From Salinisphaera sp. T31B1 (GTDB lineage: Bacteria > Pseudomonadota > Gammaproteobacteria > Nevskiales > Salinisphaeraceae): a stretch of DNA of 64,000 bases. The notes below the pieces were generated by a model. It was not told the DNA's origin. It worked only from the letters and a program-made list of their open reading frames with translations, and did not search any database. The position numbers and the translations under genes are program-made. The stretch covers positions 372,001 to 436,000 of the forward strand of contig NZ_APNH01000003.1 of NCBI RefSeq assembly GCF_040361275.1, given 5' to 3'. Shown piece by piece: positions 1 to 64,000 of this stretch; the first letter of the stretch is position 1, and every line of letters starts with the position of its first letter.

Positions 1-1
1 C

Positions 2-1192
2 TGGGTGGCCAGCGCCGAAGCCGCCTATCCCGGCGGTCGGGTCACCCGGGTCAACATGCCGAGCGCGCCCGGGCGCAGTGCCATGTTGTTCGTCACCCCG
101 GCCGAGGGCGCACCGCGGCGGGTATTCGTGGATCCGGCGAGCGCCACCGTGCTGGGCTCGTTCGTTTACGAGCGCACGCTGGTTGGCCTGGCCGATACGA
201 TCCATGGCTCGCTCATGCTCGGCTGGGTCGGCGATGCCATTGTCGAGATCGCGGCCTGCTGGGCGGTGATTCTGATCGTGACCGGGCTGTATCTGTGGTG
301 GCCGCGCCGTAACGGCCGCGGCGGCGTGTGGTATCCGCGGCTGCGCCTGCGTGGGCGACGCCTGTGGCGCGATATGCACGCGGTGACCGGCCTCTATGTC
401 GCCGCATTCGTGCTGTTTCTGGTGTTCACCGGCCTGCCCTGGGCCGGCGTCTGGGGCGGCCAGCTGCTCGATCCGGCCATCCGTACGTTGGGGCTGGGCT
501 ACTCCGGCGCGCGCACGCCGCCGGTCTCGGCGCCGGCCGCGCAGCCCGAAGCCGACCCGCCGGCCACCGCCGCCGAACAGGGCCGGGGCAGCCCCTGGGC
601 ACTGGAGAGCGTCGCCCCGCCGGCCTCCGGCGGGCATGCCCATCACGGCATGAGCGCAGGCGCCGCCGATACCGTATTGCCCGCGCCGGATATCGGCGTG
701 GACCGGGCCCGCCGCGTCGTCGCCGAACAGGGCCTGGCGGCCGACTACTGGCTGATGCTGCCGGCCGGCGCACGCGGCGTCTATACCGCCCAGACCTATC
801 CGGACCGACCGCAGGGCCAGCGCACGTTGTATATCGATCGATACAGCGGCGCGGTACTGCGCGATGTGGGTTTTGCCCAGTACGGGCCGGTCGGCCAGGT
901 CGTCGAGCTCGGCGTGGCGCTGCACATGGGCAACTATTTCGGGCTGATCAATCAGCTGGTGATGCTGGCGACCTGTCTGGCGATCGTGATGCTCGTGATC
1001 ACCGGCATCGTGATGTGGTGGCGCCGACGGCCGGCCGGCGGGCTCGGCGCACCGCCGCGCAAAGCGCCACTGCGTACGCGGTATCTCGGTGCGATCGTGA
1101 TCGCGATGATCGGGCTGTTTCCGCTGGCCGGCGCCAGCCTGGTATTGGTGTTGATCGCCGATCGGGCGCTATTGCGCTGGCAGGCCTCCTAG
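2..1192 (+). CDS. PepSY-associated transmembrane protein (5' partial)
   Basis: The reading frame is open to the left edge, so the true start lies outside the window; the first in-frame GTG (position 5) is probably internal. The visible 395 residues look like the PepSY_TM (PiuB-like) family of inner-membrane proteins. A segment with an 'IHGSLMLGWVG' core leads into a membrane helix ending 'TGLYLWWPRR', a second helix follows near residue 135, and two more lie in the C-terminal 80 residues after 'ALHMGNYFGL'. A periplasmic loop near residue 210 is His-rich (GGHAHHGM). Family members are often linked to iron or metal uptake or act as membrane reductases; nothing here fixes the substrate. The next gene is convergent. 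Confidence 0.8.
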   Translation, partial: WVASAEAAYPGGRVTRVNMPSAPGRSAMLFVTPAEGAPRRVFVDPASATVLGSFVYERTLVGLADTIHGSLMLGWVGDAIVEIAACWAVILIVTGLYLWWPRRNGRGGVWYPRLRLRGRRLWRDMHAVTGLYVAAFVLFLVFTGLPWAGVWGGQLLDPAIRTLGLGYSGARTPPVSAPAAQPEADPPATAAEQGRGSPWALESVAPPASGGHAHHGMSAGAADTVLPAPDIGVDRARRVVAEQGLAADYWLMLPAGARGVYTAQTYPDRPQGQRTLYIDRYSGAVLRDVGFAQYGPVGQVVELGVALHMGNYFGLINQLVMLATCLAIVMLVITGIVMWWRRRPAGGLGAPPRKAPLRTRYLGAIVIAMIGLFPLAGASLVLVLIADRALLRWQAS

Positions 1193-1360
1193 GCGGGCCA
1201 TGCGGATCGCGCCCGGGCCAGCTCCGGGCTATCGGCACCGCGGCCCGCTTCGGCCTGGCGGGCCACGCGATCCATGGCTGCTTGCGCGAGGCTCTGATCG
1301 GCGGCTCGGTCGGTTCAGGCCAACGCGGGTCCGAACACGGCAGGTGCCGCAGGCCTTGGC

Positions 1361-2266
1361 CTAGGACCGGCCGGCGCGTCGGCGTTCGGCAAGCGCGATA
1401 CCGCCCAGCACGAGGGTCAGCGCCGCGACGTGGAACAGATGCAGTGTTTCGCCCAGCAGGGCGACCGACAGCAGCGTGCCGAAGATCGGGATCAGGTTGA
1501 TGAACACGCCGGCGCGATTGGCGCCGATGAGCTCGTTGCTGCGGATGAAACAGGTCTGTGCGATCAGCCCCGGCACGAGCGCGGCGAACAGCACGACCGC
1601 CCAGCCGCGGATGTCCGGGACGATGGCGGTGCCGGCAGTGAACTCCCAGGCCGCGAGCGGCAGCGAGCCGAGCCAGGCGGCCAGGGAGATCACGGTGATG
1701 AAGCTCAGCCAGTGCAGCCGGGGCTTGGCGCGCAACGCTGCCGTATAACCGCCGTAGCACAGGATCGCCACCAGCATGAGCGCATCGCCCCGGTTCAGAT
1801 CCAGGGCCAGCAGGCGTGCCGGCTGGCCGGCAGAGACGATCAACGCCACGCCGGCCACGGTCAGCAGGAAGCCGAGCATCTGACGGGTGGTCACGCGCTG
1901 GCGCAGGACCAGAAAATTGAGCGCGAAGATCACGCCCGGCATGCCGGCCTGTTCAATGACCACGTTGATCGCGCTGGTGTGATTGAGTGCGCTGTAGAGT
2001 GCGCCGTTGAACCCGGCGAAACCGATCGCGCCGTAGGCGATCAGCAGCGGGGCGTGACGACGGATCATCGCCGCATCGGCTTTCAGGTGCGGCCAGGCGA
2101 ACGGCAGCACGGCAAGCCCCGCGATACCCCAGCGCAGATTCGTGAGCAGCAGCGGGCTGATATGGCCGACCGCGAACTTGCCGGCCACCGCGTTCGCACC
2201 CCAGGCCAGCGTGGTGGCCAGCAGCAGAACGTAGGCCAGCCAGGCCTTGCCCTGAACCGCCGGCAT
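1361..2266 (-). CDS. EamA/DMT-family transporter
   Basis: A 301-residue, strongly hydrophobic protein with about ten membrane helices arranged as two repeated EamA halves, as in drug/metabolite transporters. The N-terminal helix carries 'TTLAWGANAVAGK', typical of EamA repeat 1. The second half has 'IGANRAGVFINLIPIFG', the usual EamA repeat 2 motif. It probably exports a small metabolite or drug; the substrate cannot be read from sequence. Its ATG shares one base with the stop of the upstream ABC exporter (TGATG at 2264-2268), so the two are almost certainly translationally coupled. Confidence 0.88.
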   Translation of the reverse strand: MPAVQGKAWLAYVLLLATTLAWGANAVAGKFAVGHISPLLLTNLRWGIAGLAVLPFAWPHLKADAAMIRRHAPLLIAYGAIGFAGFNGALYSALNHTSAINVVIEQAGMPGVIFALNFLVLRQRVTTRQMLGFLLTVAGVALIVSAGQPARLLALDLNRGDALMLVAILCYGGYTAALRAKPRLHWLSFITVISLAAWLGSLPLAAWEFTAGTAIVPDIRGWAVVLFAALVPGLIAQTCFIRSNELIGANRAGVFINLIPIFGTLLSVALLGETLHLFHVAALTLVLGGIALAERRRAGRS

Positions 2267-4116
2267 CACGCGCTCGCCCGCGTGTCGATGTCTTCGGCGA
2301 GAAAGCCGCCCGACTGCATGCGCCAGAGACGCGCATATAATCCGTCGGCGGCCAGCAGCGTCTCGTGGCGGCCGGTTTCGACGATGGCTCCGCCATCGAT
2401 CACCACCAGCCGGTCGAGCGCCGCGATGGTCGACAGCCGGTGCGCGACCGCGATGACCGTCTTGCCGGCCATCAACCGATGCAGGTTTTCGGTGATCGCG
2501 GCCTCCACTTCGGAATCCAGCGCGGCCGTCGCCTCGTCCAGCAGCAGGATGGGCGCGTTCTTCAGCATCACCCGTGCCAGCGCGATACGCTGACGCTGGC
2601 CACCCGACAACTTGACCCCGCGCTCGCCGACCATGGCCTCGAGACCGCGCCGGCCCTGGGCGTCGACCAGTTCGCTGATGAAGCCGTCGGCATGAGCGGC
2701 GGCCAGCGCGGTGCGTACCTCGGCATCGCTCGCATCGGGCCGGCCGTAGCGTACGTTGTCGCCCACCGAGCGGTGCAGCAATGCGCTGTCCTGGGTGACC
2801 ATGCCGATCGCCGCTCGCAACGACGCCTGGGTGACATCCGCCACGTTCTGGCCGTCGATGACGATACGGCCTGTCTCTAGATCGTGAAAACGCAGCAGCA
2901 GGGAAAGCAGGGTCGACTTGCCCGCGCCGGACCGGCCGACGAGTCCGATCTTCTCGCCGGGTTCGATGGTCAGGGAGAAGTCGTCGATCACCCCGTGGCC
3001 GCGACCGTAGTGAAAGCCGACCCGCTCGAAAGCGATGGCGCCGGCCGAGACCGCCAGCGGCGCGGCGTGCTCGGCATCGACCAGCGACTGGGTGCGGGCG
3101 AACGTGGCCATGCCGTCCCGCAGCGTACCGATGTTCTCGAATAGCTGGGAGACTTCCCACATGATCCATTGCGCCATGCCGTTGATCCGCAGCACGAGGC
3201 CGATCGCAGCCGCAATCGCGCCGGCGCTGATCAACGCCGACTGCCATAGCGCGATGCCCAGGCCGGCGACCGCGAGCAGCAGCAGCGAGTTGATCAGATA
3301 CAGACTGGCGTAGAACGCGTTGATTCGGCGCATCTGGGCATAAACAGTCTTCAGAAAGCTGCGCATGCTCGCGCGGGCATAGTCGCCCTCGCGTTCTGTG
3401 TGGGCGAACAGCTTGACCGTGGCGATATGGGTATAGGCATCGACCACACGCCCGGTCATCTCCGCCCGGGCATCGGCCTGGCGCTCGGCGATATGCCCCA
3501 GCCGCGGCACGAAGTAGCGCAGCAGGCTGACGTAGGCAGCTAGCCAGGCGATGAACGGCGTCGCCAGGCGCCAGTCCGCGCCGGCGACCAGGACCACGAT
3601 GCCGGTGAAGTAGACCACCACATAGAGCATGACATCGAGAAACTTCATTACCGTCTCGCGCACGGCCAGCGCGGTCTGCATCAGCTTGGTGGCCACCCGA
3701 CCGGCGAATTCGTCGGCGAAGAAATCCAGCGACTGGCCGAGCAGCCAGCGATGCGTCGTCCAGCGAAAGCGCATCGGGAAATTGCCCGACAGCGCCTGGA
3801 ACGTCACCAGCCCCTCGATGAAAACCAGCAGCGGCAGTATCACCAGGACCACCAGCGCCATGCCCGACAGCGCCCAGGCGTTGTCGCTGACGAATGTCTG
3901 GCGCGGGCTGTGGGCGAACCAGTCGACGATATGCCCGAGAAAGGCGAACAGGGAGACCTCGATGATCGAGATCGCCGCGGTGAGAATCGCCATGGCCAGC
4001 AGCAGTGGCCAGACCGGGCGCGCGTAAAAGACGATGAACCGCCACAGGTTGCCGCGCGGGGGCTCGCGTGGGTCGTCGGGAAACGGCGCAATCAGGCGCT
4101 CGAAAAAAGAAAACAT
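2266..4116 (-). CDS. ABC exporter, fused membrane and ATPase domains
   Basis: A 616-residue half-transporter of the MsbA/ABCB type. Residues about 30-320 form a six-helix membrane domain; residues about 350-590 are the nucleotide-binding domain. The Walker A motif (GRSGAGKST), signature (LSGGQRQR), Walker B (ILLLDEATAALD) and H-loop (AVAHRLSTI) are all intact, so it should be an active homodimeric exporter of lipids, peptides or drugs. I place the start at the ATG at 4116 (MFSFFERL); 25 further in-frame codons upstream look unlike the family. It leads a two-gene unit with the DMT transporter. The substrate is unknown. Confidence 0.9.
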   Translation of the reverse strand: MFSFFERLIAPFPDDPREPPRGNLWRFIVFYARPVWPLLLAMAILTAAISIIEVSLFAFLGHIVDWFAHSPRQTFVSDNAWALSGMALVVLVILPLLVFIEGLVTFQALSGNFPMRFRWTTHRWLLGQSLDFFADEFAGRVATKLMQTALAVRETVMKFLDVMLYVVVYFTGIVVLVAGADWRLATPFIAWLAAYVSLLRYFVPRLGHIAERQADARAEMTGRVVDAYTHIATVKLFAHTEREGDYARASMRSFLKTVYAQMRRINAFYASLYLINSLLLLAVAGLGIALWQSALISAGAIAAAIGLVLRINGMAQWIMWEVSQLFENIGTLRDGMATFARTQSLVDAEHAAPLAVSAGAIAFERVGFHYGRGHGVIDDFSLTIEPGEKIGLVGRSGAGKSTLLSLLLRFHDLETGRIVIDGQNVADVTQASLRAAIGMVTQDSALLHRSVGDNVRYGRPDASDAEVRTALAAAHADGFISELVDAQGRRGLEAMVGERGVKLSGGQRQRIALARVMLKNAPILLLDEATAALDSEVEAAITENLHRLMAGKTVIAVAHRLSTIAALDRLVVIDGGAIVETGRHETLLAADGLYARLWRMQSGGFLAEDIDTRASA

Positions 4117-4359
4117 CCGGCTTCGGTACGCGTGGGCGAGGCTGTGACGATCAGCGCGCCAGTCTACCGCGATCGCGCCGTGACGACCCATCGGCGACCG
4201 ACAATGATTACGGTAGCGCCGACCCGACGACGATCTTCAAGCGGGGACGCAGCCTGTGTCTGCAATAGGCCAAGGCCGCGCCCGGCACTGGGGCACGCGT
4301 CGTCGTTCGTTGCTGCGTGGGACGTCGGTCGGGCGCCTGCCCGCCACGCGAGCGCGTGT

Positions 4360-4637
4360 TCAGAAGTCGAAGGCCACCGCGCGCAGCGTATCCAGATATA
4401 CCCTCGTCGCGGTCGGGCGGGCCCGGACAGCGTCGTACATGCGCACGCCAGCCAGGATGTTCAGCTGGGCCGGACGCCCTGCGGGCAATCCGTGGCCATC
4501 GGCATCGGGCGCATCGCCGCGCGTCGCCGACGGCTCGGTGGGGCGGATGGACGCAATGCGAGCGCCGAAGATCGATCGTGAACCGGCCGTCGCGATCCGG
4601 CAGGCGCGTATCGACGATCTGCAGGCCGATACGGTCA
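4360..4637 (-). pseudogene. Collapsed cytosine deaminase-like amidohydrolase remnant
   Basis: Directly behind the cytosine permease stop lies about 90 codons of degenerate coding sequence in two frames. The first piece (about 4570-4630) reads like an amidohydrolase N-terminus (LQIVDTRLPDRDGRF). After a frame change it continues 'ARIASIRP' and soon joins a piece like an amidohydrolase C-terminus (GLPAGRPAQLNILAG, then TRVYLDTLRAVAFDF to a TGA at 4360). The whole metal-binding core between the ends, some 300 residues, is absent. Because codB normally pairs with codA, I infer a cytosine deaminase gene that lost its middle and then frameshifted. The C-terminal match to CodA is weak, so a related amidohydrolase is possible. 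Confidence 0.5.
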
Positions 4638-5897
4638 GCGCGTCGAGGCCGCGGCGCGTCGTTCGCCGGCCTGTCCAAAAGCATAACTGGCGGTCAGGTA
4701 CACGACGAATGCGGCTACCACCGCATTGATCGGCGGTATGCCGGGCAACAGGTTGGCCGCGGCAAAACCGGCCGCCCAGGCGGCTACGGCGGTCCAGTTG
4801 ACGTCGCGGAGATCGATCTGATCGAGCGCGCGATAGCGGCCGCGGGCCAGGACGAAGAAATCCGCGATCAGGATCGCGCCGATCGGCGGCAGCGCTGAGC
4901 TGAGAAAGCTCAGCCAGCCGACGAAATTGTTGTACAGCCATAACGCGGCCAGGGTGCCGATCGCCCCATTGGCGAGCACGATCCAGTGCTTGGGCCAGCC
5001 CGTGATATTGGAAAATCCCAACGACGCGGCATAGAGCGCATTGTCGTTGGTCGTCCAGATGTTGAGCCCGAGCACGACGATTGCGGGAATGATCAATCCC
5101 TGGGCGAACATCACCTGGGAAATGTCGGACTCGCTATAGACCAGCGCGCCCACTGCACCAAAAGTGAACATCAGCGAATTGCCCAGAAAAAAGGCGATCA
5201 GCGTGGTGGCGACGCCGATCGCGGGTGTCTTGGCAAAACGCACGAAGTCCGGCGTCAGCGTAGCGCCGCTGATGAACGAGCCGATGCAGGTCGTCAGCGC
5301 GACCGCCAGCGTGATCGGGTCCGACGGCTGGATCGCCGCGAGTGCGTCGAGCCCGCCGACCTCGCCCACAGCCAGGCCGACCGACAGATTGCCCAGCACG
5401 AGGATGGCGGGCACGGCGATGAAGCTCAATACGGCCAGTGCCTTGAAACCGAGATAGGCCGTGGCCGTCATGAGCACGCCGCCGATGCCGATCAGCAGGT
5501 AGGTATCGATGCCCGTGGCCACCTGTACGGGCAGGGCGAACATCACCACACCCACGCCGAACCAGCCCACCTGGGTCGCCCCCAACAGGAAAGAGGGCAA
5601 CCAGGAGCCGCGGACGCCAAAGGCATAGCGGCTGATGAGATGGGTGGACAGCCCCGTGCGGCTGGCGGCCAGGGCCAGACAGGCGGCATACAGGCCCAGC
5701 ACGAGGTTGCCCGCCAGCACGACCCACACGAATCGGGCCAGCGTCAGCCCTTCGCCGAGCGTGCCGCCGCCCCACATACTGGCCGAAAAGAAGGTGAAGC
5801 CCAGCATCACTGCGAACATGGTCCAGAAGCCGCGCCTGGCGTGCGCCGGTACGGCGGTCAATTCGTAATCGTCGGACGTCGTGTGGGTTTCGGACAT
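4635..5897 (-). CDS. codB: Cytosine permease (NCS1 family)
   Basis: A 420-residue protein with about twelve membrane helices, essentially the length of E. coli CodB. After a short cytosolic leader it runs 'FTFFSASMWGGGTLGEGL', the CodB-type helix 1, and includes 'LISRYAFGVRGSW', typical of the purine-cytosine permease family. It should import cytosine with protons or sodium. Normally cytosine is then deaminated by CodA, but here the downstream gene looks destroyed (see the remnant at 4360-4637). Imported cytosine would therefore need another deaminase, or the permease now handles a different base. It lies downstream of, and on the same strand as, the decarboxylase-like gene. Confidence 0.9.
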   Translation of the reverse strand: MSETHTTSDDYELTAVPAHARRGFWTMFAVMLGFTFFSASMWGGGTLGEGLTLARFVWVVLAGNLVLGLYAACLALAASRTGLSTHLISRYAFGVRGSWLPSFLLGATQVGWFGVGVVMFALPVQVATGIDTYLLIGIGGVLMTATAYLGFKALAVLSFIAVPAILVLGNLSVGLAVGEVGGLDALAAIQPSDPITLAVALTTCIGSFISGATLTPDFVRFAKTPAIGVATTLIAFFLGNSLMFTFGAVGALVYSESDISQVMFAQGLIIPAIVVLGLNIWTTNDNALYAASLGFSNITGWPKHWIVLANGAIGTLAALWLYNNFVGWLSFLSSALPPIGAILIADFFVLARGRYRALDQIDLRDVNWTAVAAWAAGFAAANLLPGIPPINAVVAAFVVYLTASYAFGQAGERRAAASTR

Positions 5898-5989
5898 GGC
5901 TCTGCTGTCAGCTGGAAAGCGCGGGCGGTTGCCGCACGGCGGTAAACGGTTTCATGTACAAGGCAATGGGCGTGCCAGACAGGAAACGA

Positions 5990-6670
5990 TCAGCCTTGCA
6001 CTGGTTCCACGCACGCTGTCGGGAATTCGAGTACGAGCGAATCGATGGCCAGAACGCATAGCCGACGCTGGCCGCTGATATCCGGAAACCCGCTGCCGGG
6101 CGGGTTATGATAGCCGCACAGGCGCGCGGCTCGCAGCCGCCCACTTGCGGTCGGTGTTGTGGCATAGCGCTGGCTTTGTGCAGTCTGTAACAGGGTGCGC
6201 CAGGCGCGCGGCACCAGCGCCGTACCGATTGGCAACCGCGGCCCCGTCGGTCGGAAGTCGAAGGTGACCGCGGGCCGGCTGGTTCGCTGCACCCGGATGA
6301 TTTCGCGCCCGCCGATGCACCGGTTATCGAATTCCGCGAGCTTCTTGGGCAGCCCCCAGTGGTGGCGGCCGTTGACGACGCTTTCGCGGGTGGATACCCA
6401 GATATGGGTGATCGCCGGCCTTCGGCGTCCGCCCGAAGCGAACCGGCCAGGGCACAGCAGCAGTTCGCGGTACGGGCCGATATCGCTCGCGTGATAATCG
6501 ACGACCATCAACACACCGAGCCCGCCCAGTGCGCGGCCCGGTGTGCCGGATGCCTCTGTCTGGCAGGCCTGTGCGAACGCACGGCTGCAGTAGAGCCCGA
6601 TCACATAAGCGTGTCCGGTCAGACGCCATGGTGGGGGCACCAGCCGTGGTCGTGATTGCGCTGTCGTCAT
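5990..6670 (-). CDS. Acetoacetate decarboxylase-like protein
   Basis: A 226-residue protein that resembles the acetoacetate decarboxylase (ADC) fold family: 'PPPWRLTGHAYV' at the N-terminus, 'YRELLLCPGRF' near residue 70, 'THIWVSTRESVVNGRHHWGL' near residue 90, and a following lysine pair (PKK). In true ADC a lysine forms the Schiff base; whether the PKK lysine is equivalent needs an alignment. Many relatives are uncharacterised, so decarboxylation of acetoacetate is not assured. The start ATG at 6670 is the most upstream one; no strong ribosome-binding site is visible. It lies 92 bp upstream of codB on the same strand. Confidence 0.75.
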   Translation of the reverse strand: MTTAQSRPRLVPPPWRLTGHAYVIGLYCSRAFAQACQTEASGTPGRALGGLGVLMVVDYHASDIGPYRELLLCPGRFASGGRRRPAITHIWVSTRESVVNGRHHWGLPKKLAEFDNRCIGGREIIRVQRTSRPAVTFDFRPTGPRLPIGTALVPRAWRTLLQTAQSQRYATTPTASGRLRAARLCGYHNPPGSGFPDISGQRRLCVLAIDSLVLEFPTACVEPVQG

Positions 6671-6806
6671 CCGGGCTCGGGCCGGTACATGCTCAGGCTA
6701 TGCCCGATCCGCACCGGCGCCGACTGCAGGTCACGTCCGGCAGCGTGCGGCTTGCGAACGGCCACCGGCGTTGGACCCCGCCCGCGGCCGGTACGGGGAC
6801 ACGGGG

Positions 6807-7259
6807 CTATTTCTGGACAGCACCGCTCCGTTCGTTCTGCTGGTTATAGCGGTCGATACGGTGACCCAAGCCTTCGGCCTCGGGGTTGCCATAGTCGCCG
6901 CTGTTGTCGGCCGCGCCCGGTGGCTGTTGCTCGGGCAATGCCGCGCCACTGCGATCGGGCTCGCTCGACTGGTTGTAGCGATCCACACGTTGTCCCATCG
7001 AGGACGCCTGGGACGGATCGGTCATGCCCGTATCAGCGCCGTCGTCGCGCTGCGCGTGGTCGCGATCGTGGGCGATGGCGGGAGACTCATTGTGGCGTTC
7101 GTTGTACTTGTTGATCTTGTCGGCCAGCGGTTCAGTCTGATCCGAAGACCGGTCGGCCATTGCCTCGCCCGCGGCCCAGGCCGGTGCAAGCGGACTCAGC
7201 GCGGTGACGGCGGCGATAACGGCGGCCGCAACGAAACGATCGAAATGGTGGTCTGTCAT
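6807..7259 (-). CDS. Small secreted protein with YN repeats
   Basis: A 150-residue protein with a clear Sec signal peptide (hydrophobic residues 9-27, cleavage near AWA-A). The mature part is polar, acidic and predicted disordered. Three copies of a short repeat stand out: LADKINKYNERHN, MGQRVDRYNQSS and LGHRIDRYNQQN, spaced through the protein. I do not recognise a named family. The next gene upstream encodes a protein with the same repeat. The start is well supported by a GGAGGGAG ribosome-binding site just upstream of the ATG. Confidence 0.75.
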   Translation of the reverse strand: MTDHHFDRFVAAAVIAAVTALSPLAPAWAAGEAMADRSSDQTEPLADKINKYNERHNESPAIAHDRDHAQRDDGADTGMTDPSQASSMGQRVDRYNQSSEPDRSGAALPEQQPPGAADNSGDYGNPEAEGLGHRIDRYNQQNERSGAVQK

Positions 7260-7337
7260 GGTCTCCCTCCGGCGCTCATGACGGCGCCTTTATTGTTGTG
7301 ATCCCCAGCGTAGCTTTTTTTTGTGTCTTGCGCCGCA

Positions 7338-7372
7338 TAAAAAAGCCCCGGCGCCTGTGAGCGACCAGGGCT
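7338..7372 (-). terminator. Rho-independent terminator
   Basis: On the minus strand an 8-bp stem (7365-7372 pairing with 7344-7351, one G-T pair) is followed by a run of T. It sits just downstream of the stop at 7394 and should end transcription of the upstream YN-repeat gene, so the two paralogues are probably transcribed separately. Confidence 0.8.
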
Positions 7373-7393
7373 GCCGGCAGATCGCCTGTTCGC

Positions 7394-7867
7394 CTAGCGC
7401 AGGTTGGACGCCTGACCGTCGAGGATATTGCTGTGCCCGCCGGTCGCGTTGTAGCGCGTGATCTCGCGGCCGAGATCAAGCGCCTCGCGGTGCGGGCCGG
7501 ACGTGCTCGCTACCGGATGGGTGTCACGGGCGGCGATCGCGCCGGCGACGTCGCGCTGGTTATAGGCATCGACGGCGGCTGCCAGTCGGCCGGCCGCGGG
7601 GGCCGGGGCGTCGCCGATAGCCGTCGGCGCGGCATGGCCGTCGGCAATGGCCCCGGGTACGGCACGTGCGTTATACGCATCCAGGGAGGCGGCCAGACGA
7701 TCGGCGGCGGCATGACCGTTGTCTGCGGCCGGCGCCGGTGTCGCCACAGGATCGGGCTGCAAGGCCTGAAGGGCACCCTGTTGGGCCGAGGCAGTACTTG
7801 CGGCACCCAGGGCGAGTAGGGTCGAGACGGCGAGCAACCGGCCGGTCTGCAATATTGAAGACTTCAT
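7394..7867 (-). CDS. Small secreted protein with YN repeats (paralogue)
   Basis: A 157-residue protein with a Sec signal peptide (cleavage near ASA-Q) and an Ala/Pro-rich mature part. It carries two near-identical units, DRLAASLDAYNARAVPGAIA and GRLAAAVDAYNQRDVAGAIA, and a third shorter one, LGREITRYNATGG. The core (L-x-x-x-[LIV]-x-x-YN) matches the repeat in the downstream gene, so the two look like diverged duplicates. The function is unknown; extracellular or periplasmic location is inferred from the signal peptide. A GGAG ribosome-binding site precedes the ATG and a terminator follows the gene. Confidence 0.75.
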   Translation of the reverse strand: MKSSILQTGRLLAVSTLLALGAASTASAQQGALQALQPDPVATPAPAADNGHAAADRLAASLDAYNARAVPGAIADGHAAPTAIGDAPAPAAGRLAAAVDAYNQRDVAGAIAARDTHPVASTSGPHREALDLGREITRYNATGGHSNILDGQASNLR

Positions 7868-8029
7868 GAGAACTCCGGAGTCTGGACAAACATCGAAAGC
7901 TGTATGCCGAAGATGTTTGGGGCCGTCTCGAAGCGATCAAGTGTTGCAGCGCAAAAAAATACGCCTAAAGTCGTATGTCGTCCCGGGTATTTACGAGATT
8001 CGAGTCTGGGCCGATCGGCCGCCGCTAGC

Positions 8030-8629
8030 TCAGGCCGTAGCCACGAAGCGCATCGCCACCGCGTTCATGCAATAGCGCAGGCCGGTCGGCCGTGGACCGT
8101 CGTGAAACACGTGGCCCAGATGCGCATCGCAGCGCCGGCACACGATCTCGGTGCGGCGCATTCCGAAGCTGGTATCGGTGTGTTCGGCGACGTTCTCGGG
8201 GGCGATGGGTTGCCAGAAACTCGGCCAGCCGGTGCCGGAATGAAACTGCGTCGCCGCATCGTAGAGCGCGGTATCGCAGCAGATACATCGGTAGATCCCG
8301 GGTTGCTCCGGCTTCTCGTAATCTCCGCTGTAGGCGCGCTCGGTGCCGGCCTGACGGGTCACCCGATAGGCGGCGTCCGAAAGCTGTTCGCGCCAGGCGG
8401 CGTCGCTTTTGACGACCTTGGCCAACCGGCGTTCGCCGATGCGCTGGCCGTTTTCGTCGAAGACCACGAGCCGGACGGTCGCCGGCTCGGCCGCCCGTGC
8501 CACCTGTGCCAGACCGAGGCTGGCCAGTGCCAGCGCGCCACCGCCGACCCCGATCAGCTTGAGCGTGCGTCGGCGGCCCGGGTCGGCGATGGTGTCAGAG
8601 GCGTGTGCGTGTCTCGAGGATATTTTCAT
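8030..8629 (-). CDS. msrB: Exported peptide-methionine (R)-S-oxide reductase
   Basis: A 199-residue MsrB with an N-terminal Tat-type leader (RRRTLKLIG followed by a hydrophobic stretch ending ARA-A), so it should act in the periplasm. It reduces methionine-R-sulfoxide in proteins. The MsrB domain spans about residues 85-195. Zinc ligands are two CxxC pairs (CICC, CRRC), and the catalytic cysteine is in 'RYCMNAVAMRF'. The SGTGWPSF motif that binds the substrate is intact. The ATG at 8629 overlaps the stop of the MsrP-like gene (ATGA, 8626-8629), so the two are coupled; this decides the start over an ATG 15 bases upstream. How a periplasmic MsrB is re-reduced is not shown here. Confidence 0.92.
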   Translation of the reverse strand: MKISSRHAHASDTIADPGRRRTLKLIGVGGGALALASLGLAQVARAAEPATVRLVVFDENGQRIGERRLAKVVKSDAAWREQLSDAAYRVTRQAGTERAYSGDYEKPEQPGIYRCICCDTALYDAATQFHSGTGWPSFWQPIAPENVAEHTDTSFGMRRTEIVCRRCDAHLGHVFHDGPRPTGLRYCMNAVAMRFVATA

Positions 8630-9411
8630 AGCCCGGCCCACCATTCATAGCCGCGATCCTCCCAGTAGCCACCCTTGCCGCCCTGGATATCGCGGAAGTT
8701 GTCGACGAGTTGCAGACGCATCACATACTTGGCGTTCTTGTAGCCGAGCTGGCGTTCGGCCCGCAGACGAATCGGTGCGCCGTTGGCGATCGGCAGATCG
8801 GCGCCGTTCAGGCTGTAGGCCAGCAGCGACTGCGGATGATAGGCCTCGACCATATCGAGGCTTTCGTAGTACTTCACCGGGCCGCCGTAGGTGTTGTCTG
8901 CGCAATGGAAGACCACGAAACGGGCGCTGTCCTTGGGCCGCACCTGGTCCAGCAGATCGCCCAGCACCGCGCCGGTCCACTGGCCGATGCAGCTCCAGCC
9001 CTCGACACAGTCGTGACGGGTGATCTGGGTACGTGACGGCAGTGCCTTGAGCTGTTCAAGCGAAAACTCGCCCGGCCGATCGACCAGGCCGTCGACGGCC
9101 AGTCGGTAATCGACGAAGTTGGCCGCGGCCATTCGTTGATAGTCTTCGTTGTCGGGGTTGGTCGTGCCGTTGGGCCGAAAGGTGTCGGCGATCATGGAGG
9201 CATCGAATTCGCGAGCCAGCGACTCGCGCGAGGCGACCAGCCGCTGGGCATAGCGTGTCAGCCACTGCGTATTGTCCAGAAACGACTGCACCTGGTCGTT
9301 GCGCGACAGGCTGTCGCAGCCGGTCAGCGCGGCCGTGGCACCGAGCGCCCCCAGGCCGGTAATCAGCCGGCGACGTCGCGGATCGGGAACGATGAGCTTG
9401 CGCTTAGTCAT
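8626..9411 (-). CDS. MsrP-like molybdopterin-dependent oxidoreductase
   Basis: A 261-residue protein of the sulfite-oxidase fold (SUOX/YedY) with a Tat motif (RRRRLITGLGA) and then 'LTGC', a possible lipobox. The molybdenum-ligating cysteine is in 'RHDCVEGWSC', as in YedY/MsrP. Other conserved parts are 'PNGTTNPDN', 'VVFHCADN', 'YYESLDM' and 'LLAYSLNG'. YedY/MsrP repairs oxidised methionines in periplasmic proteins using electrons from a membrane haem protein. Here the partner is a cytochrome b561 encoded immediately upstream, with the genes overlapping by 8 bp, and an MsrB is coupled downstream. Methionine-sulfoxide reduction is inferred from fold and context; another S- or N-oxide is possible. 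Confidence 0.85.
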   Translation of the reverse strand: MTKRKLIVPDPRRRRLITGLGALGATAALTGCDSLSRNDQVQSFLDNTQWLTRYAQRLVASRESLAREFDASMIADTFRPNGTTNPDNEDYQRMAAANFVDYRLAVDGLVDRPGEFSLEQLKALPSRTQITRHDCVEGWSCIGQWTGAVLGDLLDQVRPKDSARFVVFHCADNTYGGPVKYYESLDMVEAYHPQSLLAYSLNGADLPIANGAPIRLRAERQLGYKNAKYVMRLQLVDNFRDIQGGKGGYWEDRGYEWWAGL

Positions 9412-10291
9412 GGTCGGCGGCTCCCTTGGCGGCCGGCCGGCCGTCGTTCGCATCCTGGGGCAGGCGATAACCGCCGGTGGTCATCGAGCGCAGGTTGTTG
9501 AATACGCCCGAGACCAGCACGAGCAGGATATGCACGATGAAAAACGCCACCAGCGAAAAGGCGAAGATGAAATGCAGGGTACGCGCGCTCTGCCGGCCGC
9601 CGAAGATATCCAGCAGCCACGGCCAGGCCGCGTTCATGGTCGGCGACATGGTCAAACCGGTGAGAATCATCAGCGGCAGCAGGCAGAACAGCACGAGGAT
9701 ATAAGTCAGCTTCTGCAGCCCGTTGTAATCGCGCGCGTGATCGAACCGAAACCGCATGTGATGCCATATCGTGCGCGGTAGCCCCCGCCATTGGGCTCTG
9801 GAAGGAAAGATCATCCGGCGACGGCGCGAGCTGACCACGGTATAGAGCAAATAGACCAGCAGCGACGGGCCGAAAATCCATGCGGCGGTGAAGTGCCAGT
9901 TGCGGCCCAGCGCGAGCCACTGCGAGCTCGGCAGCGTCGCCCAGGCCGGAAAGCCGCGCTGGGCCAACTCCCCGTTGGCCTCCGACAGCCCGAATAGCCC
10001 GGTGGTATCGAACTGGTGCCCGAGTACGCGGGTCGCGCCCATCGGGTTGCCGTCGGGGCCGCGCATTGCGCCCATGGCCAGCAACGGCGAATCGAAATGC
10101 GATGTCTGGCCCCAGTACAGGGCCGGATGCGCGTTGAATATCTGCAGGCCGCTCATCAGCAGGACGAGCAGACAGATTGCGTTGAGCCAATGCCAGGCAC
10201 GAGTCGCCCAGCCGTGGCGCTTGATGACGGTCGACGACAGCCTGGCTGCAGGTGCGCGCGGCGTGTCGGTGGGACGGGTGGATGTATTCAT
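9404..10291 (-). CDS. Cytochrome b561-type membrane subunit
   Basis: A 295-residue di-haem b-type membrane protein of the cytochrome b561 / formate-dehydrogenase-gamma superfamily. Likely haem-ligand histidines are in 'RHGWATRAWHWLNA' before helix 1 and in 'TLHFIFAFSLVAFFIVHI' in the last helix. Other hydrophobic segments lie near residues 115-135 and 195-215. It would pass quinol electrons to the exported molybdoenzyme whose gene overlaps its 3' end. In E. coli the equivalent partner (MsrQ/YedZ) belongs to a different haem family, so this is a variant pairing. The ATG at 10291 follows the Met-rich gene by 61 bp. Confidence 0.88.
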   Translation of the reverse strand: MNTSTRPTDTPRAPAARLSSTVIKRHGWATRAWHWLNAICLLVLLMSGLQIFNAHPALYWGQTSHFDSPLLAMGAMRGPDGNPMGATRVLGHQFDTTGLFGLSEANGELAQRGFPAWATLPSSQWLALGRNWHFTAAWIFGPSLLVYLLYTVVSSRRRRMIFPSRAQWRGLPRTIWHHMRFRFDHARDYNGLQKLTYILVLFCLLPLMILTGLTMSPTMNAAWPWLLDIFGGRQSARTLHFIFAFSLVAFFIVHILLVLVSGVFNNLRSMTTGGYRLPQDANDGRPAAKGAADHD

Positions 10292-10352
10292 GATGTACTC
10301 GCTGAACAGACAAGCCTGCCGGCCGGTTGGGGCAGCCGGCAGGCCGTGCTCG

Positions 10353-10661
10353 TCACATCTTGTTGTCGTGGCTCATGCCGTCGTGCGACTCGCCCTTGTC
10401 GCCTTTCATGGCGTCGCCGGACATCTTGTCGTCGGGCGACATGCTGTCGCTTTTCATCTTGTTGTCGTGGGACATGCCGTCATCGTGTTTCATGCCCTGG
10501 GTATGGCCTTCGGCGGCCTTGTCGTCCTGCATGCCCGTCGTGCTCTGATCGGACATGTGGTCGTCGTCCATCGCGCTGGCCGAGGCGGCCCAGAACAGAC
10601 AGGTGGAACAGGCCAGCGCTGCGGCGAGGGCGGTGAACTTGGAGGGTTTGGATAGGGACAT
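10353..10661 (-). CDS. Methionine-rich secreted MxKDx-type repeat protein
   Basis: A 102-residue protein with a signal peptide (cleavage near ASA-M). The mature part of about 70 residues contains roughly eleven methionines in units such as GMKHDDGM, DNKMKSDSM and DDKMSGDAM, resembling the pentapeptide MxKDx repeat family. It is very hydrophilic and lacks cysteine. The ATG at 10661 is chosen because an AGGAGA ribosome-binding site precedes it and the signal peptide begins there. It is the first gene of the leftward unit with cytochrome b561, the MsrP-like enzyme and MsrB. A sacrificial oxidant-scavenging role, its methionines being oxidised and then re-reduced by those enzymes, is an inference. 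Confidence 0.82.
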   Translation of the reverse strand: MSLSKPSKFTALAAALACSTCLFWAASASAMDDDHMSDQSTTGMQDDKAAEGHTQGMKHDDGMSHDNKMKSDSMSPDDKMSGDAMKGDKGESHDGMSHDNKM

Positions 10662-10770
10662 TGTGCGTCTCCTCTGGATTTTCGAATGATGACACCGGGC
10701 CGGCTTGGCCCGAGGTGCTCGCACCGTTGGGTACGATCGCAGTCCATCCTGTGATGCACAACCGGACCAG

Positions 10771-10824
10771 TCATCACGAATCGGTCACGCCCGCGAGATC
10801 ACGTTCGTGACGCGATCGTGATGA
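10771..10824. promoter_or_regulatory. Large inverted repeat, candidate response-regulator operator
   Basis: TCATCACGA (10771-10779) is mirrored exactly by TCGTGATGA (10816-10824). Nested inside, GTCACG (10784-10789) is mirrored by CGTGAC (10806-10811). The palindrome lies between the divergent Met-rich operon and the two-component operon. It could bind the response regulator encoded at 10885 and control both directions. The function is inferred from position and symmetry only. Confidence 0.5.
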
Positions 10825-10884
10825 GGACGGGCGTGGCGAGCGCTAGGATAAGCACGTCACGCGTATCCGCCCGAGCACCGATTC

Positions 10885-11619
10885 ATGGCACAACGCATTC
10901 TCTGCGTCGAAGACGACCCGGACATCGGCCGCCTGCTGATGGCGATCCTCGGCGAGGCCGGCTATCCGGCGGACTGGGCACGTACCGGCGAGCAGGCGCT
11001 CGCACGTTGGCCGCAGGCTTCGCTCGTGCTGCTCGATCTGATGCTGCCGGATACCGACGGTTTGACGGTTTGCCGGGAAATCCGACGTCGCGACAGTGGC
11101 CTGCCGTTGATCATGCTCACGGCCAAGGCCGGCACCTCGGATGTGGTGCGAGGCCTGGAGATCGGCGCTGACGACTACATGACCAAGCCGTTCGAGGCGA
11201 GCATTCTGCTGGCGCGCGTTCAGGCGCTGCTGCGTCGTCGCCCGCCCGCGCCTGCCGACGCGCCCGCCGGTGAAGCCACGCCGCATGTGTTCGGCGAGCT
11301 CAGCATTGACCGGCAGGCGCACCGGGTCACCCTCTCCGGCACGCCGCTGGCCCTCACCGCGAAGGAGTTCGCGCTGCTGCTGCTGTTCGCGAGTCATCCG
11401 GGCCGGGTGTTCTCGCGCGGCGAGCTGCTCGACGCCGTCTGGGGGCCGGAGTTCGACGGCTTCGACCATACGGTCAACACGCATATCAACCGGCTGCGCG
11501 GAAAAATCGAGGCCGATGCAGCCAGTCCGCGATATATCCATACGGTCTGGGGGGTGGGGTATCGGTTCGCCGACGCCGTCAGCGAAGCCGCGCATCAGCG
11601 CCGAGGACCCGGCGCTTGA
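10885..11619 (+). CDS. OmpR-family response regulator
   Basis: A 244-residue two-domain regulator. The receiver domain (residues 3-115) has the acidic pocket 'EDDPD', the phospho-acceptor Asp in 'LLDLMLPDTDG' and the conserved Lys in 'MTKPFE'. The C-terminal winged-helix DNA-binding domain (about 135-235) ends 'YIHTVWGVGYRF', the OmpR/PhoB signature. It is followed by its histidine kinase with overlapping stop and start codons. The gene is divergent from the Met-rich/b561/MsrP-like/MsrB unit, as hprRS (yedWV) neighbours msrPQ in E. coli, so control of that unit is a reasonable inference. Confidence 0.92.
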   Translation: MAQRILCVEDDPDIGRLLMAILGEAGYPADWARTGEQALARWPQASLVLLDLMLPDTDGLTVCREIRRRDSGLPLIMLTAKAGTSDVVRGLEIGADDYMTKPFEASILLARVQALLRRRPPAPADAPAGEATPHVFGELSIDRQAHRVTLSGTPLALTAKEFALLLLFASHPGRVFSRGELLDAVWGPEFDGFDHTVNTHINRLRGKIEADAASPRYIHTVWGVGYRFADAVSEAAHQRRGPGA

Positions 11620-13103
11620 GCGTGCGCCGATACGGAGCGGACGCGCTGCGGGCTTTCTGGCACAGCCTGTATGCGCGGATCGCGCTGGTCTACCTGGCGA
11701 GTTTGCTGGTGCTGTCGGTAACCGCGGCCTGGATCGCGGTCAGCCAGTTCGATCAGCTCGGCCGCGAATTCCAGCAGCGGATGCAGATCGACCTGGCGGA
11801 CAATCTGGCCCAGGTCATGCGCGCGCCGCTGGCCGACGGGCCGGCCAGCGCGGCGGCCGCCGAGGCCGCGCGACTGATCCTGTCGATCAACCCTTCGCTG
11901 TCGCTGTACGTGCTGGATCACCAGGGCCGGGTCGTCGGCGACTATGGCCGACCCGGTTGTACGCGCCCGTCGCCGGTGGATACGCAGCCGCTCGACCGGC
12001 TGCTGGGTGCGGAGCCGATGCTGCCAGTGTTCGCCGTCGCGCCTTGCAGTCGTCAGGCCAGCGTGTTTTCGGTGGCTCAGGTCGAGTACGGTCACCAGGC
12101 CACGCCCGGCTATCTGTTCGTGGTGCTGGATGCCGGGCGACGCATGTCGATGTTCGCCATGCTGCGCACCAGCAGCATTACGCGGACGCTGTTGATCGCG
12201 GGCGGTCTCGCGCTGCTGCTGTCCGGTATTCTCGGCTTGTTGCTGTTTGCCGTGCTCACACGGCGTTTCACGCGCCTGACCCATGCGGTACAGCGTTTTG
12301 CCGAGGGCCACTCGGGCCAGCGTATTACTCCGATACGCAACGACGAGATCGGCCGGCTAGGGCGCGCGTTCAACGACATGGCGGCTACCATTGAGATCCA
12401 GCTCAATGCGCTGCGCGAGAACGATCGCCAGCGCCGGGAACTGGTGGCCAATCTGTCGCACGACTTCCGTACGCCTTTGACCTCGCTACAGGGTTATGCA
12501 GAGCGGCTGCAGGGCGGCGACACGCTGACGTCGGCGGCCCGCCGCGCACATCTGGATGCGATTCTGGCGAACGCAGCCCGGCTGACCCAGCTCGCCGAGC
12601 AGCTGTCCACGCTCGCACGGCTCGATGCACACGAACGGCCCTTGAACGAAGAACCATTTTCTCTGGCCGAGCTGGCCTATGACATCGCCGGCAAATTCCA
12701 GCCGCAGGCCGAGGCCGCACAGGTGCGGCTCGAGATACGTCGTATGTCCACCCAGACTCTGGTCCGGGCCGATCTGGCGCTGATCGACCGACTGTTGACC
12801 AATTTGATCGACAATGCCTTGCAGGCGACGCCCCCCGGCGGGCTGGTATGGCTGGATGCCGTGGCGACAGGCGATCGCGTACAGGTGTGTGTCGGAGATA
12901 CCGGCGCAGGGCTGGCCGAGGAAGAGATCGGATTGGTGACTCAGCGGTTCTATCGCACGCGTGCCGGGCGCGAGCGCGGCGAAGGATCGGGATTGGGCCT
13001 GTCGATCGTCGAGGACATCTGTAACCGACATGGCACGCGTCTTCAGATCGATAGCCGGCCCGGGGCCGGGGCGCGGATGATGTTCGATCTGCCCAGCAGC
13101 TGA
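11616..13103 (+). CDS. Membrane sensor histidine kinase
   Basis: A 495-residue sensor kinase. Two membrane helices (about 18-42 and 188-215) flank a periplasmic sensing domain of about 145 residues that contains two cysteines (GCTRP, APCSR), a possible redox-sensing feature. HAMP, HisKA (VANLSHDFRTPLTSLQGY, phospho-acceptor His) and HATPase_c domains follow, with N-box 'LLTNLIDNALQA' and G-box 'GEGSGLGLSIVED'. The start is a TTG whose last two bases begin the TGA of the regulator gene (11616-11619), so translation is coupled; a GTG two codons later is the alternative. A bidirectional terminator lies downstream. Confidence 0.9.
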   Translation: MSVRRYGADALRAFWHSLYARIALVYLASLLVLSVTAAWIAVSQFDQLGREFQQRMQIDLADNLAQVMRAPLADGPASAAAAEAARLILSINPSLSLYVLDHQGRVVGDYGRPGCTRPSPVDTQPLDRLLGAEPMLPVFAVAPCSRQASVFSVAQVEYGHQATPGYLFVVLDAGRRMSMFAMLRTSSITRTLLIAGGLALLLSGILGLLLFAVLTRRFTRLTHAVQRFAEGHSGQRITPIRNDEIGRLGRAFNDMAATIEIQLNALRENDRQRRELVANLSHDFRTPLTSLQGYAERLQGGDTLTSAARRAHLDAILANAARLTQLAEQLSTLARLDAHERPLNEEPFSLAELAYDIAGKFQPQAEAAQVRLEIRRMSTQTLVRADLALIDRLLTNLIDNALQATPPGGLVWLDAVATGDRVQVCVGDTGAGLAEEEIGLVTQRFYRTRAGRERGEGSGLGLSIVEDICNRHGTRLQIDSRPGAGARMMFDLPSS

Positions 13104-13145
13104 ATCGCCTCGATGGCCATCGCGTATAGAACGCGGTTTTCACGC

Positions 13146-13180
13146 CAAAAAAAAGACGGCCCGAGGGCCGTCTTTTTTTC
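13146..13180. terminator. Bidirectional rho-independent terminator
   Basis: An 8-bp GC-rich stem (13154-13161 with 13166-13173, loop of four) is flanked by an A-run on the left and a T-run on the right. It can end transcription of the histidine kinase gene from the left and of the convergent Met-rich protein gene from the right. Confidence 0.9.
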
Positions 13181-13217
13181 GACTGCGAAACGCGCGCGGC
13201 GTTTCGGCGAAGTCTTA

Positions 13218-13568
13218 CTACATGCTGTCGGTGCTGGTTTTATCCGAATCGCCGGGCATGTCCATGTTGGAATTTTCCGGCTGCGACGACGAGTTGTCAT
13301 CGGTCATGCCTTGTTCGCTGGACATCTGGTCGTGGGTCGACTCGCTGTCCTGGCCGGTTGTGCCGTGGTCCATGCTGTCGTGCTTCATGGTACCGCTGCT
13401 CTCACCGCTCGGGGTCATGCTGTCTTCGTGTGTCATGCCGCTATCGGTGGACATGTCGGTGTCGCCCGTGCTGCTGCTTTGGGCAAGCGCGGCAGTACCG
13501 AACGTGAGCGCGCCGGCGAATGCCAGCGAGCACATCAATGCGGTGGTGGTGCGTTTGGATGACTGCAT
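13218..13568 (-). CDS. Methionine-rich secreted protein
   Basis: A 116-residue protein with a signal peptide (cleavage near ALA-Q). The mature region of about 87 residues holds about ten methionines in Ser/Asp/His/Thr-rich surroundings (DTDMSTDSGM, MTHEDSM, MKHDSMDHG, NMDMPGDS) and is probably disordered. It is the same kind of protein as the one at 10353-10661 but with a looser repeat. The two flank the two-component pair. A GGAG ribosome-binding site precedes the ATG, and the gene ends at the shared bidirectional terminator. A sacrificial Met-oxidation or metal-binding role is inferred from composition. Confidence 0.75.
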   Translation of the reverse strand: MQSSKRTTTALMCSLAFAGALTFGTAALAQSSSTGDTDMSTDSGMTHEDSMTPSGESSGTMKHDSMDHGTTGQDSESTHDQMSSEQGMTDDNSSSQPENSNMDMPGDSDKTSTDSM

Positions 13569-13813
13569 ATTGGATGCTCCTTGTTTTTTTCGTGGACCGG
13601 GCTGCTATGCCCGGTATGGCCGAACGCGGTACGCCGCCGAACGACAAACCGGGTCGCGCCGGCCCTGCGCGACGCTTACATACTACGACATCAGACCGGG
13701 AAAACTATCCGAAGTTCTACAGACCGAGCCCCGGCGGCCCCTTGTGCGGGCTGCCGGGAGACTCGGTACACGGCCGTCGAGCGGCCGTGTGCCGGCTGAT
13801 TCGACTCGCGCGA

Positions 13814-14092
13814 TTACTGCGTGTAGTCCGAGCCCTGGGTCGTACCGGCGTCCTGGTTGGGCTTGGCCGGATCGGCCGGCGCGGCCGACGTGTCGGATTT
13901 GGCCCGGTCGTCGGTCTGTTTCCGTGTGGCGTGGTCGTAGCTCATCCGGTCGCCGTTGTCCGAGGGCTCATGCTGCTCGGCACTCGGCGCTTCGGACTGG
14001 CCGGCGGCGACGGCCGCGCCGCCACTCAGCACGGCGATGCCGCACAGAGCGCCCGCCGCGATACGGGTCAGTGTGGATCGGTCGTATGACAT
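13814..14092 (-). CDS. Small secreted hydrophilic protein
   Basis: A 92-residue protein with a signal peptide (hydrophobic residues 10-29, cleavage near AVA-A) and a charged, probably disordered mature part rich in Asp, Ser, Gln and Pro. There is no recognisable domain. An AAGGAA ribosome-binding site supports the ATG. It lies between two other small secreted protein genes on the same strand, so it belongs to the local cluster of envelope proteins. The function is unknown. Confidence 0.6.
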   Translation of the reverse strand: MSYDRSTLTRIAAGALCGIAVLSGGAAVAAGQSEAPSAEQHEPSDNGDRMSYDHATRKQTDDRAKSDTSAAPADPAKPNQDAGTTQGSDYTQ

Positions 14093-14139
14093 GGCAATTC
14101 CTTGGTTGGGCAGATCGGCGGATCGAATCGAGGCGGCGA

Positions 14140-14445
14140 TCAGAACGCCTTGTTGTTCAGCTGGTCGCCGTCATTGGGCAGCGGATCACGGCGGTTGGAC
14201 ATGCTGTCCACGCTGACATCGCTGCGGTTGTCGCTTCCGTGCTCGGAACGACTGTGGTTCGGCACCTGTGCGGCCTTGGTTTCCGGCGTACCGGTGATGC
14301 CGTCTTCCAGATGCGTACCGCCGGCCTCGATGTTGATCGGGGGCTCCTGGTCGGCACGGGCACCGGTGTCGGCAAGGCCAACGCTCGAGGCGCCGAGCAG
14401 CAGGGCGGCGGCAACAGCGCTCAGAAGAGGGGTCTTATGGCTCAT
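14140..14445 (-). CDS. Small secreted hydrophilic protein
   Basis: A 101-residue protein with a signal peptide (cleavage near GLA-D) and a polar, Asn/Asp/Ser-rich mature part (for example NHSRSEHGSDNRSD) that is probably disordered. No family is recognised. A GGAG ribosome-binding site precedes the ATG. It is divergent from modA. Like its neighbours it has no cysteine and little predicted structure, consistent with a stress-related periplasmic protein, but the function is not known. Confidence 0.6.
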   Translation of the reverse strand: MSHKTPLLSAVAAALLLGASSVGLADTGARADQEPPINIEAGGTHLEDGITGTPETKAAQVPNHSRSEHGSDNRSDVSVDSMSNRRDPLPNDGDQLNNKAF

Positions 14446-14599
14446 GGCAAATCTCCATCCGCGCGGGGCGGTCTATGAAATGGAACTATCAAAATCTGCG
14501 TTGCGATAGATATAGGGATGATTGCGGGAAAAACAATAGCGCGCGATCGAAATCGACGCGCCGCGCATCTTGGCCGGTCCGGCGGTCGACCGTGCGGGC

Positions 14600-14623
14600 C
14601 GCTATGTAGTAGGCTATATATCG
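14600..14623. promoter_or_regulatory. Probable ModE operator upstream of modABC
   Basis: The 24 bases from 14600 to 14623 begin CGCTATGTAG and end TATATATCG. From memory, this aligns without gaps to the reverse complement of the E. coli modA ModE site, with about 17 of 24 positions matching, including the flanking CG ends and the TATGTAG half. It lies 51 bp before the modA ATG, where molybdate-loaded ModE would block transcription. No modE gene is in the window. Confidence 0.7.
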
Positions 14624-14673
14624 AAATCCGCGCGGACGGCGACCACGTTCCGCGCTCCGATAGGAAATCCGGC

Positions 14674-15483
14674 ATGTTGAATCGCTCTGTCGGCGGCCTC
14701 GGTTCCCGGGCCGTCCTGCTGACCCTGTGTCTGCTTGCGATGTTCTACCGGCCGGCCTACGCCGCCGACGATTCATTGCTGGTCTTTGCCGCAGCGAGCC
14801 TCAAGAACGCGATGGATGATGTCGCCACGGCGTTTGAAGAAACTCACGGCGGCGACATCAGAATCAGCTATGCCGGCAGTTCGACACTGGCGCGTCAAAT
14901 CGAGCGCGCCGCGCCGGCCGATATCTATGTCTCGGCGAACCAGGACTGGATGGATCGGGTCGAGACCGACGAGTTCATCGACAACCACAGCCGTATCGAT
15001 CTGCTGGCCAACGCGCTGGTGCTGGTCGCACCGCGCAACCGCGATACCCGGCTGAAAATCGCCCAGGGGTTTCCGATCGTGAGTGCGCTCGGCGATCGTT
15101 ATCTGGCCATGGCCAATACCGAGGCCGTGCCGGCAGGGTTGTACGGGCGACAGGCGTTCGAGCACTTGCACGTCTGGGAGGCGCTGCAGGGCCATATCGC
15201 CCAGGCCGACGACGTACGCGCGGCGCTGGCGCTGGTAGCACGTGGCGAATCGCCGCTGGGTGTGGTCTACGCCAGCGACGCGGTGGCCGAACCTCACGTG
15301 CGCGTGGTCGACACCTTTCCCGCCGACAGCCACGACCCGATCGTCTACCCGGCCGCGATTCTCAAGCACGTCGACAAACCGCTGGCGGACGCGTTCATGA
15401 GCTTCCTGCAGGGCAGCCGGGCGACGGCGATCTTCAAGCGCTGGGGGTTCGCGCGGGCCGCGGCGCCGGCGCGTCGCCGCTGA
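14674..15483 (+). CDS. modA: Molybdate ABC transporter, binding protein
   Basis: A 269-residue periplasmic binding protein with a signal peptide (residues about 1-31, cleavage at AYA-A). The mature protein begins 'LLVFAAASLKNAMDDVATAF' and continues 'YAGSSTLARQIERAAPADIY', both typical of ModA; the conserved serines of 'AASL' and 'GSS' help bind the oxyanion. It captures molybdate or tungstate and delivers it to ModB. The ATG at 14674 is preferred over an ATG 156 bases upstream because the signal peptide starts there and AGGA precedes it. It is the first gene of modABC, behind a probable ModE site. Confidence 0.94.
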   Translation: MLNRSVGGLGSRAVLLTLCLLAMFYRPAYAADDSLLVFAAASLKNAMDDVATAFEETHGGDIRISYAGSSTLARQIERAAPADIYVSANQDWMDRVETDEFIDNHSRIDLLANALVLVAPRNRDTRLKIAQGFPIVSALGDRYLAMANTEAVPAGLYGRQAFEHLHVWEALQGHIAQADDVRAALALVARGESPLGVVYASDAVAEPHVRVVDTFPADSHDPIVYPAAILKHVDKPLADAFMSFLQGSRATAIFKRWGFARAAAPARRR

Positions 15484-15492
15484 GCACGGGCG

Positions 15493-16185
15493 ATGCTGGA
15501 TACCGCCCAGGCCGAGGTGCTGTGGCTGAGCCTGAAGGTCGCCACCACCGCCGTGGCCGCGAGCCTGCCGCTCGCGCTCGCCGTGGCGTGGTTTCTGGCG
15601 CGTTCGCGCTGGCGCGGCAAGATGGTCGTGGACGCCGTCGTGCATCTGCCGCTGGTGCTGCCGCCCGTGGTGACCGGCTATCTTCTGCTGGTGGCGCTGG
15701 GACGCAACAGCCCGGTTGGCGGTTGGCTGGAACACACGTTCGGGCTGGTTTTTGCCTTTCGCTGGACCGGTGCGGCGCTGGCCGGTGCGATCATGGGTTT
15801 TCCGTTGATGGTCCGGCCCATCCGGCTGTCGCTGGAGGCCATCGACTCGCGCGTGGAAGATGCAGCGGCCACGCTGGGCGCCTCGCCGATCTGGGTTTGG
15901 CTGTCGGTGACGCTGCCCTTGGCGCTGCCGGGGGTCATCGCGGGGCTGGTCCTGGCGTTCGCACGGGCACTGGGCGAGTTCGGCGCCACCATCACCTTTG
16001 CCGCCAATATTCCGGGTGAGACCCGTACGCTGCCGCTGGCGATCTATACATTCATCCAGGTGCCGGGCGGCGAACGCCAGGCGGGTTATCTGATCGCGAT
16101 TTCGGTCGCGGTGTCGCTGGCCGCGCTGATCGCCTCCGAGGTGGTCGCCCGCCATGTCAAACGCATCCAGGCGAGCGGCCGATGA
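15493..16185 (+). CDS. modB: Molybdate ABC transporter, permease
   Basis: A 230-residue inner-membrane permease, the usual length of ModB, with five or six helices. The cytoplasmic EAA loop that contacts the ATPase reads 'EDAAATLGASPIWVWLSVTLP'-like around residues 118-138. 'RALGEFGATITFAANIPGET' near residue 160 is a strong ModB/CysT signature. It lies 9 bp after modA and its stop overlaps the modC ATG (ATGA), so the three genes form one coupled operon for molybdate uptake. Confidence 0.95.
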   Translation: MLDTAQAEVLWLSLKVATTAVAASLPLALAVAWFLARSRWRGKMVVDAVVHLPLVLPPVVTGYLLLVALGRNSPVGGWLEHTFGLVFAFRWTGAALAGAIMGFPLMVRPIRLSLEAIDSRVEDAAATLGASPIWVWLSVTLPLALPGVIAGLVLAFARALGEFGATITFAANIPGETRTLPLAIYTFIQVPGGERQAGYLIAISVAVSLAALIASEVVARHVKRIQASGR

Positions 16186-17282
16186 TCTCGCTGAATGTGA
16201 CCCATCAACAGGGTGATTTCATGCTGCGCTGCCGCTTTGCCAGCGACGCACGGATTACCGGCCTGTTCGGCCCGTCGGGCGCCGGCAAGAGCACCTTGCT
16301 GCGCATCATTGCCGGGCTCATCGAGCCGGGCGAAGGGCGTGTCGATATCGGTGACCGCTGCGTGTTCGATCAAAGCCGCGGTATCCGGGTGGCCGCCCAC
16401 CGACGCCGGATCGGCTATGTGTTCCAACAGGCGCGGCTGTTCGCCCACCTGAACGTGGCCCACAACCTGCGCTACGGCGCGTGGTTCGCCGGCCGACGGC
16501 GCCGCCGCGCGCACTTCGATCAGGTGGTCGACATGCTGGATATCGGAACGTTGCTCGGGCGCCGCGTCGCCGGACTGTCCGGCGGCGAGCAGCAGCGGAT
16601 TGCGATCGGCCGCGCGTTGCTATCGGAGCCTGACCTCCTGCTGCTCGACGAACCGCTGGCCTCGCTCGATGCGGCACGCAAGGCCGAAGTGCTGCCTTAT
16701 ATCGAGCGGCTCAGCCGCGACACCGAATTGCCGATCGTGTTCGTGTCTCATCAGCTCGACGAGATGCTGCGCCTTGCCCGTCGTCATGTCGTGGCAATCC
16801 GCGACGGCCGAGTGGCTTTTTCCGGGCCGACCGCGGAATTTCTGGCCCGCCCGGACCTGCTGGGGGCGCGGCAGGCGCGCGAGGCCGGCGTCTTGCTACA
16901 GGCCCGTATCGACCACCATCTCGGCCCGCACGGGCTGACACGTCTGGACTGCGATGGTCAGCCGTTGTACGTGCCGCAGCTGATGCAGGCCGCAGGCGAT
17001 CGGGTGACCCTGCATGTACGGGCTCGCGATGTCATGCTCGCGCGTGAGCGGCCGGTCGAAATCAGCGCGCTGAATCTGCTCGCGGCGCGCGTCGAAGCCG
17101 TACAGGCCGACGGGGACTATGCCGTCGAAGTCGTGCTCCGCGTCGGCGACCAGCGTCTGGATGCGCGTATTACCCGACGCTCGGCCGACGCCCTCGACCT
17201 GGCCGTCGGTCAGCCCGTTCATGCCGTGATCAAGAGTCTGGCGCTGGCCGAACAGGCCTGGGAGCGGTTGGCCGGTCTGTAG
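16182..17282 (+). CDS. modC: Molybdate ABC transporter, ATPase
   Basis: A 366-residue ATPase. Walker A (GPSGAGKST, near residue 30), signature (LSGGEQQRIAIGRALL), Walker B (LLLLDEPLASLD) and H-loop (FVSHQLDE) are intact. Residues about 295-360 form a C-terminal Mop/TOBE domain that binds oxyanion (SALNLLAARVEAV), standard for ModC. It energises molybdate import through ModB. Its ATG overlaps the modB stop. The gene ends convergent with the molybdopterin synthesis genes, which use the imported molybdenum. Confidence 0.95.
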   Translation: MISLNVTHQQGDFMLRCRFASDARITGLFGPSGAGKSTLLRIIAGLIEPGEGRVDIGDRCVFDQSRGIRVAAHRRRIGYVFQQARLFAHLNVAHNLRYGAWFAGRRRRRAHFDQVVDMLDIGTLLGRRVAGLSGGEQQRIAIGRALLSEPDLLLLDEPLASLDAARKAEVLPYIERLSRDTELPIVFVSHQLDEMLRLARRHVVAIRDGRVAFSGPTAEFLARPDLLGARQAREAGVLLQARIDHHLGPHGLTRLDCDGQPLYVPQLMQAAGDRVTLHVRARDVMLARERPVEISALNLLAARVEAVQADGDYAVEVVLRVGDQRLDARITRRSADALDLAVGQPVHAVIKSLALAEQAWERLAGL

Positions 17283-17401
17283 CCCGGCTTGCTGATGAGC
17301 GCGGTCTGGCCGTTGTACGGCGCGTACGACGGTGCATCGGATGCAGCCGGCGCCGACAAGCCGTCGGGACGCGTCGGCTGCCCGGCGGTCTGGCCGGCTT
17401 G

Positions 17402-18322
17402 CTAGCCGGCATGGCCGGCAAAGCGCTGGCGGATCTCCAACACGTGAATCAGGCTTGGCAACAGTGCGGCCAGCGTCTCCTTCGCGCCCGAGCGGCTGCC
17501 CGGAAAAGTCGCCACCAGACTGTCATGGGCAAAGCCGGACACCCCGCGCGAGAGCACTGCATACGGCGTGCGCCGCTGGCCGAAGGCCCGGGCGGCCTCC
17601 ATGAGACCCGGCATGGGTGTGGTCAGCAGCGGTTCGACGGTCTCGACCACCCGATCCTTCGGACCGATGCCGGTGCCGCCCACGGTGATGATCAGATGCG
17701 TTTTGGCGGCCATGGCCGCACGCAGCGCCTCGTCGACGCGCGGCGCGTCGTCGGGCAGCACCTGGTAATCCACGGGCATAAACCCCGCCCCCTCGAGGCC
17801 GTCGACGACCTGGCGCCCGGCGGTGTCGAGCTTGTGGCCGTCGGCCACCGGGTCCGAGACCATCAGCACGCAGGCCGACAGCGGTCGCTTGAGAGTGCGC
17901 TTGTAGTGACTCTTGCCCCCGGTCTTGTCGAGCAGCCGGGTCTCGCCGATGGCCAGATCGGCCGGCTCGGCATAGGGCTTGAGCATGTCGTAGAGCGTGA
18001 GTGCGGCCATGCTGGCGGCGGTGAGTGCTTCCATCTCCACGCCGGTCGGCCCGATCGTGTGAACCTCGGCTTCGATGATCACCCGGTTGTCGGCGAACTC
18101 GAAGTGCACCTCGGCGGCATGGATCGGCAGCGGATGGCACAACGGCAGCAGCTCGTCGGTCCGCTTGGCCGCCAGGATACCGGCGATTCGGGCAGTGGCC
18201 TGCGGGTCGCCTTTTTCAGTATCGCGGTGGCGGATACGCTCGATACAGTCGGCCGGCGCGTGGAACGTGGCCGTGGCGGTGGCCGAACGCAGCGATTCGG
18301 GCTTCATGCCGACGTCTTTCAT
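17402..18322 (-). CDS. moaCB: Bifunctional MoaC-MoaB/MogA fusion
   Basis: A 306-residue fusion of two molybdenum-cofactor enzymes. Residues 1-155 are MoaC, which with MoaA makes cyclic pyranopterin monophosphate from GTP (motifs LLPLCHPLPI and MEALTAASMAALTLYDM). Residues about 160-305 are a MoaB/MogA domain, which adenylylates molybdopterin (motifs VGGTGIGPKDR and 'PGSRSGAKETL'). Such fusions are known in bacteria but far from universal. The ATG overlaps the TGA of the upstream MoaD-MoaE gene (18319-18322), so both are translated from one message. Confidence 0.93.
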   Translation of the reverse strand: MKDVGMKPESLRSATATATFHAPADCIERIRHRDTEKGDPQATARIAGILAAKRTDELLPLCHPLPIHAAEVHFEFADNRVIIEAEVHTIGPTGVEMEALTAASMAALTLYDMLKPYAEPADLAIGETRLLDKTGGKSHYKRTLKRPLSACVLMVSDPVADGHKLDTAGRQVVDGLEGAGFMPVDYQVLPDDAPRVDEALRAAMAAKTHLIITVGGTGIGPKDRVVETVEPLLTTPMPGLMEAARAFGQRRTPYAVLSRGVSGFAHDSLVATFPGSRSGAKETLAALLPSLIHVLEIRQRFAGHAG

Positions 18323-19056
18323 GATTCGGATTCCTGGTTCTGATCGGCGACCGGACGCTCGGGCCGGGGTACTTCCGTGCCTTCGAGATACGCACTGCTG
18401 CCGTCGGCGTAGTATTCGTTCTTCCAGACCGCGACACGGGCCTTGAGCTGTTCCAGCGCATGGCGCGCGGCCTCGAACGCGGCGTCACGGTGGATTGCGC
18501 GTACCACGACGTACACGCTGACCTCGCCCAGCGTCAGCCGCCCGGTCCGGTGCTGGAGCCGGCAGCTGTGGATATCAAAGGCGGCAATCGTCTCGCGCTC
18601 GATATCGGCCAGCGTGCGTGCGGCAAGCGGGCCGTAGGCCGAGTAGTCCATGGACTCGACGTTGCGGCCGTTGTTGGTCAGGCGCACCGTGCCGCCGAAC
18701 ACCACCAGCGCACCGCAGGCTGGATCGTCGGTCTCGTCGAGCAGCGCGTCCAGATCGAGGACATCGTCGGTCAGGTGCGCCTGTGTGCCGGGATCGCACT
18801 GGCCGCCCGAGACCGGCGGGATCAGGGCGATGGTGTCGTGCTCGCGCAGCGGTTCATCGGCGGCAAGCAGTTGGTCGCCGCGCGCGCAGGCGGTGCGCGA
18901 CAACAGATCGGCGGCGCCGGGGAAATCGCGCTGGGCGGTCTGGATCAGTGCGGCCACGGTATGCGGCGGACCGACGGCAAGCGTCAGCCGTGCATCGCCT
19001 AGGCTCGATTCCAGCGCGCCGAAACACTCGACGGTGACGTTGACAAGTTCGCTCAT
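18319..19056 (-). CDS. moaX: MoaD-MoaE fusion (MoaX-like molybdopterin synthase)
   Basis: A 245-residue fusion of both molybdopterin synthase subunits. Residues 1-85 are the ubiquitin-like MoaD sulfur carrier, ending at an internal 'PPVSGG' (GG at 84-85). Residues about 95-235 are MoaE (GALVVFGGTVR, then HRTGRLTLGEVSVYVVV and 'RVAVWKNEYY', with the catalytic lysines). In MoaX of Mycobacterium tuberculosis the fusion is cut after the GG so MoaD can be thiocarboxylated; the same would be needed here. The ATG at 19056 matches MoaD starts; an ATG 69 bases upstream adds residues unlike the family. Confidence 0.92.
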   Translation of the reverse strand: MSELVNVTVECFGALESSLGDARLTLAVGPPHTVAALIQTAQRDFPGAADLLSRTACARGDQLLAADEPLREHDTIALIPPVSGGQCDPGTQAHLTDDVLDLDALLDETDDPACGALVVFGGTVRLTNNGRNVESMDYSAYGPLAARTLADIERETIAAFDIHSCRLQHRTGRLTLGEVSVYVVVRAIHRDAAFEAARHALEQLKARVAVWKNEYYADGSSAYLEGTEVPRPERPVADQNQESES

Positions 19057-19158
19057 GAGATCTGCAGGTGGGGCGGCGTACCGCAGGGCTGGGCCAAGGC
19101 TAGACGGCGATGACGCCCGGCGCAACGGCGTTAGCGCCGGCCGATACCGGGCGATGGA

Positions 19159-20313
19159 TCATCGGCTGCGCTGACGCGGCTCGGTGAACCAGAAAGCCAG
19201 GGCGGCGGCCTCCAGCAGCCCCGCCAGCGCCATTGCGCCCGGCCAGCCGGCCGCGTCGATCGCCAACCCGGCCAGCAGCGAACCGAGCGCGCCGCCGATG
19301 AAGAATCCGCTCATATAGGCCGTGGTGATCCGGCTGCGGGCGTCCGGTCGGAGGGTGTAAATAGTGCTCTGGTTGAGGATCTGGACGCCCTGAACGCCCA
19401 GATCCATCAGCAGAATGCCGATCACCACCGCCGCCAGCGAGTGCGGCAGGACGCCCATGACAACGAACGCAAGCAGGGCGGCGCCGATGAACAGGGCCGT
19501 GCCGGCTCGCGTACGTCCGCGATCGTGCAGGCTGCCGGCCAGCGATGCGCCGACCGCGCCGGCCGCGCCCAGCAGGCTGAACAGGCCGATCGTGGTTTCG
19601 CTGTAGCCATATGGTGCACGCGCCAACAGGAACGGCAAGGTGGTCCACAGGATCGTGAAGCCCGCAAAGCCCAGTGCGCCGTACACGATACGCCGACGCA
19701 GCAATGGCTCGTGGGCAAGCAGGGCGCCGATCGAGCCCAGCATGCGGGCATAGCCCATGCGTTGCTCGCTGGGTGCGGTGTCGGGCAGATAGCGGTAGAG
19801 CACGCCGGCGAGCACCAGCATCAGTAGCGCTGCACTGGCGAAGACGGTTCGCCAGCCATAGGCGTCCGCGAGCAGTCCGGCGAAGGCCCGTGCCAGCAGA
19901 ATACCGATCAGCAGCCCGCTCATCACCCGTCCGACCACAGCACCCCGCTGGGTTTCAGCGGCCAGATGGGCGGCCATGGGGACCATGACCTGGGCGCCGG
20001 TACAGCTCAGGCCGATGAAGAAGCTGGCCGCGAGAAAGCCGGCGAAGCCGGGGGCGGCCGCGGCACAGCCCATGGCCGCCGCGGCGGCCAGACTCATGGC
20101 CGGCACCAGACGCCGGCGGTTGACGAAATCGCCCAGCGGCACGAGAAACACCAGCCCGCCGACGAAACCGAGCTGAACCACGGTGATGATCGACGCCGCC
20201 GCCGCGCCGGATACATCAAAGCTGCGCGCGAGCAGGTCGAGCAACGGCTGGGCGTAGTAGATACCGCCGACCGATAGGCCGCAGGCCACGGCCATGAGCC
20301 AGACGAGCGGCAT
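19159..20313 (-). CDS. MFS transporter
   Basis: A 384-residue major-facilitator protein with twelve predicted helices. The first helices include 'GGIYYAQPLLDLLARSFDVS', and the loop 2-3 motif is 'VPLGDFVNRRRLVPAM', the MFS motif A position. It resembles drug or metabolite exporters of the YnfM/arabinose-efflux type. I use the ATG at 20313 (MPLVWLMAV). The frame stays open 42 codons further upstream with a possible TTG start, so the exact N-terminus is uncertain. The substrate is unknown. Confidence 0.87.
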   Translation of the reverse strand: MPLVWLMAVACGLSVGGIYYAQPLLDLLARSFDVSGAAAASIITVVQLGFVGGLVFLVPLGDFVNRRRLVPAMSLAAAAAMGCAAAAPGFAGFLAASFFIGLSCTGAQVMVPMAAHLAAETQRGAVVGRVMSGLLIGILLARAFAGLLADAYGWRTVFASAALLMLVLAGVLYRYLPDTAPSEQRMGYARMLGSIGALLAHEPLLRRRIVYGALGFAGFTILWTTLPFLLARAPYGYSETTIGLFSLLGAAGAVGASLAGSLHDRGRTRAGTALFIGAALLAFVVMGVLPHSLAAVVIGILLMDLGVQGVQILNQSTIYTLRPDARSRITTAYMSGFFIGGALGSLLAGLAIDAAGWPGAMALAGLLEAAALAFWFTEPRQRSR

Positions 20314-20437
20314 CGACGGAGTCAGTACCGGCGGGTTCGGAGGCGGGGAATGAGTCGGGTTCAAGCGCAGGTCCGCAGAAAAACGGCGCGCAAGCTTAGC
20401 GCAGGCACCGGCGTCGGTCACCGGGCCGGCAGCGACC

Positions 20438-20470
20438 ACAAAAAAGCCCGCCGTATGACGGGCGGGCTTT
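20438..20470 (-). terminator. Rho-independent terminator
   Basis: A 10-bp stem (20461-20470 with 20443-20452) is followed on the minus strand by a T-run. It sits 43 bp past the stop of the PepSY gene at 20513 and separates it from the MFS gene. Confidence 0.85.
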
Positions 20471-20512
20471 CGTGCTCGACGTGTGTTGCGCCGAGGGCCG
20501 GGCAGGCCGGTC

Positions 20513-20797
20513 TCAATCGTCGTCGCGCTCGCTGCGCAGCACCTCGCCCGAACGCGCGTCGACGGTCAGCTCGACCCGCTGACCGTTGGGGTCGGTGGCG
20601 TCGACTTCGTAGCGATCCATCTCTCGGTCGATGCTGTCGATCCGGGTATAGCCCTTGTCTTCCAGCGCGGAGGCGATCTCGCCGATCGACATGCCCGAAG
20701 GCATCGTCTGGCTGTTGTCGGTCTGGGCCATAGCGGTGGCGCTGCCGGCCATCAGAGCGGCGGCGGCGGTCAGGGTGATGAGTTTCCGGTTGTGCAT
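20513..20797 (-). CDS. Small periplasmic PepSY-domain protein
   Basis: A 94-residue secreted protein with a signal peptide (cleavage near AMA-Q) followed by one PepSY-like domain: 'IGEIASALEDKGYTRIDSID', then 'YEVDATDPNGQRVELTVDARSG' and 'GEVLRSERDDD'. Such short PepSY proteins are common next to OmpR-type two-component systems. The ATG at 20797 is preferred over one at 20809 because GGAG lies six bases before it. It is divergent from another PepSY-like gene, and a terminator follows. Confidence 0.85.
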   Translation of the reverse strand: MHNRKLITLTAAAALMAGSATAMAQTDNSQTMPSGMSIGEIASALEDKGYTRIDSIDREMDRYEVDATDPNGQRVELTVDARSGEVLRSERDDD

Positions 20798-20867
20798 GGA
20801 GGTCTCCATTGGGTGAGTTCGAGACGAAGACTAGGGGCGGGCCGACGAATCGATCGTGAACATGACG

Positions 20868-20885
20868 TTCATCGGTAATTCATCG
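20868..20885. promoter_or_regulatory. Direct repeat with 11-bp period, candidate OmpR-type operator
   Basis: TTCATCG occurs twice (20868-20874 and 20879-20885), exactly 11 bp apart, between the two divergent PepSY genes. OmpR/PhoP-type regulators bind tandem half-sites one helical turn apart, and such a regulator is encoded at 21329. The link is inferred. Confidence 0.45.
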
Positions 20886-20906
20886 CCGCAGCCGTCCAAT
20901 CGCGCC

Positions 20907-21266
20907 ATGCACACACGACTATCGGTACCGTTGTGGTCGGTTGCGGCCGCGTTGGGTCTGGCGCTCGCGGCCGGAGTGTCACATGCCGACGACGACGATA
21001 TGGAGGCGGCGCGCCGCGCTCTGGCCGCCGGCGAAATACGGCCGTTTTCCACCCTGCTGGCCCGTATCGAGCGGGATTGCGACGCCCGCTTTGTGGAAAT
21101 GGAGCTGGATCGCGACGACGGGCTATGGATCTACGAGATCAAACTCCTGGGCCCGGGTGGCGATGTTGCCGAACTCGAATACGATGCCCGCGATCTGCGG
21201 CTGCTGGAGGCCGAAGGCCACCATCTAGCGAAACTGCGCTGCGTGCCCGCCGGCACGCCCGACTGA
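20907..21266 (+). CDS. Periplasmic PepSY-like protein
   Basis: A 119-residue protein with a signal peptide (hydrophobic residues 8-25, cleavage near SHA-D). The mature part has a PepSY-like pattern: 'LLARIERDCDARFVEMELDRD' followed by 'WIYEIKLLGPGGDVAELEYD'. It precedes the response-regulator and kinase genes on the same strand by 62 bp and probably shares their transcript. A role as envelope sensor accessory or regulon member is plausible. The ATG at 20907 is chosen because the signal peptide begins there; an ATG 51 bases upstream lies among the candidate operator sequence. Confidence 0.8.
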   Translation: MHTRLSVPLWSVAAALGLALAAGVSHADDDDMEAARRALAAGEIRPFSTLLARIERDCDARFVEMELDRDDGLWIYEIKLLGPGGDVAELEYDARDLRLLEAEGHHLAKLRCVPAGTPD

Positions 21267-21328
21267 CGTCCGAAGCCGCCGACGATCCCGACGGGTCCGG
21301 CGATTTCATTGCCGAGGAAGCACACCGC

Positions 21329-22012
21329 ATGCGATTGCTCATCGTCGAAGACGAACCCACCATCGCCGAACAACTGCTCGAAGCGCTCACCGAAGCCGGC
21401 TATGCGGTCGATGTCTCGCACGACGGCGAAGACGCTGCCTACCGCGGGGCCACCGAGCCCTATGATGCGGTGGTGCTGGACCTGGGCCTGCCGCAGCTCG
21501 ACGGCCTGAGCGTGCTGCGGCGCTGGCGCGCCGAAGGGGTCGATGTACCGGTGCTGGTGCTGACTGCCCGCGGCGAGTGGCACGAGAAGGTCGACGGCAT
21601 CGACGCCGGCGCGGACGACTACCTGGCCAAGCCCTTTCGCATGGAAGAGCTGCTCGCACGCCTGCGTGCACTGATCCGGCGCGCCAACGGCTCGGCCTCG
21701 GCGGTGCTCGAACGCGGCGGTGTCACGCTCGATACCCGCAGCGCCCGGGTGAGCGTCGGCCAGCGGGCAGTCAAGCTCACCGGGCACGAATACCGGGTGT
21801 TGTTGTATCTGATGCATCATGCCGACGAAGTGGTCTCACGCAGCGAACTCATCGAACATATCTATGCCCAGGATTACGATCGTGACTCGAACACGATCGA
21901 GGTGTTCATTCGCCGGCTGCGCAGCAAACTCGGCGTCGATGCCATCGTCACCGAGCGTGGTTTCGGCTATCGCTTTGCCGATGAGGCAGCTGGGACGGGG
22001 AGCGGCGATTGA
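21329..22012 (+). CDS. OmpR-family response regulator (PhoP/QseB-like)
   Basis: A 227-residue regulator. The receiver domain begins 'MRLLIVEDEPTIAEQLLEAL'; the phospho-acceptor Asp is in 'VVLDLGLPQLDGLSVL' and the conserved Lys in 'YLAKPFRMEELL'. A winged-helix DNA-binding domain follows (about 125-220), ending 'VTERGFGYRFADE'. Its sequence is closest in style to QseB/PmrA/PhoP regulators. It is coupled to the next kinase gene through an overlapping TTGA. Likely targets include the adjacent PepSY genes. Confidence 0.92.
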   Translation: MRLLIVEDEPTIAEQLLEALTEAGYAVDVSHDGEDAAYRGATEPYDAVVLDLGLPQLDGLSVLRRWRAEGVDVPVLVLTARGEWHEKVDGIDAGADDYLAKPFRMEELLARLRALIRRANGSASAVLERGGVTLDTRSARVSVGQRAVKLTGHEYRVLLYLMHHADEVVSRSELIEHIYAQDYDRDSNTIEVFIRRLRSKLGVDAIVTERGFGYRFADEAAGTGSGD

Positions 22013-23388
22013 GCCGTGCCTCGCTCCAACGCCGGCTTTTTGCCGGGGCGCTGGTCTGGATCGTGGTCGCACTGGTGGTCACCGGTCTGGCGCTGTCGCT
22101 GCTGTTTCGGGAGCATATCGAACGCGAAATGGGTCGCCGTCTGGAGGCCGATTTTCTACAGCTGGTGTCGCATCTGTCGGTCACCGCGGACGGGCGGCTG
22201 AGCGCGGTTCGGCCATTGAGCGATCCGCTCTATGAACGCGCCCTGTCGGGTCGCTACTGGCAGATCAGCGGCCCGGACGGCCAGCCGCTGCTGCGTTCGC
22301 GCTCACTGTGGCAGCAGCGGCTGAGTGCCGATCCGTCGGTCGGCGACGGCGCGCAGCGGATCACCGGGGTTCGTGATGCCCCGCTGTTGGCGGTCGCGCG
22401 CACCATCACGCTGCCGCGCTATGGCTCACCGTTGACGATCACCGTGGCCGCGACGCTGGCGCCGGTGGACTCGGCGGTGGCGGCATTCCGACGCATCCTT
22501 GTGCTCGCGCTCGGGCTGCTCGCAGCCGGGCTGATCGGTGCCGCGGCACTGCAGGTCGGTCTCGGTCTGCGGCCACTGCGCCAGCTGCGCGCCGAACTGT
22601 CTGCCATGCGCAGCGCTGGCGCGCGCCGTGTCTCGGGCGACTATCCCGGCGAAGTCGCGCCGCTGGTGGACGACCTGAATACCGTGCTCGACGACAACGA
22701 CGCGCTGATCGAACGCGCTCGTCAGCAGGCCGCCAATCTTGCACATGCGCTCAAGACACCGCTGTCGGTCATGGCGAACGAGGCGGATCGTCTGTCCCGC
22801 GCCGGCGACAGTGCACGTGCCGATCGGCTGCAGGGCCAGGTCGATGCCATGCGCCGCCAGATCGACTGGCATCTGGCGCGTACCCGCATCGCCGGTGCGC
22901 GCCGTTCCGGCGTGGTCACCGAGGTCGCGCCGGTGATCGACGGGCTGACACGCACGCTGCAACGGCTGTTCGGCGATGCCGGGCGCGTCATCGATACCGA
23001 GTGTGCCCCGGATCTGCTGTTTGCCGGCGAGGCGCAGGACCTGGAACAGATGATGGGAAACCTCATGGAAAATGCGTGCAAGTGGTCGCGCGGCATCGTG
23101 GAGGTGCGGGCCGTACCCGGCGATGGCCGGCTGCATATTCGTGTCGACGACGACGGGCCCGGTCTGACCGCCGACCAGCGGCGCGATGCCGTACAGCGCG
23201 GGCAGCGTTTCGACGAATCCACCCCGGGTTCGGGCCTGGGGCTGGCGATCGTCAGCGATCTGGCATCGGCTTATGCCGGCCGGCTGTCGCTCGCGCCGGC
23301 CGCCCTGGGCGGGCTGTCGGCCCGACTGGAACTGCCGATCCAGCCCCGGCCCGGCGCCGGGCGCGGGCTCATGCGCTCCGGCGGCTGA
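22009..23388 (+). CDS. Membrane sensor histidine kinase (PhoQ-like)
   Basis: A 459-residue kinase with two membrane helices (about 12-33 and 163-188) around a periplasmic domain of about 130 residues, then HAMP-like, HisKA-type and HATPase_c domains. The phospho-acceptor region reads '[20 protein letters not shown]', the PhoQ-type H-box. The ATP-binding part has '[13 protein letters not shown]' and '[13 protein letters not shown]'. The start is a TTG overlapping the regulator's TGA (22009-22012). Its 3' end overlaps the convergent rpiA by 20 bp. Confidence 0.9.
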
Positions 23389-24037
23389 CCTGAACGCCGT
23401 CGGGCGTGCCCACGATCAGCACATCGGCCGGGCGTCGCGCGAACAGGCCCACGGTCACCACCCCGGGCAGGGCGTTGATGGCGTCTTCCAGTTCGATCGG
23501 GTTGAGGATCTCCAGATTGTGTACATCCAGGATCGGATGGCCGTTGTCGCTGATGAAGCCGGTGCGCAGCTCCGGTTCGCCGCCCAGCTTGACCAGGGCG
23601 CGGGCCACGCTCGACCGGGCCATCTCGATGACCTCGACCGGCAGCGGGAAGCGTCCGAGCAGATCCACCTGCTTGGACTCGTCGACCATGCACACGAACG
23701 TGCGCGCCGCGCCGGCGATGATCTTCTCGCGGGTGAGTGCGCCGCCGCCGCCCTTGATCAGCTCCAGGTGTTCGTTGGCTTCGTCTGCGCCGTCGATATA
23801 CACCCCCAGCGCCCCGCTGCTGTTCAGATCGACGACGTCGAAGCCGGCGGCGCGCAGGCGCTCGGTGGTGGCCTTGGAACTGGACACGCAGCCTGAAATC
23901 TCCGGCCGGCGCTCGGCCAGCACGTCGATGAAATGGTTGACGGTCGAGCCCGTGCCCACGCCCAGGTACTCGCCGTCGCGTACGTGTTCGTAGGCAGCCT
24001 CGGCGGCGGCGCGTTTGAGTTCGTCCTGCTTGTTCAT
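23369..24037 (-). CDS. rpiA: Ribose-5-phosphate isomerase A
   Basis: A 222-residue enzyme interconverting ribose 5-phosphate and ribulose 5-phosphate in the pentose phosphate pathway, of normal RpiA length. Conserved motifs are '[15 protein letters not shown]', '[20 protein letters not shown]' and 'LTREKI', covering the phosphate loop and catalytic Asp/Lys residues. It is a single gene, convergent with the kinase, and 77 bp downstream of yggS on the same strand. Confidence 0.96.
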
Positions 24038-24114
24038 GGCGTGGCTCGCGGCGGGTTTGGCGCGAGTCTAAAGGGTTCGCCGCCGGCTTGGAATCGCGGC
24101 GGTCCGAACTGGCC

Positions 24115-24834
24115 TCAGTCGCGTGCGCCGAAGATGTCGGTGCCCACCCGCACATGCGTGGCCCCCTCCGCGATCGCGGCTTCCAGATCCGCGCTCATGC
24201 CCATCGACAGGGTATCGAGGGTATGGCCGCGGTCGTTGAGCTGTTCCATCAGACCACGCAGCGCCGCGAACGGCCGGCGCTGGGCATCCGGGTCGTCGCT
24301 GTAGGCGGGAATGCTCATCAGCCCGCGCAGGCGTACGCCGGGCAGCTGGGCAATCTGCTCGGCCAGTTCCGGCGCGTCCGTGGCCGCGATGCCGGCCTTG
24401 CTCTGCTCGTCGTCGATATTGATCTGGATACACAGGTTGAGTGGCGGCATATCCTCGGGCCGCTGATCGGACAGTCGGCGCGCGATCTTGTAGCGATCCA
24501 CCGCATGTACCCAGGCGAACCGGGCGGCGATGTCGCGGGTCTTGTTCGACTGGATATCGCCGATGAAATGCCAGATCGGGTCATGGGTGGCAAGGGCCTC
24601 TATCTTGGCCAATGCGTCCTGCAGGTAGTTCTCGCCGAAATCGCGTTGGCCGGCTGCGAGTGCGGCTTCCACCAGCGCAGCGGGCTTGGTCTTGCTCACG
24701 GCCACCAGCGCGATATCGCCGATGTCGCGTCCGTGGCGCTCGGCGGCGGTGCGCATGCGTTCGTGGACCCGAGCCAGGCGGGCGGCGATATCGTGCCGGT
24801 CGATGGCCGAGCGGTTGGCCGAAGAGTCGTTCAT
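24115..24834 (-). CDS. yggS: PLP homeostasis protein (YggS/PROSC family)
   Basis: A 239-residue fold-type III PLP-binding protein that buffers free pyridoxal phosphate. The PLP lysine is in 'LVAVSKTKPA'; 'DFGENYLQDA', 'WHFIGDIQSNK' and 'GLMSIPAY' are family signatures, and 'LSMGMSADLEAAI' forms the phosphate site near the C-terminus. It is divergent from pilT with 76 bp between, the arrangement seen in Pseudomonas and many other gammaproteobacteria. Confidence 0.95.
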   Translation of the reverse strand: MNDSSANRSAIDRHDIAARLARVHERMRTAAERHGRDIGDIALVAVSKTKPAALVEAALAAGQRDFGENYLQDALAKIEALATHDPIWHFIGDIQSNKTRDIAARFAWVHAVDRYKIARRLSDQRPEDMPPLNLCIQINIDDEQSKAGIAATDAPELAEQIAQLPGVRLRGLMSIPAYSDDPDAQRRPFAALRGLMEQLNDRGHTLDTLSMGMSADLEAAIAEGATHVRVGTDIFGARD

Positions 24835-24910
24835 GGGGCGTTTTCCTTAACCGACATTGGGTTAGGATAAGCTCAGGCGGGGACAAACCAAACCCGGAAT
24901 TTGGGGGCGC

Positions 24911-25957
24911 ATGGATATTTCTCAGTTACTGGCCTTTTCGGTCAAGCAGAACGCATCCGATCTGCATCTGTCGGCCGGGCTGCCGCCCATGATCCGTGTC
25001 GATGGCGATATGCGTCGGATCAATCTTCCGGCGATGGAACACAAGGAAGTGTTCGATCTCGTCTACGACATCATGAACGATCGTCAGCGCAAGGAATACG
25101 ACGAGAATCTGGAGACCGATTTCTCGTTCGAGATTGCCGGGTTGGCCCGTTTCCGTGTCAACGTGTTCTACCAGAATCGCGGGGCGGCCGCGGTATTCCG
25201 GACCATTCCCTCGGAGGTGCTCAGCCTCGACGATCTGGATGCGCCGCGCATCTTTCGCGAGATTGCCGCGCTGCCGCGCGGGCTGGTGCTGGTCACCGGC
25301 CCGACCGGTTCGGGCAAGTCGACCACACTGGCGGCGATGGTCAACCACAAGAACGAACACGAGCTCGGCCATATCCTGACTGTCGAGGACCCGATCGAGT
25401 TCGTGCACGCATCGCGCAAGTGTCTGATCAACCAGCGCGAAGTCTCGCGCGATACGCATTCGTTCTCGGCGGCACTGCGCAGCGCGCTGCGCGAGGACCC
25501 GGACACCATCCTGGTCGGCGAACTGCGCGATCTGGAAACCATCCGCCTGGCGCTGACTGCGGCCGAGACCGGCCATCTGGTGTTCGGCACGCTGCATACC
25601 TCATCGGCGGCCAAGACCATCGATCGCGTGATCGACGTATTCCCCGGGGCCGAGAAGGACATGGTGCGCGCCATGCTTTCGGAGTCGTTGCGCGCGGTGA
25701 TCTCGCAGACCCTGCTCAAGAAAAAGGCCGGCGGCCGGATCGCTGCCCACGAGATCATGATCGGCACGCCGGCGATCCGGAACCTGATCCGCGAAGGCAA
25801 GGTCGCGCAGATGTATTCCTCGATCCAGACCGGCCAGTCGGCGGGCATGCAGACCCTGGACCAGTGTCTGGCCGACCTGGTTCGGCGCGGCGTGGTAGCG
25901 CGTGAGGAAGCCGCTCGCCGCGCGGCCAATCGCGATGCGTTGGCCGGTCACGGCTAG
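24911..25957 (+). CDS. pilT: Type IV pilus retraction ATPase PilT
   Basis: A 348-residue hexameric ATPase that depolymerises type IV pili and drives twitching. The N-terminal domain (residues 1-100) starts 'MDISQLLAFSVKQNASDLHL', typical of PilT. Walker A (GPTGSGKSTT), the Asp box 'TVEDPIEFVH', Walker B (DTILVGELRD) and His box (HLVFGTLHT) are intact. The AIRNLIRE motif, needed for retraction, is present (TPAIRNLIREGK). It is the first of three tandem PilT-family genes. No pilin or assembly genes are in the window. Confidence 0.96.
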   Translation: MDISQLLAFSVKQNASDLHLSAGLPPMIRVDGDMRRINLPAMEHKEVFDLVYDIMNDRQRKEYDENLETDFSFEIAGLARFRVNVFYQNRGAAAVFRTIPSEVLSLDDLDAPRIFREIAALPRGLVLVTGPTGSGKSTTLAAMVNHKNEHELGHILTVEDPIEFVHASRKCLINQREVSRDTHSFSAALRSALREDPDTILVGELRDLETIRLALTAAETGHLVFGTLHTSSAAKTIDRVIDVFPGAEKDMVRAMLSESLRAVISQTLLKKKAGGRIAAHEIMIGTPAIRNLIREGKVAQMYSSIQTGQSAGMQTLDQCLADLVRRGVVAREEAARRAANRDALAGHG

Positions 25958-26066
25958 GCGGCTTCGGACATGCGCGACAACCGGCAACTCGGCGTGACCG
26001 GTCTTGCTCGAGGCAGAGCCTGCCGCGCCCGCGCGACCAAACGATACGCCGCAGGGAGACCATCGC

Positions 26067-27236
26067 ATGGATAGAGCGCAGGCGACCAAGCTGCTCACGG
26101 TGCTGCTGGAGCGGCTGTCGGCCGAGGGCGGTTCGGATCTTTTCATTACCAGCGGCTTTCCGCCGGCGATCAAGAAGGACGGCCAGATCTCGCCGTTGAT
26201 GGAGCGTCCACTTACCCACGAGCAGTCGGCGCTGATCGTGCGCTCGATCATGAACGATCGTCAGGCGCGCGAGTTCGACGAGTTCAAGGAATGCCAGTTC
26301 GCGATCTCGCCGCCGTCCGGGCGCTATCGCGTATCGGCGTTCGTCCAGCAGGGGCGTGTCGGGGCGGTGCTGCGCGTGATCAACACCGAGATTCCGGATT
26401 TCGACGTGCTCGGATTGCCGCCGGTGCTCAAGGACGTGGTCATGGCCGAACGCGGGCTGGTGATCTTCGCGGGCGCAACCGGCTCGGGCAAGTCGACCTC
26501 GCTGGCTGCGATGCTCGGGTATCGCAACGCCCATTCGGCCGGTCACATCATCAGCATCGAGGATCCGATCGAGTTCGTGCATCCGCACGGCAAGTCGATC
26601 GTGACCCAGCGTGAGGTGGGTGTGGACACCCAGTCGTGGGAGAACGCGCTCAAGAACACGCTGCGCCAGGCGCCCAACGTCATCCTCATCGGCGAAGTAC
26701 GTACGCGCGAAACCATGGAATACGCGATCAACTTCGCCGAGACCGGCCACCTGGTGCTGTGCACGATGCACGCCAACAATGCCAACCAGGCGCTGGATCG
26801 CATCATCAACTTCTTCGACGAGTCCCGGCGCGAGCAGCTGCTCATGGATATGTCGCTGAATCTGAACGCGCTGGTCTCCCAACGCCTGGTGCGCCGCGTG
26901 GGCGGCGGACGAGCGGCCGCGGTGGAAGTGCTGCTCAACACGCCGCTGGTTTCGGACATGATATTCAAGGGCAAGGTCGGCCAGCTCAAGGAGGCCATGG
27001 CTCGGGCCCAGGAGCAGGGCATGAAGACCTTCGACCAGGCGCTGTTCGAACTGTTCGAGTCCGGCGTGATCGACTATGCAGAAGCGCTGCGCAACGCCGA
27101 TTCCCAGAACGAGCTGCGTCTGAACATCAAGCTCAACAGCGAACGCGGGCGTCAGGATCTGCGTGCCGACCCGCGCGTGCAGACGATGTCGATGCAGGCC
27201 GACGACGACGATGACGTGGCAGGCGATCATGGCTGA
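26067..27236 (+). CDS. pilU: PilT-dependent retraction ATPase PilU
   Basis: A 389-residue PilT paralogue of the PilU type, following pilT by 109 bp. It begins 'DRAQATKLLTVLLERLSAEG' and has Walker A 'GATGSGKSTSLAAML', Asp box 'SIEDPIEFVH', Walker B 'VILIGEVRTRETM' and His box 'HLVLCTMHANNANQ'. The retraction motif is replaced by TPLVSDMIFKG, as expected for PilU, which assists PilT under load. The ATG at 26067 is chosen by homology and the GGGAG just upstream. Its last 8 bases overlap the third ATPase gene. Confidence 0.93.
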   Translation: MDRAQATKLLTVLLERLSAEGGSDLFITSGFPPAIKKDGQISPLMERPLTHEQSALIVRSIMNDRQAREFDEFKECQFAISPPSGRYRVSAFVQQGRVGAVLRVINTEIPDFDVLGLPPVLKDVVMAERGLVIFAGATGSGKSTSLAAMLGYRNAHSAGHIISIEDPIEFVHPHGKSIVTQREVGVDTQSWENALKNTLRQAPNVILIGEVRTRETMEYAINFAETGHLVLCTMHANNANQALDRIINFFDESRREQLLMDMSLNLNALVSQRLVRRVGGGRAAAVEVLLNTPLVSDMIFKGKVGQLKEAMARAQEQGMKTFDQALFELFESGVIDYAEALRNADSQNELRLNIKLNSERGRQDLRADPRVQTMSMQADDDDDVAGDHG

Positions 27237-28323
27237 ACCGGACGCGCCGATCGACACGCTCGACCCTTATCTGCAGCTGGCCATGGACAAGCAGGCCTCG
27301 GACGTCTACGTGACCACGCATGCACCGGTGATGCTGCGCGTCGAGGGCGAGATCTATCCGGTCAAGGGCCAAGCACGAGAGTTGCTCACCCCGCAGGTGG
27401 TCGAATCCCTCGCACTCGGGCTGATGAACGAACACCAGCAGGCCGAGTTCGAACGCGAACAGGAAATCGACTTCGCCGTGCGCTTTGGCGCGCAGGGGCG
27501 GTTCCGGGTGAACATCTTTCGCCAGCGCGGCTCGGCGGCGATCGTGTTGCGCAACATCGGCAATGTGCCCAGCTTCGACGATTTCGAGATGCCGGACGTG
27601 CTCAAGCGCCTGGCCATGCAGAAACGTGGTCTGGTGATGGTGGTGGGCGCGACGGGGTCGGGCAAGTCGACCACGCTCGCGGCGATGATCAACCACCGCA
27701 ACGAAAACGCCAGCGGGCATATCCTCACCATCGAGGACCCGATCGAGTTTCTCTATCGTCACAAGCGCTCGATCGTCAACCAGCGCGAGCTGGGCACCGA
27801 CACCCGTGCATTCGATCGTGCCATCCGCTCGGCGATGCGCGAGGCACCGGACGTGGTCCAGATCGGCGAGATCCGCGATCTGGCCACCGCCGAGGCCTGT
27901 CTGCAGCTGGCCGGCACCGGTCATCTGGCGTTGTCGACATTGCACGGCAGCAACGCCTATCAGTGTCTGCAGCGCCTGATCTCGCTATTTCCCGAGGCCG
28001 CGCGAGAGGCGTTGTTCATGGATCTGTCGCTCAACTTGCGGGCCATCGTCTCCCAGCGGTTGGTCACCGGGCTGGACGGGCGCCGCGTAGCCGCCTACGA
28101 GGTATTGCTGAACACGCCCTATATCGCCGATCTGATCCGCAAGGGCCGGATCGATTCGGTGCGCGAAGCCATGGACGAAGCCGATGCGGCCGACGGCATG
28201 GCCACGTTCGACGATTCGCTGCTGGCTCTGGTGCGCGCACGGCGCATTTCCGCCGAGCAGGCGCTGTCCTATGCCGATTCGCGCGATAACCTGCAGAGCC
28301 GCCTGGCCTTCGAGAAGATCTGA
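27229..28323 (+). CDS. Third PilT/PilU-family ATPase
   Basis: A 364-residue additional member of the PilT/PilU family, overlapping the pilU stop by 8 bp and so translationally coupled. Walker A (GATGSGKSTTLAAM), Asp box (TIEDPIEFLY), Walker B (DVVQIGEIRD) and His box (HLALSTLHGSNA) look functional. The N-terminal part is shorter and begins 'LDPYLQLAMDKQASDVYVTT'. Like PilU it lacks the AIRNLIRE motif (here TPYIADLIRKGR). It probably assists retraction or powers a second pilus-related machine; it is not obviously redundant, given divergence from both neighbours. Confidence 0.88.
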   Translation: MAEPDAPIDTLDPYLQLAMDKQASDVYVTTHAPVMLRVEGEIYPVKGQARELLTPQVVESLALGLMNEHQQAEFEREQEIDFAVRFGAQGRFRVNIFRQRGSAAIVLRNIGNVPSFDDFEMPDVLKRLAMQKRGLVMVVGATGSGKSTTLAAMINHRNENASGHILTIEDPIEFLYRHKRSIVNQRELGTDTRAFDRAIRSAMREAPDVVQIGEIRDLATAEACLQLAGTGHLALSTLHGSNAYQCLQRLISLFPEAAREALFMDLSLNLRAIVSQRLVTGLDGRRVAAYEVLLNTPYIADLIRKGRIDSVREAMDEADAADGMATFDDSLLALVRARRISAEQALSYADSRDNLQSRLAFEKI

Positions 28324-28386
28324 GCCCAACCAGACCGGGGCCGGGCGGGCTGCATGCTAACCTGAGGTTTTACGGGGGTTGCCGCG

Positions 28387-28842
28387 ATGGCTGACGCGCC
28401 GGACAAGACGCTGATCGGCTGGCGTGAATGGGTCGGGCTGCCGGATCTGGGCATCGAGTACATCAAGGCCAAGATCGATACCGGCGCACGAACCTCCGCG
28501 CTGCATACCTTTTCGCTGGAGGTGGCACACGAGGCCGGCGAACGTACGGCCCGTTTCGGTGTTCATCCATTCCAGAAGGATGTCGATACGATCGTCTGGT
28601 GTCAGGCGCCGGTGGTCGACGAGCGGCGCGTGCGCGATTCCGGCGGGCACCAGGAATGGCGCTTCGTGATCGCCACCGATGTTCGTATGGGACCGCGCCG
28701 CTGGCCGATCGAATTGACGTTGACCGCGCGCGATACAATGCTTTTCCGTATGCTGGTGGGGCGCACTGCGATGCGCTCTCTGCGCGTGGATCCTCTTGCG
28801 TCCTTCATTACTGGCCGACCGCCGGGAGCCGGAACCCTATGA
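28387..28842 (+). CDS. RimB-like putative retropepsin/zinc protease partner of RimK
   Basis: A 151-residue protein of the 'ATP-dependent zinc protease' (RimB-like, LysX/RimK-associated) family. It has '[20 protein letters not shown]' and then '[12 protein letters not shown]', an aspartyl-protease-like D-T-G-A active-site motif, and ends with 'LVGRTAM'. In Pseudomonas a RimB protein of this kind removes glutamates that RimK adds to a ribosomal protein. Its stop overlaps the rimK ATG (ATGA at 28839-28842), giving strong operon support. The catalytic type (aspartic or zinc) is unsettled from sequence. Confidence 0.87.
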
Positions 28843-29744
28843 ACATCGTCATCATGTCTCGCAACCGCAACCTGTACTCCACGCGGCGGCTGATCGAGGC
28901 CTGCAAGGCGCGCGAGCACGAGGTGTCGGTGGTCGATCCGCTGCGCTGCTACATGAACATCGTGCCGCATGCGCCGGAGATTCACTACAAGGGCAAGAAG
29001 CTCGAGAACATCGACGCGGTGATTCCGCGTATCGGCGCCTCGATCACCTTCTATGCCACCGCCGTGCTGCGCCAGTTCGAGATGATCGGCGTCTATCCGC
29101 TCAACGAGTCCGTGGCGATCTCGCGCTCGAGAGACAAGCTGCGCTCCATGCAGCTGCTCTCGCGCAAGGGCATCGGCCTGCCGGTGACCGGCTTTGCCCA
29201 CTCGCCGGACGATACCGACGACTTGCTGGATCTGGTCGGCGGCAACCAGTATGTCATCAAGCTCACCGAGGGGACCCAGGGCAAGGGCGTGGTACTTACC
29301 GAGACCCGCGGTGCGGCCGAGTCGGTGATCGATGCCTTCCGCGGCCTGGACGCGCATTTCCTGGTGCAGGAGTTCGTCAAGGAGGCCCGCGGCGCCGATA
29401 TCCGGTGTTTCGTGATTGGCGACAAGGTCGTGGCCTCGATGAAGCGCCAGGGCAAGGAAGGCGAGTTCCGCTCGAACCTGCACCGGGGCGGCAGCGCCAC
29501 GGTGATCAAGATCACCCCGGAAGAGCGGTCCACGGCGGTCAGGGCCGCCAAGATCATGGGCCTGAACGTCGCCGGTGTGGATCTGCTGCGTTCCAACCAC
29601 GGGCCGGTGGTCATGGAGGTGAACTCCTCGCCGGGCCTGGAAGGTATCGAAGGTGCGACCGGCAAGGACATCGCCGGCCAGATCATCGCCTTCATCGAAA
29701 ACTACTCCAAGCGCGGCAAGACCCGGACTCGCGGCGGCGGCTAG
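28839..29744 (+). CDS. rimK: ATP-grasp alpha-L-glutamate ligase RimK
   Basis: A 301-residue ATP-grasp ligase of the same length as E. coli RimK, which adds glutamates to the C-terminus of ribosomal protein S6 and can make polyglutamate. Motifs: '[20 protein letters not shown]', '[18 protein letters not shown]', '[20 protein letters not shown]', and the metal-binding '[18 protein letters not shown]'. The ATG at 28839 overlaps the upstream gene's stop. The upstream protease-like gene and downstream deacylase-like gene point to a modification and removal cycle. Confidence 0.95.
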
Positions 29745-29841
29745 ACAGCTGTCGCGCGCGCCCGCGCCTTTGAACACGGTCCTCGCAGGCCGTCGCCGTT
29801 TCGCTATTCCGGCGCCCTCCAGCGCCCACGACCGTCATGCC

Positions 29842-30954
29842 ATGAGCCAAACCGCCGATTCCCAGCCGAGCCGGCCTGCCGAGCGGGCGAGCACGGACAA
29901 GCCCGAGCCGCTCGTCATCGGCGGCCAGACCATCGAAGCCGGCAGCCGTGCGACCGTGGATATTCCGGTCGCCGATCTGTATACCCACGCCAAACTGACC
30001 ATGCCCGTCAACGTGGTGCGCGGCCGCCGGCCGGGCCCGGTGCTGTTCGTATCCGCAGCCGTGCACGGCGACGAGCTGAACGGCGTCGAGATCATCCGCC
30101 GGGTGCTCAAACTGCGCGGGCTCAAGCAGCTGCGCGGCACGCTCATCGCGGTGCCCATCGTCAACGTGCACGGCTTTCTGCGACATTCGCGTTATCTGCC
30201 CGACCGGCGCGATCTCAACCGCTCGTTTCCCGGCAGTGCCAACGGCTCGGTCGCCTCGCGTCTGGCCAAGGTGTTCGTCGACGAGATCGTGATGAAGTCG
30301 GATTACGGTATCGACCTGCATACCGGAGCCATCCACCGTTCGAACCTGCCACAGATTCGTGCCGATCTGTCGCAGGCCACGGTCAAGCGCCTGGCCGATG
30401 CCTTTGGTTGCCCGTTGTTGATCGACGCCTCGTTGCGTGAAGGCTCGCTGCGTGAATACGCCGATCGCAAGGGCGTGCCGCTGTTGCTCTACGAGGCCGG
30501 CGAAGCGCTGCGTTTCGACGAATTCTCGATCCGGGCGGGCGTACGCGGCATATCCAACGTCATGCGGGAACTGGAGATGCTGCCCCGGCGTCGGCGCAGC
30601 AAAGTGCCGCCCAAGCCGGTGGTCGCACTCGATTCCAACTGGGAGCGCGCGCCGGAGTCCGGCATTCTGCGTTCGCTGGTCGAACTGGGCGAGTACGTGA
30701 GCAAGGATCAGGTGCTGGCCTATGTGGCCGACCCGTTCGGCGAAACCGAGATCGAGGTTCGCTCGGAGCATGCCGGCATCGTGATCGGCCGGTCCTACCT
30801 TCCGCTGGCCCATGCGGGGGATGCGCTTTACCACGTCGCCCGCGTCAAGGGCGCTCAGAAGCTGGCCAGTCGCGTCGAGGCGTATCAGTCTGCCCACGAG
30901 CCCGACGAGGGCAAGAACTCGACCGGCGAATCCGGCGAGCCGCCGGTGGTGTGA
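29842..30954 (+). CDS. AstE/aspartoacylase-family zinc deacylase
   Basis: A 370-residue member of the succinylglutamate desuccinylase/aspartoacylase family. Zinc ligands fit 'AAVHGDELNG' (His and Glu) and the later His in 'YGIDLHTGAIHR'; 'LNRSFPG' supplies the substrate-binding Arg. The family hydrolyses N-acyl amino acids. Its place right behind rimK (97 bp, same strand) is a common arrangement and suggests a substrate related to glutamate modification, but this is not proven. The ATG at 29842 is chosen because the upstream 63 codons of open frame have no family likeness. Confidence 0.88.
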   Translation: MSQTADSQPSRPAERASTDKPEPLVIGGQTIEAGSRATVDIPVADLYTHAKLTMPVNVVRGRRPGPVLFVSAAVHGDELNGVEIIRRVLKLRGLKQLRGTLIAVPIVNVHGFLRHSRYLPDRRDLNRSFPGSANGSVASRLAKVFVDEIVMKSDYGIDLHTGAIHRSNLPQIRADLSQATVKRLADAFGCPLLIDASLREGSLREYADRKGVPLLLYEAGEALRFDEFSIRAGVRGISNVMRELEMLPRRRRSKVPPKPVVALDSNWERAPESGILRSLVELGEYVSKDQVLAYVADPFGETEIEVRSEHAGIVIGRSYLPLAHAGDALYHVARVKGAQKLASRVEAYQSAHEPDEGKNSTGESGEPPVV

Positions 30955-30970
30955 CTATCCGCCGGCGGGC

Positions 30971-31948
30971 TCAGGCCGAGGGCGGCCCGCCGCCGGGCGC
31001 ACGGTTGCCGGCGATGATCGCCATGACCGCCATGCGTACGGCAATACCGTTGCGCACCTGTTCGAGAATCACCGACTGTTGGCCGTAGGCGATATCGGCG
31101 TTGATCTCCACACCCCGGTTGATCGGCCCCGGGTGCATGACCAGCGCGGTGGCCGACGCATGGGCGAGGTTGGCCGCATGCAGGCCGAACTGGCTGTGAT
31201 AGTCGGCAACGTCTGCCAGCGCATCGCCCTCGATACGTTCGCGCTGAATCCGCAGGCCCATGACTACATCCGCGCCGTTCAGGCCGGCGGCTGTGTCAGT
31301 GGTGGCCGAGACCCCGAGGGCGGCCGGGTCGGCCGGCAGGAAATGCCGTGGGCCGACCACGCGGATATCGCGCGTGCCCAGCGTACGCAGAGCATGAATG
31401 GTCGAATGAGCCACGCGCGAATGGCGCACGTCGCCGACGATCGCCACGCGCAGGGCATCGAAATCCGGCCGATGACGGCGGATCGTGAATACGTCCAGCA
31501 AGCCCTGAGTGGGGTGCGCATGGCTGCCGTCGCCGGCATTGACGATCGCCACGTGGGGTGCGGCATGTGCAGCGAACCGGGCGGCCGCGCCGTTTTCCGG
31601 ATGCCGGATCGCGAAGATGTCGGCGCCCATGGCCTGCAGCGTATAGAGGGTGTCGAGGTCGTCCTCACCCTTGGACTTGGACGAGTGCGCGACGTCCATG
31701 TTGATGACGTCCGCCGACAGACGCTTGGCCGCCAGCTCGAACGTGGTGCGTGTGCGCGTGGAGTTCTCGAAGAACAGGTTGAATACGGTCTTGCCGCGCA
31801 GCAGCGGCACCTTCTTGGGTGGCACGCCGGCCTCGGGTACGAATGTCTCGGCGGTGTCGAGAATGCGCTGGATGAGCGCGCGAGGCAGCCCTTCGGTGGT
31901 CAGCAGATGGCGCAGGCGCCCGTGGGCGTCGATCTGTAGATCGGTCAT
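30971..31948 (-). CDS. pyrB: Aspartate carbamoyltransferase catalytic subunit
   Basis: A 325-residue enzyme joining carbamoyl phosphate and aspartate in pyrimidine synthesis. The carbamoyl-phosphate motif 'LFFENSTRTRTTFELA', the 'SSKSKGE' loop, 'HAHPTQGLLD' and 'MHPGPINRGVEI' are all present. It lies last of the leftward pyrR, ACT gene, pyrB run; its ATG overlaps the ACT gene stop (31945-31948). pyrC is not downstream here; the next gene is convergent. Confidence 0.96.
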   Translation of the reverse strand: MTDLQIDAHGRLRHLLTTEGLPRALIQRILDTAETFVPEAGVPPKKVPLLRGKTVFNLFFENSTRTRTTFELAAKRLSADVINMDVAHSSKSKGEDDLDTLYTLQAMGADIFAIRHPENGAAARFAAHAAPHVAIVNAGDGSHAHPTQGLLDVFTIRRHRPDFDALRVAIVGDVRHSRVAHSTIHALRTLGTRDIRVVGPRHFLPADPAALGVSATTDTAAGLNGADVVMGLRIQRERIEGDALADVADYHSQFGLHAANLAHASATALVMHPGPINRGVEINADIAYGQQSVILEQVRNGIAVRMAVMAIIAGNRAPGGGPPSA

Positions 31949-32406
31949 GCCGGTGTGGTCCTGGTAGCAGTGGTTTCGCCAGCGATATCGCCGGCCCGTG
32001 CGGCGGCCTGTTGCAGGGCGCACAGTTCGGCCATGGCCCGATCGGCGTCGGCTTCGGGCACGAACAGATGGTCATGGTGGATGGCCGCCACCACGTTGCA
32101 GGCGATGCCCGCGTCCGCCAGACGCTGGGCCACCGCGGCAGTCAGACCCACGCCGTCGAGCGACGACTCGACGCCGAGCGTGATCCAGCTGGCCGGAAAA
32201 TCCATCACTCGCGCGCCGGGGGGCACATGCTCGACGGCGACGATCGCCGACAGGCCTTCGGCTTCGCGCATCAGACAGATACACGCCTCGGCGGGGAGTG
32301 ATACGGGATCCTCGAGGGCGACGAACCGATATCGGCCGGCATGGCGTATCGGCTTCAATCGTGCGAGCAGGCCGCGGGCCGGGTGGTCCGCCGCGACGCC
32401 GGTCAT
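31945..32406 (-). CDS. ACT-domain protein within the pyr operon
   Basis: A 153-residue protein whose two halves look like ACT domains of the CASTOR/ACT_7 kind: '[20 protein letters not shown]' and then '[20 protein letters not shown]' and '[13 protein letters not shown]'. ACT domains bind amino acids and regulate enzymes. Both ends overlap neighbours by four bases (pyrR stop and pyrB start), so it is co-expressed with pyrimidine genes. A regulatory role sensing an amino acid such as aspartate is speculation. In other bacteria similar proteins occur as stand-alone genes. Confidence 0.82.
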
Positions 32407-32903
32407 CGCATCTCCAGCCGTAGCGGCTCCGGGCCGGTGAGCTTGATCTGGCGGCCGCGTTCGATATCTATGTGCAGGCCGACGGCGTCGGGCGCGAAAG
32501 GCAGTTCACGCGCGCCGCGATCCACCAGCACGGCCAGCCGTACCGCGGCCGGCCGGCCGTAGTCGAACAGCTCGTTGAGCGCGGCCCGCACGGTGCGGCC
32601 GGTATAGAGCACGTCGTCCACCAGAATCACCGTGCGGCCATCGATCTCGGCCTCGATGCTGGACGGTCCGACGCTCGGGTGCAGGCCCACCGTAGAGAAA
32701 TCGTCACGATAGAAACTGATGTTGAGCGTGCCCAGCGGCTCGCTCAGCCCCAGATCGGCGTGCAGGCGCTCCGCGATCCAGGCGCCGCCGGTCTCCACGC
32801 CGACCATCACGGCGTCGGGCGTGGCCTCAACCAGCGGGGCAAGTTGTCCGCGCAGGGCCGCAAGCGCGGCATCGACATCGTAACTCTGCTGGGAAGGGGT
32901 CAT
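32403..32903 (-). CDS. pyrR: PyrR bifunctional regulator/uracil phosphoribosyltransferase
   Basis: A 166-residue protein of the PyrR family. The PRPP-binding motif is '[19 protein letters not shown]'; '[13 protein letters not shown]' and '[14 protein letters not shown]' are further family signatures. PyrR converts uracil and PRPP to UMP and in some bacteria controls pyr mRNA attenuation. I see no convincing PyrR-type attenuator just upstream. The ATG at 32903 follows a GGAAGGGG-type ribosome-binding site in the wrong orientation for certainty, so it is chosen by homology. Its 3' end overlaps the ACT gene. Confidence 0.92.
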
Positions 32904-33065
32904 GGCGCAGTTCCGTAGGCTGGGGCGTGATGGGGTGTTGAAGGTGCCGGCCTGACGAACGCGCTGCCCGGCATACCCGCCAATGAGGCGCCCCGGGCCA
33001 CGAAGGGCCGCTCGCGCGCGACCGACGATGAGGCGCAATCCGCGCCACCGCATCTACACGAGCGT

Positions 33066-33521
33066 TCACCCGGCATCGGGGGCGCTGGCCAGCCAGCCTT
33101 CGAGAATGACCTGGGCAGCCATGGCATCCGAATCGCCCTTGGCCAGGCGACGGCCGCGGCTGCCGGTGGCCCGTGCGGTGCGCAATCGTTCCATGGCCTC
33201 GATCGTGGAAAAGCGCTCGTCCATGGCATGAACCGGCATATCGAAATGCGCGCCGAGCTGCTCCATGAATGACCGTGCGTGCCGGGTCATCGCCTGCGAC
33301 GTACCGTCCGCGGCCAACGGCAGGCCGACGACCAGCGCACCCGGGCGCCATTCGGCCACGATACGGGTCAGGCCCTGCCAATCGGGGCCGCCGTTGTCGC
33401 TGTGCCGGTTGTGCAGTGTGGTCAGCGCCTGCGCATTGCCGGTGATCGCGTTGCCCACGGCCACGCCGATGCGTTTGGTACCGAAGTCGAAACCCAGCAG
33501 AACATCGGCGTTACCGGCCAT
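33066..33521 (-). CDS. ruvX: RuvX/YqgF pre-16S rRNA nuclease
   Basis: A 151-residue RNase H-like protein. 'LLGFDFGTKRIGVAVGNAIT' is the signature with the first catalytic Asp, 'LVVGLPLAADGT' the central motif, and 'DERFSTIEA' holds another acidic catalytic residue. YqgF trims 16S rRNA 5' ends and resembles Holliday-junction resolvases. It is downstream of yqgE on the same strand by 26 bp, the standard gammaproteobacterial order. The ATG at 33521 matches the family start. Confidence 0.94.
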   Translation of the reverse strand: MAGNADVLLGFDFGTKRIGVAVGNAITGNAQALTTLHNRHSDNGGPDWQGLTRIVAEWRPGALVVGLPLAADGTSQAMTRHARSFMEQLGAHFDMPVHAMDERFSTIEAMERLRTARATGSRGRRLAKGDSDAMAAQVILEGWLASAPDAG

Positions 33522-33547
33522 CGCGGAACTCCGTGCGTTGCGTGCGA

Positions 33548-34102
33548 TCAGGCATGGCCGACCAGCCCCGACAGCTGGTGAGCTTCCAGGCCGAGCAGGC
33601 GCGCGGCATCGGCCCAGCGTGCCGCGACCGGCGTATCGAAGATGATCTGCTCGCTGGAGGGCGTGCTCAACCAGCTGTTGGCCAGCATTTCCGACTCCAG
33701 CTGGCCGTCGCCCCAGCCGGCATACCCGAGTGTGATCAGATAGGCGCTCGGGCCGAACCCGTTGCCGATGGCTTCGAGGATGTCGCGCGAGGTCGTGATT
33801 GCCAGGCCGCCGTCGATCTTGAGAGACGATTCCCATTCGCCTTCGTCGCGATGCAGCACGAAGCCGCGCTCGGGCTGGACCGGCCCGCCCCAGAACACCG
33901 GCAGGCCCTTGTCGACATGGGCTTCGATGTCCATGTGGGCGAGCATGTCGCGCACGGCGAGATCGCTGGGTTTGTTGATCACCAGGCCCATCGCGCCGTC
34001 GTCGTTGTGTTCGGCGATGAAGGTCACGCTATCGGCGAAGTCGCCGCCCACGCGGCCCGGCATGGCGAGTAGAAACTGGTTGCGGAAGATTCCATGGCTC
34101 AT
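33548..34102 (-). CDS. yqgE: YqgE/AlgH family protein
   Basis: A 184-residue UPF0301 (YqgE/AlgH) protein. Conserved stretches are 'NQFLLAMPG', 'TFIAEHNDDGAMGLVINKP', 'PVFWGGPVQPERGFVLH' and 'LGYAGWGDGQLESE'. The family function is not settled; in Pseudomonas AlgH was linked to alginate regulation. It pairs with ruvX as usual. The ATG at 34102 fits the family N-terminus (MSHGIFRNQF). Confidence 0.94.
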   Translation of the reverse strand: MSHGIFRNQFLLAMPGRVGGDFADSVTFIAEHNDDGAMGLVINKPSDLAVRDMLAHMDIEAHVDKGLPVFWGGPVQPERGFVLHRDEGEWESSLKIDGGLAITTSRDILEAIGNGFGPSAYLITLGYAGWGDGQLESEMLANSWLSTPSSEQIIFDTPVAARWADAARLLGLEAHQLSGLVGHA

Positions 34103-34171
34103 GGGTTCATTATCCGCCGGGCCATCGCGCGTGGGCAAATGAATCCGTTCGCGGCCGGGTGCGCGGCCCGC

Positions 34172-34903
34172 TCAGCCGGCCGGACGCAGGCGGGTGTGCG
34201 CCCCGGCTTCGAACAGCCAGTCGTAGGCAAAACTGAGCGTGCCGGCATCGTCGCCGAGCGTTTGTCCGAACGCGGCGAACGGCGCGGCATCCCGCACGAT
34301 CGACAGCGCGGCGCGATCCAGCGCCGGTTGGCCGGAAGAATGCACCACGCGCAGCGCCAGCAGGCGCCCGTCGGGCGCCAGCCGTACCGCCAGAGTCAGA
34401 CGGCGTGGCTCGCCCGGCGAGAGCAGCTCGCTCGGGTAGCGCCGGCTGCCAAGGGCTTCGATACGATCCTGCCAGGCCGCCAGATACCGTGCGCGCGGAT
34501 CGCCCACTGCACTGTGGATGCGGGCGGCGCGCGATACCCGGTCTGGCGCATTCGGCCGGTCCAGCAGGGTTTGCGGGCTGCGCTCGCGGCCCGCCTGTTG
34601 GTTTGCCACGACCACGAAGCGTGTGGTCTGGCCGGCGTTCGCGCGCTGGGCGGCGGCCGCTGCGCCGTTCGAAGGTAACCCGGCGAATCGCGCCTGCTGC
34701 GAATAGCGTGCGGACCCGCGCTGGTCCTGGGCGGCCACGACGTCGGTCGGCGTCGCCGCGGCCGCCTCGCCGGCCGCCCGTGTCGTTCGCAGCGGCCGGT
34801 CGGCAGGTGTGGGGTTGGTGCCCACGGCCCAGCCGAGCAGGGCGACGTGGCAGGCCAGGGCCAGTGCCACGCACAGGATCAGCCGCGTGTGGCGCTCCGA
34901 CAC
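34172..34903 (-). CDS. tonB: TonB-like energy transducer
   Basis: A 243-residue protein with one N-terminal membrane helix (residues 8-27), a low-complexity Ala/Gln/Arg linker, and a C-terminal TonB domain (about 135-235): 'YPSELLSPGEPRRLTLAVRL', 'LLALRVVHSSGQPALDRAAL'. It would couple the proton-motive force to outer-membrane receptors. exbB and exbD are not nearby. The linker lacks the usual Pro/Lys repeats, so it may be a TonB relative with a short reach. The start is a GTG (34901-34903). It sits between yqgE and gshB, as in Pseudomonas. Confidence 0.85.
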   Translation of the reverse strand: MSERHTRLILCVALALACHVALLGWAVGTNPTPADRPLRTTRAAGEAAAATPTDVVAAQDQRGSARYSQQARFAGLPSNGAAAAAQRANAGQTTRFVVVANQQAGRERSPQTLLDRPNAPDRVSRAARIHSAVGDPRARYLAAWQDRIEALGSRRYPSELLSPGEPRRLTLAVRLAPDGRLLALRVVHSSGQPALDRAALSIVRDAAPFAAFGQTLGDDAGTLSFAYDWLFEAGAHTRLRPAG

Positions 34904-34915
34904 GGGCGATCGGCC

Positions 34916-35869
34916 TCAGCCACCCAAGCGCTTGTCGATCGCATCGAACAGATAGGCTGCGATATTGATCCCGAACTGCGTGTCCAGCTCGCGTACGCAG
35001 GTCGGGCTGGTGACGTTGATCTCGGTGAGCTTGTCGCCGATCACGTCCAGACCCACGAACAGCAGCCCCTTGTCGCGCAGGTAAGGCCCGATCTCCTCGG
35101 CGATGGCGCGATCGGCATCGGTCAGTGGGCGGCCCACGCCGCGGCCGCCGGCGGCCAGATTGCCGCGCAGTTCGCCCTCGGCCGGCACCCGCGCCAGGGC
35201 ATAGTCGATCGGCTTGCCGTCGACCACGAGGATGCGCTTGTCGCCGTCCTTGATCGCCGGCAGATAGGCCTGGGCCATGGCATAGCGCGTGCCGTGTTCG
35301 GTGAGCACTTCCAGCACCACGGAAATATTGTCGTCGCCGGTCTTCACCCGGAAGATGCGCGAACCGCCCATGCCGTCGAGCGGCTTGATCACCGCGTCGC
35401 CGTGCTCTTTGATGAAGCGCTTGAAATCGGCGCTGCGGCGGGCCACCAGTGTCGGCGCGGTCAGATGCGCGAAACGGTTGATCGACATCTTCTCGTTGAC
35501 GTCGCGCAACGCATCGCAGCGATTGACCACCAGCGTGCCCTCGTTCTCGGCGAGTTCGAGGATATAGGTCGCATAGATGTATTCGGTATCGAACGGCGGA
35601 TCCTTGCGCATGAGGATCGTGTCCAGATCGGCTAGCGGCAGAATCTCGGATTCGCCGGTAAAGCGATACCAGTCGTCGTTGTCGTCGAACACCTCGAGCC
35701 GCCGGCCCGTGCCGTAGCCCACGCCATCGCGCACGAACAGATCGGACATCTCGAAGTACACGATCTCGTAACCGCGCCGCATCGCCTCCAATAGCAGTGC
35801 GAGCGTGGTGTCTTTATAGGGGGTGATATCCGCGATGGGATCCATCACGACGCCGAGACGGGTGGCCAT
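34916..35869 (-). CDS. gshB: Glutathione synthetase
   Basis: A 317-residue ATP-grasp enzyme joining gamma-glutamylcysteine and glycine, the length of E. coli GshB. It begins 'LGVVMDPIADITPYKDTTLA' and has 'LMRKDPPFDTEYIYATYIL', 'VIKPLDGMGGSRIFR', and the metal-site 'EINVTSPTCVRE'. It is 12 bp upstream of tonB on the same strand. rsmE, which often lies just upstream of gshB, is here displaced by about 5.5 kb (see findings). Confidence 0.96.
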   Translation of the reverse strand: MATRLGVVMDPIADITPYKDTTLALLLEAMRRGYEIVYFEMSDLFVRDGVGYGTGRRLEVFDDNDDWYRFTGESEILPLADLDTILMRKDPPFDTEYIYATYILELAENEGTLVVNRCDALRDVNEKMSINRFAHLTAPTLVARRSADFKRFIKEHGDAVIKPLDGMGGSRIFRVKTGDDNISVVLEVLTEHGTRYAMAQAYLPAIKDGDKRILVVDGKPIDYALARVPAEGELRGNLAAGGRGVGRPLTDADRAIAEEIGPYLRDKGLLFVGLDVIGDKLTEINVTSPTCVRELDTQFGINIAAYLFDAIDKRLGG

Positions 35870-36147
35870 GCCGGGCTCCTTGAAATCGCACCGCGTATGT
35901 CGAACGCGCCGCGACGATTATCGACAAACGCGCATGGTAGCGCAGGCGGGTGGAGCGTCGCGCTCCCGGGTATCCGCAGATTCGAGCGGATCAACGCCAA
36001 TTTCGTGCAGGCAGCTCGGTTGCGTTCGATCGCTTCAGAGGTGTGCGGCGTGAAAGAGACCCGCTGGCGGCGCGGATCGCGCATGTTTGAGTAATGCCTG
36101 CTCTGTTTTTATAGCTGTACTCTTCATTCTTTTCGCGCGTTGAGGCT

Positions 36148-36421
36148 TAGGGCCTGTTGCTGTTTCACGGGAGACCGCGCCAAGCGCTGTTTTGCGGCAA
36201 GACGAGGCGCCAGTACGTGCCGCGTAGTCCTTCCAGGCAAGCGTGCTGCAACACTTTAAATTGCCGCAAAACAGCCTTTGTCCCGAAGGGTTGGGCCTCA
36301 AATCGCCTCATACGGCGTTGCAAGTCTTGATCGGGGCGAGCCACGATCGGCGACTCGCGCCTTGCCTGAAACGATTTGAGGTCTCCAACGCGGCGCTCGC
36401 ACGAAACGGCAGCAGGCCCTA
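36148..36421. repeat. Palindromic repeat element, copy 1
   Basis: A 274-bp non-coding element fills most of the 588-bp gap between gshB and the next gene. Its ends are imperfect 19-bp inverted repeats (36148-36166 and 36403-36421, 17 of 19 matching, beginning TAGGGCCTG). Inside are two more perfect inverted repeats: 15 bp (GCTGTTTTGCGGCAA, 36186-36200, with 36261-36275) and 10 bp (CCTCAAATCG, 36296-36305, with 36372-36381). A diverged copy lies at 58456-58737. It has no transposase and is MITE- or REPIN-like. Short open frames in it look spurious. In the rest of the gap, 35870-36147, I see nothing. Confidence 0.8.
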
Positions 36422-36457
36422 GAGTTTCGACACGAAACCACGCGTAAGGAACCACCG

Positions 36458-37414
36458 ATGGTTATTTTCGAACGCCTCAACCGTCTGTTTCCGGTATGGG
36501 CCGTCCTGCTTGCGGTCATTGCGGCCTTCGTACCCCAGCTTTTTACCGGCCTGGCCGGTTATATCAAAATGTTGCTGGTCATCATCATGTTCGCCATGGG
36601 CCTGACGCTTTCCAGGGAAGATTTCGCGCAGGTCGTGAAATCGCCGTGGCCGATCGCGGCCGGCGTGTTCCTGCAATTTCTCATCATGCCGATCGCCGCA
36701 CTGCTGGTATCGCTCGGGTTGGGGCTTTCCCGAGAGCTGACCGTCGGCATGGTTCTGGTCGGTTCGACCGCCGGCGGCACCTCGTCGAACGTGATGACCT
36801 GGCTGGCAGGTGGCCACGTCGCGCTGTCGGTTTCCATGACCATGGTATCGACGTTGATATCAGTGGTTGCGACGCCGCTGCTGACTTTGTTGCTGGTCGG
36901 CCAGAGCATCGACGTCCCCGTGATCGGCATGTTGCTGAGTATCGCCCAGCTGGTGGTGGCGCCCGTGGTCATCGGCGTGGCGATCCACCATTTCTTCGGG
37001 CGTCATCTCGAACGCGTCGAACCCGCGCTGGCCACACTGGCGATGGCGGCCATCGTGTTGATCATCGCGATCGTCGTGGCGCTAAACGCAGGGCGCCTGG
37101 CGACGCTGGGGCCAGTGGTCGCATTGGCCGTGATCGCGCATAACGCCATCGGCCTGGCTGGCGGCTACGGGCTGGCGCGCGCAATGCGCTTTGACACCCG
37201 CACGGCACGCACCATCGCCTTCGAAGTCGGGCTGCAGAATTCCGGCCTCGCCGTGGCACTGGCGAACCAGTTCTTTACTGCAACGGCGGCGTTACCCGGC
37301 GCGCTGTTCTCCATCTGGCACAACGTGTCCGGATCGATACTCGCGGGCTACTGGAAGCGCCGCCCGATAAGCGAGAATACGGATCTGGAATCAAACGTAA
37401 CGCAAGGGCGATGA
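36458..37414 (+). CDS. Bile acid:sodium symporter (BASS) family transporter
   Basis: A 318-residue membrane protein with about nine or ten helices. The sodium-site motif appears as 'GSTAGGTSSNVMTWLAGG' near residue 105 and the second crossover region as 'TIAFEVGLQNSGLAVALANQ' near residue 250, both typical of BASS proteins. Members import organic anions such as bile acids, pantoate or pyruvate; the substrate here is unknown. The repeat element ends 36 bp before its ATG. It lies in the stretch separating gshB from rsmE. Confidence 0.9.
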   Translation: MVIFERLNRLFPVWAVLLAVIAAFVPQLFTGLAGYIKMLLVIIMFAMGLTLSREDFAQVVKSPWPIAAGVFLQFLIMPIAALLVSLGLGLSRELTVGMVLVGSTAGGTSSNVMTWLAGGHVALSVSMTMVSTLISVVATPLLTLLLVGQSIDVPVIGMLLSIAQLVVAPVVIGVAIHHFFGRHLERVEPALATLAMAAIVLIIAIVVALNAGRLATLGPVVALAVIAHNAIGLAGGYGLARAMRFDTRTARTIAFEVGLQNSGLAVALANQFFTATAALPGALFSIWHNVSGSILAGYWKRRPISENTDLESNVTQGR

Positions 37415-37661
37415 CGCCAGACTCGCGCGCTTTCTATTCGTCGACCGGGGCTGTCCGCGCTACGCGAAGAATTTATTGATGTGAACTAACCAGACTGATC
37501 ACCAGTCGGATTTTATCGGCCGTTTTCGACCCTAAGCGGACCTGTTAAAGCAACTGATCTAACCCCCGCACCCCTACTAATGTTGAGCTAATAAAAAATG
37601 CGCTAAGAAATCTTTTCTTGCTATTTTGGTTTAAGGAGAGGTTAACGCCGCAGGCGGCCAC

Positions 37662-38861
37662 ATGACGTTTCGATTTCGTCGTTCAGTAAAGATCGCCCCT
37701 GGTATTCGTTTGAATGCGGGAAAACGTGGTCTCGGGGTTAGTGTCGGCGGCCGAGGCGGCGGTATCAGTTTTGGCCCAAATGGCACACGAGTTCGCGCAG
37801 GTATTCCTGGCACCGGTCTGTCCTGGAGCGAACGCATCGGTGGCAAATCGGCCCAAAGCCGTACGCCGGCCCGCCACCGCCCAGCGGATGCGTCCGGGGA
37901 AGCTGTACGTATCAAGATCGGCTTGGATCACGAAACCGGGGAACTGGAATTCTATGACGAAAATGGTCAACGGTTACCTGAGCGCGTCGAACGTCAAGCG
38001 CGGCGAGAAGGCAAACACGATATTGAAGACCTCCTACGCCGTGGTGCCGACGAGATCAACGGGGAGTTGGCTAAACTCGAATCTATACACCACCGGACCC
38101 CTGCGATCACTCAGCAGGCCATCTTCAATCCTAAACCATTCGTTCCAGCGGCTCCGGAACCGCCGCGGCCATGCACATCCACGTTTTGGGAGCGGCTGAT
38201 TCCTCACCTAAGGCGCAAACGCGAGCGTGAAATGGCGGAACGCAGAACGCGCTATGAAAAAGAGTTAAGCGAATGGACGGCGCGGAAAGCCGCGCACGAC
38301 ACACAACAGCAAGAACGCGCGGAAGTATTTGAGAAGGCTCGACGCGGCGTATCGGATGCGATGGAGCGCGTTCTAGAAGAACGCCTCGAAGGACTAGATT
38401 GGCCCTACGAGACGCTAATATCCTTTGATCTGACGGATGCCAATTATCTAGTGCTCGATGTCGATCTCCCCGAGATCGAGGATATCCCGGCCCGGGAGGC
38501 ATCGGTGGCGGCGCGTGCTAACAAGCTCAATTTGAAAGGCTTGTCACAAAAGCGGCTGCGCTTACTGTATGCCAATCATATACACGGCATTGCCGTGCGG
38601 CTGCTTGGGGAATGCTTCTGGACTCTGCCGACTATAAACAGGGTACTTCTGTCCGGCTACTCCCAGCGCGTCGATACCGGTACCGGCCGCGAGCATGACG
38701 ACTATCTCTATAGCGTGATCGCTGATCGCAAGACTTTTGAGAACATGAATTTCGACAATCTAGCTGGCGTAGACCCAATAGTTACGTTGGAACGTTTCGA
38801 ACTCCGACGCAACATGACCACGACAGGGATCATCAAAACCATCGAGCCGTTCGGGGTTTGA
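37662..38861 (+). CDS. DUF4236-domain protein
   Basis: A 399-residue protein. Residues 1-57 are a DUF4236 domain, a Gly-rich segment (FRFRRSVKIAPGIRLN, then 'KRGLGVSVGGRGGG' and 'GIPGTGLSW'). The middle (about 170-245) is a charged, probably coiled region rich in Arg, Glu and Lys, and the C-terminal 150 residues form an unrecognised globular part. The function of DUF4236 is unknown; it often occurs in accessory DNA. Base composition here is clearly more AT-rich than in the flanks, and the 247 bp upstream has A/T runs, suggesting acquired DNA. Confidence 0.8.
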   Translation: MTFRFRRSVKIAPGIRLNAGKRGLGVSVGGRGGGISFGPNGTRVRAGIPGTGLSWSERIGGKSAQSRTPARHRPADASGEAVRIKIGLDHETGELEFYDENGQRLPERVERQARREGKHDIEDLLRRGADEINGELAKLESIHHRTPAITQQAIFNPKPFVPAAPEPPRPCTSTFWERLIPHLRRKREREMAERRTRYEKELSEWTARKAAHDTQQQERAEVFEKARRGVSDAMERVLEERLEGLDWPYETLISFDLTDANYLVLDVDLPEIEDIPAREASVAARANKLNLKGLSQKRLRLLYANHIHGIAVRLLGECFWTLPTINRVLLSGYSQRVDTGTGREHDDYLYSVIADRKTFENMNFDNLAGVDPIVTLERFELRRNMTTTGIIKTIEPFGV

Positions 38862-39145
38862 CTGTAGCCGGAGCTAGCGCCCGACCATAGTAACTCCCGA
38901 TCAAACAACGACGCGGCTGTATGCTACATAAAAAATTCTGAGTCACAGTCATGAGCGTTCGCAGGCCCGCTTTAGGCCAATTGCGACCCAAGGCGGACGC
39001 TCGTACGTGATATGCAACAGTTCATTCCCGGTATAGCTTATTCTGTTATTAAATGCTGTTGTACCCGATAGCTGTGTGAGGTGTTTCGTAAGTTCGGATT
39101 GACACGACTGGACGTGAATCTTCGTCAATCCGCGATGGAGCGCAG

Positions 39146-40228
39146 GTGAACGAAGAAACGACAAATAATAACGACGACAGACCTATTCTCTGCTCGAATT
39201 GTTTTGCAGACGAGGGGCTGAGAATCGATGCATGGAACCATGGCCTTGATTCTCAGGATAAATGCCCGAACTGCGGGAGATCAGATGGGAGAAAGCTAGC
39301 GAAAGCGCACGTCGAGAGTCTTGCGTGGCGCTTCTTCGTTAGTGGCACCACTATCCGCTGCGATTACGGCGCAGCGCCGGTGGTCCAATTCAACGAATAT
39401 CATTACGGGAAAAGCGATATTTCGCCTTCGCCATGGCTTGAGAGCGATATCAAACTGATTGAAGACGCTGCAAAGGTCGGCTTCTTCCACTATGGTCCAC
39501 GGCTTTGGATGCTCGGCGAAGTCGAGCCACTCAAAGCGTTGCAGAGGCGCGCGACGCGACCCCAGATCATTAGCCGCGTGTTGAGCGAATACCCAGAGAA
39601 AAAACTCGCGAAAAACACGAAGTTCTATCGACTTCGAGTTAGCCCTCAGCATCCTGCGGAACCGCTGGAGTACGACAGCCCGCCGGTTCACCTCGCAGGC
39701 AACGGTCGCCTGGATTCAGCCGGTTTTTCGGTGATGTACGGATCACAGGATATCGATGTCTGTATCCATGAGTGCCGCGCCTCCGCTGAAGACGATATTT
39801 ATGTCGCTACTCTCACCGCACAACGGGATTTGCGTCTTCTCGACCTTACGCATGTACTCGAAGAAGAAGGGACTGAATTCGAAAGTCTTGATATGGCTAT
39901 CCACATGCTGTTCCTTGCGCGATCTCATTCGTACGAAATTTCACGAGCAATCGCGATGGCAACAAGAGACGCGGGGTTCGACGGCATAATCTATCCGTCA
40001 TTTTTCAGCTTGATCCGCACGGGTGGTCGTCCATTTGAGACCGCCTATGGTCTTTCTCTACGGCGCTATCTCCCGGAGCGGGATAAATACGCAGAGGCAT
40101 TTACCATCCGGAACTTTGCTTTATTCGGGCAACCGGTCGCGAGCGGATTAGCGAACGTCAAGTGCATCAACCGCTTAGTTCTTACTCAAGTTGGATATAT
40201 CGGGCATTTCGGGCCAGTGACCTATTGA
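39146..40228 (+). CDS. RES-domain protein with N-terminal zinc-ribbon region
   Basis: A 360-residue protein. The N-terminus has a zinc-ribbon-like set (Cys16, Cys19, Cys40, Cys43), followed by a region like the HEPN/RES N-terminal domain. From about residue 160 comes a RES domain: 'KFYRLRVSP', 'GRLDSAGFSVMYGSQD', then 'VCIHECRASAEDDIYVATL', with the Arg, Tyr and Glu positions expected of the family. RES toxins degrade NAD+ by phosphorolysis. There is no adjacent Xre/MbcA-type antitoxin gene, so this larger form may be kept silent until triggered. The start is GTG at 39146 with GGAG upstream. The surrounding DNA is AT-rich. Confidence 0.8.
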   Translation: MNEETTNNNDDRPILCSNCFADEGLRIDAWNHGLDSQDKCPNCGRSDGRKLAKAHVESLAWRFFVSGTTIRCDYGAAPVVQFNEYHYGKSDISPSPWLESDIKLIEDAAKVGFFHYGPRLWMLGEVEPLKALQRRATRPQIISRVLSEYPEKKLAKNTKFYRLRVSPQHPAEPLEYDSPPVHLAGNGRLDSAGFSVMYGSQDIDVCIHECRASAEDDIYVATLTAQRDLRLLDLTHVLEEEGTEFESLDMAIHMLFLARSHSYEISRAIAMATRDAGFDGIIYPSFFSLIRTGGRPFETAYGLSLRRYLPERDKYAEAFTIRNFALFGQPVASGLANVKCINRLVLTQVGYIGHFGPVTY

Positions 40229-40454
40229 GTGCGGTCGCAACGTCCACGGATCGCCTACGCATAAAAGCCCGTGACATGGATAGCTGGCTGTGAAGGCGCA
40301 GCGTTGGCCGCCTCGAGCTATAGACTTTTCGCGCACTCTGATATGGCCAGCGCTATTCGACTATTGCTTTCGATCAGGTAAATGAGAACATCGGTTTCGG
40401 CTTAACAATCGTGACCGCCTTAAGTTTGGCCGTAGTGGTTTGATCTATTCAGCT

Positions 40455-41294
40455 TTAGCTAGGGAACGGCGTCTGCAATCGTTCAAACATTTTATACTGG
40501 TTTTCGGCGCGCTCACGCTCGCGCCGTAACGCATTTATATAGTGCTGCCCTTTACGCCACGCCTTGGCGTTGCTGGGGTTAACGTTATTCTCAACGGTGT
40601 CGATTACCGCCTGAATCTGATTTTTGATTAGATTGATGTCGCGTCGCAGCTTATGCAAGGTTGTCTCCGAATTGGGCTGGCTCATACGGACGAATTGACC
40701 GAATGGGAAAAGGACGTAGGTGCCATCGTCCTCGATAGTAAGATCTTTGAATTGCTCAATAACGCACTCGTCGTTACAGCCTAAAACATAGTCAGTAATA
40801 GATGCGTCTAATTCGACGTAGGGCGTCCCGCTTTCCTTGTCATCGGTACGGAACGCCGAGACATTGCCCTCAGCCTTATATGCATCTTGAAAAGCAGTCC
40901 CTATGAACCGGCTACCGTCGTGGTAGATGTTGCCTCGCCTAATATGGCCGCGACACATGAATCCCTCGATCATTAATCTAAGAACGGCCTTCCAGCAGTG
41001 GAAAACTACAGCAAGTGCGCCTGCCGGAGAGAGTTCTGCGGAAACAACTACACAGTCGGATACCTTGGTAATTTGGAAGTCTAAATTCTTCTGAATTTTC
41101 TTTGCGTCAGGGCACAACGTCGGGCCGTCGATTTCGATATCACGCTTATCTTTATCTGAACCTAATGCCTCCGCTGCTTTAAGCAAGTCGTTTATCGATA
41201 GTTCGTCGTCATGCTCTCGCCACTCCACTTGTTGCGAGAAGCCGAGTATATCCACGAAACCAACAAATTTTTCCTTACTTTTTGGCGTCACCAT
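40455..41294 (-). CDS. Class III nucleotidyl cyclase-like protein
   Basis: A 279-residue soluble protein. Residues 10-23 (FVGFVDILGFSQQV) match cyclase motif 1 with metal-binding Asp15. Residues 77-84 (KVSDCVVV) match motif 2 with Asp80. Residues 115-142 (RGHIRRGNIYHDG then 'GTAFQDAYKAE') match the later G-x-x-x-N-x-A-R region, but the canonical Asn and Arg are Gln136 and Lys140. The C-terminal third is helical and charged. So it has the cyclase fold with partly altered catalytic residues. It could make a cyclic nucleotide signal, for example in phage defence, or be a non-catalytic relative. It is convergent with the RES gene, 226 bp away. Confidence 0.6.
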   Translation of the reverse strand: MVTPKSKEKFVGFVDILGFSQQVEWREHDDELSINDLLKAAEALGSDKDKRDIEIDGPTLCPDAKKIQKNLDFQITKVSDCVVVSAELSPAGALAVVFHCWKAVLRLMIEGFMCRGHIRRGNIYHDGSRFIGTAFQDAYKAEGNVSAFRTDDKESGTPYVELDASITDYVLGCNDECVIEQFKDLTIEDDGTYVLFPFGQFVRMSQPNSETTLHKLRRDINLIKNQIQAVIDTVENNVNPSNAKAWRKGQHYINALRRERERAENQYKMFERLQTPFPS

Positions 41295-41498
41295 CGCTTT
41301 CTCCTCGTTTAGACATTAGCCATGCTTAGCTCGAACTGTAACGATAGTTCAAGAGCGCGGCGCTAAAGTCCGCTTTTGGCCGGTAGCCGACCAATCACCG
41401 AAGTAACGGACGACTACTCGATAGACAAGCGATAGCCGATTGCCGGACGAGAGGCATTAGGTACCGGCCATGGTCCTCCAGCCGGAAAACCGAGGCGC

Positions 41499-42242
41499 TC
41501 AACCGCCCAGATCCCCCCAAAGCGACTGCAATGCAGCGAGTGCCGCCATGCCGGCGGTTTCGGTGCGCAGGATGCGCGGGCCGAGGGTGACGGCTTGCCA
41601 GCCGGCCGTGGCGGCGGTATCGATTTCATGATCCGACAGGCCGGATTCGGGGCCGATGAGCAGGGCGATGCGATCGGTGGCGGTGACGCTCTGCAGGCCG
41701 CCGGTGGCCGTGGGGGCAAGCATCAGCCGCAGTCGATCGGTGTCCTTTGCGATACAGCGCGACAGGTCGGTGGCGGATTCGAGCGTTGGCCGGATGAGCC
41801 GGCCGCTCTGCTCGGCGGCGGATTCGACCACCGCCTGCCAGTGGGCCTGTTTCCTGGCCAGGCGTTCGCCGTCGAGCTTGACCTTGCTGCGCTCGGTGAA
41901 CACCGGCCGGATGGCGGTCACGCCGAGTTCGACGGCCTTCGCCAAGGCGAAATCCATCCGGTCGCCGCGGGCGATCGCCTGGTAGAGCGTGATCGACAGC
42001 GGCGATTCGCGCCGCGGCGAGTGCCGGGCTTCGACGGCGAGCGTCATGTGCTTGCGATCGGTGTGATCGATACGTGCGGCGTATTCATTGCCATCGCCGT
42101 TGAACAGGGTGACGGGCGCGCCGGCTTTCAGGCGCAGCACGGTGGCCAGGTGATGACGCTTGGCCTCGGGGAGTTCGACGGTCGCGCCCGCGGCGAGCGG
42201 GGCGTCGACGAACACCCGCGGGACGTGCGCGCGCCGGCTCAT
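41499..42242 (-). CDS. rsmE: 16S rRNA m3U1498 methyltransferase
   Basis: A 247-residue SPOUT-fold methyltransferase. An N-terminal PUA-like domain (HHLATVLRLKAGAPVTLFNG) is followed by the knotted SAM-binding domain with 'LLIGPESGLSDHEI' and 'LGPRILRTETAGMAAL'. It methylates U1498 of 16S rRNA. Its ATG overlaps the argA stop by four bases, so it is coupled to argA. On its 3' side the order to gshB is broken by the accessory stretch. Confidence 0.95.
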   Translation of the reverse strand: MSRRAHVPRVFVDAPLAAGATVELPEAKRHHLATVLRLKAGAPVTLFNGDGNEYAARIDHTDRKHMTLAVEARHSPRRESPLSITLYQAIARGDRMDFALAKAVELGVTAIRPVFTERSKVKLDGERLARKQAHWQAVVESAAEQSGRLIRPTLESATDLSRCIAKDTDRLRLMLAPTATGGLQSVTATDRIALLIGPESGLSDHEIDTAATAGWQAVTLGPRILRTETAGMAALAALQSLWGDLGG

Positions 42243-43600
42243 GCCAGGCGTTTGATCAGTACCGCCGAATTTCGCTGGTAGTTGTAGAGCGCGCGCTTGG
42301 CCAGCGGCAGGGCGTCGAGGTCGGCGGGTGCGAAGCCGTGCTCGATGAACCAGTGCGGTGTCTTGGTGGTGAGCACGAAGATGCGTGCCAGACCCTCGCG
42401 AGCCGCCCGGCGTTCGACGTCGGCCAGCAGCTGTGCGGCGCGGTCCTGACCGCGATAGGCCGGGTGCACGGCCACACAGGCCAGCTCGCCCACACCTTCG
42501 TCGGCGTAGGGCACGAGCACGCAGCAGGCCGTGATCAGGCCGTCGCGTTCCATGACGATATAGCGGCCGATATCCAGTTCCACCTGTTCGCGCGAGCGCG
42601 CCACCAGCACGCCGGCGGCGGCCAGCGGTTCGATCAGCGCGAGCACGCCGCCCAGATCCTCGGGCGTAGCGGTGCGGGTGATGTCGTAGTTGTCGGCGGC
42701 GATCATGGTGCCGGCGCCGTCGCGCGAGTAAAGCTCGCGCAGCAGTGCGCCGTCGGTATCGAAGCTCACCAGATGCGCGCGTGCGACGCCGGCCTGACAG
42801 GCCGCGATGGCGGCCTGCAGACGTGCCCGGTCGGCCGGCTCAAGGGCAGCATCGGCGGTGGCCAGCAGATCGCGGGCAGCCTGCGGGCTGAGTTCGGCGG
42901 GTGTGTCGGCAAAGCGCTCGTGCAGGGCCGCGCCCGGGTGCAGCACCACGAACTTGTCGGCGGCGAGCGCGGTGGCGGTGGCAGTGGCCACTTCCTCGGC
43001 ATACAGATTGAAGATCTCGCCCGAGGGCGAATAGCCAATACATGACAGCAGCACGATCGCGCCGCGCTCGAGATGCGCGTTGATGCTGGCCACGTCCACG
43101 CGCCGTACCTCGCCGGTATGGCCATGGTCGACGCCGCCGGCGATACCCACCGGGCGTGCGGTGACCAGGTTGCCGCTGACCGTGGCGATACGCGCGCCAC
43201 CCATGGGCGTACTCGCAAGGCTCGTCGACAACAGGGCTTCCAGATCCATCTGCAGACTGCCGACTGCCTGTTTCACGCAGGCGAGTGCCGCGGCGTCGGT
43301 CACCCGTACGCCGTCGACGAACCGGCTGGCGATGCCGGCCTGTGCGAGCGCGGCATCGATCTGCGGGCGCGCGCCGAACACGATCACCAGCCGTACGCCG
43401 AGACTGGCGAGCAGGGCGATGTCGTAGACCAGATCCGCAAACGCCGACGAGGCCGCGGCTTCGCCCGGCAGGTGGATCACGAAAGTACGCTCGCGGTGCG
43501 CGTGCACATACGGCGCACTCGCGCGCAGGGCGCGCACGAGCGCGGCCTGATCGGGGTCGGCGTGATCGGCGGCGGACAGGTCGGCGAGATGGCTGCTCAT
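42239..43600 (-). CDS. argA: N-acetylglutamate synthase
   Basis: A 453-residue two-domain enzyme making N-acetylglutamate, the first step of arginine synthesis. The N-terminal amino-acid-kinase domain (residues about 25-300) includes 'LASLGVRLVIVFGARPQIDA' and binds arginine for feedback. The C-terminal GNAT domain (about 310-450) has 'ELACVAVHPAYRGQDRAAQL' and 'WFIEHGFAPADLDALP'. Length and layout match E. coli ArgA. It is 24 bp downstream of argE on the same strand. Confidence 0.95.
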   Translation of the reverse strand: MSSHLADLSAADHADPDQAALVRALRASAPYVHAHRERTFVIHLPGEAAASSAFADLVYDIALLASLGVRLVIVFGARPQIDAALAQAGIASRFVDGVRVTDAAALACVKQAVGSLQMDLEALLSTSLASTPMGGARIATVSGNLVTARPVGIAGGVDHGHTGEVRRVDVASINAHLERGAIVLLSCIGYSPSGEIFNLYAEEVATATATALAADKFVVLHPGAALHERFADTPAELSPQAARDLLATADAALEPADRARLQAAIAACQAGVARAHLVSFDTDGALLRELYSRDGAGTMIAADNYDITRTATPEDLGGVLALIEPLAAAGVLVARSREQVELDIGRYIVMERDGLITACCVLVPYADEGVGELACVAVHPAYRGQDRAAQLLADVERRAAREGLARIFVLTTKTPHWFIEHGFAPADLDALPLAKRALYNYQRNSAVLIKRLA

Positions 43601-43624
43601 GCGCGCATTATGCGCACCAAGGGC

Positions 43625-44800
43625 TTATTCGGCGAGGCAAAAGCGCTCGACGAGTCCACGCAGGATGCGCTGCATGGGCGCGATGCGCTCCAGCGCCAGA
43701 TATTCGTCGGGCTGGTGGGCCTGGGCGATATCGCCGGGGCCGAGGACCACGCTGTCCATGCCCATGGCGTTGTAGAACGCGCCTTCGGTGCCGAAATCCA
43801 CCGCCGCCGCGGCGTGGCCCGACAACTCTTCGCAGGCGGTTACGATCGGCGACTCGCCCGAGGTTTCGAAAGCCGGCGTGCCGGTGAACAGCTCGCGGAA
43901 TTCGATCCGGCAGTCGCTGCCGGCAACCGCAGCCCGAGCGCGTTCGTGCAATTCGGCGCGCAGGGCGTCGATGGTCATGCCCGGCAGAAAACGCAGGTCG
44001 ATATCCAGCCGACAGCGCGCCGGAATGCGGTTGGCGTTGTCGCCGCCCGAAATCGCGCCGAGATTGAGTGTGGCATGGGGCACCGGAAAACCGGCAATAC
44101 GCTGACGCTCGGCCAAATCGTCCCGCAATGCGCGAATGGCGCCAAGCGCTTGATACATGCCTTCGATCGCGTTGGCACCGAGCGCCGGGTTGCTGGAATG
44201 CCCCGAGGCGCCGTGCACCTCGATCGTCTCCATGAAGATGCCCTTGTGCTGGCGGATCGGAACCAGGTTGGTCGGCTCGCCGATCACGCAGAACCGGCCC
44301 GGTCGCCGGCCGTGCTCACGATAGGCATCGAGCAACGCACGGGCGCCGTCCATGCCGCATTCCTCGTCGGCGGACACCAGCAGGCTGATGGGCGCGTCCA
44401 GATCGCGTTCGGCGTATTCGCTGGCCACGGCTGCGGCGATGGCGATGAAGCCTTTCATGTCGCAACTGCCCAGCCCGAACAGCCGACCGTCGCGCTCGGT
44501 CAGGGTAAACGGATCGCTCTGCCAGCCGCGGTCGTCGTAGGGCACGGTATCGATATGGCCGGCGAACACCAGCCCGTGCGCCGCCGCGCGCTCGGCCGGG
44601 CCGAGCCGGGCGATGAGATTGACCTTATCCGCGCGCGCGGCCATCGGCGTGATGTCGCAGTTAAAGCCTGCGCCCTCGAGCCGGTCCGCCAGCGCCCCGA
44701 CCGCTTCGCGGTTGCCGCAGTCCAGCGCGGGATCGCCGCTGCTGACGGTGCGGTGGCCGATCAGGTCGGTAAGCGTGTCGCGCCAGTCGAGAGTCGTCAT
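43625..44800 (-). CDS. argE: Acetylornithine deacetylase
   Basis: A 391-residue M20-family metallohydrolase that releases ornithine from N-acetylornithine in arginine synthesis. Metal ligands fit 'LVFAGHIDTVP' (His), 'GSCDMKGF' (Asp), 'SADEECGMDG' (Glu pair) and the late 'QAHQPDEYL' (His). 'GASGHSSNP' is in the dimerisation domain. It is paired with argA. The ATG at 44800 matches the family. Confidence 0.93.
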   Translation of the reverse strand: MTTLDWRDTLTDLIGHRTVSSGDPALDCGNREAVGALADRLEGAGFNCDITPMAARADKVNLIARLGPAERAAAHGLVFAGHIDTVPYDDRGWQSDPFTLTERDGRLFGLGSCDMKGFIAIAAAVASEYAERDLDAPISLLVSADEECGMDGARALLDAYREHGRRPGRFCVIGEPTNLVPIRQHKGIFMETIEVHGASGHSSNPALGANAIEGMYQALGAIRALRDDLAERQRIAGFPVPHATLNLGAISGGDNANRIPARCRLDIDLRFLPGMTIDALRAELHERARAAVAGSDCRIEFRELFTGTPAFETSGESPIVTACEELSGHAAAAVDFGTEGAFYNAMGMDSVVLGPGDIAQAHQPDEYLALERIAPMQRILRGLVERFCLAE

Positions 44801-44936
44801 GAACCGTTCCTGTCGGGTGGCGAGCGGAATGGGGTGGCTTCGGCGTTGCGGTTATCATGATACAACCCGCCGAAACCGGGCACGAAGCGGCGCCGAGCGC
44901 GCTTGGCGTTTTCTAAAACGGATGGATACTCGAAGC

Positions 44937-45302
44937 ATGCGTATCAAGATTGCGAGCCTTGCGGCGCTGGGCCTGGTCGGGCTGAGCCTGTACGCGGGCA
45001 CGACGCTGGCCACTGGCGACACCGGTCAGACGATTTATCTGGACCCGGATACCGGCGACGTGATCGATCAGCCGCCGGCTGCCGGCTCGCCGGCACCGGC
45101 TGCACGCCGAGCCGCGCCGGACCAGGGCAAGGGCAAGGCCTGGACCAACGCCGACGGTGCCGACATGTATACCCCGGATCAGACCGATGCGCCGGCGCTG
45201 GAAGCCGTGCACTGCGACGATGGCAGTCTGCGCATGGGCCATGCTCGCGCAACGCACGGCCAGGATGCCCGGGAGGCGCTGTGCGAACGCAACAAGCCCT
45301 GA
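44937..45302 (+). CDS. Small secreted protein preceding the metalloprotease
   Basis: A 121-residue protein with a signal peptide (hydrophobic residues 6-25, cleavage near TLA-T). The mature part is hydrophilic with two cysteines (VHCDDGS, ALCERNKP) and an early 'TIYLDPDTGDVIDQP' segment. No family is recognised. It overlaps the start of the metalloprotease gene by 22 bp and is probably co-transcribed with it. An in-frame ATG at 44922 is an alternative start. Confidence 0.7.
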   Translation: MRIKIASLAALGLVGLSLYAGTTLATGDTGQTIYLDPDTGDVIDQPPAAGSPAPAARRAAPDQGKGKAWTNADGADMYTPDQTDAPALEAVHCDDGSLRMGHARATHGQDAREALCERNKP

Positions 45303-46558
45303 CCGTGCAAACCGGGCTGCGGCTGTTGCTGGTGGCTGTCGGCACGTTGCTGGCCGGGCCGACCATCGCGGCCACCATGCAACTGGTGATCGACGATGCC
45401 CCCGGCGAGGGCTTCAATGACCCGACGCCGGTCAGCCCGGTAGGCGGCAACCAGGGCACCACACTCGGCGCTCAGCGGCGCGTCGCGCTGCAGTACGCCG
45501 CGGATATTCTCGGCAGCCGTATAGACAGCGCCGTGCCGATTCGTATCGCGGCGCGATTCGACAATCTGGGCTGTACGCGCAACAGCGCCACGCTCGGTCA
45601 GGCCGCGCCGGCGACCTATACCGCCAACTTCGGCGCCTCGGCCGCGCGCGCCGACGTCTACTACCCCGTGGCACTGGCCAATGCGCTGCGCGGTCGCCGC
45701 GTGGCAGGTGTGGACAACGATATCCAGGCCACCTTCAACACTGCGCTGGATGCCGGCGACAATGACTGCCTGCGCGGGCGCCGCTGGTATTACGGCCTCG
45801 ACGGCGCACAGCCGGGTGCCGCCTCACGGTTTGTCAGCACCGCCGTGCACGAACTCACCCACGGGCTGGGATTCGTATCGCTCGTGCGTCTGCAGGATAG
45901 CGCCAGTGCGCGTGTCGGCCAGTTTCCGGCCGCCGCATCGAATGGCCGGCGGCTGCCGGATATCTTCAGCAGTTTCATTCAGGATCTGTCGTTCGACGGC
46001 CAACCGCTGTGGCCGGACCTGACCGACGAACAACGTGCGGCCTCGTTGACCAACGACCCTTATGTCGTCTGGTCGGCAGCGAACACCAACAGCCAGGCGA
46101 TGACGGTGTTGAGTGACGGATTTTCACAGGGGCGGCTGCAGTTGTATGCACCGGCGGTGATGCGCCCCGGGAGTTCGATCTCCCACTGGGACACGCGCCT
46201 CACGCCGGACCAGATCATGGAGCCGTTCGCCACCGACGAGGACGAAGTCACTGCGGGCATCGGGTTGTCGGCCTGCGTGCTCGAAGATATCGGCTGGTCG
46301 CTGATCAACGGCACGCGCTGTCCGGATATCGATGCTCCGGCGATTGCCGGAGCGCCGGCCGATACAACGCGCGAACCGGCCTCGGTCAACGGCGTCGATG
46401 CCCAGATCGACGCGGACACGGCGGTTTCCAGCGGCGACGACAGCACAAGCAGCGGCGGCGGCTGTACGCTGGTCGGCGGCCAGCGGGCCGACCCGCTCTG
46501 GCTGGCGATGCTCGTGCTGGCCGCACTGAGTATTGGCTATCGGCGCCGGCGAGGCTGA
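45281..46558 (+). CDS. Secreted zinc metalloprotease-like protein with JDVT-type C-terminal signal
   Basis: A 425-residue exported protein. A signal peptide (to about residue 31) precedes a domain with 'STAVHELTHGLGFVSL' (zinc-protease HExxH at 190-194) and about five cysteines. A low-complexity Ser/Asp/Gly stretch leads to a C-terminal tail starting near residue 390: 'GGGCTLVGGQRADPLW', a hydrophobic helix, then 'YRRRRG'. That tripartite tail with a cysteine resembles JDVT-CTERM sorting signals. The GTG at 45281 is chosen for the strong GGGAGG site just before it. The next gene, overlapping by 26 bp, looks like the matching sorting protease. Substrates are unknown. Confidence 0.82.
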   Translation: MRTQQALTVQTGLRLLLVAVGTLLAGPTIAATMQLVIDDAPGEGFNDPTPVSPVGGNQGTTLGAQRRVALQYAADILGSRIDSAVPIRIAARFDNLGCTRNSATLGQAAPATYTANFGASAARADVYYPVALANALRGRRVAGVDNDIQATFNTALDAGDNDCLRGRRWYYGLDGAQPGAASRFVSTAVHELTHGLGFVSLVRLQDSASARVGQFPAAASNGRRLPDIFSSFIQDLSFDGQPLWPDLTDEQRAASLTNDPYVVWSAANTNSQAMTVLSDGFSQGRLQLYAPAVMRPGSSISHWDTRLTPDQIMEPFATDEDEVTAGIGLSACVLEDIGWSLINGTRCPDIDAPAIAGAPADTTREPASVNGVDAQIDADTAVSSGDDSTSSGGGCTLVGGQRADPLWLAMLVLAALSIGYRRRRG

Positions 46559-46997
46559 ACCCGTCGAGGTCAGGGCGAGGCTGTGGTGCGATCCGCTCTA
46601 CGGTCTGGCCCTGGCCGCGGCGCTGCCGGCTGTTGCGCTGATTGCCGCCACGCCCGCCGCCCGGCTGGCCCTGCACTGGCCCGGCCTGCAGGCGCTGTGG
46701 CTGATGGCAGGGCTCATGCCGGTGCTCGAGGAAGTCGTGTTCCGCTTCGGACTGCACGATTGCCTGGCCGCCCGATGGAGTGCGCGGGTGGGGCCGCTGA
46801 CGCTGGCCAACGCGATCACGGCGGTCGTGTTCGGTATGTGCCATCTGTGGACTCACCCGCCGGCCTGGGCCTTGGCGACCGTGCTTCCCGCGCTGGTGTT
46901 CGGCTGGGCCTACGAACGCCATCGCCGGCTGGCCGCGCCGGTGCTGTTGCATGCCGGCTATAACGCGGTCTATCTGTGTCTGTTGACTGTCGCCTGA
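46533..46997 (+). CDS. mrtJ: CPBP intramembrane protease, JDVT-CTERM system (MrtJ-like)
   Basis: A 154-residue membrane protein with about four helices and the glutamic-type CPBP/Rce1 protease motifs in order: 'LEEVVFRFGL' (EExxxR), 'FGMCHLW' (FxxxH) and 'LLHAGYNAVY' (HxxxN). CPBP proteases of the JDVT-CTERM system lie beside their single target protein, and here the target candidate overlaps its 5' end. It should cleave near the cysteine of the C-terminal tail. The TTG at 46533 is the most upstream plausible start; the N-terminus is uncertain. Confidence 0.8.
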   Translation: MAIGAGEAEPVEVRARLWCDPLYGLALAAALPAVALIAATPAARLALHWPGLQALWLMAGLMPVLEEVVFRFGLHDCLAARWSARVGPLTLANAITAVVFGMCHLWTHPPAWALATVLPALVFGWAYERHRRLAAPVLLHAGYNAVYLCLLTVA

Positions 46998-47050
46998 GCC
47001 GCGCGCGGCGACGCCTTTGTTACCATGCGCCGATTGCAATCGAGACCGCG

Positions 47051-47602
47051 ATGACCCAAGACACCGCCAACCTGTTCGACGCGCTCGCCCACGGTCTGGC
47101 TCAGGCCGAATCCGTTCAGACACCGGGCGAGGTGCACGGCACGCTGACCGGCATGCTGTGCATTGATAACGAAGCCAACGGCCGCCGCGCGCTCGAGGAT
47201 GTCGAAACCGACAGCCTCGATACCGCCATGGATGCGCTGCGCGAGATCACCCTGGAAGGGTTGTTCGACCCCGATCTGAGTTTTCGCCCGTTGTTGCCTG
47301 ACGACGACGTCGCCCTGGAGAACCGGGTGGGTTCGCTGGCGCGCTGGTGCGCCGGCTTTTTGTACGGGCTGAGCGCAGACAGCGAGTTCGACCTGTCGCG
47401 GCTATCGGCCGAGGTGCGCGAAGTGGTGTCCGATCTGACCGAGCTCTCACGCGCCGGGCTGACCGCAGAAGACAGCGACGCCGAATCGGCCGAGGCCGAC
47501 TACGCCGAGCTGGTCGAATACGTGCGGGTCGGCGTACAGATGATATTTCTGGAGCTGCAGCCCAAGCGGGAAGGCCCGATCAAGCGCGAGTCGCTGCATT
47601 GA
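47051..47602 (+). CDS. ygfB: UPF0149 family protein YgfB
   Basis: A 183-residue all-helical UPF0149 protein. 'ESVQTPGEVHGTLTGMLC' near residue 20 and 'RWCAGFLYGLS' near residue 110 are characteristic. In Pseudomonas aeruginosa YgfB affects ampDh3 expression and beta-lactam tolerance. Its stop and the pepP start share one base (TGATG, 47600-47604), and it heads the conserved ygfB-pepP-ubiH-ubiI order. Confidence 0.93.
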   Translation: MTQDTANLFDALAHGLAQAESVQTPGEVHGTLTGMLCIDNEANGRRALEDVETDSLDTAMDALREITLEGLFDPDLSFRPLLPDDDVALENRVGSLARWCAGFLYGLSADSEFDLSRLSAEVREVVSDLTELSRAGLTAEDSDAESAEADYAELVEYVRVGVQMIFLELQPKREGPIKRESLH

Positions 47603-48966
47603 TGAATAACCAGCGTTCGCTCGATCTACCGGATATCTCGCATCTGGCGCATGCCGATCACCAGCCCGATCATGTCGTGCGCCGGCGTCAGCTTGCCCAG
47701 ATCGTCGGTGAGCGCGGGGTCGCGATCATCGCCGCCACGCCCGAGCGCAACCGCAACAACGATGTCGACTACCCCTACCGTCCGAACAGCGATTTCCGTT
47801 ATCTGACCGGCTTCTCCGAACCGGAGGCGATCGCCGTGATCGCGCCGGGGTTCGACAAGGGCGACTACCTGCTGTTCTGTCGCGAGCGCGATGCCGAGGC
47901 CGAGACCTGGGTCGGCCGACGCGCCGGGCTCGAGGGGGCGATGGCCTGGTACGACGCCGATCATGCCGTGGCCATCGACGATTTTTCGGCCTGGCTGCCG
48001 CGCCTGCTTGACGGACGCGAACGGCTGTATCTCACGCTGGGCCAGCATCAGAGCTTCGAGCACGGCGTGCTCCAGGCGTTGGAGCGGCTGCGCAGCCAGG
48101 GCCGGCGCGGCACGCCGCCCGAGCAGATCGTCGCTCTCGACAAGATTGTCCATGAGATGCGGCTGCGCAAATCCGATGCCGAGATCGCGCTCATGCGCCA
48201 GGCCGCGGCTACTTCGGCGCGCGCGCATGTCGCGGCGATGCAGGCTGCGGCCCCCGGGGTCGCCGAATACCAGCTGGCCGCGGTACTGCACTTCGCCTTC
48301 GAAGCCGAGGGCATGACCTGGGCCTATCCGAGCATTGTCGGCGCCGGCGAGAACGGGTGCGTATTGCACTATATCGAGAACGCCGCACGGATCGCCGACG
48401 GCGATCTGGTGCTGATCGACGCGGGCGCCGAGTATCGCGGGTATGCCGGCGACATCACCCGTACGTTTCCGGCCAACGGCCGCTTCAGTGCAGCCCAGCG
48501 GCGCGTCTACGATATCGTGCTTGCCGCCAACCGTGCCGGTATCGCCGCCGCGCGCGCCGGGGCGCCGGCCAATGCGCCGCACCAGGCGGCGCTGCGGGTG
48601 CTGGTCGACGGCATGATCGCGCTCGGCTGGTGCGAGGGCAGCGTCGACGAAGTCATCGAATCGGAAAGCTATCGGCCGTTCTTCATGCACGGAACCAGCC
48701 ACTGGCTGGGCATGGATGTCCACGATGTCGGGGATTACAAGTCCGACGACGAATGGCGCCCGCTCGAGCCGGGCATGGTACTGACAGTCGAGCCGGGGCT
48801 GTATGTCAGGGCGGGCAACGAGCGCGTGGCGCGCGAATACTGGAACATCGGCATCCGCGTCGAGGACGACGTGGTGATCACCGCCGAGGGCAGTGAAGTG
48901 CTCACGGCCGGTGTCCCGAAGGACCCCGACGCGATCGAAGCGCTCATGGCCGGACACAGCGCGTGA
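47602..48966 (+). CDS. pepP: Xaa-Pro aminopeptidase
   Basis: A 454-residue M24B aminopeptidase that removes N-terminal residues before proline. The N-terminal AMP_N domain contains 'FRYLTGFSEPEAIAVIAPG'; the C-terminal pita-bread domain holds the metal ligands in 'IDAGAEYRGYAGDITRTFP' (two Asp), 'HGTSHWLGMDVHD' (His), 'TVEPGLYV' (Glu) and 'GIRVEDDVVIT' (Glu). Length fits E. coli PepP. It overlaps ygfB and ubiH (GTGA). Confidence 0.96.
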   Translation: MNNQRSLDLPDISHLAHADHQPDHVVRRRQLAQIVGERGVAIIAATPERNRNNDVDYPYRPNSDFRYLTGFSEPEAIAVIAPGFDKGDYLLFCRERDAEAETWVGRRAGLEGAMAWYDADHAVAIDDFSAWLPRLLDGRERLYLTLGQHQSFEHGVLQALERLRSQGRRGTPPEQIVALDKIVHEMRLRKSDAEIALMRQAAATSARAHVAAMQAAAPGVAEYQLAAVLHFAFEAEGMTWAYPSIVGAGENGCVLHYIENAARIADGDLVLIDAGAEYRGYAGDITRTFPANGRFSAAQRRVYDIVLAANRAGIAAARAGAPANAPHQAALRVLVDGMIALGWCEGSVDEVIESESYRPFFMHGTSHWLGMDVHDVGDYKSDDEWRPLEPGMVLTVEPGLYVRAGNERVAREYWNIGIRVEDDVVITAEGSEVLTAGVPKDPDAIEALMAGHSA

Positions 48967-50189
48967 GCACCGATTACGACATCGTGGTGATCGGCGGCGG
49001 CCTGGCCGGTGCGAGCCTGGCCTGCGGGCTGGCCGATAGCGGGCTGCGTATCGCGCTGGTCGAGGCGGTGGCCTTCGATGCGCCCGCCGATGAGCAGATG
49101 GCGGCCCGGACCACGGCGATCGCCTGGGGGACGCGGACGCTGTTCGAGCAGCTGGGCCTGTGGTCTGCGATGGCCCGCGATGCCGCGCCTATCCGGCAGC
49201 TGCATGTCTCTCAGAAAGGCCATTTCGGTCGGGTGCGTGTGTCCGCGGCCGACTACGATTTGCCGGCACTGGGTTATGTGATACCCAACCTGGCCATGAT
49301 CGCCGCACTGCGAGAGCGCCTGGATCGTCTCGAGGGTGTGGATGTGATTGCGCCGGCGCGGTTCGAGACGTTGTCGCATGAAGACACCCGTATTCGGGTG
49401 GCGTTGTCCGAGCCGGGCGGCGGCAGCCGCGAGATCGGCGCGCGCCTGCTGATCGGCGCCGACGGTGCGCGGTCGTCGGTCCGTGAGGCGCTGGGCATCG
49501 GCGCGCGTATCGACGACTATCGGCAACGCGCGTTGATCACCATCGTCGAACCGGAGCGCGCGCATGACGGCTGTGCCTACGAACGCTTCACGCCCGACGG
49601 TCCGGTGGCGCTGCTGCCCCGGACCCGCGAAAGTTGTGCGGCAGTCTGGACGCTGCCCAGCGATATCGCCGAACAGATGTGTGCAATCGGCGAGGATGCC
49701 TTCGTCGCCGCTCTTCAGGAGGCCTTCGGCCAGCGTCTGGGCAGGCTCGGCCTGGCCGGGCCGCGCGGCAGCTACCCGTTGGCGCGCGTGTTGTGCGACA
49801 AGCCGGTATCGCGACGGGCCGCGCTGATCGGCAATGCCGGACACGCGCTGCATCCGGCCGCCGCCCAGGGCTTCAACCTGGCGATCCGCGATGCGCTGGT
49901 ATTCGCGGCCATGCTGGGCGAGCGGATGCAAGCTGATCCGGGCGCCGACCCGGGCGACGCCGATCTGCTGGCGGCCTGGGCCGAAGCGCGCGCGCCCGAC
50001 CAGCAGCGGGTGGCCAATTTCACCGACGCCATCGTCCGCGTGTTTTCCAATCGCATACCCGGTCTGGGGCATGCGCGCGGCGCCGGCCTGGCGGGGCTTT
50101 CGCTCTGGCCGGCGATCCGTGACGACATGGCCCGCCGCAGCATGGGGCTGGCCGTGGCGCCGCCACTGGATACGGGACACCGAACATGA
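48963..50189 (+). CDS. ubiH: 2-octaprenyl-6-methoxyphenol hydroxylase
   Basis: A 408-residue FAD monooxygenase of ubiquinone synthesis. The dinucleotide fold is 'VVIGGGLAGASLACGLADSG', the GD motif region is 'IGADGARSSVREALGI', and the second FAD motif is 'NAGHALHPAAAQGFNLAIRD', which is UbiH-like. The GTG start overlaps the pepP stop by four bases, and its stop overlaps the next start (ATGA), so it is tightly coupled on both sides. Confidence 0.93.
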   Translation: MSTDYDIVVIGGGLAGASLACGLADSGLRIALVEAVAFDAPADEQMAARTTAIAWGTRTLFEQLGLWSAMARDAAPIRQLHVSQKGHFGRVRVSAADYDLPALGYVIPNLAMIAALRERLDRLEGVDVIAPARFETLSHEDTRIRVALSEPGGGSREIGARLLIGADGARSSVREALGIGARIDDYRQRALITIVEPERAHDGCAYERFTPDGPVALLPRTRESCAAVWTLPSDIAEQMCAIGEDAFVAALQEAFGQRLGRLGLAGPRGSYPLARVLCDKPVSRRAALIGNAGHALHPAAAQGFNLAIRDALVFAAMLGERMQADPGADPGDADLLAAWAEARAPDQQRVANFTDAIVRVFSNRIPGLGHARGAGLAGLSLWPAIRDDMARRSMGLAVAPPLDTGHRT

Positions 50190-51394
50190 GTCGCACCCCA
50201 CGGGCCCAATATGATGTCGCCATCGTCGGCGGCGGGATGGTGGGTGCGGTACTGGCCGTCGCCCTGGAACAGGCCGATTTCTCGGTCGCGCTGGTCGAGG
50301 CCCGCCAGCCGACGCGTTTCGATCCCGGCGCCGACTACGATCTGCGTCTGTCGGCCATCGCGCCCGGCCCGCGCCGCGTGCTCGACAACCTCGGCCTGTG
50401 GCGTACGGTCGCCGACACGCGCGCCTGTGCGTTCACCGGCATGAAGGTATGGGAAGCCGGCGCGCAGGAGATGCTGTTTCTCGAGCATACGGCGGTGGGC
50501 CTGCCGGAACTGGGCCATATCGTGGAGAACGAGCTGGTGGTCGATGCCGCCTGGCAGGCCATGGGGCGGGTGGATGTCTACTGTCCGGCGAAGATGGCCT
50601 CGCTGCGCGTCGAGGCCGATCGGGCGAGTCTGCGTCTGGACGACGATCGGGTGATCACGGCCGGGCTGGTGGTCGGCGCCGAAGGGGCGAATTCGCCCGT
50701 GCGCGAAGCCGCGGGCATCGGCACCGTCGGCTGGGGGTATGGCCAGCGTTGCACGGTGGGCGCGGTACGGCCGGCGCGGCATCATCGTCATATCGCCTGG
50801 CAGCGTTTCACCGAAACCGGGCCGGTGGCGTTCCTGCCGTTGTCCGACGGCCGTTGTTCGCTGGCCTGGCATGCCGACGCCGCGCTGGCCGACGAGCTGG
50901 CGGCACTCGATGACGATGCCTTCCGTGCACGACTGACCGAGGCCAGCGGCGGCGTGCTCGGCGATATCGAAGCGATCGATACGCGTGCGGCGTTCCCGTT
51001 GAAGCTGCTTCATGCCAAGCGCTATTGCGACGAGCGCGTGGCCCTGGTGGGCGATGCTGCCCATGTGCTGCACCCGATGGCCGGCCAGGGGGTCAACCTC
51101 GGTCTGCTGGATGTTGCCGAACTGGTCGGCGCCCTGGAAACCGGGCGACAAGCCGGGCGCGGACCCGGCGAGCAGACCGATCTGTTGCGCTATCAGCGCG
51201 CCCGTATGGCCGAGAACCTGATGATGCTCGGTGCCACGGATTTGCTCAAGCGCGCCTACGGCAGCGCGAATCCGCTGGTGCGTCGTCTGCGCCGGCATGC
51301 GATCGGCGCCGCGGCCGGTCTGGCCCCGATCCGCCAGCTGATGATCCATCATGCGGTCGGGCTTTCGACCGACGGACCGCGCCTGCTGCGCTGA
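50186..51394 (+). CDS. ubiI: UbiI/UbiF-family ubiquinone hydroxylase
   Basis: A 402-residue FAD monooxygenase paralogous to UbiH. Motifs: 'AIVGGGMVGAVLAVALEQ', 'VVGAEGANSPVREAAGI' and 'VGDAAHVLHPMAGQGVNLGL'. Position after ubiH suggests UbiI (VisC), which hydroxylates C5 of the ring; UbiF and Coq7-like roles are hard to separate by eye, so the exact ring position is a family guess. A riboswitch region follows after about 110 bp. Confidence 0.88.
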   Translation: MSRTPRAQYDVAIVGGGMVGAVLAVALEQADFSVALVEARQPTRFDPGADYDLRLSAIAPGPRRVLDNLGLWRTVADTRACAFTGMKVWEAGAQEMLFLEHTAVGLPELGHIVENELVVDAAWQAMGRVDVYCPAKMASLRVEADRASLRLDDDRVITAGLVVGAEGANSPVREAAGIGTVGWGYGQRCTVGAVRPARHHRHIAWQRFTETGPVAFLPLSDGRCSLAWHADAALADELAALDDDAFRARLTEASGGVLGDIEAIDTRAAFPLKLLHAKRYCDERVALVGDAAHVLHPMAGQGVNLGLLDVAELVGALETGRQAGRGPGEQTDLLRYQRARMAENLMMLGATDLLKRAYGSANPLVRRLRRHAIGAAAGLAPIRQLMIHHAVGLSTDGPRLLR

Positions 51395-51503
51395 CACGCG
51401 CGACCGGACGGAGCGCTCTTGCCGGCCGGCTCGGTCCGGCCGGGATCCGGGCGCCTTGGCGCGAGGCGATCACGTCGGTATAGTCGTGACTCGATCGCCA
51501 GTC

Positions 51504-51677
51504 GTGTGGGAGAGAGCGGGCCAGCCCGCCGCCGAAGGCGCACACCGCCCGGAAACGCTCAGGCAAAAGGACCGCACGGTTGCCCCGCAAGCCAGGGGCA
51601 AGATCGACTCTGGAGAGCAACCGCCACATGCGGTTCACCGACGGGGCAAATCTCTCAGGTGCCAGGACAGAGGGGCG
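51504..51677 (+). promoter_or_regulatory. Tandem glycine riboswitch
   Basis: Two glycine aptamers stand in series upstream of gcvT. Aptamer 1 (about 51504-51575) has the hallmark 'GGGAGAGAGC', 'GCCGCCGAAGGCGCA' and 'CGCTCAGGCAAAAGGACCG'. Aptamer 2 (about 51606-51677) has 'ACTCTGGAGAGC', 'CACCGACGGGGCAA' and 'TCTCAGGTGCCAGGACAGAG'. Glycine binding would switch on the downstream cleavage operon. The expression platform lies between 51678 and the gcvT start at 51736; its exact mechanism is not clear by eye. Confidence 0.95.
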
Positions 51678-51735
51678 ACAGGCGAAAGCCGAGGTCGTTT
51701 CGTGTCCGTCAACCCGCTGCAGCGAGAGTACCCGC

Positions 51736-52851
51736 ATGGCCCACCGCACGCCCCTGTATGAAGCGCACGTCGCCGCCGGCGCCAAGCTGGTGGACTTCGC
51801 CGGCTGGGACATGCCGATCGACTACGGCTCCCAGATCGCCGAGCACAAGGCGGTGCGCGACAACGTGGGCATGTTCGACGTTTCGCACATGGCGGTCGTG
51901 GATATTCACGGGCCCGATGCGCGCGCATTCCTGTCGGCCGTGCTCGCCAACGATATCGCCAAGATCGACGATATCGGCCGTGCGCTGTATACCTGCGTAC
52001 TGAACACGCGCGGCGGCGTCATCGACGATCTGATCGTCTACCACCTGGCCAGCGAGCGCTATCGCGCAGTGGTCAACGCCGCGACGGCCGAAAAGGATCT
52101 GGCCTGGTTGCACAGCCAGGCGCGCGGGCGCGATGTCGAGATCACCCACCGCGAGGATCTGGCGATCATCGCCGTCCAGGGCCCGCGTGCCCGCGAACTG
52201 GCCGGGCAGGCGATGTCCGACGAGACCGCCGACGCCGCCCGCAAGCTCAAGCCATTTGAAGGATTCGCCACCGACGGGATCTCGATCGGCCGTACCGGCT
52301 ATACCGGCGAGGATGGCTACGAGATCGTGCTGCCGGGCGACCGGGCGCACGATCTGTGGCGTCGTCTGCAGGATGTTGGGGTCACCCCGGTGGGCCTGGG
52401 CGCGCGCGATACGCTGCGCCTGGAGGCCGGGCTGAATCTGTACGGCCAGGATATGGACGAGGACCGAACGCCGCTCGAATCCGGCCTGGGCTGGACGGTG
52501 GCCTTCAAGCCCGCCGAACGGCAGTTCGTCGGCCGCGACGCGCTCGAGCACATGCGCCAGCAGGGGGTCAGCCACAAGCTGGTCGGCCTAGTGCTCGAAG
52601 GCCGCGGCGTGATTCGCGCGCATGCCGCCGTGCGCGCCGCCGACAGCGACGAAGACGACCCCGATGCCGCCGACGGCGAAGTCACCAGCGGCAGTTTCGC
52701 ACCGACACTGGGCTGCTCGATCGCGCTGGCGCGCATACCGCGCGACTGGCAGGACACCGTCGAGGTACGGATCCGCGATCGCTGGCAGCCTGCGCGCATC
52801 GTCAAACCCCCGTTCGTCCGCCACGGCAAGTCCCTGATCGAACCGGACTGA
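51736..52851 (+). CDS. gcvT: Glycine cleavage system T protein (aminomethyltransferase)
   Basis: A 371-residue tetrahydrofolate-dependent aminomethyltransferase. '[20 protein letters not shown]' opens it, with '[13 protein letters not shown]', '[16 protein letters not shown]' and '[20 protein letters not shown]' following, all GcvT signatures including the folate-site Asp (VIDD). It takes the aminomethyl group from GcvH, giving methylene-THF and ammonia. A 20-residue acidic insert (near residue 305, rich in Asp) is unusual. It lies first behind the glycine riboswitch. Confidence 0.96.
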
Positions 52852-52897
52852 GCCGCGCCCCAACGCATCGCACGGAACAACCCACAAGGACCCAGCC

Positions 52898-53293
52898 ATG
52901 AGCGATATCCCCAAGGATCTGTCGTATACCAAGACCCACGAATGGATCGGTAACGACGGCGACGGCACGATCACCGTCGGCATCACCGACTACGCCCAAT
53001 CGTCGCTGGGCGATCTGGTATTCGTCGAACTCCCGGAAACCGGCACCAAGGTCGGCGCCGGCGACGGCGTGGCGGTGGTCGAGTCGGTCAAGGCCGCCTC
53101 GGACATCTATGCACCGGTCGACGGCGAGATCGCCGAGATCAACGAGCAGCTGGCCGATTCGCCGGAACTGGTCAACGAGGACCCGTTCGGCCAGGGCTGG
53201 CTGTTCAAGATGGCGATCGATGACGAGACTGCGCTCGGCGAGCTGCTGGACGCCGACGCCTACAAGGGCGTTGTCGACGACGCCGAAGACTAG
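52898..53293 (+). CDS. gcvH: Glycine cleavage system H protein
   Basis: A 131-residue lipoyl carrier protein. '[20 protein letters not shown]' and '[19 protein letters not shown]' are typical; the lipoylated lysine is in '[16 protein letters not shown]'. It shuttles the aminomethyl arm between P, T and L proteins. It follows gcvT by 46 bp with an AAGGA ribosome-binding site. Confidence 0.97.
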
Positions 53294-53337
53294 CCGCACC
53301 GGGCTGGCCCGGGACGCGCTTCAACCTGTGAGGTGTC

Positions 53338-54732
53338 ATGCCGTTTATTCCGCACACTGACGACGATATCCAGGCCATGCTGGAGGCCATCGGGGTATCG
53401 ACCATCGATGATCTGTTCGACGAGATCGACCCCAGCCTGCGTAACGTTTCGCTCGCCGGTATTCCCGAGGGGGCCGGCGAACAGGCGATCACGCGGCTCA
53501 TGCACGAGCGGGCCAACCTAGATGCGGCCGGGCTGAACTTCATCGGCGCAGGGGCCTACGAGCACCACGTGCCGGCCGCGGTATGGGAGCTGGCCACGCG
53601 CGGAGAGTTCTACAGCGCCTATACGCCGTATCAGCCCGAGGCCAGCCAGGGCACGCTGCAGCTGGTCTACGAGTATCAGACGATGATGTGCGGGCTGACC
53701 GGCATGGACGTGGCCAACGCCTCGCTCTACGACGGCGCCTCGGCGCTGGCCGAAGCGGTGCTGATGGCCGTGCGTGCGAATCGGAAGTCGAAATCCAAGC
53801 GCGTGCTGATGCCGGCCGGTGTGCACCCGTTCTATCGCGAGGTCGCCCACAACATCTGTGCCAATCAGGGCATTGATTTTCAGCCTGTCGAATACGATCC
53901 GGCCACCGGCACGGTCGACCAAGCCGGGCTGGCACGCTGGGCCGGTGAGGACGTCACCGCACTGGTGATCCCGCAGCCGAATTTCTTCGGCGGGCTTGAG
54001 GATGTCGACGCCCTGACGGATTGGGCGCACGCCAACGGCGCGCTCGCAATCGGCGTGGTCAACCCCGTATCCCTGGCGGTGCTCAGCGAGCCGGGCGGCT
54101 GGGGAAGCGGGGACGGTGCGGACATCGTGGTCGGGGAGGGTCAGCCGCTGGGCGCGCCGTTGGCCAACGGCGGCCCGTATTTCGGCATCCTGTGCTGTCG
54201 TCGTGCCCACGTGCGTCAGATGCCCGGGCGCGTGGTCGGTCGAACCCAGGACATGGAAGGCCGCGATGGTTATGTGCTGACCCTGCAACCGCGGGAGCAG
54301 CATATCCGCCGTTCCAAGGCGACCTCCAATATCTGTACCAACCAGGGCCTGCTTGTTACGGCGGCGACGATCCATATGAGCCTGATCGGCCCGGAAGGTC
54401 TGGCCGCGGTCGCGACCACCTCGATGGCGCGCACCGCCGCGCTGGCCGAGCGTCTCACCGGGATCGAGGGTGTGGAACGCGTCTTCGATGGGCCGTTCTT
54501 CCACGAATGCGTGCTGCGTCTGCCGGCCGATGCCGACGCCGTGCTCGCCGCGCTGGCCGAGCGCGATATCTTCGGCGGCCTGGCGCTGGCCGGCTTTTAC
54601 CCCGAATTGGACAACGCGGTGCTGGTCTGTGCCACCGAAACACGCACAGAGGGCGATATCGAGGCTTATGGCCAGGCCCTGACCGAGGTGCTGGCGCGTA
54701 TGCCCGACGCGGCCCGGGCCTCGGTTGCCTGA
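53338..54732 (+). CDS. gcvPA: Glycine dehydrogenase (decarboxylating) subunit 1
   Basis: A 464-residue N-terminal half of the split P protein. '[20 protein letters not shown]', '[20 protein letters not shown]', '[20 protein letters not shown]' and '[20 protein letters not shown]' are GcvPA hallmarks. With GcvPB it forms the PLP-dependent decarboxylase that loads GcvH. The split form differs from the single gcvP of E. coli. A thiol peroxidase gene is placed between the two halves. Confidence 0.96.
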
Positions 54733-54757
54733 TCCCACATTTTTGCAAGGAGCGATC

Positions 54758-55264
54758 ATGACTCAGACCGTCACCCGGCGTGGCACGCCGACCGAGGTCG
54801 CCGGGCAGTTGCCGGCCGCTGGCGAGACTCTCGCCGATTTCACCCTCACCACCGACCAGCTGAGCGATGTCCATCTGGCCGACTACGCCGGCAAGCGCAA
54901 GATATTCAACATCTTCCCGAGCATGGATACGCCGACCTGCGCGTTGTCGGTCAAACGGTTCAACGCGGCCGTGGATACGGTCGACAACGTCGTGTTGTTC
55001 CAGGTCTCGGCTGACCTGCCGTTCGCGCATCGACGGTTCTGTACCGCCGAAGGACTCGCTAACGGCGTGACCCTGTCGATGATGCGGGACAAGCGTTTCG
55101 CCGAGGACTACGGGGTGCTGATCACCGATGGCCCGATGGCCGGACTGTGCGCGCGTGCGGTCATCGTAGCCGATGAACACGACACGATCCTGCACAGCGA
55201 ACTCGTGCCTGAGATCGCCCAGGAACCGAACTACGACGACGCACTGGCCGCGCTCAAGGTCTGA
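54758..55264 (+). CDS. tpx: Thiol peroxidase Tpx
   Basis: A 168-residue atypical 2-Cys peroxiredoxin. The peroxidatic Cys is in 'SMDTPTCALSVKRFN' and the resolving Cys in 'HRRFCTAEGLANG', the normal Tpx spacing. It reduces hydroperoxides using thioredoxin. It begins 25 bp after gcvPA with an AAGGAG ribosome-binding site and is followed 82 bp later by gcvPB, so it is embedded in the glycine operon. The ATG at 54758 is preferred over one 33 bases upstream inside the gcvPA end. Confidence 0.95.
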   Translation: MTQTVTRRGTPTEVAGQLPAAGETLADFTLTTDQLSDVHLADYAGKRKIFNIFPSMDTPTCALSVKRFNAAVDTVDNVVLFQVSADLPFAHRRFCTAEGLANGVTLSMMRDKRFAEDYGVLITDGPMAGLCARAVIVADEHDTILHSELVPEIAQEPNYDDALAALKV

Positions 55265-55346
55265 GCGGCCGATCGCCAGCTCGGGCACGCAACGGGCCGG
55301 CGCCCGCGAATGAACCCGATATGAGAACTTCTCGAGTGAACCCGTC

Positions 55347-56834
55347 ATGACCGAAAAACTGATCTTCGAATACAGTCGTCCCGGGCGGCGGGCCCGGGCC
55401 CAGTCGCCGGCCGGCGTGCCGGCGGCGATCGATTCGGTGCCGAGGGCGTTGAGGCGTCAAACCGAACTCGGCCTGCCGCAGGTTTCCGAGATGGATGTAG
55501 TGCGGCATTACACGCGGTTGTCGCAGCTCAATTTCTCGATCGATACGCATTTCTATCCGCTCGGCTCGTGCACGATGAAGCACAACCCGCGTGCCTGTAA
55601 TACGTTGGCGTCGTTGCCCGGATTTCTCGGGCGCCATCCGCTTGCGCCGGTCAGCCACGGACAGGGCCAGCTGGCGTGTCTGTACGAATTGCAGGACATG
55701 CTCAAGACCGTGACCGGCATGGCTGCGGTATCGCTGACCCCGATGGCCGGTGCTCAGGGCGAGTTCGCGGGCGTGGCCATGATCAAGGCCTACCACGAGT
55801 CTCGTGGCGATACCGCGCGCACCGAGATTCTCGTACCGGATGCCGCTCATGGCACCAATCCGGCGACGGCGGTGATGTGCGGTTGCACGGTACGCGAGAT
55901 ACCGACCGACGCCGACGGCGATGTCGATGTCGCCGCGCTGCGGGATGCCGTCGGAGACAGGACCGCCGGCATCATGCTCACCAATCCGTCCACGCTGGGT
56001 GTGTTCGAGCAGGACATCCTCGAGATCGCACGGATCGTGCACGAATCCGGCGGGTTGCTCTACTACGACGGCGCCAATCTCAACGCGATTCTGGGCAAGG
56101 TCCGGCCGGGTGACATGGGCTTCGACGTCATCCACATGAACCTGCACAAGACCTTTTCGACGCCGCATGGCGGTGGCGGTCCGGGTTCGGGCGCGATCGG
56201 AGTCGGCGAGCGCCTACGCGATTTCATGCCCATTCCGGTGGTCGGCCGCGAAGGCGAGGGCGATGAGGCCCGCTACCGCTGGCTGACCGAAGCCGACGTG
56301 CCTCATACCATCGGACGCCTGTCCACGTTCATGGGCAACGCTGGCGTGCTGCTGCGGGCCTATGTATATGCCCGCCTGCTCGGGGCCGAAGGCATGACCC
56401 GGGTCGCCGAATTTGCCACGCTCAATTCGAATTATCTGATGGCGCGCCTGCGCGAACAGGGTTTCGACGTGGCGTTTCCCGATCGTCGGGCCAGCCACGA
56501 GTTCATCATCACGCTCAAACGCCAGAAACAGCAGCTGGAGGTCACGGCGACCGATTTCGCCAAGCGCCTGCTCGACTACGGCTATCACGCGCCTACGATC
56601 TATTTCCCGTTGCTGGTGCCCGAATGTTTTCTCATCGAGCCGACCGAGAGCGAGTCGCGTGAGACGCTCGACGGGTTCGTGGCTGCCCTGACCGCGATCT
56701 GGGCCGAGGCCAAGGACGATCCGGACACGCTGCGCAACGCCCCGTTCGACCTGCCGGTCCGCCGGCTCGACGAGGTCGCCGCCGCCAAGAAGCTCGATCT
56801 GCGCGCAGATTCGACGATCGCTGTCGACGCCTAG
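55347..56834 (+). CDS. gcvPB: Glycine dehydrogenase (decarboxylating) subunit 2
   Basis: A 495-residue C-terminal half of the split P protein. The PLP-binding lysine is in '[20 protein letters not shown]'; '[14 protein letters not shown]', '[18 protein letters not shown]' and '[17 protein letters not shown]' are strong signatures. It completes the P protein with GcvPA. The two halves are separated by tpx, so equal expression depends on one transcript from the glycine riboswitch; the short inverted repeat at 55323-55333 just upstream is of unknown meaning. Confidence 0.96.
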
Positions 56835-56969
56835 AAAGTGGCCGACGCTGGGCCGGTCAAGCGTGCGCACATGCCATCAACAGGCCATGGCGTGTGTGGC
56901 ATCATGCTCGGCTGATCGCGGCCCAGCACATCCGTGCACGAATTTCGCCCGTTTGCTTAGGGAAGGTAT

Positions 56970-57905
56970 ATGTCAGCTCTGATTTGTGGCTCTTTTGCCT
57001 ACGACACCATCATGGTCTACACCGGCCACTTCAAGAACGAAATCCTGCCGGATCGCGTGCACATGCTGAACGTGTCGTTCCTGGTGCCGGAAATGCGGCG
57101 TGAATTCGGCGGCTGTGCGGGCAACATCGCCTATAGCCTCAAGCTGCTCGGTGGAGACGGCGTTCCCATGGGTACCGTCGGGCGCGATTTCGACGACTAC
57201 GCCGAGTGGATGGATCGTCACGAACTCTCGCGGACCTACCTCAAGCAGATCGACGAGGCCTATACCGCCCAGGCCTATATCACCACGGATCTGGATGACA
57301 ACCAGATCACGGCGTTTCATCCCGGCGCGATGAATCACGCCCATGAGCAGAGCGTGCCGAGTGACGGCAGCATCACTCTGGGCATTGTCTCGCCCGACGG
57401 TCGACAGGGCATGATCAATCATGCGGCCCAGTTCGCCGAGGCGGGCATCGACTTCATCTTCGATCCGGGTCAGGGGCTGCCGATGTTCAACGGCGCCGAG
57501 CTGCGAACCTTCATCGAGCAGGCCAGTTATGTCGCGGTCAACGACTACGAGTCCGAGATGATGCGCGAACGCACGGGTCTGACGGTCGACGAGATCGCCG
57601 CCCAGCTCAAGGCGCTGATCATCACCCGCGGCCCGCGCGGTTCGATCATCCGCGCAGACGGTGCGACCTACGAGATCCCGTCGGCTTCGCCGACGGCACT
57701 TGCGGACCCGACCGGATGTGGCGATGCCTATCGCGCCGGGCTGATCTATGGTCTGCAGCAGGGTATGGACTGGGAGACGATCGGACGCGTGGCTTCGCTC
57801 ATGGGCGCGATCAAGATCGAGCGGCCGGGCACGCAGAATCACCGGTTCTCCATGAGCGACTTCGCCGCTCGCTACCGGCAGGAATTCGAGCGCGAGCTGG
57901 GTTAG
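56970..57905 (+). CDS. PfkB-family carbohydrate/nucleoside kinase
   Basis: A 311-residue PfkB-fold kinase. The glycine motif 'REFGGCAGNIAYSLKLLGG' (near residue 48) and the C-terminal signature 'DPTGCGDAYRAGLIYGL' with the catalytic Asp are clear. The overall pattern resembles adenosine-kinase-like PfkB proteins, which often phosphorylate adenosine or a sugar; the exact substrate is not readable. It is a single gene 135 bp after gcvPB. AGGGAAGG precedes the ATG. Confidence 0.9.
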   Translation: MSALICGSFAYDTIMVYTGHFKNEILPDRVHMLNVSFLVPEMRREFGGCAGNIAYSLKLLGGDGVPMGTVGRDFDDYAEWMDRHELSRTYLKQIDEAYTAQAYITTDLDDNQITAFHPGAMNHAHEQSVPSDGSITLGIVSPDGRQGMINHAAQFAEAGIDFIFDPGQGLPMFNGAELRTFIEQASYVAVNDYESEMMRERTGLTVDEIAAQLKALIITRGPRGSIIRADGATYEIPSASPTALADPTGCGDAYRAGLIYGLQQGMDWETIGRVASLMGAIKIERPGTQNHRFSMSDFAARYRQEFERELG

Positions 57906-57916
57906 GGCCGACCGCT

Positions 57917-58456
57917 GTGATCGTCATGCCCGGGCGCATGCAGACCGCGCGGCTTCTGCTGCGGCCGTTCGAGGCCGACGATACCGAGGCGGTCTTCGCC
58001 TATGCCAGCGATCCGGTCGTAACCCGGTTGATGGACTGGCCTCGGCACGAAACACGCCTCGATAGCCAAACGTTCATCGAGGACGTGATGGCCGGCTGGT
58101 CCGACGGCGACGATTACTGCTGGGGCGTGGTTCTGCGCGATACCGACGCGCTCATCGGTGCGATCGGCTGTCAGTTCGACGAGCAGGGCATGCATATGGG
58201 CTACGTGCTGGCCCGACCGTGGTGGGGTCAGGGGCTGGCTACCGAGGCCGCTCGGACCGTGTTCGAGGCCGGCCGATCGATCGACGACATCTACCGTTTC
58301 GATGCGACGTGCGATACCGAGAACCTTGCCTCGGCGCGCGTGCTCGAAAAGATCGGTATGCGCTGCGAGGCGCGCCTGGGCTGCTGGTCTGAGCGGCCCA
58401 ATCTCGACGAGTCTCGGCGTCCACGAGACGTGTTCATGTACGCCTGGACACGCTAG
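57917..58456 (+). CDS. GNAT-family N-acetyltransferase
   Basis: A 179-residue GNAT protein of the RimJ/RimL-like group: 'MQTARLLLRPFEADDTEAVF' near the N-terminus, 'MGYVLARPWWGQGLATEAAR' (acetyl-CoA loop) and 'TENLASARVLEKIGMRCEA' near the C-terminus. It would acetylate a protein N-terminus or small amine; the target is unknown. The GTG at 57917 is the furthest upstream start; ATGs at 57926 and 57938 are equally possible. It follows the kinase by 11 bp, so the two form an operon. A repeat element begins at its stop codon. Confidence 0.85.
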   Translation: MIVMPGRMQTARLLLRPFEADDTEAVFAYASDPVVTRLMDWPRHETRLDSQTFIEDVMAGWSDGDDYCWGVVLRDTDALIGAIGCQFDEQGMHMGYVLARPWWGQGLATEAARTVFEAGRSIDDIYRFDATCDTENLASARVLEKIGMRCEARLGCWSERPNLDESRRPRDVFMYAWTR

Positions 58457-58737
58457 CAGCCTGTCCACCCCGGGCAGCCGGACGGACGCGATTGTACGGC
58501 CAGGCCAAGACGGCACGCCTGCCGTGCCGTCAGCCCGCCGACGCTGCTACAACCGCGTATTGCCGTAAGGCAGCCTCTGCCGGCGATCGGGGGCCGGCCC
58601 GGGTGAAATCCGACACGGGCATCCGATGGCGTTGCGAGTCACGGGCGTGGCTGGCCATGCACCCGCGACTCGCGCGGTGCAGACAACAATGCGCGGCGTC
58701 GAACGCGACGCTCGCATGAAACGGCAACAGGCCCTAG
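58456..58737. repeat. Palindromic repeat element, copy 2 (diverged)
   Basis: About 282 bp between the acetyltransferase stop and lgt is related to the element at 36148-36421. The right end (GAAACGGCAACAGGCCCTA, ending at 58737) is nearly identical to that of copy 1. Upstream parts also align: 'TTGCCGTAAGGCAGCCTCTG' with the copy 1 'TTGCCGCAAAACAGCCTTTG', and a shared GCGACTCGCGC. The left end is decayed, so the inverted-repeat ends are no longer obvious. It stops 11 bp before the lgt ATG. Confidence 0.7.
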
Positions 58738-58748
58738 AATCCGCACCC

Positions 58749-59540
58749 ATGTTCGTACACCCCGATATCGATCCCGTCGCCTTTTCGCTCGGCCCGCTGG
58801 CCGTGCACTGGTACGGGCTGATGTATCTGTTGAGTTTTCTCATCGGCTGGGGGCTGGGCATCGTTCGAACCCAGCAGCCGCACGTGCACTGGAAACGCGA
58901 GGAAGTCGGCGATTTCCTGTTCTATGTCGTGCTCGGCGTCGTCGTCGGCGGGCGCGTGGGCTATATGCTGTTCTATCAACCGGGCCTGCTGCTGGATAAC
59001 CCCCTGCAGCTGTTTTATATCTGGCAGGGCGGCATGTCCTTTCACGGCGGCATGCTGGGCGTGTTCGCCGCGGCCGGATGGTTCGCGCGCAGTACGCACC
59101 GGCATTTCTTCGATATCACCGATTTCGTCGCGCCCATCGTGCCGGTCGGGCTGTTCTTTGGCCGGATCGCCAACTTCATCAACGGCGAGCTGATCGGGCG
59201 GGTCACCGATGTGCCCTGGGCGATGATCTATCCGCATGTGGACATGGCTCCGCGCCATCCGTCCGAGTTGTACGAAGCCGGACTCGAAGGGCTGCTGCTG
59301 TTCGCGATCCTGTGGTGGTTTGCACGCCGGCCGCGCCCGCGAATGGCCGTATCGGGGCTGTTTCTGTTGGGCTATGGCTGTTTTCGCTTCACCGCCGAAT
59401 TCTTCCGCCAGCCGGATGCGTTTCTTGGCTTCGTAGCGTTTAACTGGATGACCATGGGCCAGATTCTGTGTGTGCCGATGATCTTTGGCGGCGTCCTGTT
59501 ACTGGGCTTGGCCTACGGACGCCGGCCCGCCGCCGCATGA
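58749..59540 (+). CDS. lgt: Prolipoprotein diacylglyceryl transferase
   Basis: A 263-residue seven-helix enzyme that attaches diacylglycerol to the lipobox cysteine of prolipoproteins. '[20 protein letters not shown]' opens it. '[20 protein letters not shown]' includes the catalytic-region His and '[20 protein letters not shown]' is the Lgt signature with essential Arg and Asn. The ATG at 58749 fits the family; the normal promoter region is occupied by the repeat element. The stop overlaps thyA (ATGA), the usual pairing. Confidence 0.96.
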
Positions 59541-60343
59541 GTATTGTCGAGACACCCTATCTGGCGCTGATGCGCGAAGTGCGTGATCACGGCGTGGACA
59601 AATCCGATCGCACCGGTACCGGCACGCGCTCGGTGTTCGGTCGCCAGATGCGCTTCGATCTGGCCGCCGGGTTTCCGGCAGTCACGACCAAGAAACTGCA
59701 TCTGCGCTCGATCATTCATGAGCTTCTGTGGTTCATCGCCGGTGATACCAATATCGCCTATCTGAAAGCCAACAAGGTCTCGATCTGGGACGAGTGGGCC
59801 GATGAGAACGGCGATCTGGGTCCGGTCTACGGCTACCAGTGGCGTAGCTGGCCAGCGCCGGATGGGCAGAGCGTCGATCAGCTGGCGCGTGTTGTCGATT
59901 CGATTCGTGACCACCCGGATTCGCGGCGGCATATCGTCTCGGCATGGAATCCGGCTCAGGTCGATGACATGGCGCTGCCGCCGTGTCATGCGTTGTTCCA
60001 ATTCTATGTGGCGGGCGGGCGTCTGTCGTGCCAGCTGTATCAGCGCAGTGCGGATATCTTTCTCGGCGTGCCGTTCAACATCGCCTCGTATGCGCTGCTC
60101 ACCCACATGATTGCACAGGTGTGCGGGCTTGCCCCCGGCGAATTCGTGCACACCCTGGGTGATGCACATCTGTATCTGAACCATCTCGAGCAGGCCGATC
60201 GCCAGCTGGCCCGTGAGCCTCTGGATGCGCCCACGCTCTGGCTGAACCCGACCGTCGACGACCTGTTCGCTTTCAGTTTCGACGATATTCGTCTCGAGGA
60301 TTATCGCAGCCACCCCGCGATCCGGGCGCCGATCGCGGTCTAG
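59537..60343 (+). CDS. thyA: Thymidylate synthase
   Basis: A 268-residue enzyme converting dUMP to dTMP with methylene-THF. The active-site cysteine is in '[20 protein letters not shown]'; '[20 protein letters not shown]', '[12 protein letters not shown]' and '[19 protein letters not shown]' are conserved. It overlaps the lgt stop by four bases. The dihydrofolate it produces is recycled by FolA, encoded at the right edge of the window. Confidence 0.97.
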
Positions 60344-60567
60344 GCGGGTTCGAGAGAACCGCATCGGTAATGAATATTTCCTAGGCGAGCGTCACGCCTG
60401 AATACGATTGGATCGCGGCGTCGCACGCCGCACCAGCTCGGCCGCTACGCTGCGGCGTTGGTTTGGTCGCAGTTCTGGTCAGATTTATTTTCCCAACCGC
60501 GCGGCTGCGCGACTTGTGGGTGGTTTTTCGGCTAGACTTGAGAGGATTCAAGTTTACCCACCCGTCC

Positions 60568-62289
60568 ATGGCGCAAATTCGAACCATTCGTGTTCTGATC
60601 GTCGACAACGATCCGGAAGATCGGCAATTGATTGCCGAACTGCTGGCTGGGGCGACACGCTGTCGCTACGAGCTGACCATGGTCGACGGCTACGCAGACG
60701 GCATGGCGGCGATACGCGCCGGCGGCATCGATATCTGTCTGCTCGATTACGAACTCAATGGTCATACCGGTCTCGATCTGATCCGCAGCCCGGCCGCGGC
60801 CGGGCTGGACGCGCCGATCGTGGTCATCAGCGGCCATGACGATTACGAAGTCGACCTGGCGGTCATGGAAGCCGGTGCGGTCGAATTTCTACCCAAGAGC
60901 GAATTGACGTCGGCGCTGCTCGAACGCGCGATCCGGTATTCCATCCAGCACCACGAATCGCAGAAGAAATTTACCTATCTGGCGCGACATGACCAGGTTA
61001 CCGGGCTGTTCAACCGCAGCGTGCTGCTCGAGCGCATCGCGTTCATGCTGGAGCGCCCGGCACGCGAGAGACGCGACTTCGCGGTGATGTATTTCGATCT
61101 GGACGGGTTCAAGTCGATCAACGACAGCCTGGGCCACGGCATCGGCGACAAGGCTCTGTATACCGCCGCGCGTCGTCTCAAATCCGAGTGCGGCCCTTAT
61201 TCACTGCTGGCGCGCCTGGGCGGCGACGAATTCGTGGCCGTCATCGACAGCGGCGATCGTGCCAAGCTCGATGCGATTCTCGAGTCGGTCCTGGAGTCGT
61301 TCCGCAAGCCGGTGCTGATCGGCAATCATGCGATCTTCGTGACCACATCGATCGGTATCGCGCTGTATCCGGAGCACGGTGACAATGCCAGCGAGCTGAT
61401 CAACAACGCCGATGCGGCGATGTATCTGGCCAAGCAGGGCGGGCGTGACACTTACCACTGGTACGACAGCGACAACGATGGCCGACCGGCACGCAGCGTC
61501 GGGCTGGAAAACGAACTGCGTGCGGCCATCGAAACCAACGAGCTGCATCTGGTCTACCAGCCGCAGTTCGACCTGGCCAGCGGGCGAATCGTCGGCCTCG
61601 AGGCACTCGCGCGCTGGCAGCATCCCCGGCTGGGTCCGATTCCGCCCGAGGAGTTCGTACCGCTGGCCGAGTCACGGGGCTGTATCCGCGCACTGACCTG
61701 CTGGGCACTGCATACCGCCTGTCGACAGTATCTGTCGTGGCGCGACGCCGGGCTGCTCGACGATGAAGTGGTGCTCGCGGTGAACGTGTCCTCGCAGCAT
61801 GCCCGCGACGAGGATTTTCTCCCGATGGTGCGCCAGTTGCTTAAAGAATTGGCCATGCCGGCCGATCTTCTGGAACTGGAGTTCACCGAAAATGCGCTGA
61901 TGCTCGGACCCGATGATACAAACCCGCTGGTGGGCGAGCTGAAGGGCCTGGGCGTGCAGGTGGTGATCGACGATTTCGGCAAGGGCTATTCCTCGCTGAG
62001 CTATCTCACCCGACTGCCGGTGGACTCGCTCAAGATCGATCTGAGCTTTTTGCGCGGCATCAACGACAACGCACGCGATCGCGCCATGGCTCGCGCCATC
62101 ATCGCACTCGGGGCGAGCCTCGGGCTGCGCGTGGTGGCCGAAGGGGTGGAAAACGATCTGCAGCGCCGTTTCCTGGTTGAGAACAACTGTGAGTTCGGAC
62201 AGGGATTTTTCTATGCGCCTGGTCTACCGGTTGCCGATTGCACCCGGCTGCTACAGGGCGGTCGCGATGTATTGCCTGCCAGCCACTAG
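60568..62289 (+). CDS. REC-GGDEF-EAL cyclic-di-GMP regulator
   Basis: A 573-residue response-regulator-type c-di-GMP enzyme. Receiver domain: residues about 5-125 (VLIVDNDPEDRQLIAELL; phospho-acceptor Asp in DICLLDYELNG). GGDEF domain: about 145-310, active site 'RLGGDEFVAV'; the usual inhibitory RxxD motif is missing (CGPY at that place). EAL domain: about 325-565 with 'VGLEALARWQHP', 'VVIDDFGKGYSSLSYL' and 'KIDLSFLRGI'. Both catalytic sites look intact, so it may make or break c-di-GMP by phosphorylation state. The ATG at 60568 starts the receiver. The following kinase gene is its likely partner. Confidence 0.92.
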   Translation: MAQIRTIRVLIVDNDPEDRQLIAELLAGATRCRYELTMVDGYADGMAAIRAGGIDICLLDYELNGHTGLDLIRSPAAAGLDAPIVVISGHDDYEVDLAVMEAGAVEFLPKSELTSALLERAIRYSIQHHESQKKFTYLARHDQVTGLFNRSVLLERIAFMLERPARERRDFAVMYFDLDGFKSINDSLGHGIGDKALYTAARRLKSECGPYSLLARLGGDEFVAVIDSGDRAKLDAILESVLESFRKPVLIGNHAIFVTTSIGIALYPEHGDNASELINNADAAMYLAKQGGRDTYHWYDSDNDGRPARSVGLENELRAAIETNELHLVYQPQFDLASGRIVGLEALARWQHPRLGPIPPEEFVPLAESRGCIRALTCWALHTACRQYLSWRDAGLLDDEVVLAVNVSSQHARDEDFLPMVRQLLKELAMPADLLELEFTENALMLGPDDTNPLVGELKGLGVQVVIDDFGKGYSSLSYLTRLPVDSLKIDLSFLRGINDNARDRAMARAIIALGASLGLRVVAEGVENDLQRRFLVENNCEFGQGFFYAPGLPVADCTRLLQGGRDVLPASH

Positions 62290-62316
62290 TCGATCGATGT
62301 CGCAGCCGGTGGCCTT

Positions 62317-63840
62317 ATGAGTGCTGTCGGCCGTCTTTTTTCCGAGCCTTCCGATGTCCAGGTTCTGGGCAGTGCCGCGCTGGCCTTGCTGCTCGAGCAA
62401 CTGCCGGGAGCGGCTGTCTGTCTGATCGATGCCGCCGGCGTGATCCAGAGCTGGCACGCGAGCGCCGAAAAGCTGTTGGGACATGTCGCCGGCCAGGTCG
62501 AAGGCCATCGTCTGGAAAGTCTGTTCCCTGAAGAGCGGCGTTTCGAGGCTGCGCTCGCCCGCGCGCTGTTCGACGCCAGCGCGCAGGGTCGCTCACGTAG
62601 CAACGCGGGCCTGATGACCCGTAACGGCCAGCGCCGCGTGTGCACGCTTGATATTCAACCCTGTGTGAACGCTGCGCAGGACGTTGAGGGCTTCATCGTG
62701 CTCATGCGTGCCTCGGGCCCCGTGCGATCGCTCGAGGCGGCGGGTCCGGGTGACGAACTGGTGGTCGCGCATCGCTCGAACCTCGCGCGTGCCCACGAAG
62801 AGCCGGCCTGGATCGGGCTGGATCTGTCCATGCGGGTCACTCGTGTGAGCCGTCGCGCGGCCGACTGGATGGCCTGCGACGTGGAGGACCCGCTGGGCCG
62901 CCCGCTGAGCGATTGTGTGATGCCGTCCGGACACGCGGAGTGGCCGGTGATCCTGCACCGGGTCGTGCGCAACCGGCGTGCGATCAACGTAGACGTCAGC
63001 AGCGTCGAGGAGGGCGGCGGCCAGGCGCGCACCGCCCGGCTGGTCGGATTGAATACCGCGGATGGGCGGCTGGACGGGTTTACCCTGGTTCTCGAGGAAG
63101 CGCCCGGCGTGTCGGCGGCAACTATAGACGAGGTGGCGTTGCCCCCGCCGACCCATGGCAACGACGGCCTGCTGGGCGCGGCCCACGACCTGCGCGAGCC
63201 GTTGCGCAAGATGCAGCATTACGCCCAGCAACTGCAGACACGCGAAGCCACACGGCTCAGCGACGATGGTCGACGACAACTCGAGAGCATGCAGGCCGCC
63301 GCCGAGCGCATGCAGTCCATGGTGGGTGGCATGCTGCGTCTGGCGCGGGTCGATGCCAGCAGCGGGCAGGGTGTCAGCCTGGATCTGCAGACCGCGGTGG
63401 ACGAAGCGCGCGCCGATCTGGCGGTGCTCATCGAAGAGCACGAGGCCGAGTTCGATATCGGCGCGCTGGGCACGGTGGTTGGAGATAGCGACCAGCTACG
63501 GGCCCTGTTCCAGAATCTGATCGATAACAGTATTCGCTATCGCCATGTCGAACGCAGTCCGCGGATACGGATCGCGGTCGTGCCGGCCGTCGACGAGCGC
63601 GATCGGGTCCATCTGGAGTATGTGGATAACGGCGCAGGCATCGACGAGCCCGAGCGCGTTTTCTCGCCGTTTGGCCATCGACGCGATGATCGTTCCGGCG
63701 GCGGTACCGGTATCGGTCTGTCGCTGTGCCAGCGGATCTGCCGACGCCACCATGGGGACCTGCGGATCGTGGAAACCGGGCCGGATGGGACTCGTTTTCG
63801 GATCACGCTCAACGATCTGGACCGCTCGCCGACGCCATAG
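62317..63840 (+). CDS. PAS-domain histidine kinase (soluble)
   Basis: A 507-residue kinase without membrane helices. Two PAS-like domains (residues about 22-130 and 165-265) precede a HisKA-type domain (GAAHDLREPLRKMQHYAQQL, phospho-acceptor His near residue 290) and an ATPase domain (FQNLIDNSIRYRHVE, 'YVDNGAGIDEP', 'GGGTGIGLSLCQRICRRHHG'), of the phytochrome-like kinase style. It starts 27 bp after the REC-GGDEF-EAL gene and would phosphorylate that receiver. No haem or flavin-binding residues are evident; the signal is unknown. Confidence 0.9.
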   Translation: MSAVGRLFSEPSDVQVLGSAALALLLEQLPGAAVCLIDAAGVIQSWHASAEKLLGHVAGQVEGHRLESLFPEERRFEAALARALFDASAQGRSRSNAGLMTRNGQRRVCTLDIQPCVNAAQDVEGFIVLMRASGPVRSLEAAGPGDELVVAHRSNLARAHEEPAWIGLDLSMRVTRVSRRAADWMACDVEDPLGRPLSDCVMPSGHAEWPVILHRVVRNRRAINVDVSSVEEGGGQARTARLVGLNTADGRLDGFTLVLEEAPGVSAATIDEVALPPPTHGNDGLLGAAHDLREPLRKMQHYAQQLQTREATRLSDDGRRQLESMQAAAERMQSMVGGMLRLARVDASSGQGVSLDLQTAVDEARADLAVLIEEHEAEFDIGALGTVVGDSDQLRALFQNLIDNSIRYRHVERSPRIRIAVVPAVDERDRVHLEYVDNGAGIDEPERVFSPFGHRRDDRSGGGTGIGLSLCQRICRRHHGDLRIVETGPDGTRFRITLNDLDRSPTP

Positions 63841-63897
63841 CGGACGTTGATCGGTCCCACTTGGGCTACCATGCGGTTTTCGAAACCGACCGCGCCA

Positions 63898-64000
63898 ATG
63901 AGCTCCTATCGACCCCGAATCACGCTGATCGCCGCGATGGACCGCAACCGGGTCATCGGTGCAAACGGCGGCATGCCATGGCATATTCCAACCGATCTGC
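63898..64000 (+). CDS. folA: Dihydrofolate reductase (3' partial)
   Basis: The last 103 bases begin an open frame with ATG at 63898. Its first 34 residues read '[20 protein letters not shown]' and then 'WHIPTDL', the DHFR N-terminus with the NADPH-binding Met20-loop region and the conserved Trp. The catalytic acidic residue should be the Asp of 'TDL'. It runs off the window. DHFR regenerates tetrahydrofolate after ThyA, encoded 3.5 kb upstream. Confidence 0.9.

Follow-up and report, generated by a model that had tools for sequence, protein, structure and literature searches.

Met-rich periplasmic peptides that act with a YedY-type reductase have been described in more than one bacterium. In Azospira suillum, mrpX-yedY1-yedZ1, together with sigF/nrsF, scavenges hypochlorite (Melnyk 2015, via PMC4623255, PMC5748585), and the perchlorate islands of two other strains carry exported MsrA and MsrB with yedYZ and mrpX (PMC4623255). 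Brucella bcrXQP, with bcrS/abcS, is induced by HOCl and protects against it (PMC8315932). In E. coli, the two-component system OrhK/OrhR, with C3566-C3568, reportedly responds to peroxide and gives protection from it; the site given for OrhR is TCACA-N15-TGTGA, and in strain CFT073 the linked operon is reportedly co-transcribed with hemolysin genes (PMC8550376).

Here we compare these systems with a locus of the salt-loving bacterium Salinisphaera sp. T31B1, which lies in a stretch of 64,000 nucleotides (the window). Gene calls and Pfam and NCBIfam searches agreed with an initial annotation of this DNA in the positions and stated families of the genes (Table 1). A reverse-strand unit (8030-10661) encodes a secreted Met-rich protein, a cytochrome b561 of family PF01292 and two proteins with Tat-type signals, an MsrP-like molybdoenzyme and an MsrB; an OmpR-type regulator and kinase are encoded divergently, with a second Met-rich secreted protein just past the kinase. 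Judged by homology and gene order, the locus probably encodes a periplasmic system for the redox cycling and repair of Met, comparable in kind to MrpX-YedY-b561, governed by a two-component system that resembles OrhKR and presumably responsive to oxidants. We put the probability of this reading at roughly 0.7.

Table 1. Features of the locus and its neighbour, in window coordinates
Feature	Position	Strand	Remarks
Met-rich secreted protein 1	10353..10661	-	Candidate sacrificial scavenger; operon gene no. 1
13-pair stem-loop	10313..10345	-	Between peptide 1 gene and b561; possible leaky terminator
Cytochrome b561 (PF01292)	9404..10291	-	E 3.8e-26; proposed quinol-to-enzyme electron conduit
MsrP-like molybdoenzyme	8626..9411	-	Twin-Arg signal and lipobox; Oxidored_molyb 9.3e-32
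MsrB	8030..8644	-	Twin-Arg signal; SelR E 2.4e-49; alternative start at 8629
Candidate divergent operator	10774..10821		TCACG-N6-TCACG at 10774-10789(+) and 10806-10821(-)
OmpR-type response regulator, OrhR-like	10885..11619	+	Divergent from operon
Histidine kinase, OrhK-like	11616..13103	+	HAMP, HisKA, HATPase_c; periplasmic sensor with Cys115, Met135, Cys144
Terminator-like inverted repeat	13147..13180		Gap between kinase and peptide 2 genes; A and T runs at flanks; read by eye
Met-rich secreted protein 2	13218..13568	-	Past kinase; regulon membership not supported
Probable ModA of molybdate importer	14518..15483	+	SBP_bac_11 E 1.2e-52; neighbour

The last three genes of the unit overlap, as had been noted, by 8 bp between b561 and the enzyme; the overlap of enzyme and MsrB is 4 bp or 19 bp, depending on whether the start of MsrB is the ATG that ends at 8629 or the upstream ATG. 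The Met-rich gene does head the unit as proposed, but 61 bp containing a strong hairpin separate it from b561. This gap has a folding value of -30.9 (z -3.5), and its stem-loop was listed first in an inverted-repeat scan that found seven sites, against 3.7 expected in shuffles. The scan did not list the inverted repeat behind the kinase gene. When 27 such gaps were folded (one further gap being too short), 14 had z scores of -2 or below (range +0.6 to -6.0); the other 13 were not significant, so that the hairpin is not a general feature.

Peptide 1 contains 11 Met in 74 mature residues after a scripted signal cut, or in 72 if the cut falls two residues later, close to the eleven in 70 first estimated; it also contains 6 His. 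Peptide 2 has 10 Met in 86 residues. Binomial P values for this enrichment are 6.8e-7 and 2e-5, respectively, against a background of 2.2% Met that was our choice (the long open frames of the window average 1.6%). Peptide 1 matched no family in NCBIfam (searched to E 0.1) or in Pfam (to 0.01). The pentapeptide MXKDX model TIGR02953 (cut-off 41) was not reached by peptide 2 (15.4 bits), and had no match to peptide 1 up to E 0.1. Better evidence than the P values is the recurrence of such genes beside homologous operons. A strict detector, which misses some adjacent genes (e.g. in loci L038 and L039), found a Met-rich secreted protein adjoining the enzyme in 42 of 80 named loci, and such genes numbered 43 in the 298 kb flanking the enzyme, as compared with 3 in 1113 strand-kb at greater distance. 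Pooled, the 43 neighbours contain 18.9% Met. In 79 of the same 80 loci b561 directly precedes the enzyme. By both counts the neighbourhood is conserved beyond this genome; an automatic table had missed b561 in seven loci, six through detector failure and one at a contig end. The complete gene set was found in three genomes only, and queries with DUF1109 and CcdA found neither in the 80 loci.

The idea of two sacrificial peptides fared less well. The peptide 2 gene has no matching operator at one mismatch in a scan of the window, and it is preceded by a terminator-like sequence. For want of an operator we rejected its co-regulation with the operon, although four other Salinisphaera loci (L033, L034, L035 and L036) have a similar gene in this position.

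The MsrB is well assigned (TIGR00357, 181.8 bits against a cut-off of 113.05), with visible zinc-type CxxC pairs and an RYC motif. It adjoins the operon in eight loci, the window counted. In three of these (L051, L052 and L055) no adjacent Met-rich gene was detected, suggesting that MsrB may act for the enzyme or in general repair and not for the peptide. The same three loci favour an alternative in which the chief task of b561, the MsrP-like enzyme and MsrB is to mend oxidised periplasmic proteins, as MsrPQ does, the Met-rich protein being a minor or accessory substrate. The excess of b561-enzyme pairs over Met-rich neighbours points the same way, allowing for the genes that the detector missed. 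However, the gene immediately after the operator in the two-component loci is the Met-rich one, often with a stem-loop behind it, and such genes are far denser beside the operon than in the background. We consider this alternative unlikely, though it is the most serious competitor.

The intergenic region supports a putative operator sequence common to the operon and the divergent regulator and kinase genes, whose arrangement is as initially annotated. A convergent pair with at most one mismatch per arm was present in 14 of 20 two-component loci. A looser outer-arm pattern, drawn up after inspection of the sequences, was found in 18 of the 20, as against four matches in three of 60 other loci; the shuffle used with it preserves dinucleotides only, in blocks of 500 bases. 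Both loci that miss the looser pattern (L040 and L044) read as near variants. A Halomonas plasmid stretch (L116), scanned for the operator pattern alone, had no convergent pair. The genome has 10 exact single TCACG-N6-TCACG sites and 8 matches to the reversed pattern, and at one mismatch the window held 5 against 8 expected. Only the convergent pair stands out, therefore; single sites carry no weight and we claim no wider regulon.

Within the kinase sensor, Cys115, Met135 and Cys144 are invariant in all 20 Salinisphaera and Halomonadaceae kinases compared. A kinase bearing this sensor occurs in 7 of 14 Salinisphaera genomes, leaving half of the genus without it, and in two of the seven (G005 and G007) it is encoded far from the enzyme.

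Met-rich sites bind copper, so that the Met-rich proteins might instead bind Cu(I) or Ag(I) while the two-component pair senses the metal. The six His of peptide 1 would suit such a role, and metal-type models match both the regulator (162.6 bits of the 279.2 required) and the kinase (141.4 of 292.55), in each case below threshold. In addition, msrP is reported to be induced by copper in E. coli (PMC9302797). Yet His varies from 0 to 18% across the 43 neighbours, whereas Met is always at least 8%, a floor set partly by the detector's threshold of 7%; no copper gene is annotated among the 10 window proteins scanned; the conserved partners are Met-sulfoxide reductases; and the closest studied relative, OrhKR, is described as responding to peroxide (PMC8550376). 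A copper or silver response is thus very improbable.

The assignment of the molybdoenzyme to the YedY/MsrP type held at the level of family. MsrP is its best NCBIfam model, but the score of 97.5 bits lies under the cut-off of 207, and we therefore call it MsrP-like rather than MsrP. Its Cys135 is conserved in 85 of 85 aligned sequences and the lipobox Cys32 in 84. The best solved relative is 1xdq, named a bacterial sulfite oxidase by its depositors, which we take to be E. coli YedY/MsrP. That the enzyme is a sulfite dehydrogenase feeding electrons to b561, with MsrB and the Met-rich genes as bystanders, is scarcely credible: the fold family is the same, but SorA and SoxC models score 58.7 and 53.1 bits against cut-offs of 600 and 420, both the best model and the best solved relative point to MsrP, the MsrB gene overlaps that of the enzyme, and Met-rich neighbours recur.

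The proposal that b561 stands in place of MsrQ was borne out: the partner is a PF01292 protein, and a search of the genome for an MsrQ-type (PF01794) protein gave no match at E 0.001, whereas a control search detected one in E. coli. Residues His34, 133, 240 and 254 of b561 are conserved in 81-83 of the 83 sequences aligned, and no solved relative was found up to E 0.1. All six relatives of the enzyme subfamily scanned with Pfam have a b561-type partner, as is usual in this subfamily. With K-12 MsrP as query, the window enzyme was the only match in the genome; the window enzyme itself retrieved two weak MsrP-family matches, indicating that other molybdoenzymes of the superfamily exist there.

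On the preferred reading, that of a Met redox-cycling system, the kinase would sense an envelope oxidant (peroxide, or reactive chlorine or bromine species), perhaps through the invariant Cys pair and Met, and the regulator would bind the tandem repeats and activate both divergent units. The hairpin behind the first gene may raise the amount of the Met-rich protein above that of the enzymes, and the Met residues of this protein would be oxidised in place of those of other proteins. Re-reduction of Met-sulfoxide would then fall to the MsrP-like enzyme, presumably membrane-anchored, with electrons passed from quinol through b561, while the exported MsrB would add R-sulfoxide reduction with thiol electrons, probably from DsbD; DsbD-type proteins gave three matches in the genome, two of them strong. 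Homologues of this ModA were found close to the operon in 7 of the 80 loci, each of them from Salinisphaera. The substrate-binding protein beside the operon is presumably specific for molybdate, and this importer is a possible source of cofactor supply, fitting the need for molybdenum cofactor. The fullest form of the proposal, in which a Met buffer is recharged by both electron supplies (quinol, b561 and lipoprotein; thiols, DsbD and Tat-exported MsrB) and the kinase reads envelope oxidation through the residues shared by the Salinisphaera and Halomonadaceae kinases, is tentative, and we doubt that it will hold in full.

What is new at this locus and its relatives is the tandem-repeat operator in 18 of 20 loci, the three kinase residues, the near-universal lipobox Cys, the hairpin behind the peptide gene, the lack of a detected PF01794 protein and the presence of MsrB in eight loci. 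The lipobox and the usual b561-type partner are unforeseen by the MsrPQ picture, and a defined candidate operator together with three mutable kinase residues, in hosts that are not pathogens, offers a way into envelope oxidation sensing.

HprRS/MsrPQ, the reference first chosen, resembles the window in that an OmpR-type pair is encoded divergently from an operon for a periplasmic Met-sulfoxide reductase (HprRS-HiuH-MsrPQ in K-12), but is the poorer comparison. K-12 MsrP is 32% identical to the window enzyme over 148 residues, MsrQ has no match to the window b561, HprS matches the kinase only outside the sensor (22.5%), and no Met-rich peptide is annotated in the K-12 HprRS-MsrPQ stretch. HprR is 37% identical to the window regulator, as against 47-49% for two E. 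coli OrhR-type regulators. The Azospira system resembles the window in its Met-rich periplasmic peptide, YedY-type reductase and membrane partner (PMC4623255, PMC5748585), and Brucella bcrXQP, by its description, in its peptide and MsrQP-like pair (PMC8315932); both are described as being under ECF control, in Azospira by a sigma/anti-sigma pair, unlike the adjacent OmpR-type pair here. The halophile operon can thus be grouped with these printed systems by plan.

By homology it joins the E. coli OrhKR cluster in one family. OrhKR and its pVR50B plasmid homologue likewise have an OmpR-type pair divergent from an operon for a PF01292 cytochrome, an MsrP-like lipobox enzyme and a Met-rich peptide (12-14 Met in 79-80 residues). 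Identity to the window is 36-37% for the enzyme, 26% for b561 and 30-31% over the full length of the kinase. Among 12 proteins searched with a sensor profile of 19 kinases, the two E. coli kinases scored 53.2 and 40.7 bits and HprS had no match. The inner arms of our putative site, TCACG-N16-CGTGA, also resemble the printed OrhR site (PMC8550376). Over 744 bases, strains ATCC 25922 and CFT073 have the same enzyme gene sequence. Searching E. coli DNA with an Erwinia relative gave no match. The E. coli clusters differ in having no MsrB, in placing the peptide gene last rather than first, and in sensors without Cys115, Met135 and Cys144. In the enzyme tree the E. coli copy is not grouped with the window but stands apart on a long branch, together with a copy from a Burkholderia plasmid, and the two-component label needs two changes. 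The initial statement that no described system has exactly this set is true only of the literal five genes, since OrhKR is described with the same plan minus MsrB (PMC8550376) and exported MsrA and MsrB with yedYZ and mrpX are in print (PMC4623255). The kind of system is therefore already described, and the window set is probably a conserved variant of it with an added repair enzyme, MsrB.

The genes reported in the initial annotation were confirmed at 8030-13568, as listed in the table. The function it proposed, oxidant scavenging with cytochrome b561 in place of MsrQ, an MsrB of its own and two sacrificial Met-rich peptides, is likely in outline, although the role of peptide 2 is unproven.

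Genes and sequence elements at and around the operon
Feature	Position	Strand	Remark
Two small secreted low-complexity proteins	6807-7259, 7394-7867	-	three hydrophobic-x-x-Tyr-Asn-type repeats each (RVDRYNQ, SLDAYNARA etc.)
MsrB	8030-8644	-	last in transcription order
MsrP-like molybdoenzyme	8626-9411	-	third
Cytochrome b561 (PF01292)	9404-10291	-	second
13-pair stem-loop	10345-10313	-	just past peptide 1 gene
Peptide 1, Met-rich, secreted	10353-10661	-	first; 11 Met in 74 residues
TCACG-N6-TCACG tandem repeats	10774-10789, 10806-10821		convergent; between peptide 1 and regulator genes
OmpR-type regulator	10885-11619	+	divergent from the four-gene unit
Kinase	11616-13103	+	divergent, with regulator
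Peptide 2, Met-rich, secreted	13218-13568	-	beyond kinase; 10 Met in 86 residues
Two small secreted low-complexity proteins	13814-14092, 14140-14445	-	low Met; no Pfam or NCBIfam match
Probable ModA	14518-15483		beyond peptide 2

The enzyme matches K-12 MsrP at 32% over 148 residues, and K-12 MsrP as query finds this locus only in the genome; the window enzyme as query finds two additional weak matches elsewhere. Its b561 partner gave no match to K-12 MsrQ, no PF01794 protein was found in the genome by a search that detects the control in E. coli, and all six other cytochromes scanned belong to PF01292. The four candidate haem His are kept in 81-83 of 83 b561 rows. Cys135, which we take to be the Mo ligand, occurs in 85/85 aligned enzyme rows, and both the lipobox Cys32 and an extra Cys170 in 84, K-12 MsrP being the exception each time. 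The lipobox pattern was found directly in 76 of the 85 rows, 73 of these ending in GCD, and eight of the nine misses are rows with a wrong upstream frame. In E. coli, Asp following the lipid Cys is an inner-membrane retention signal.

Neighbourhoods were counted for the best 80 of at least 568 confirmed enzyme relatives in named genomes, the closest being Salinisphaera (74-78% identity). The b561 gene directly precedes the enzyme in 79/80 loci (the exception, L093, begins at a contig end). The complete set of peptide, b561, enzyme, MsrB and two-component pair was seen in three genomes: the window's, G008 (where the pair is represented by a kinase sensor encoded 2.3 kb away from the enzyme, on the opposite strand) and that of locus L038. 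A strict detector, which misses at least two readable cases (L038, L039), picked up Met-rich secreted proteins on the enzyme's strand, at most 1.9 kb away, in 42/80 loci; such proteins number 43 in 298 kb near the enzyme versus 3 in 1113 strand-kb farther off. A homologous divergent pair adjoins 19/80 loci, all labelled as Salinisphaera or Halomonadaceae, with both genes in 18 and the kinase only in L056; a regulator match in L111, 5.4 kb away on the opposite strand, was excluded. ModA-like genes lie near seven loci, all Salinisphaera, and an ECF factor was detected beside seven, all Phyllobacterium. Within Salinisphaera, 13/14 genomes carry the enzyme and 7/14 the kinase sensor, and in G005 and G007 these are unlinked, either separated by 1.6 Mb or placed on separate contigs. 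On a Sphingomonas plasmid (L117:195-4693), genes for an ECF factor, DUF1109, thioredoxin, CcdA and DUF1223 precede the b561 and MsrP-like genes, a possible thiol electron supply next to this enzyme pair.

MsrB lies near 5/80 loci. When a wider set of relatives was taken and copies with the same protein were merged, it followed the enzyme in eight loci: the window, L008, L010/L038, L012/L052, L013/L051, L014/L055, L015 (which contains many unknown residues and closely resembles L012) and L016. Locus L037 has its homologous pair at a contig edge and a regulator fragment adjoining the peptide gene; between fragment and pair, as if inserted, lie MsrA-like and MsrB genes with export signals (4055-5500, minus strand). 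Since its MsrB is a different one and both genes lie across the peptide gene from the enzyme, recruitment of exported Msr genes may have happened more than once.

Exact TCACG-N6-TCACG repeats number 10 in 4.36 Mb versus 8 for the control, and the window's two are the sole copies near each other. When each arm is allowed a single mismatch, the convergent arrangement is present in 14/20 two-component loci and in 0/14 other stretches scanned. A looser outer-arm pattern is found in 18/20, with four matches in 3/60 other loci (825 kb); shuffling the 19 two-component loci retrieved yields 0.3 per round. The inner arms form TCACG-N16-CGTGA; the E. coli CFT073 study prints the OrhR site as TCACA-N15-TGTGA (PMC8550376). 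Judged from sequence, the OmpR-type regulator would bind these repeats and activate both directions. No operator-type site was found for peptide 2 at one mismatch. Folding of the gap downstream of peptide 1 gave an energy of -30.9 (z -3.5), and 14/27 folded gaps reached z of -2 or lower; the stem-loop could be a leaky terminator that sets peptide output above enzyme output.

Kinase residues Cys115, Met135 and Cys144 are invariant in 20/20 kinases, a number that is unexceptional since 28 positions, these included, are invariant in residues 40-185. A structural disulfide and a sensor role are equally possible. Two E. coli OrhK-type kinases have a homologous sensor and lack all three.

Among the matches listed in the open-licence literature, no paper describes a Salinisphaera or Halomonas operon of this type, and none in that literature combines cytochrome b561, methionine sulfoxide reductase and molybdopterin. 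The system belongs to a kind already described. E. coli pVR50B and ATCC 25922 likewise have a divergent pair, a cytochrome (annotated as frameshifted in ATCC 25922), an MsrP-like enzyme and a Met-rich peptide (79-80 residues, 12-14 Met). The ATCC 25922 enzyme gene equals that of CFT073 over 744/744 bases, and the CFT073 operon is reported to be activated by peroxide via OrhK/OrhR (PMC8550376). A plasmid form of this cluster (L113:1126-5108) occurs in 73 of the 5426 complete genomes of E. coli, at 76 sites that are without exception on plasmids, and the chromosomal enzyme gene in 282/5426. The enzyme tree places the window beside L037 and four Salinisphaera rows, five in all (98/83), nested in a 26-row set of Salinisphaera, L037 and Halomonadaceae (94/96, not starred). 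The copy from E. coli pairs with one from a Burkholderia plasmid (100/100) on a long branch. Since the E. coli enzyme branches apart from the window's, regulators and enzymes may have different histories. Relatives in Azospira (PMC4623255, PMC5748585) and Brucella (PMC8315932) are reported to be under ECF control, and perchlorate islands to carry exported MsrA/MsrB (PMC4623255). What is new here is the combination of OrhKR-like control, a peptide gene placed first with a hairpin, and an exported MsrB.
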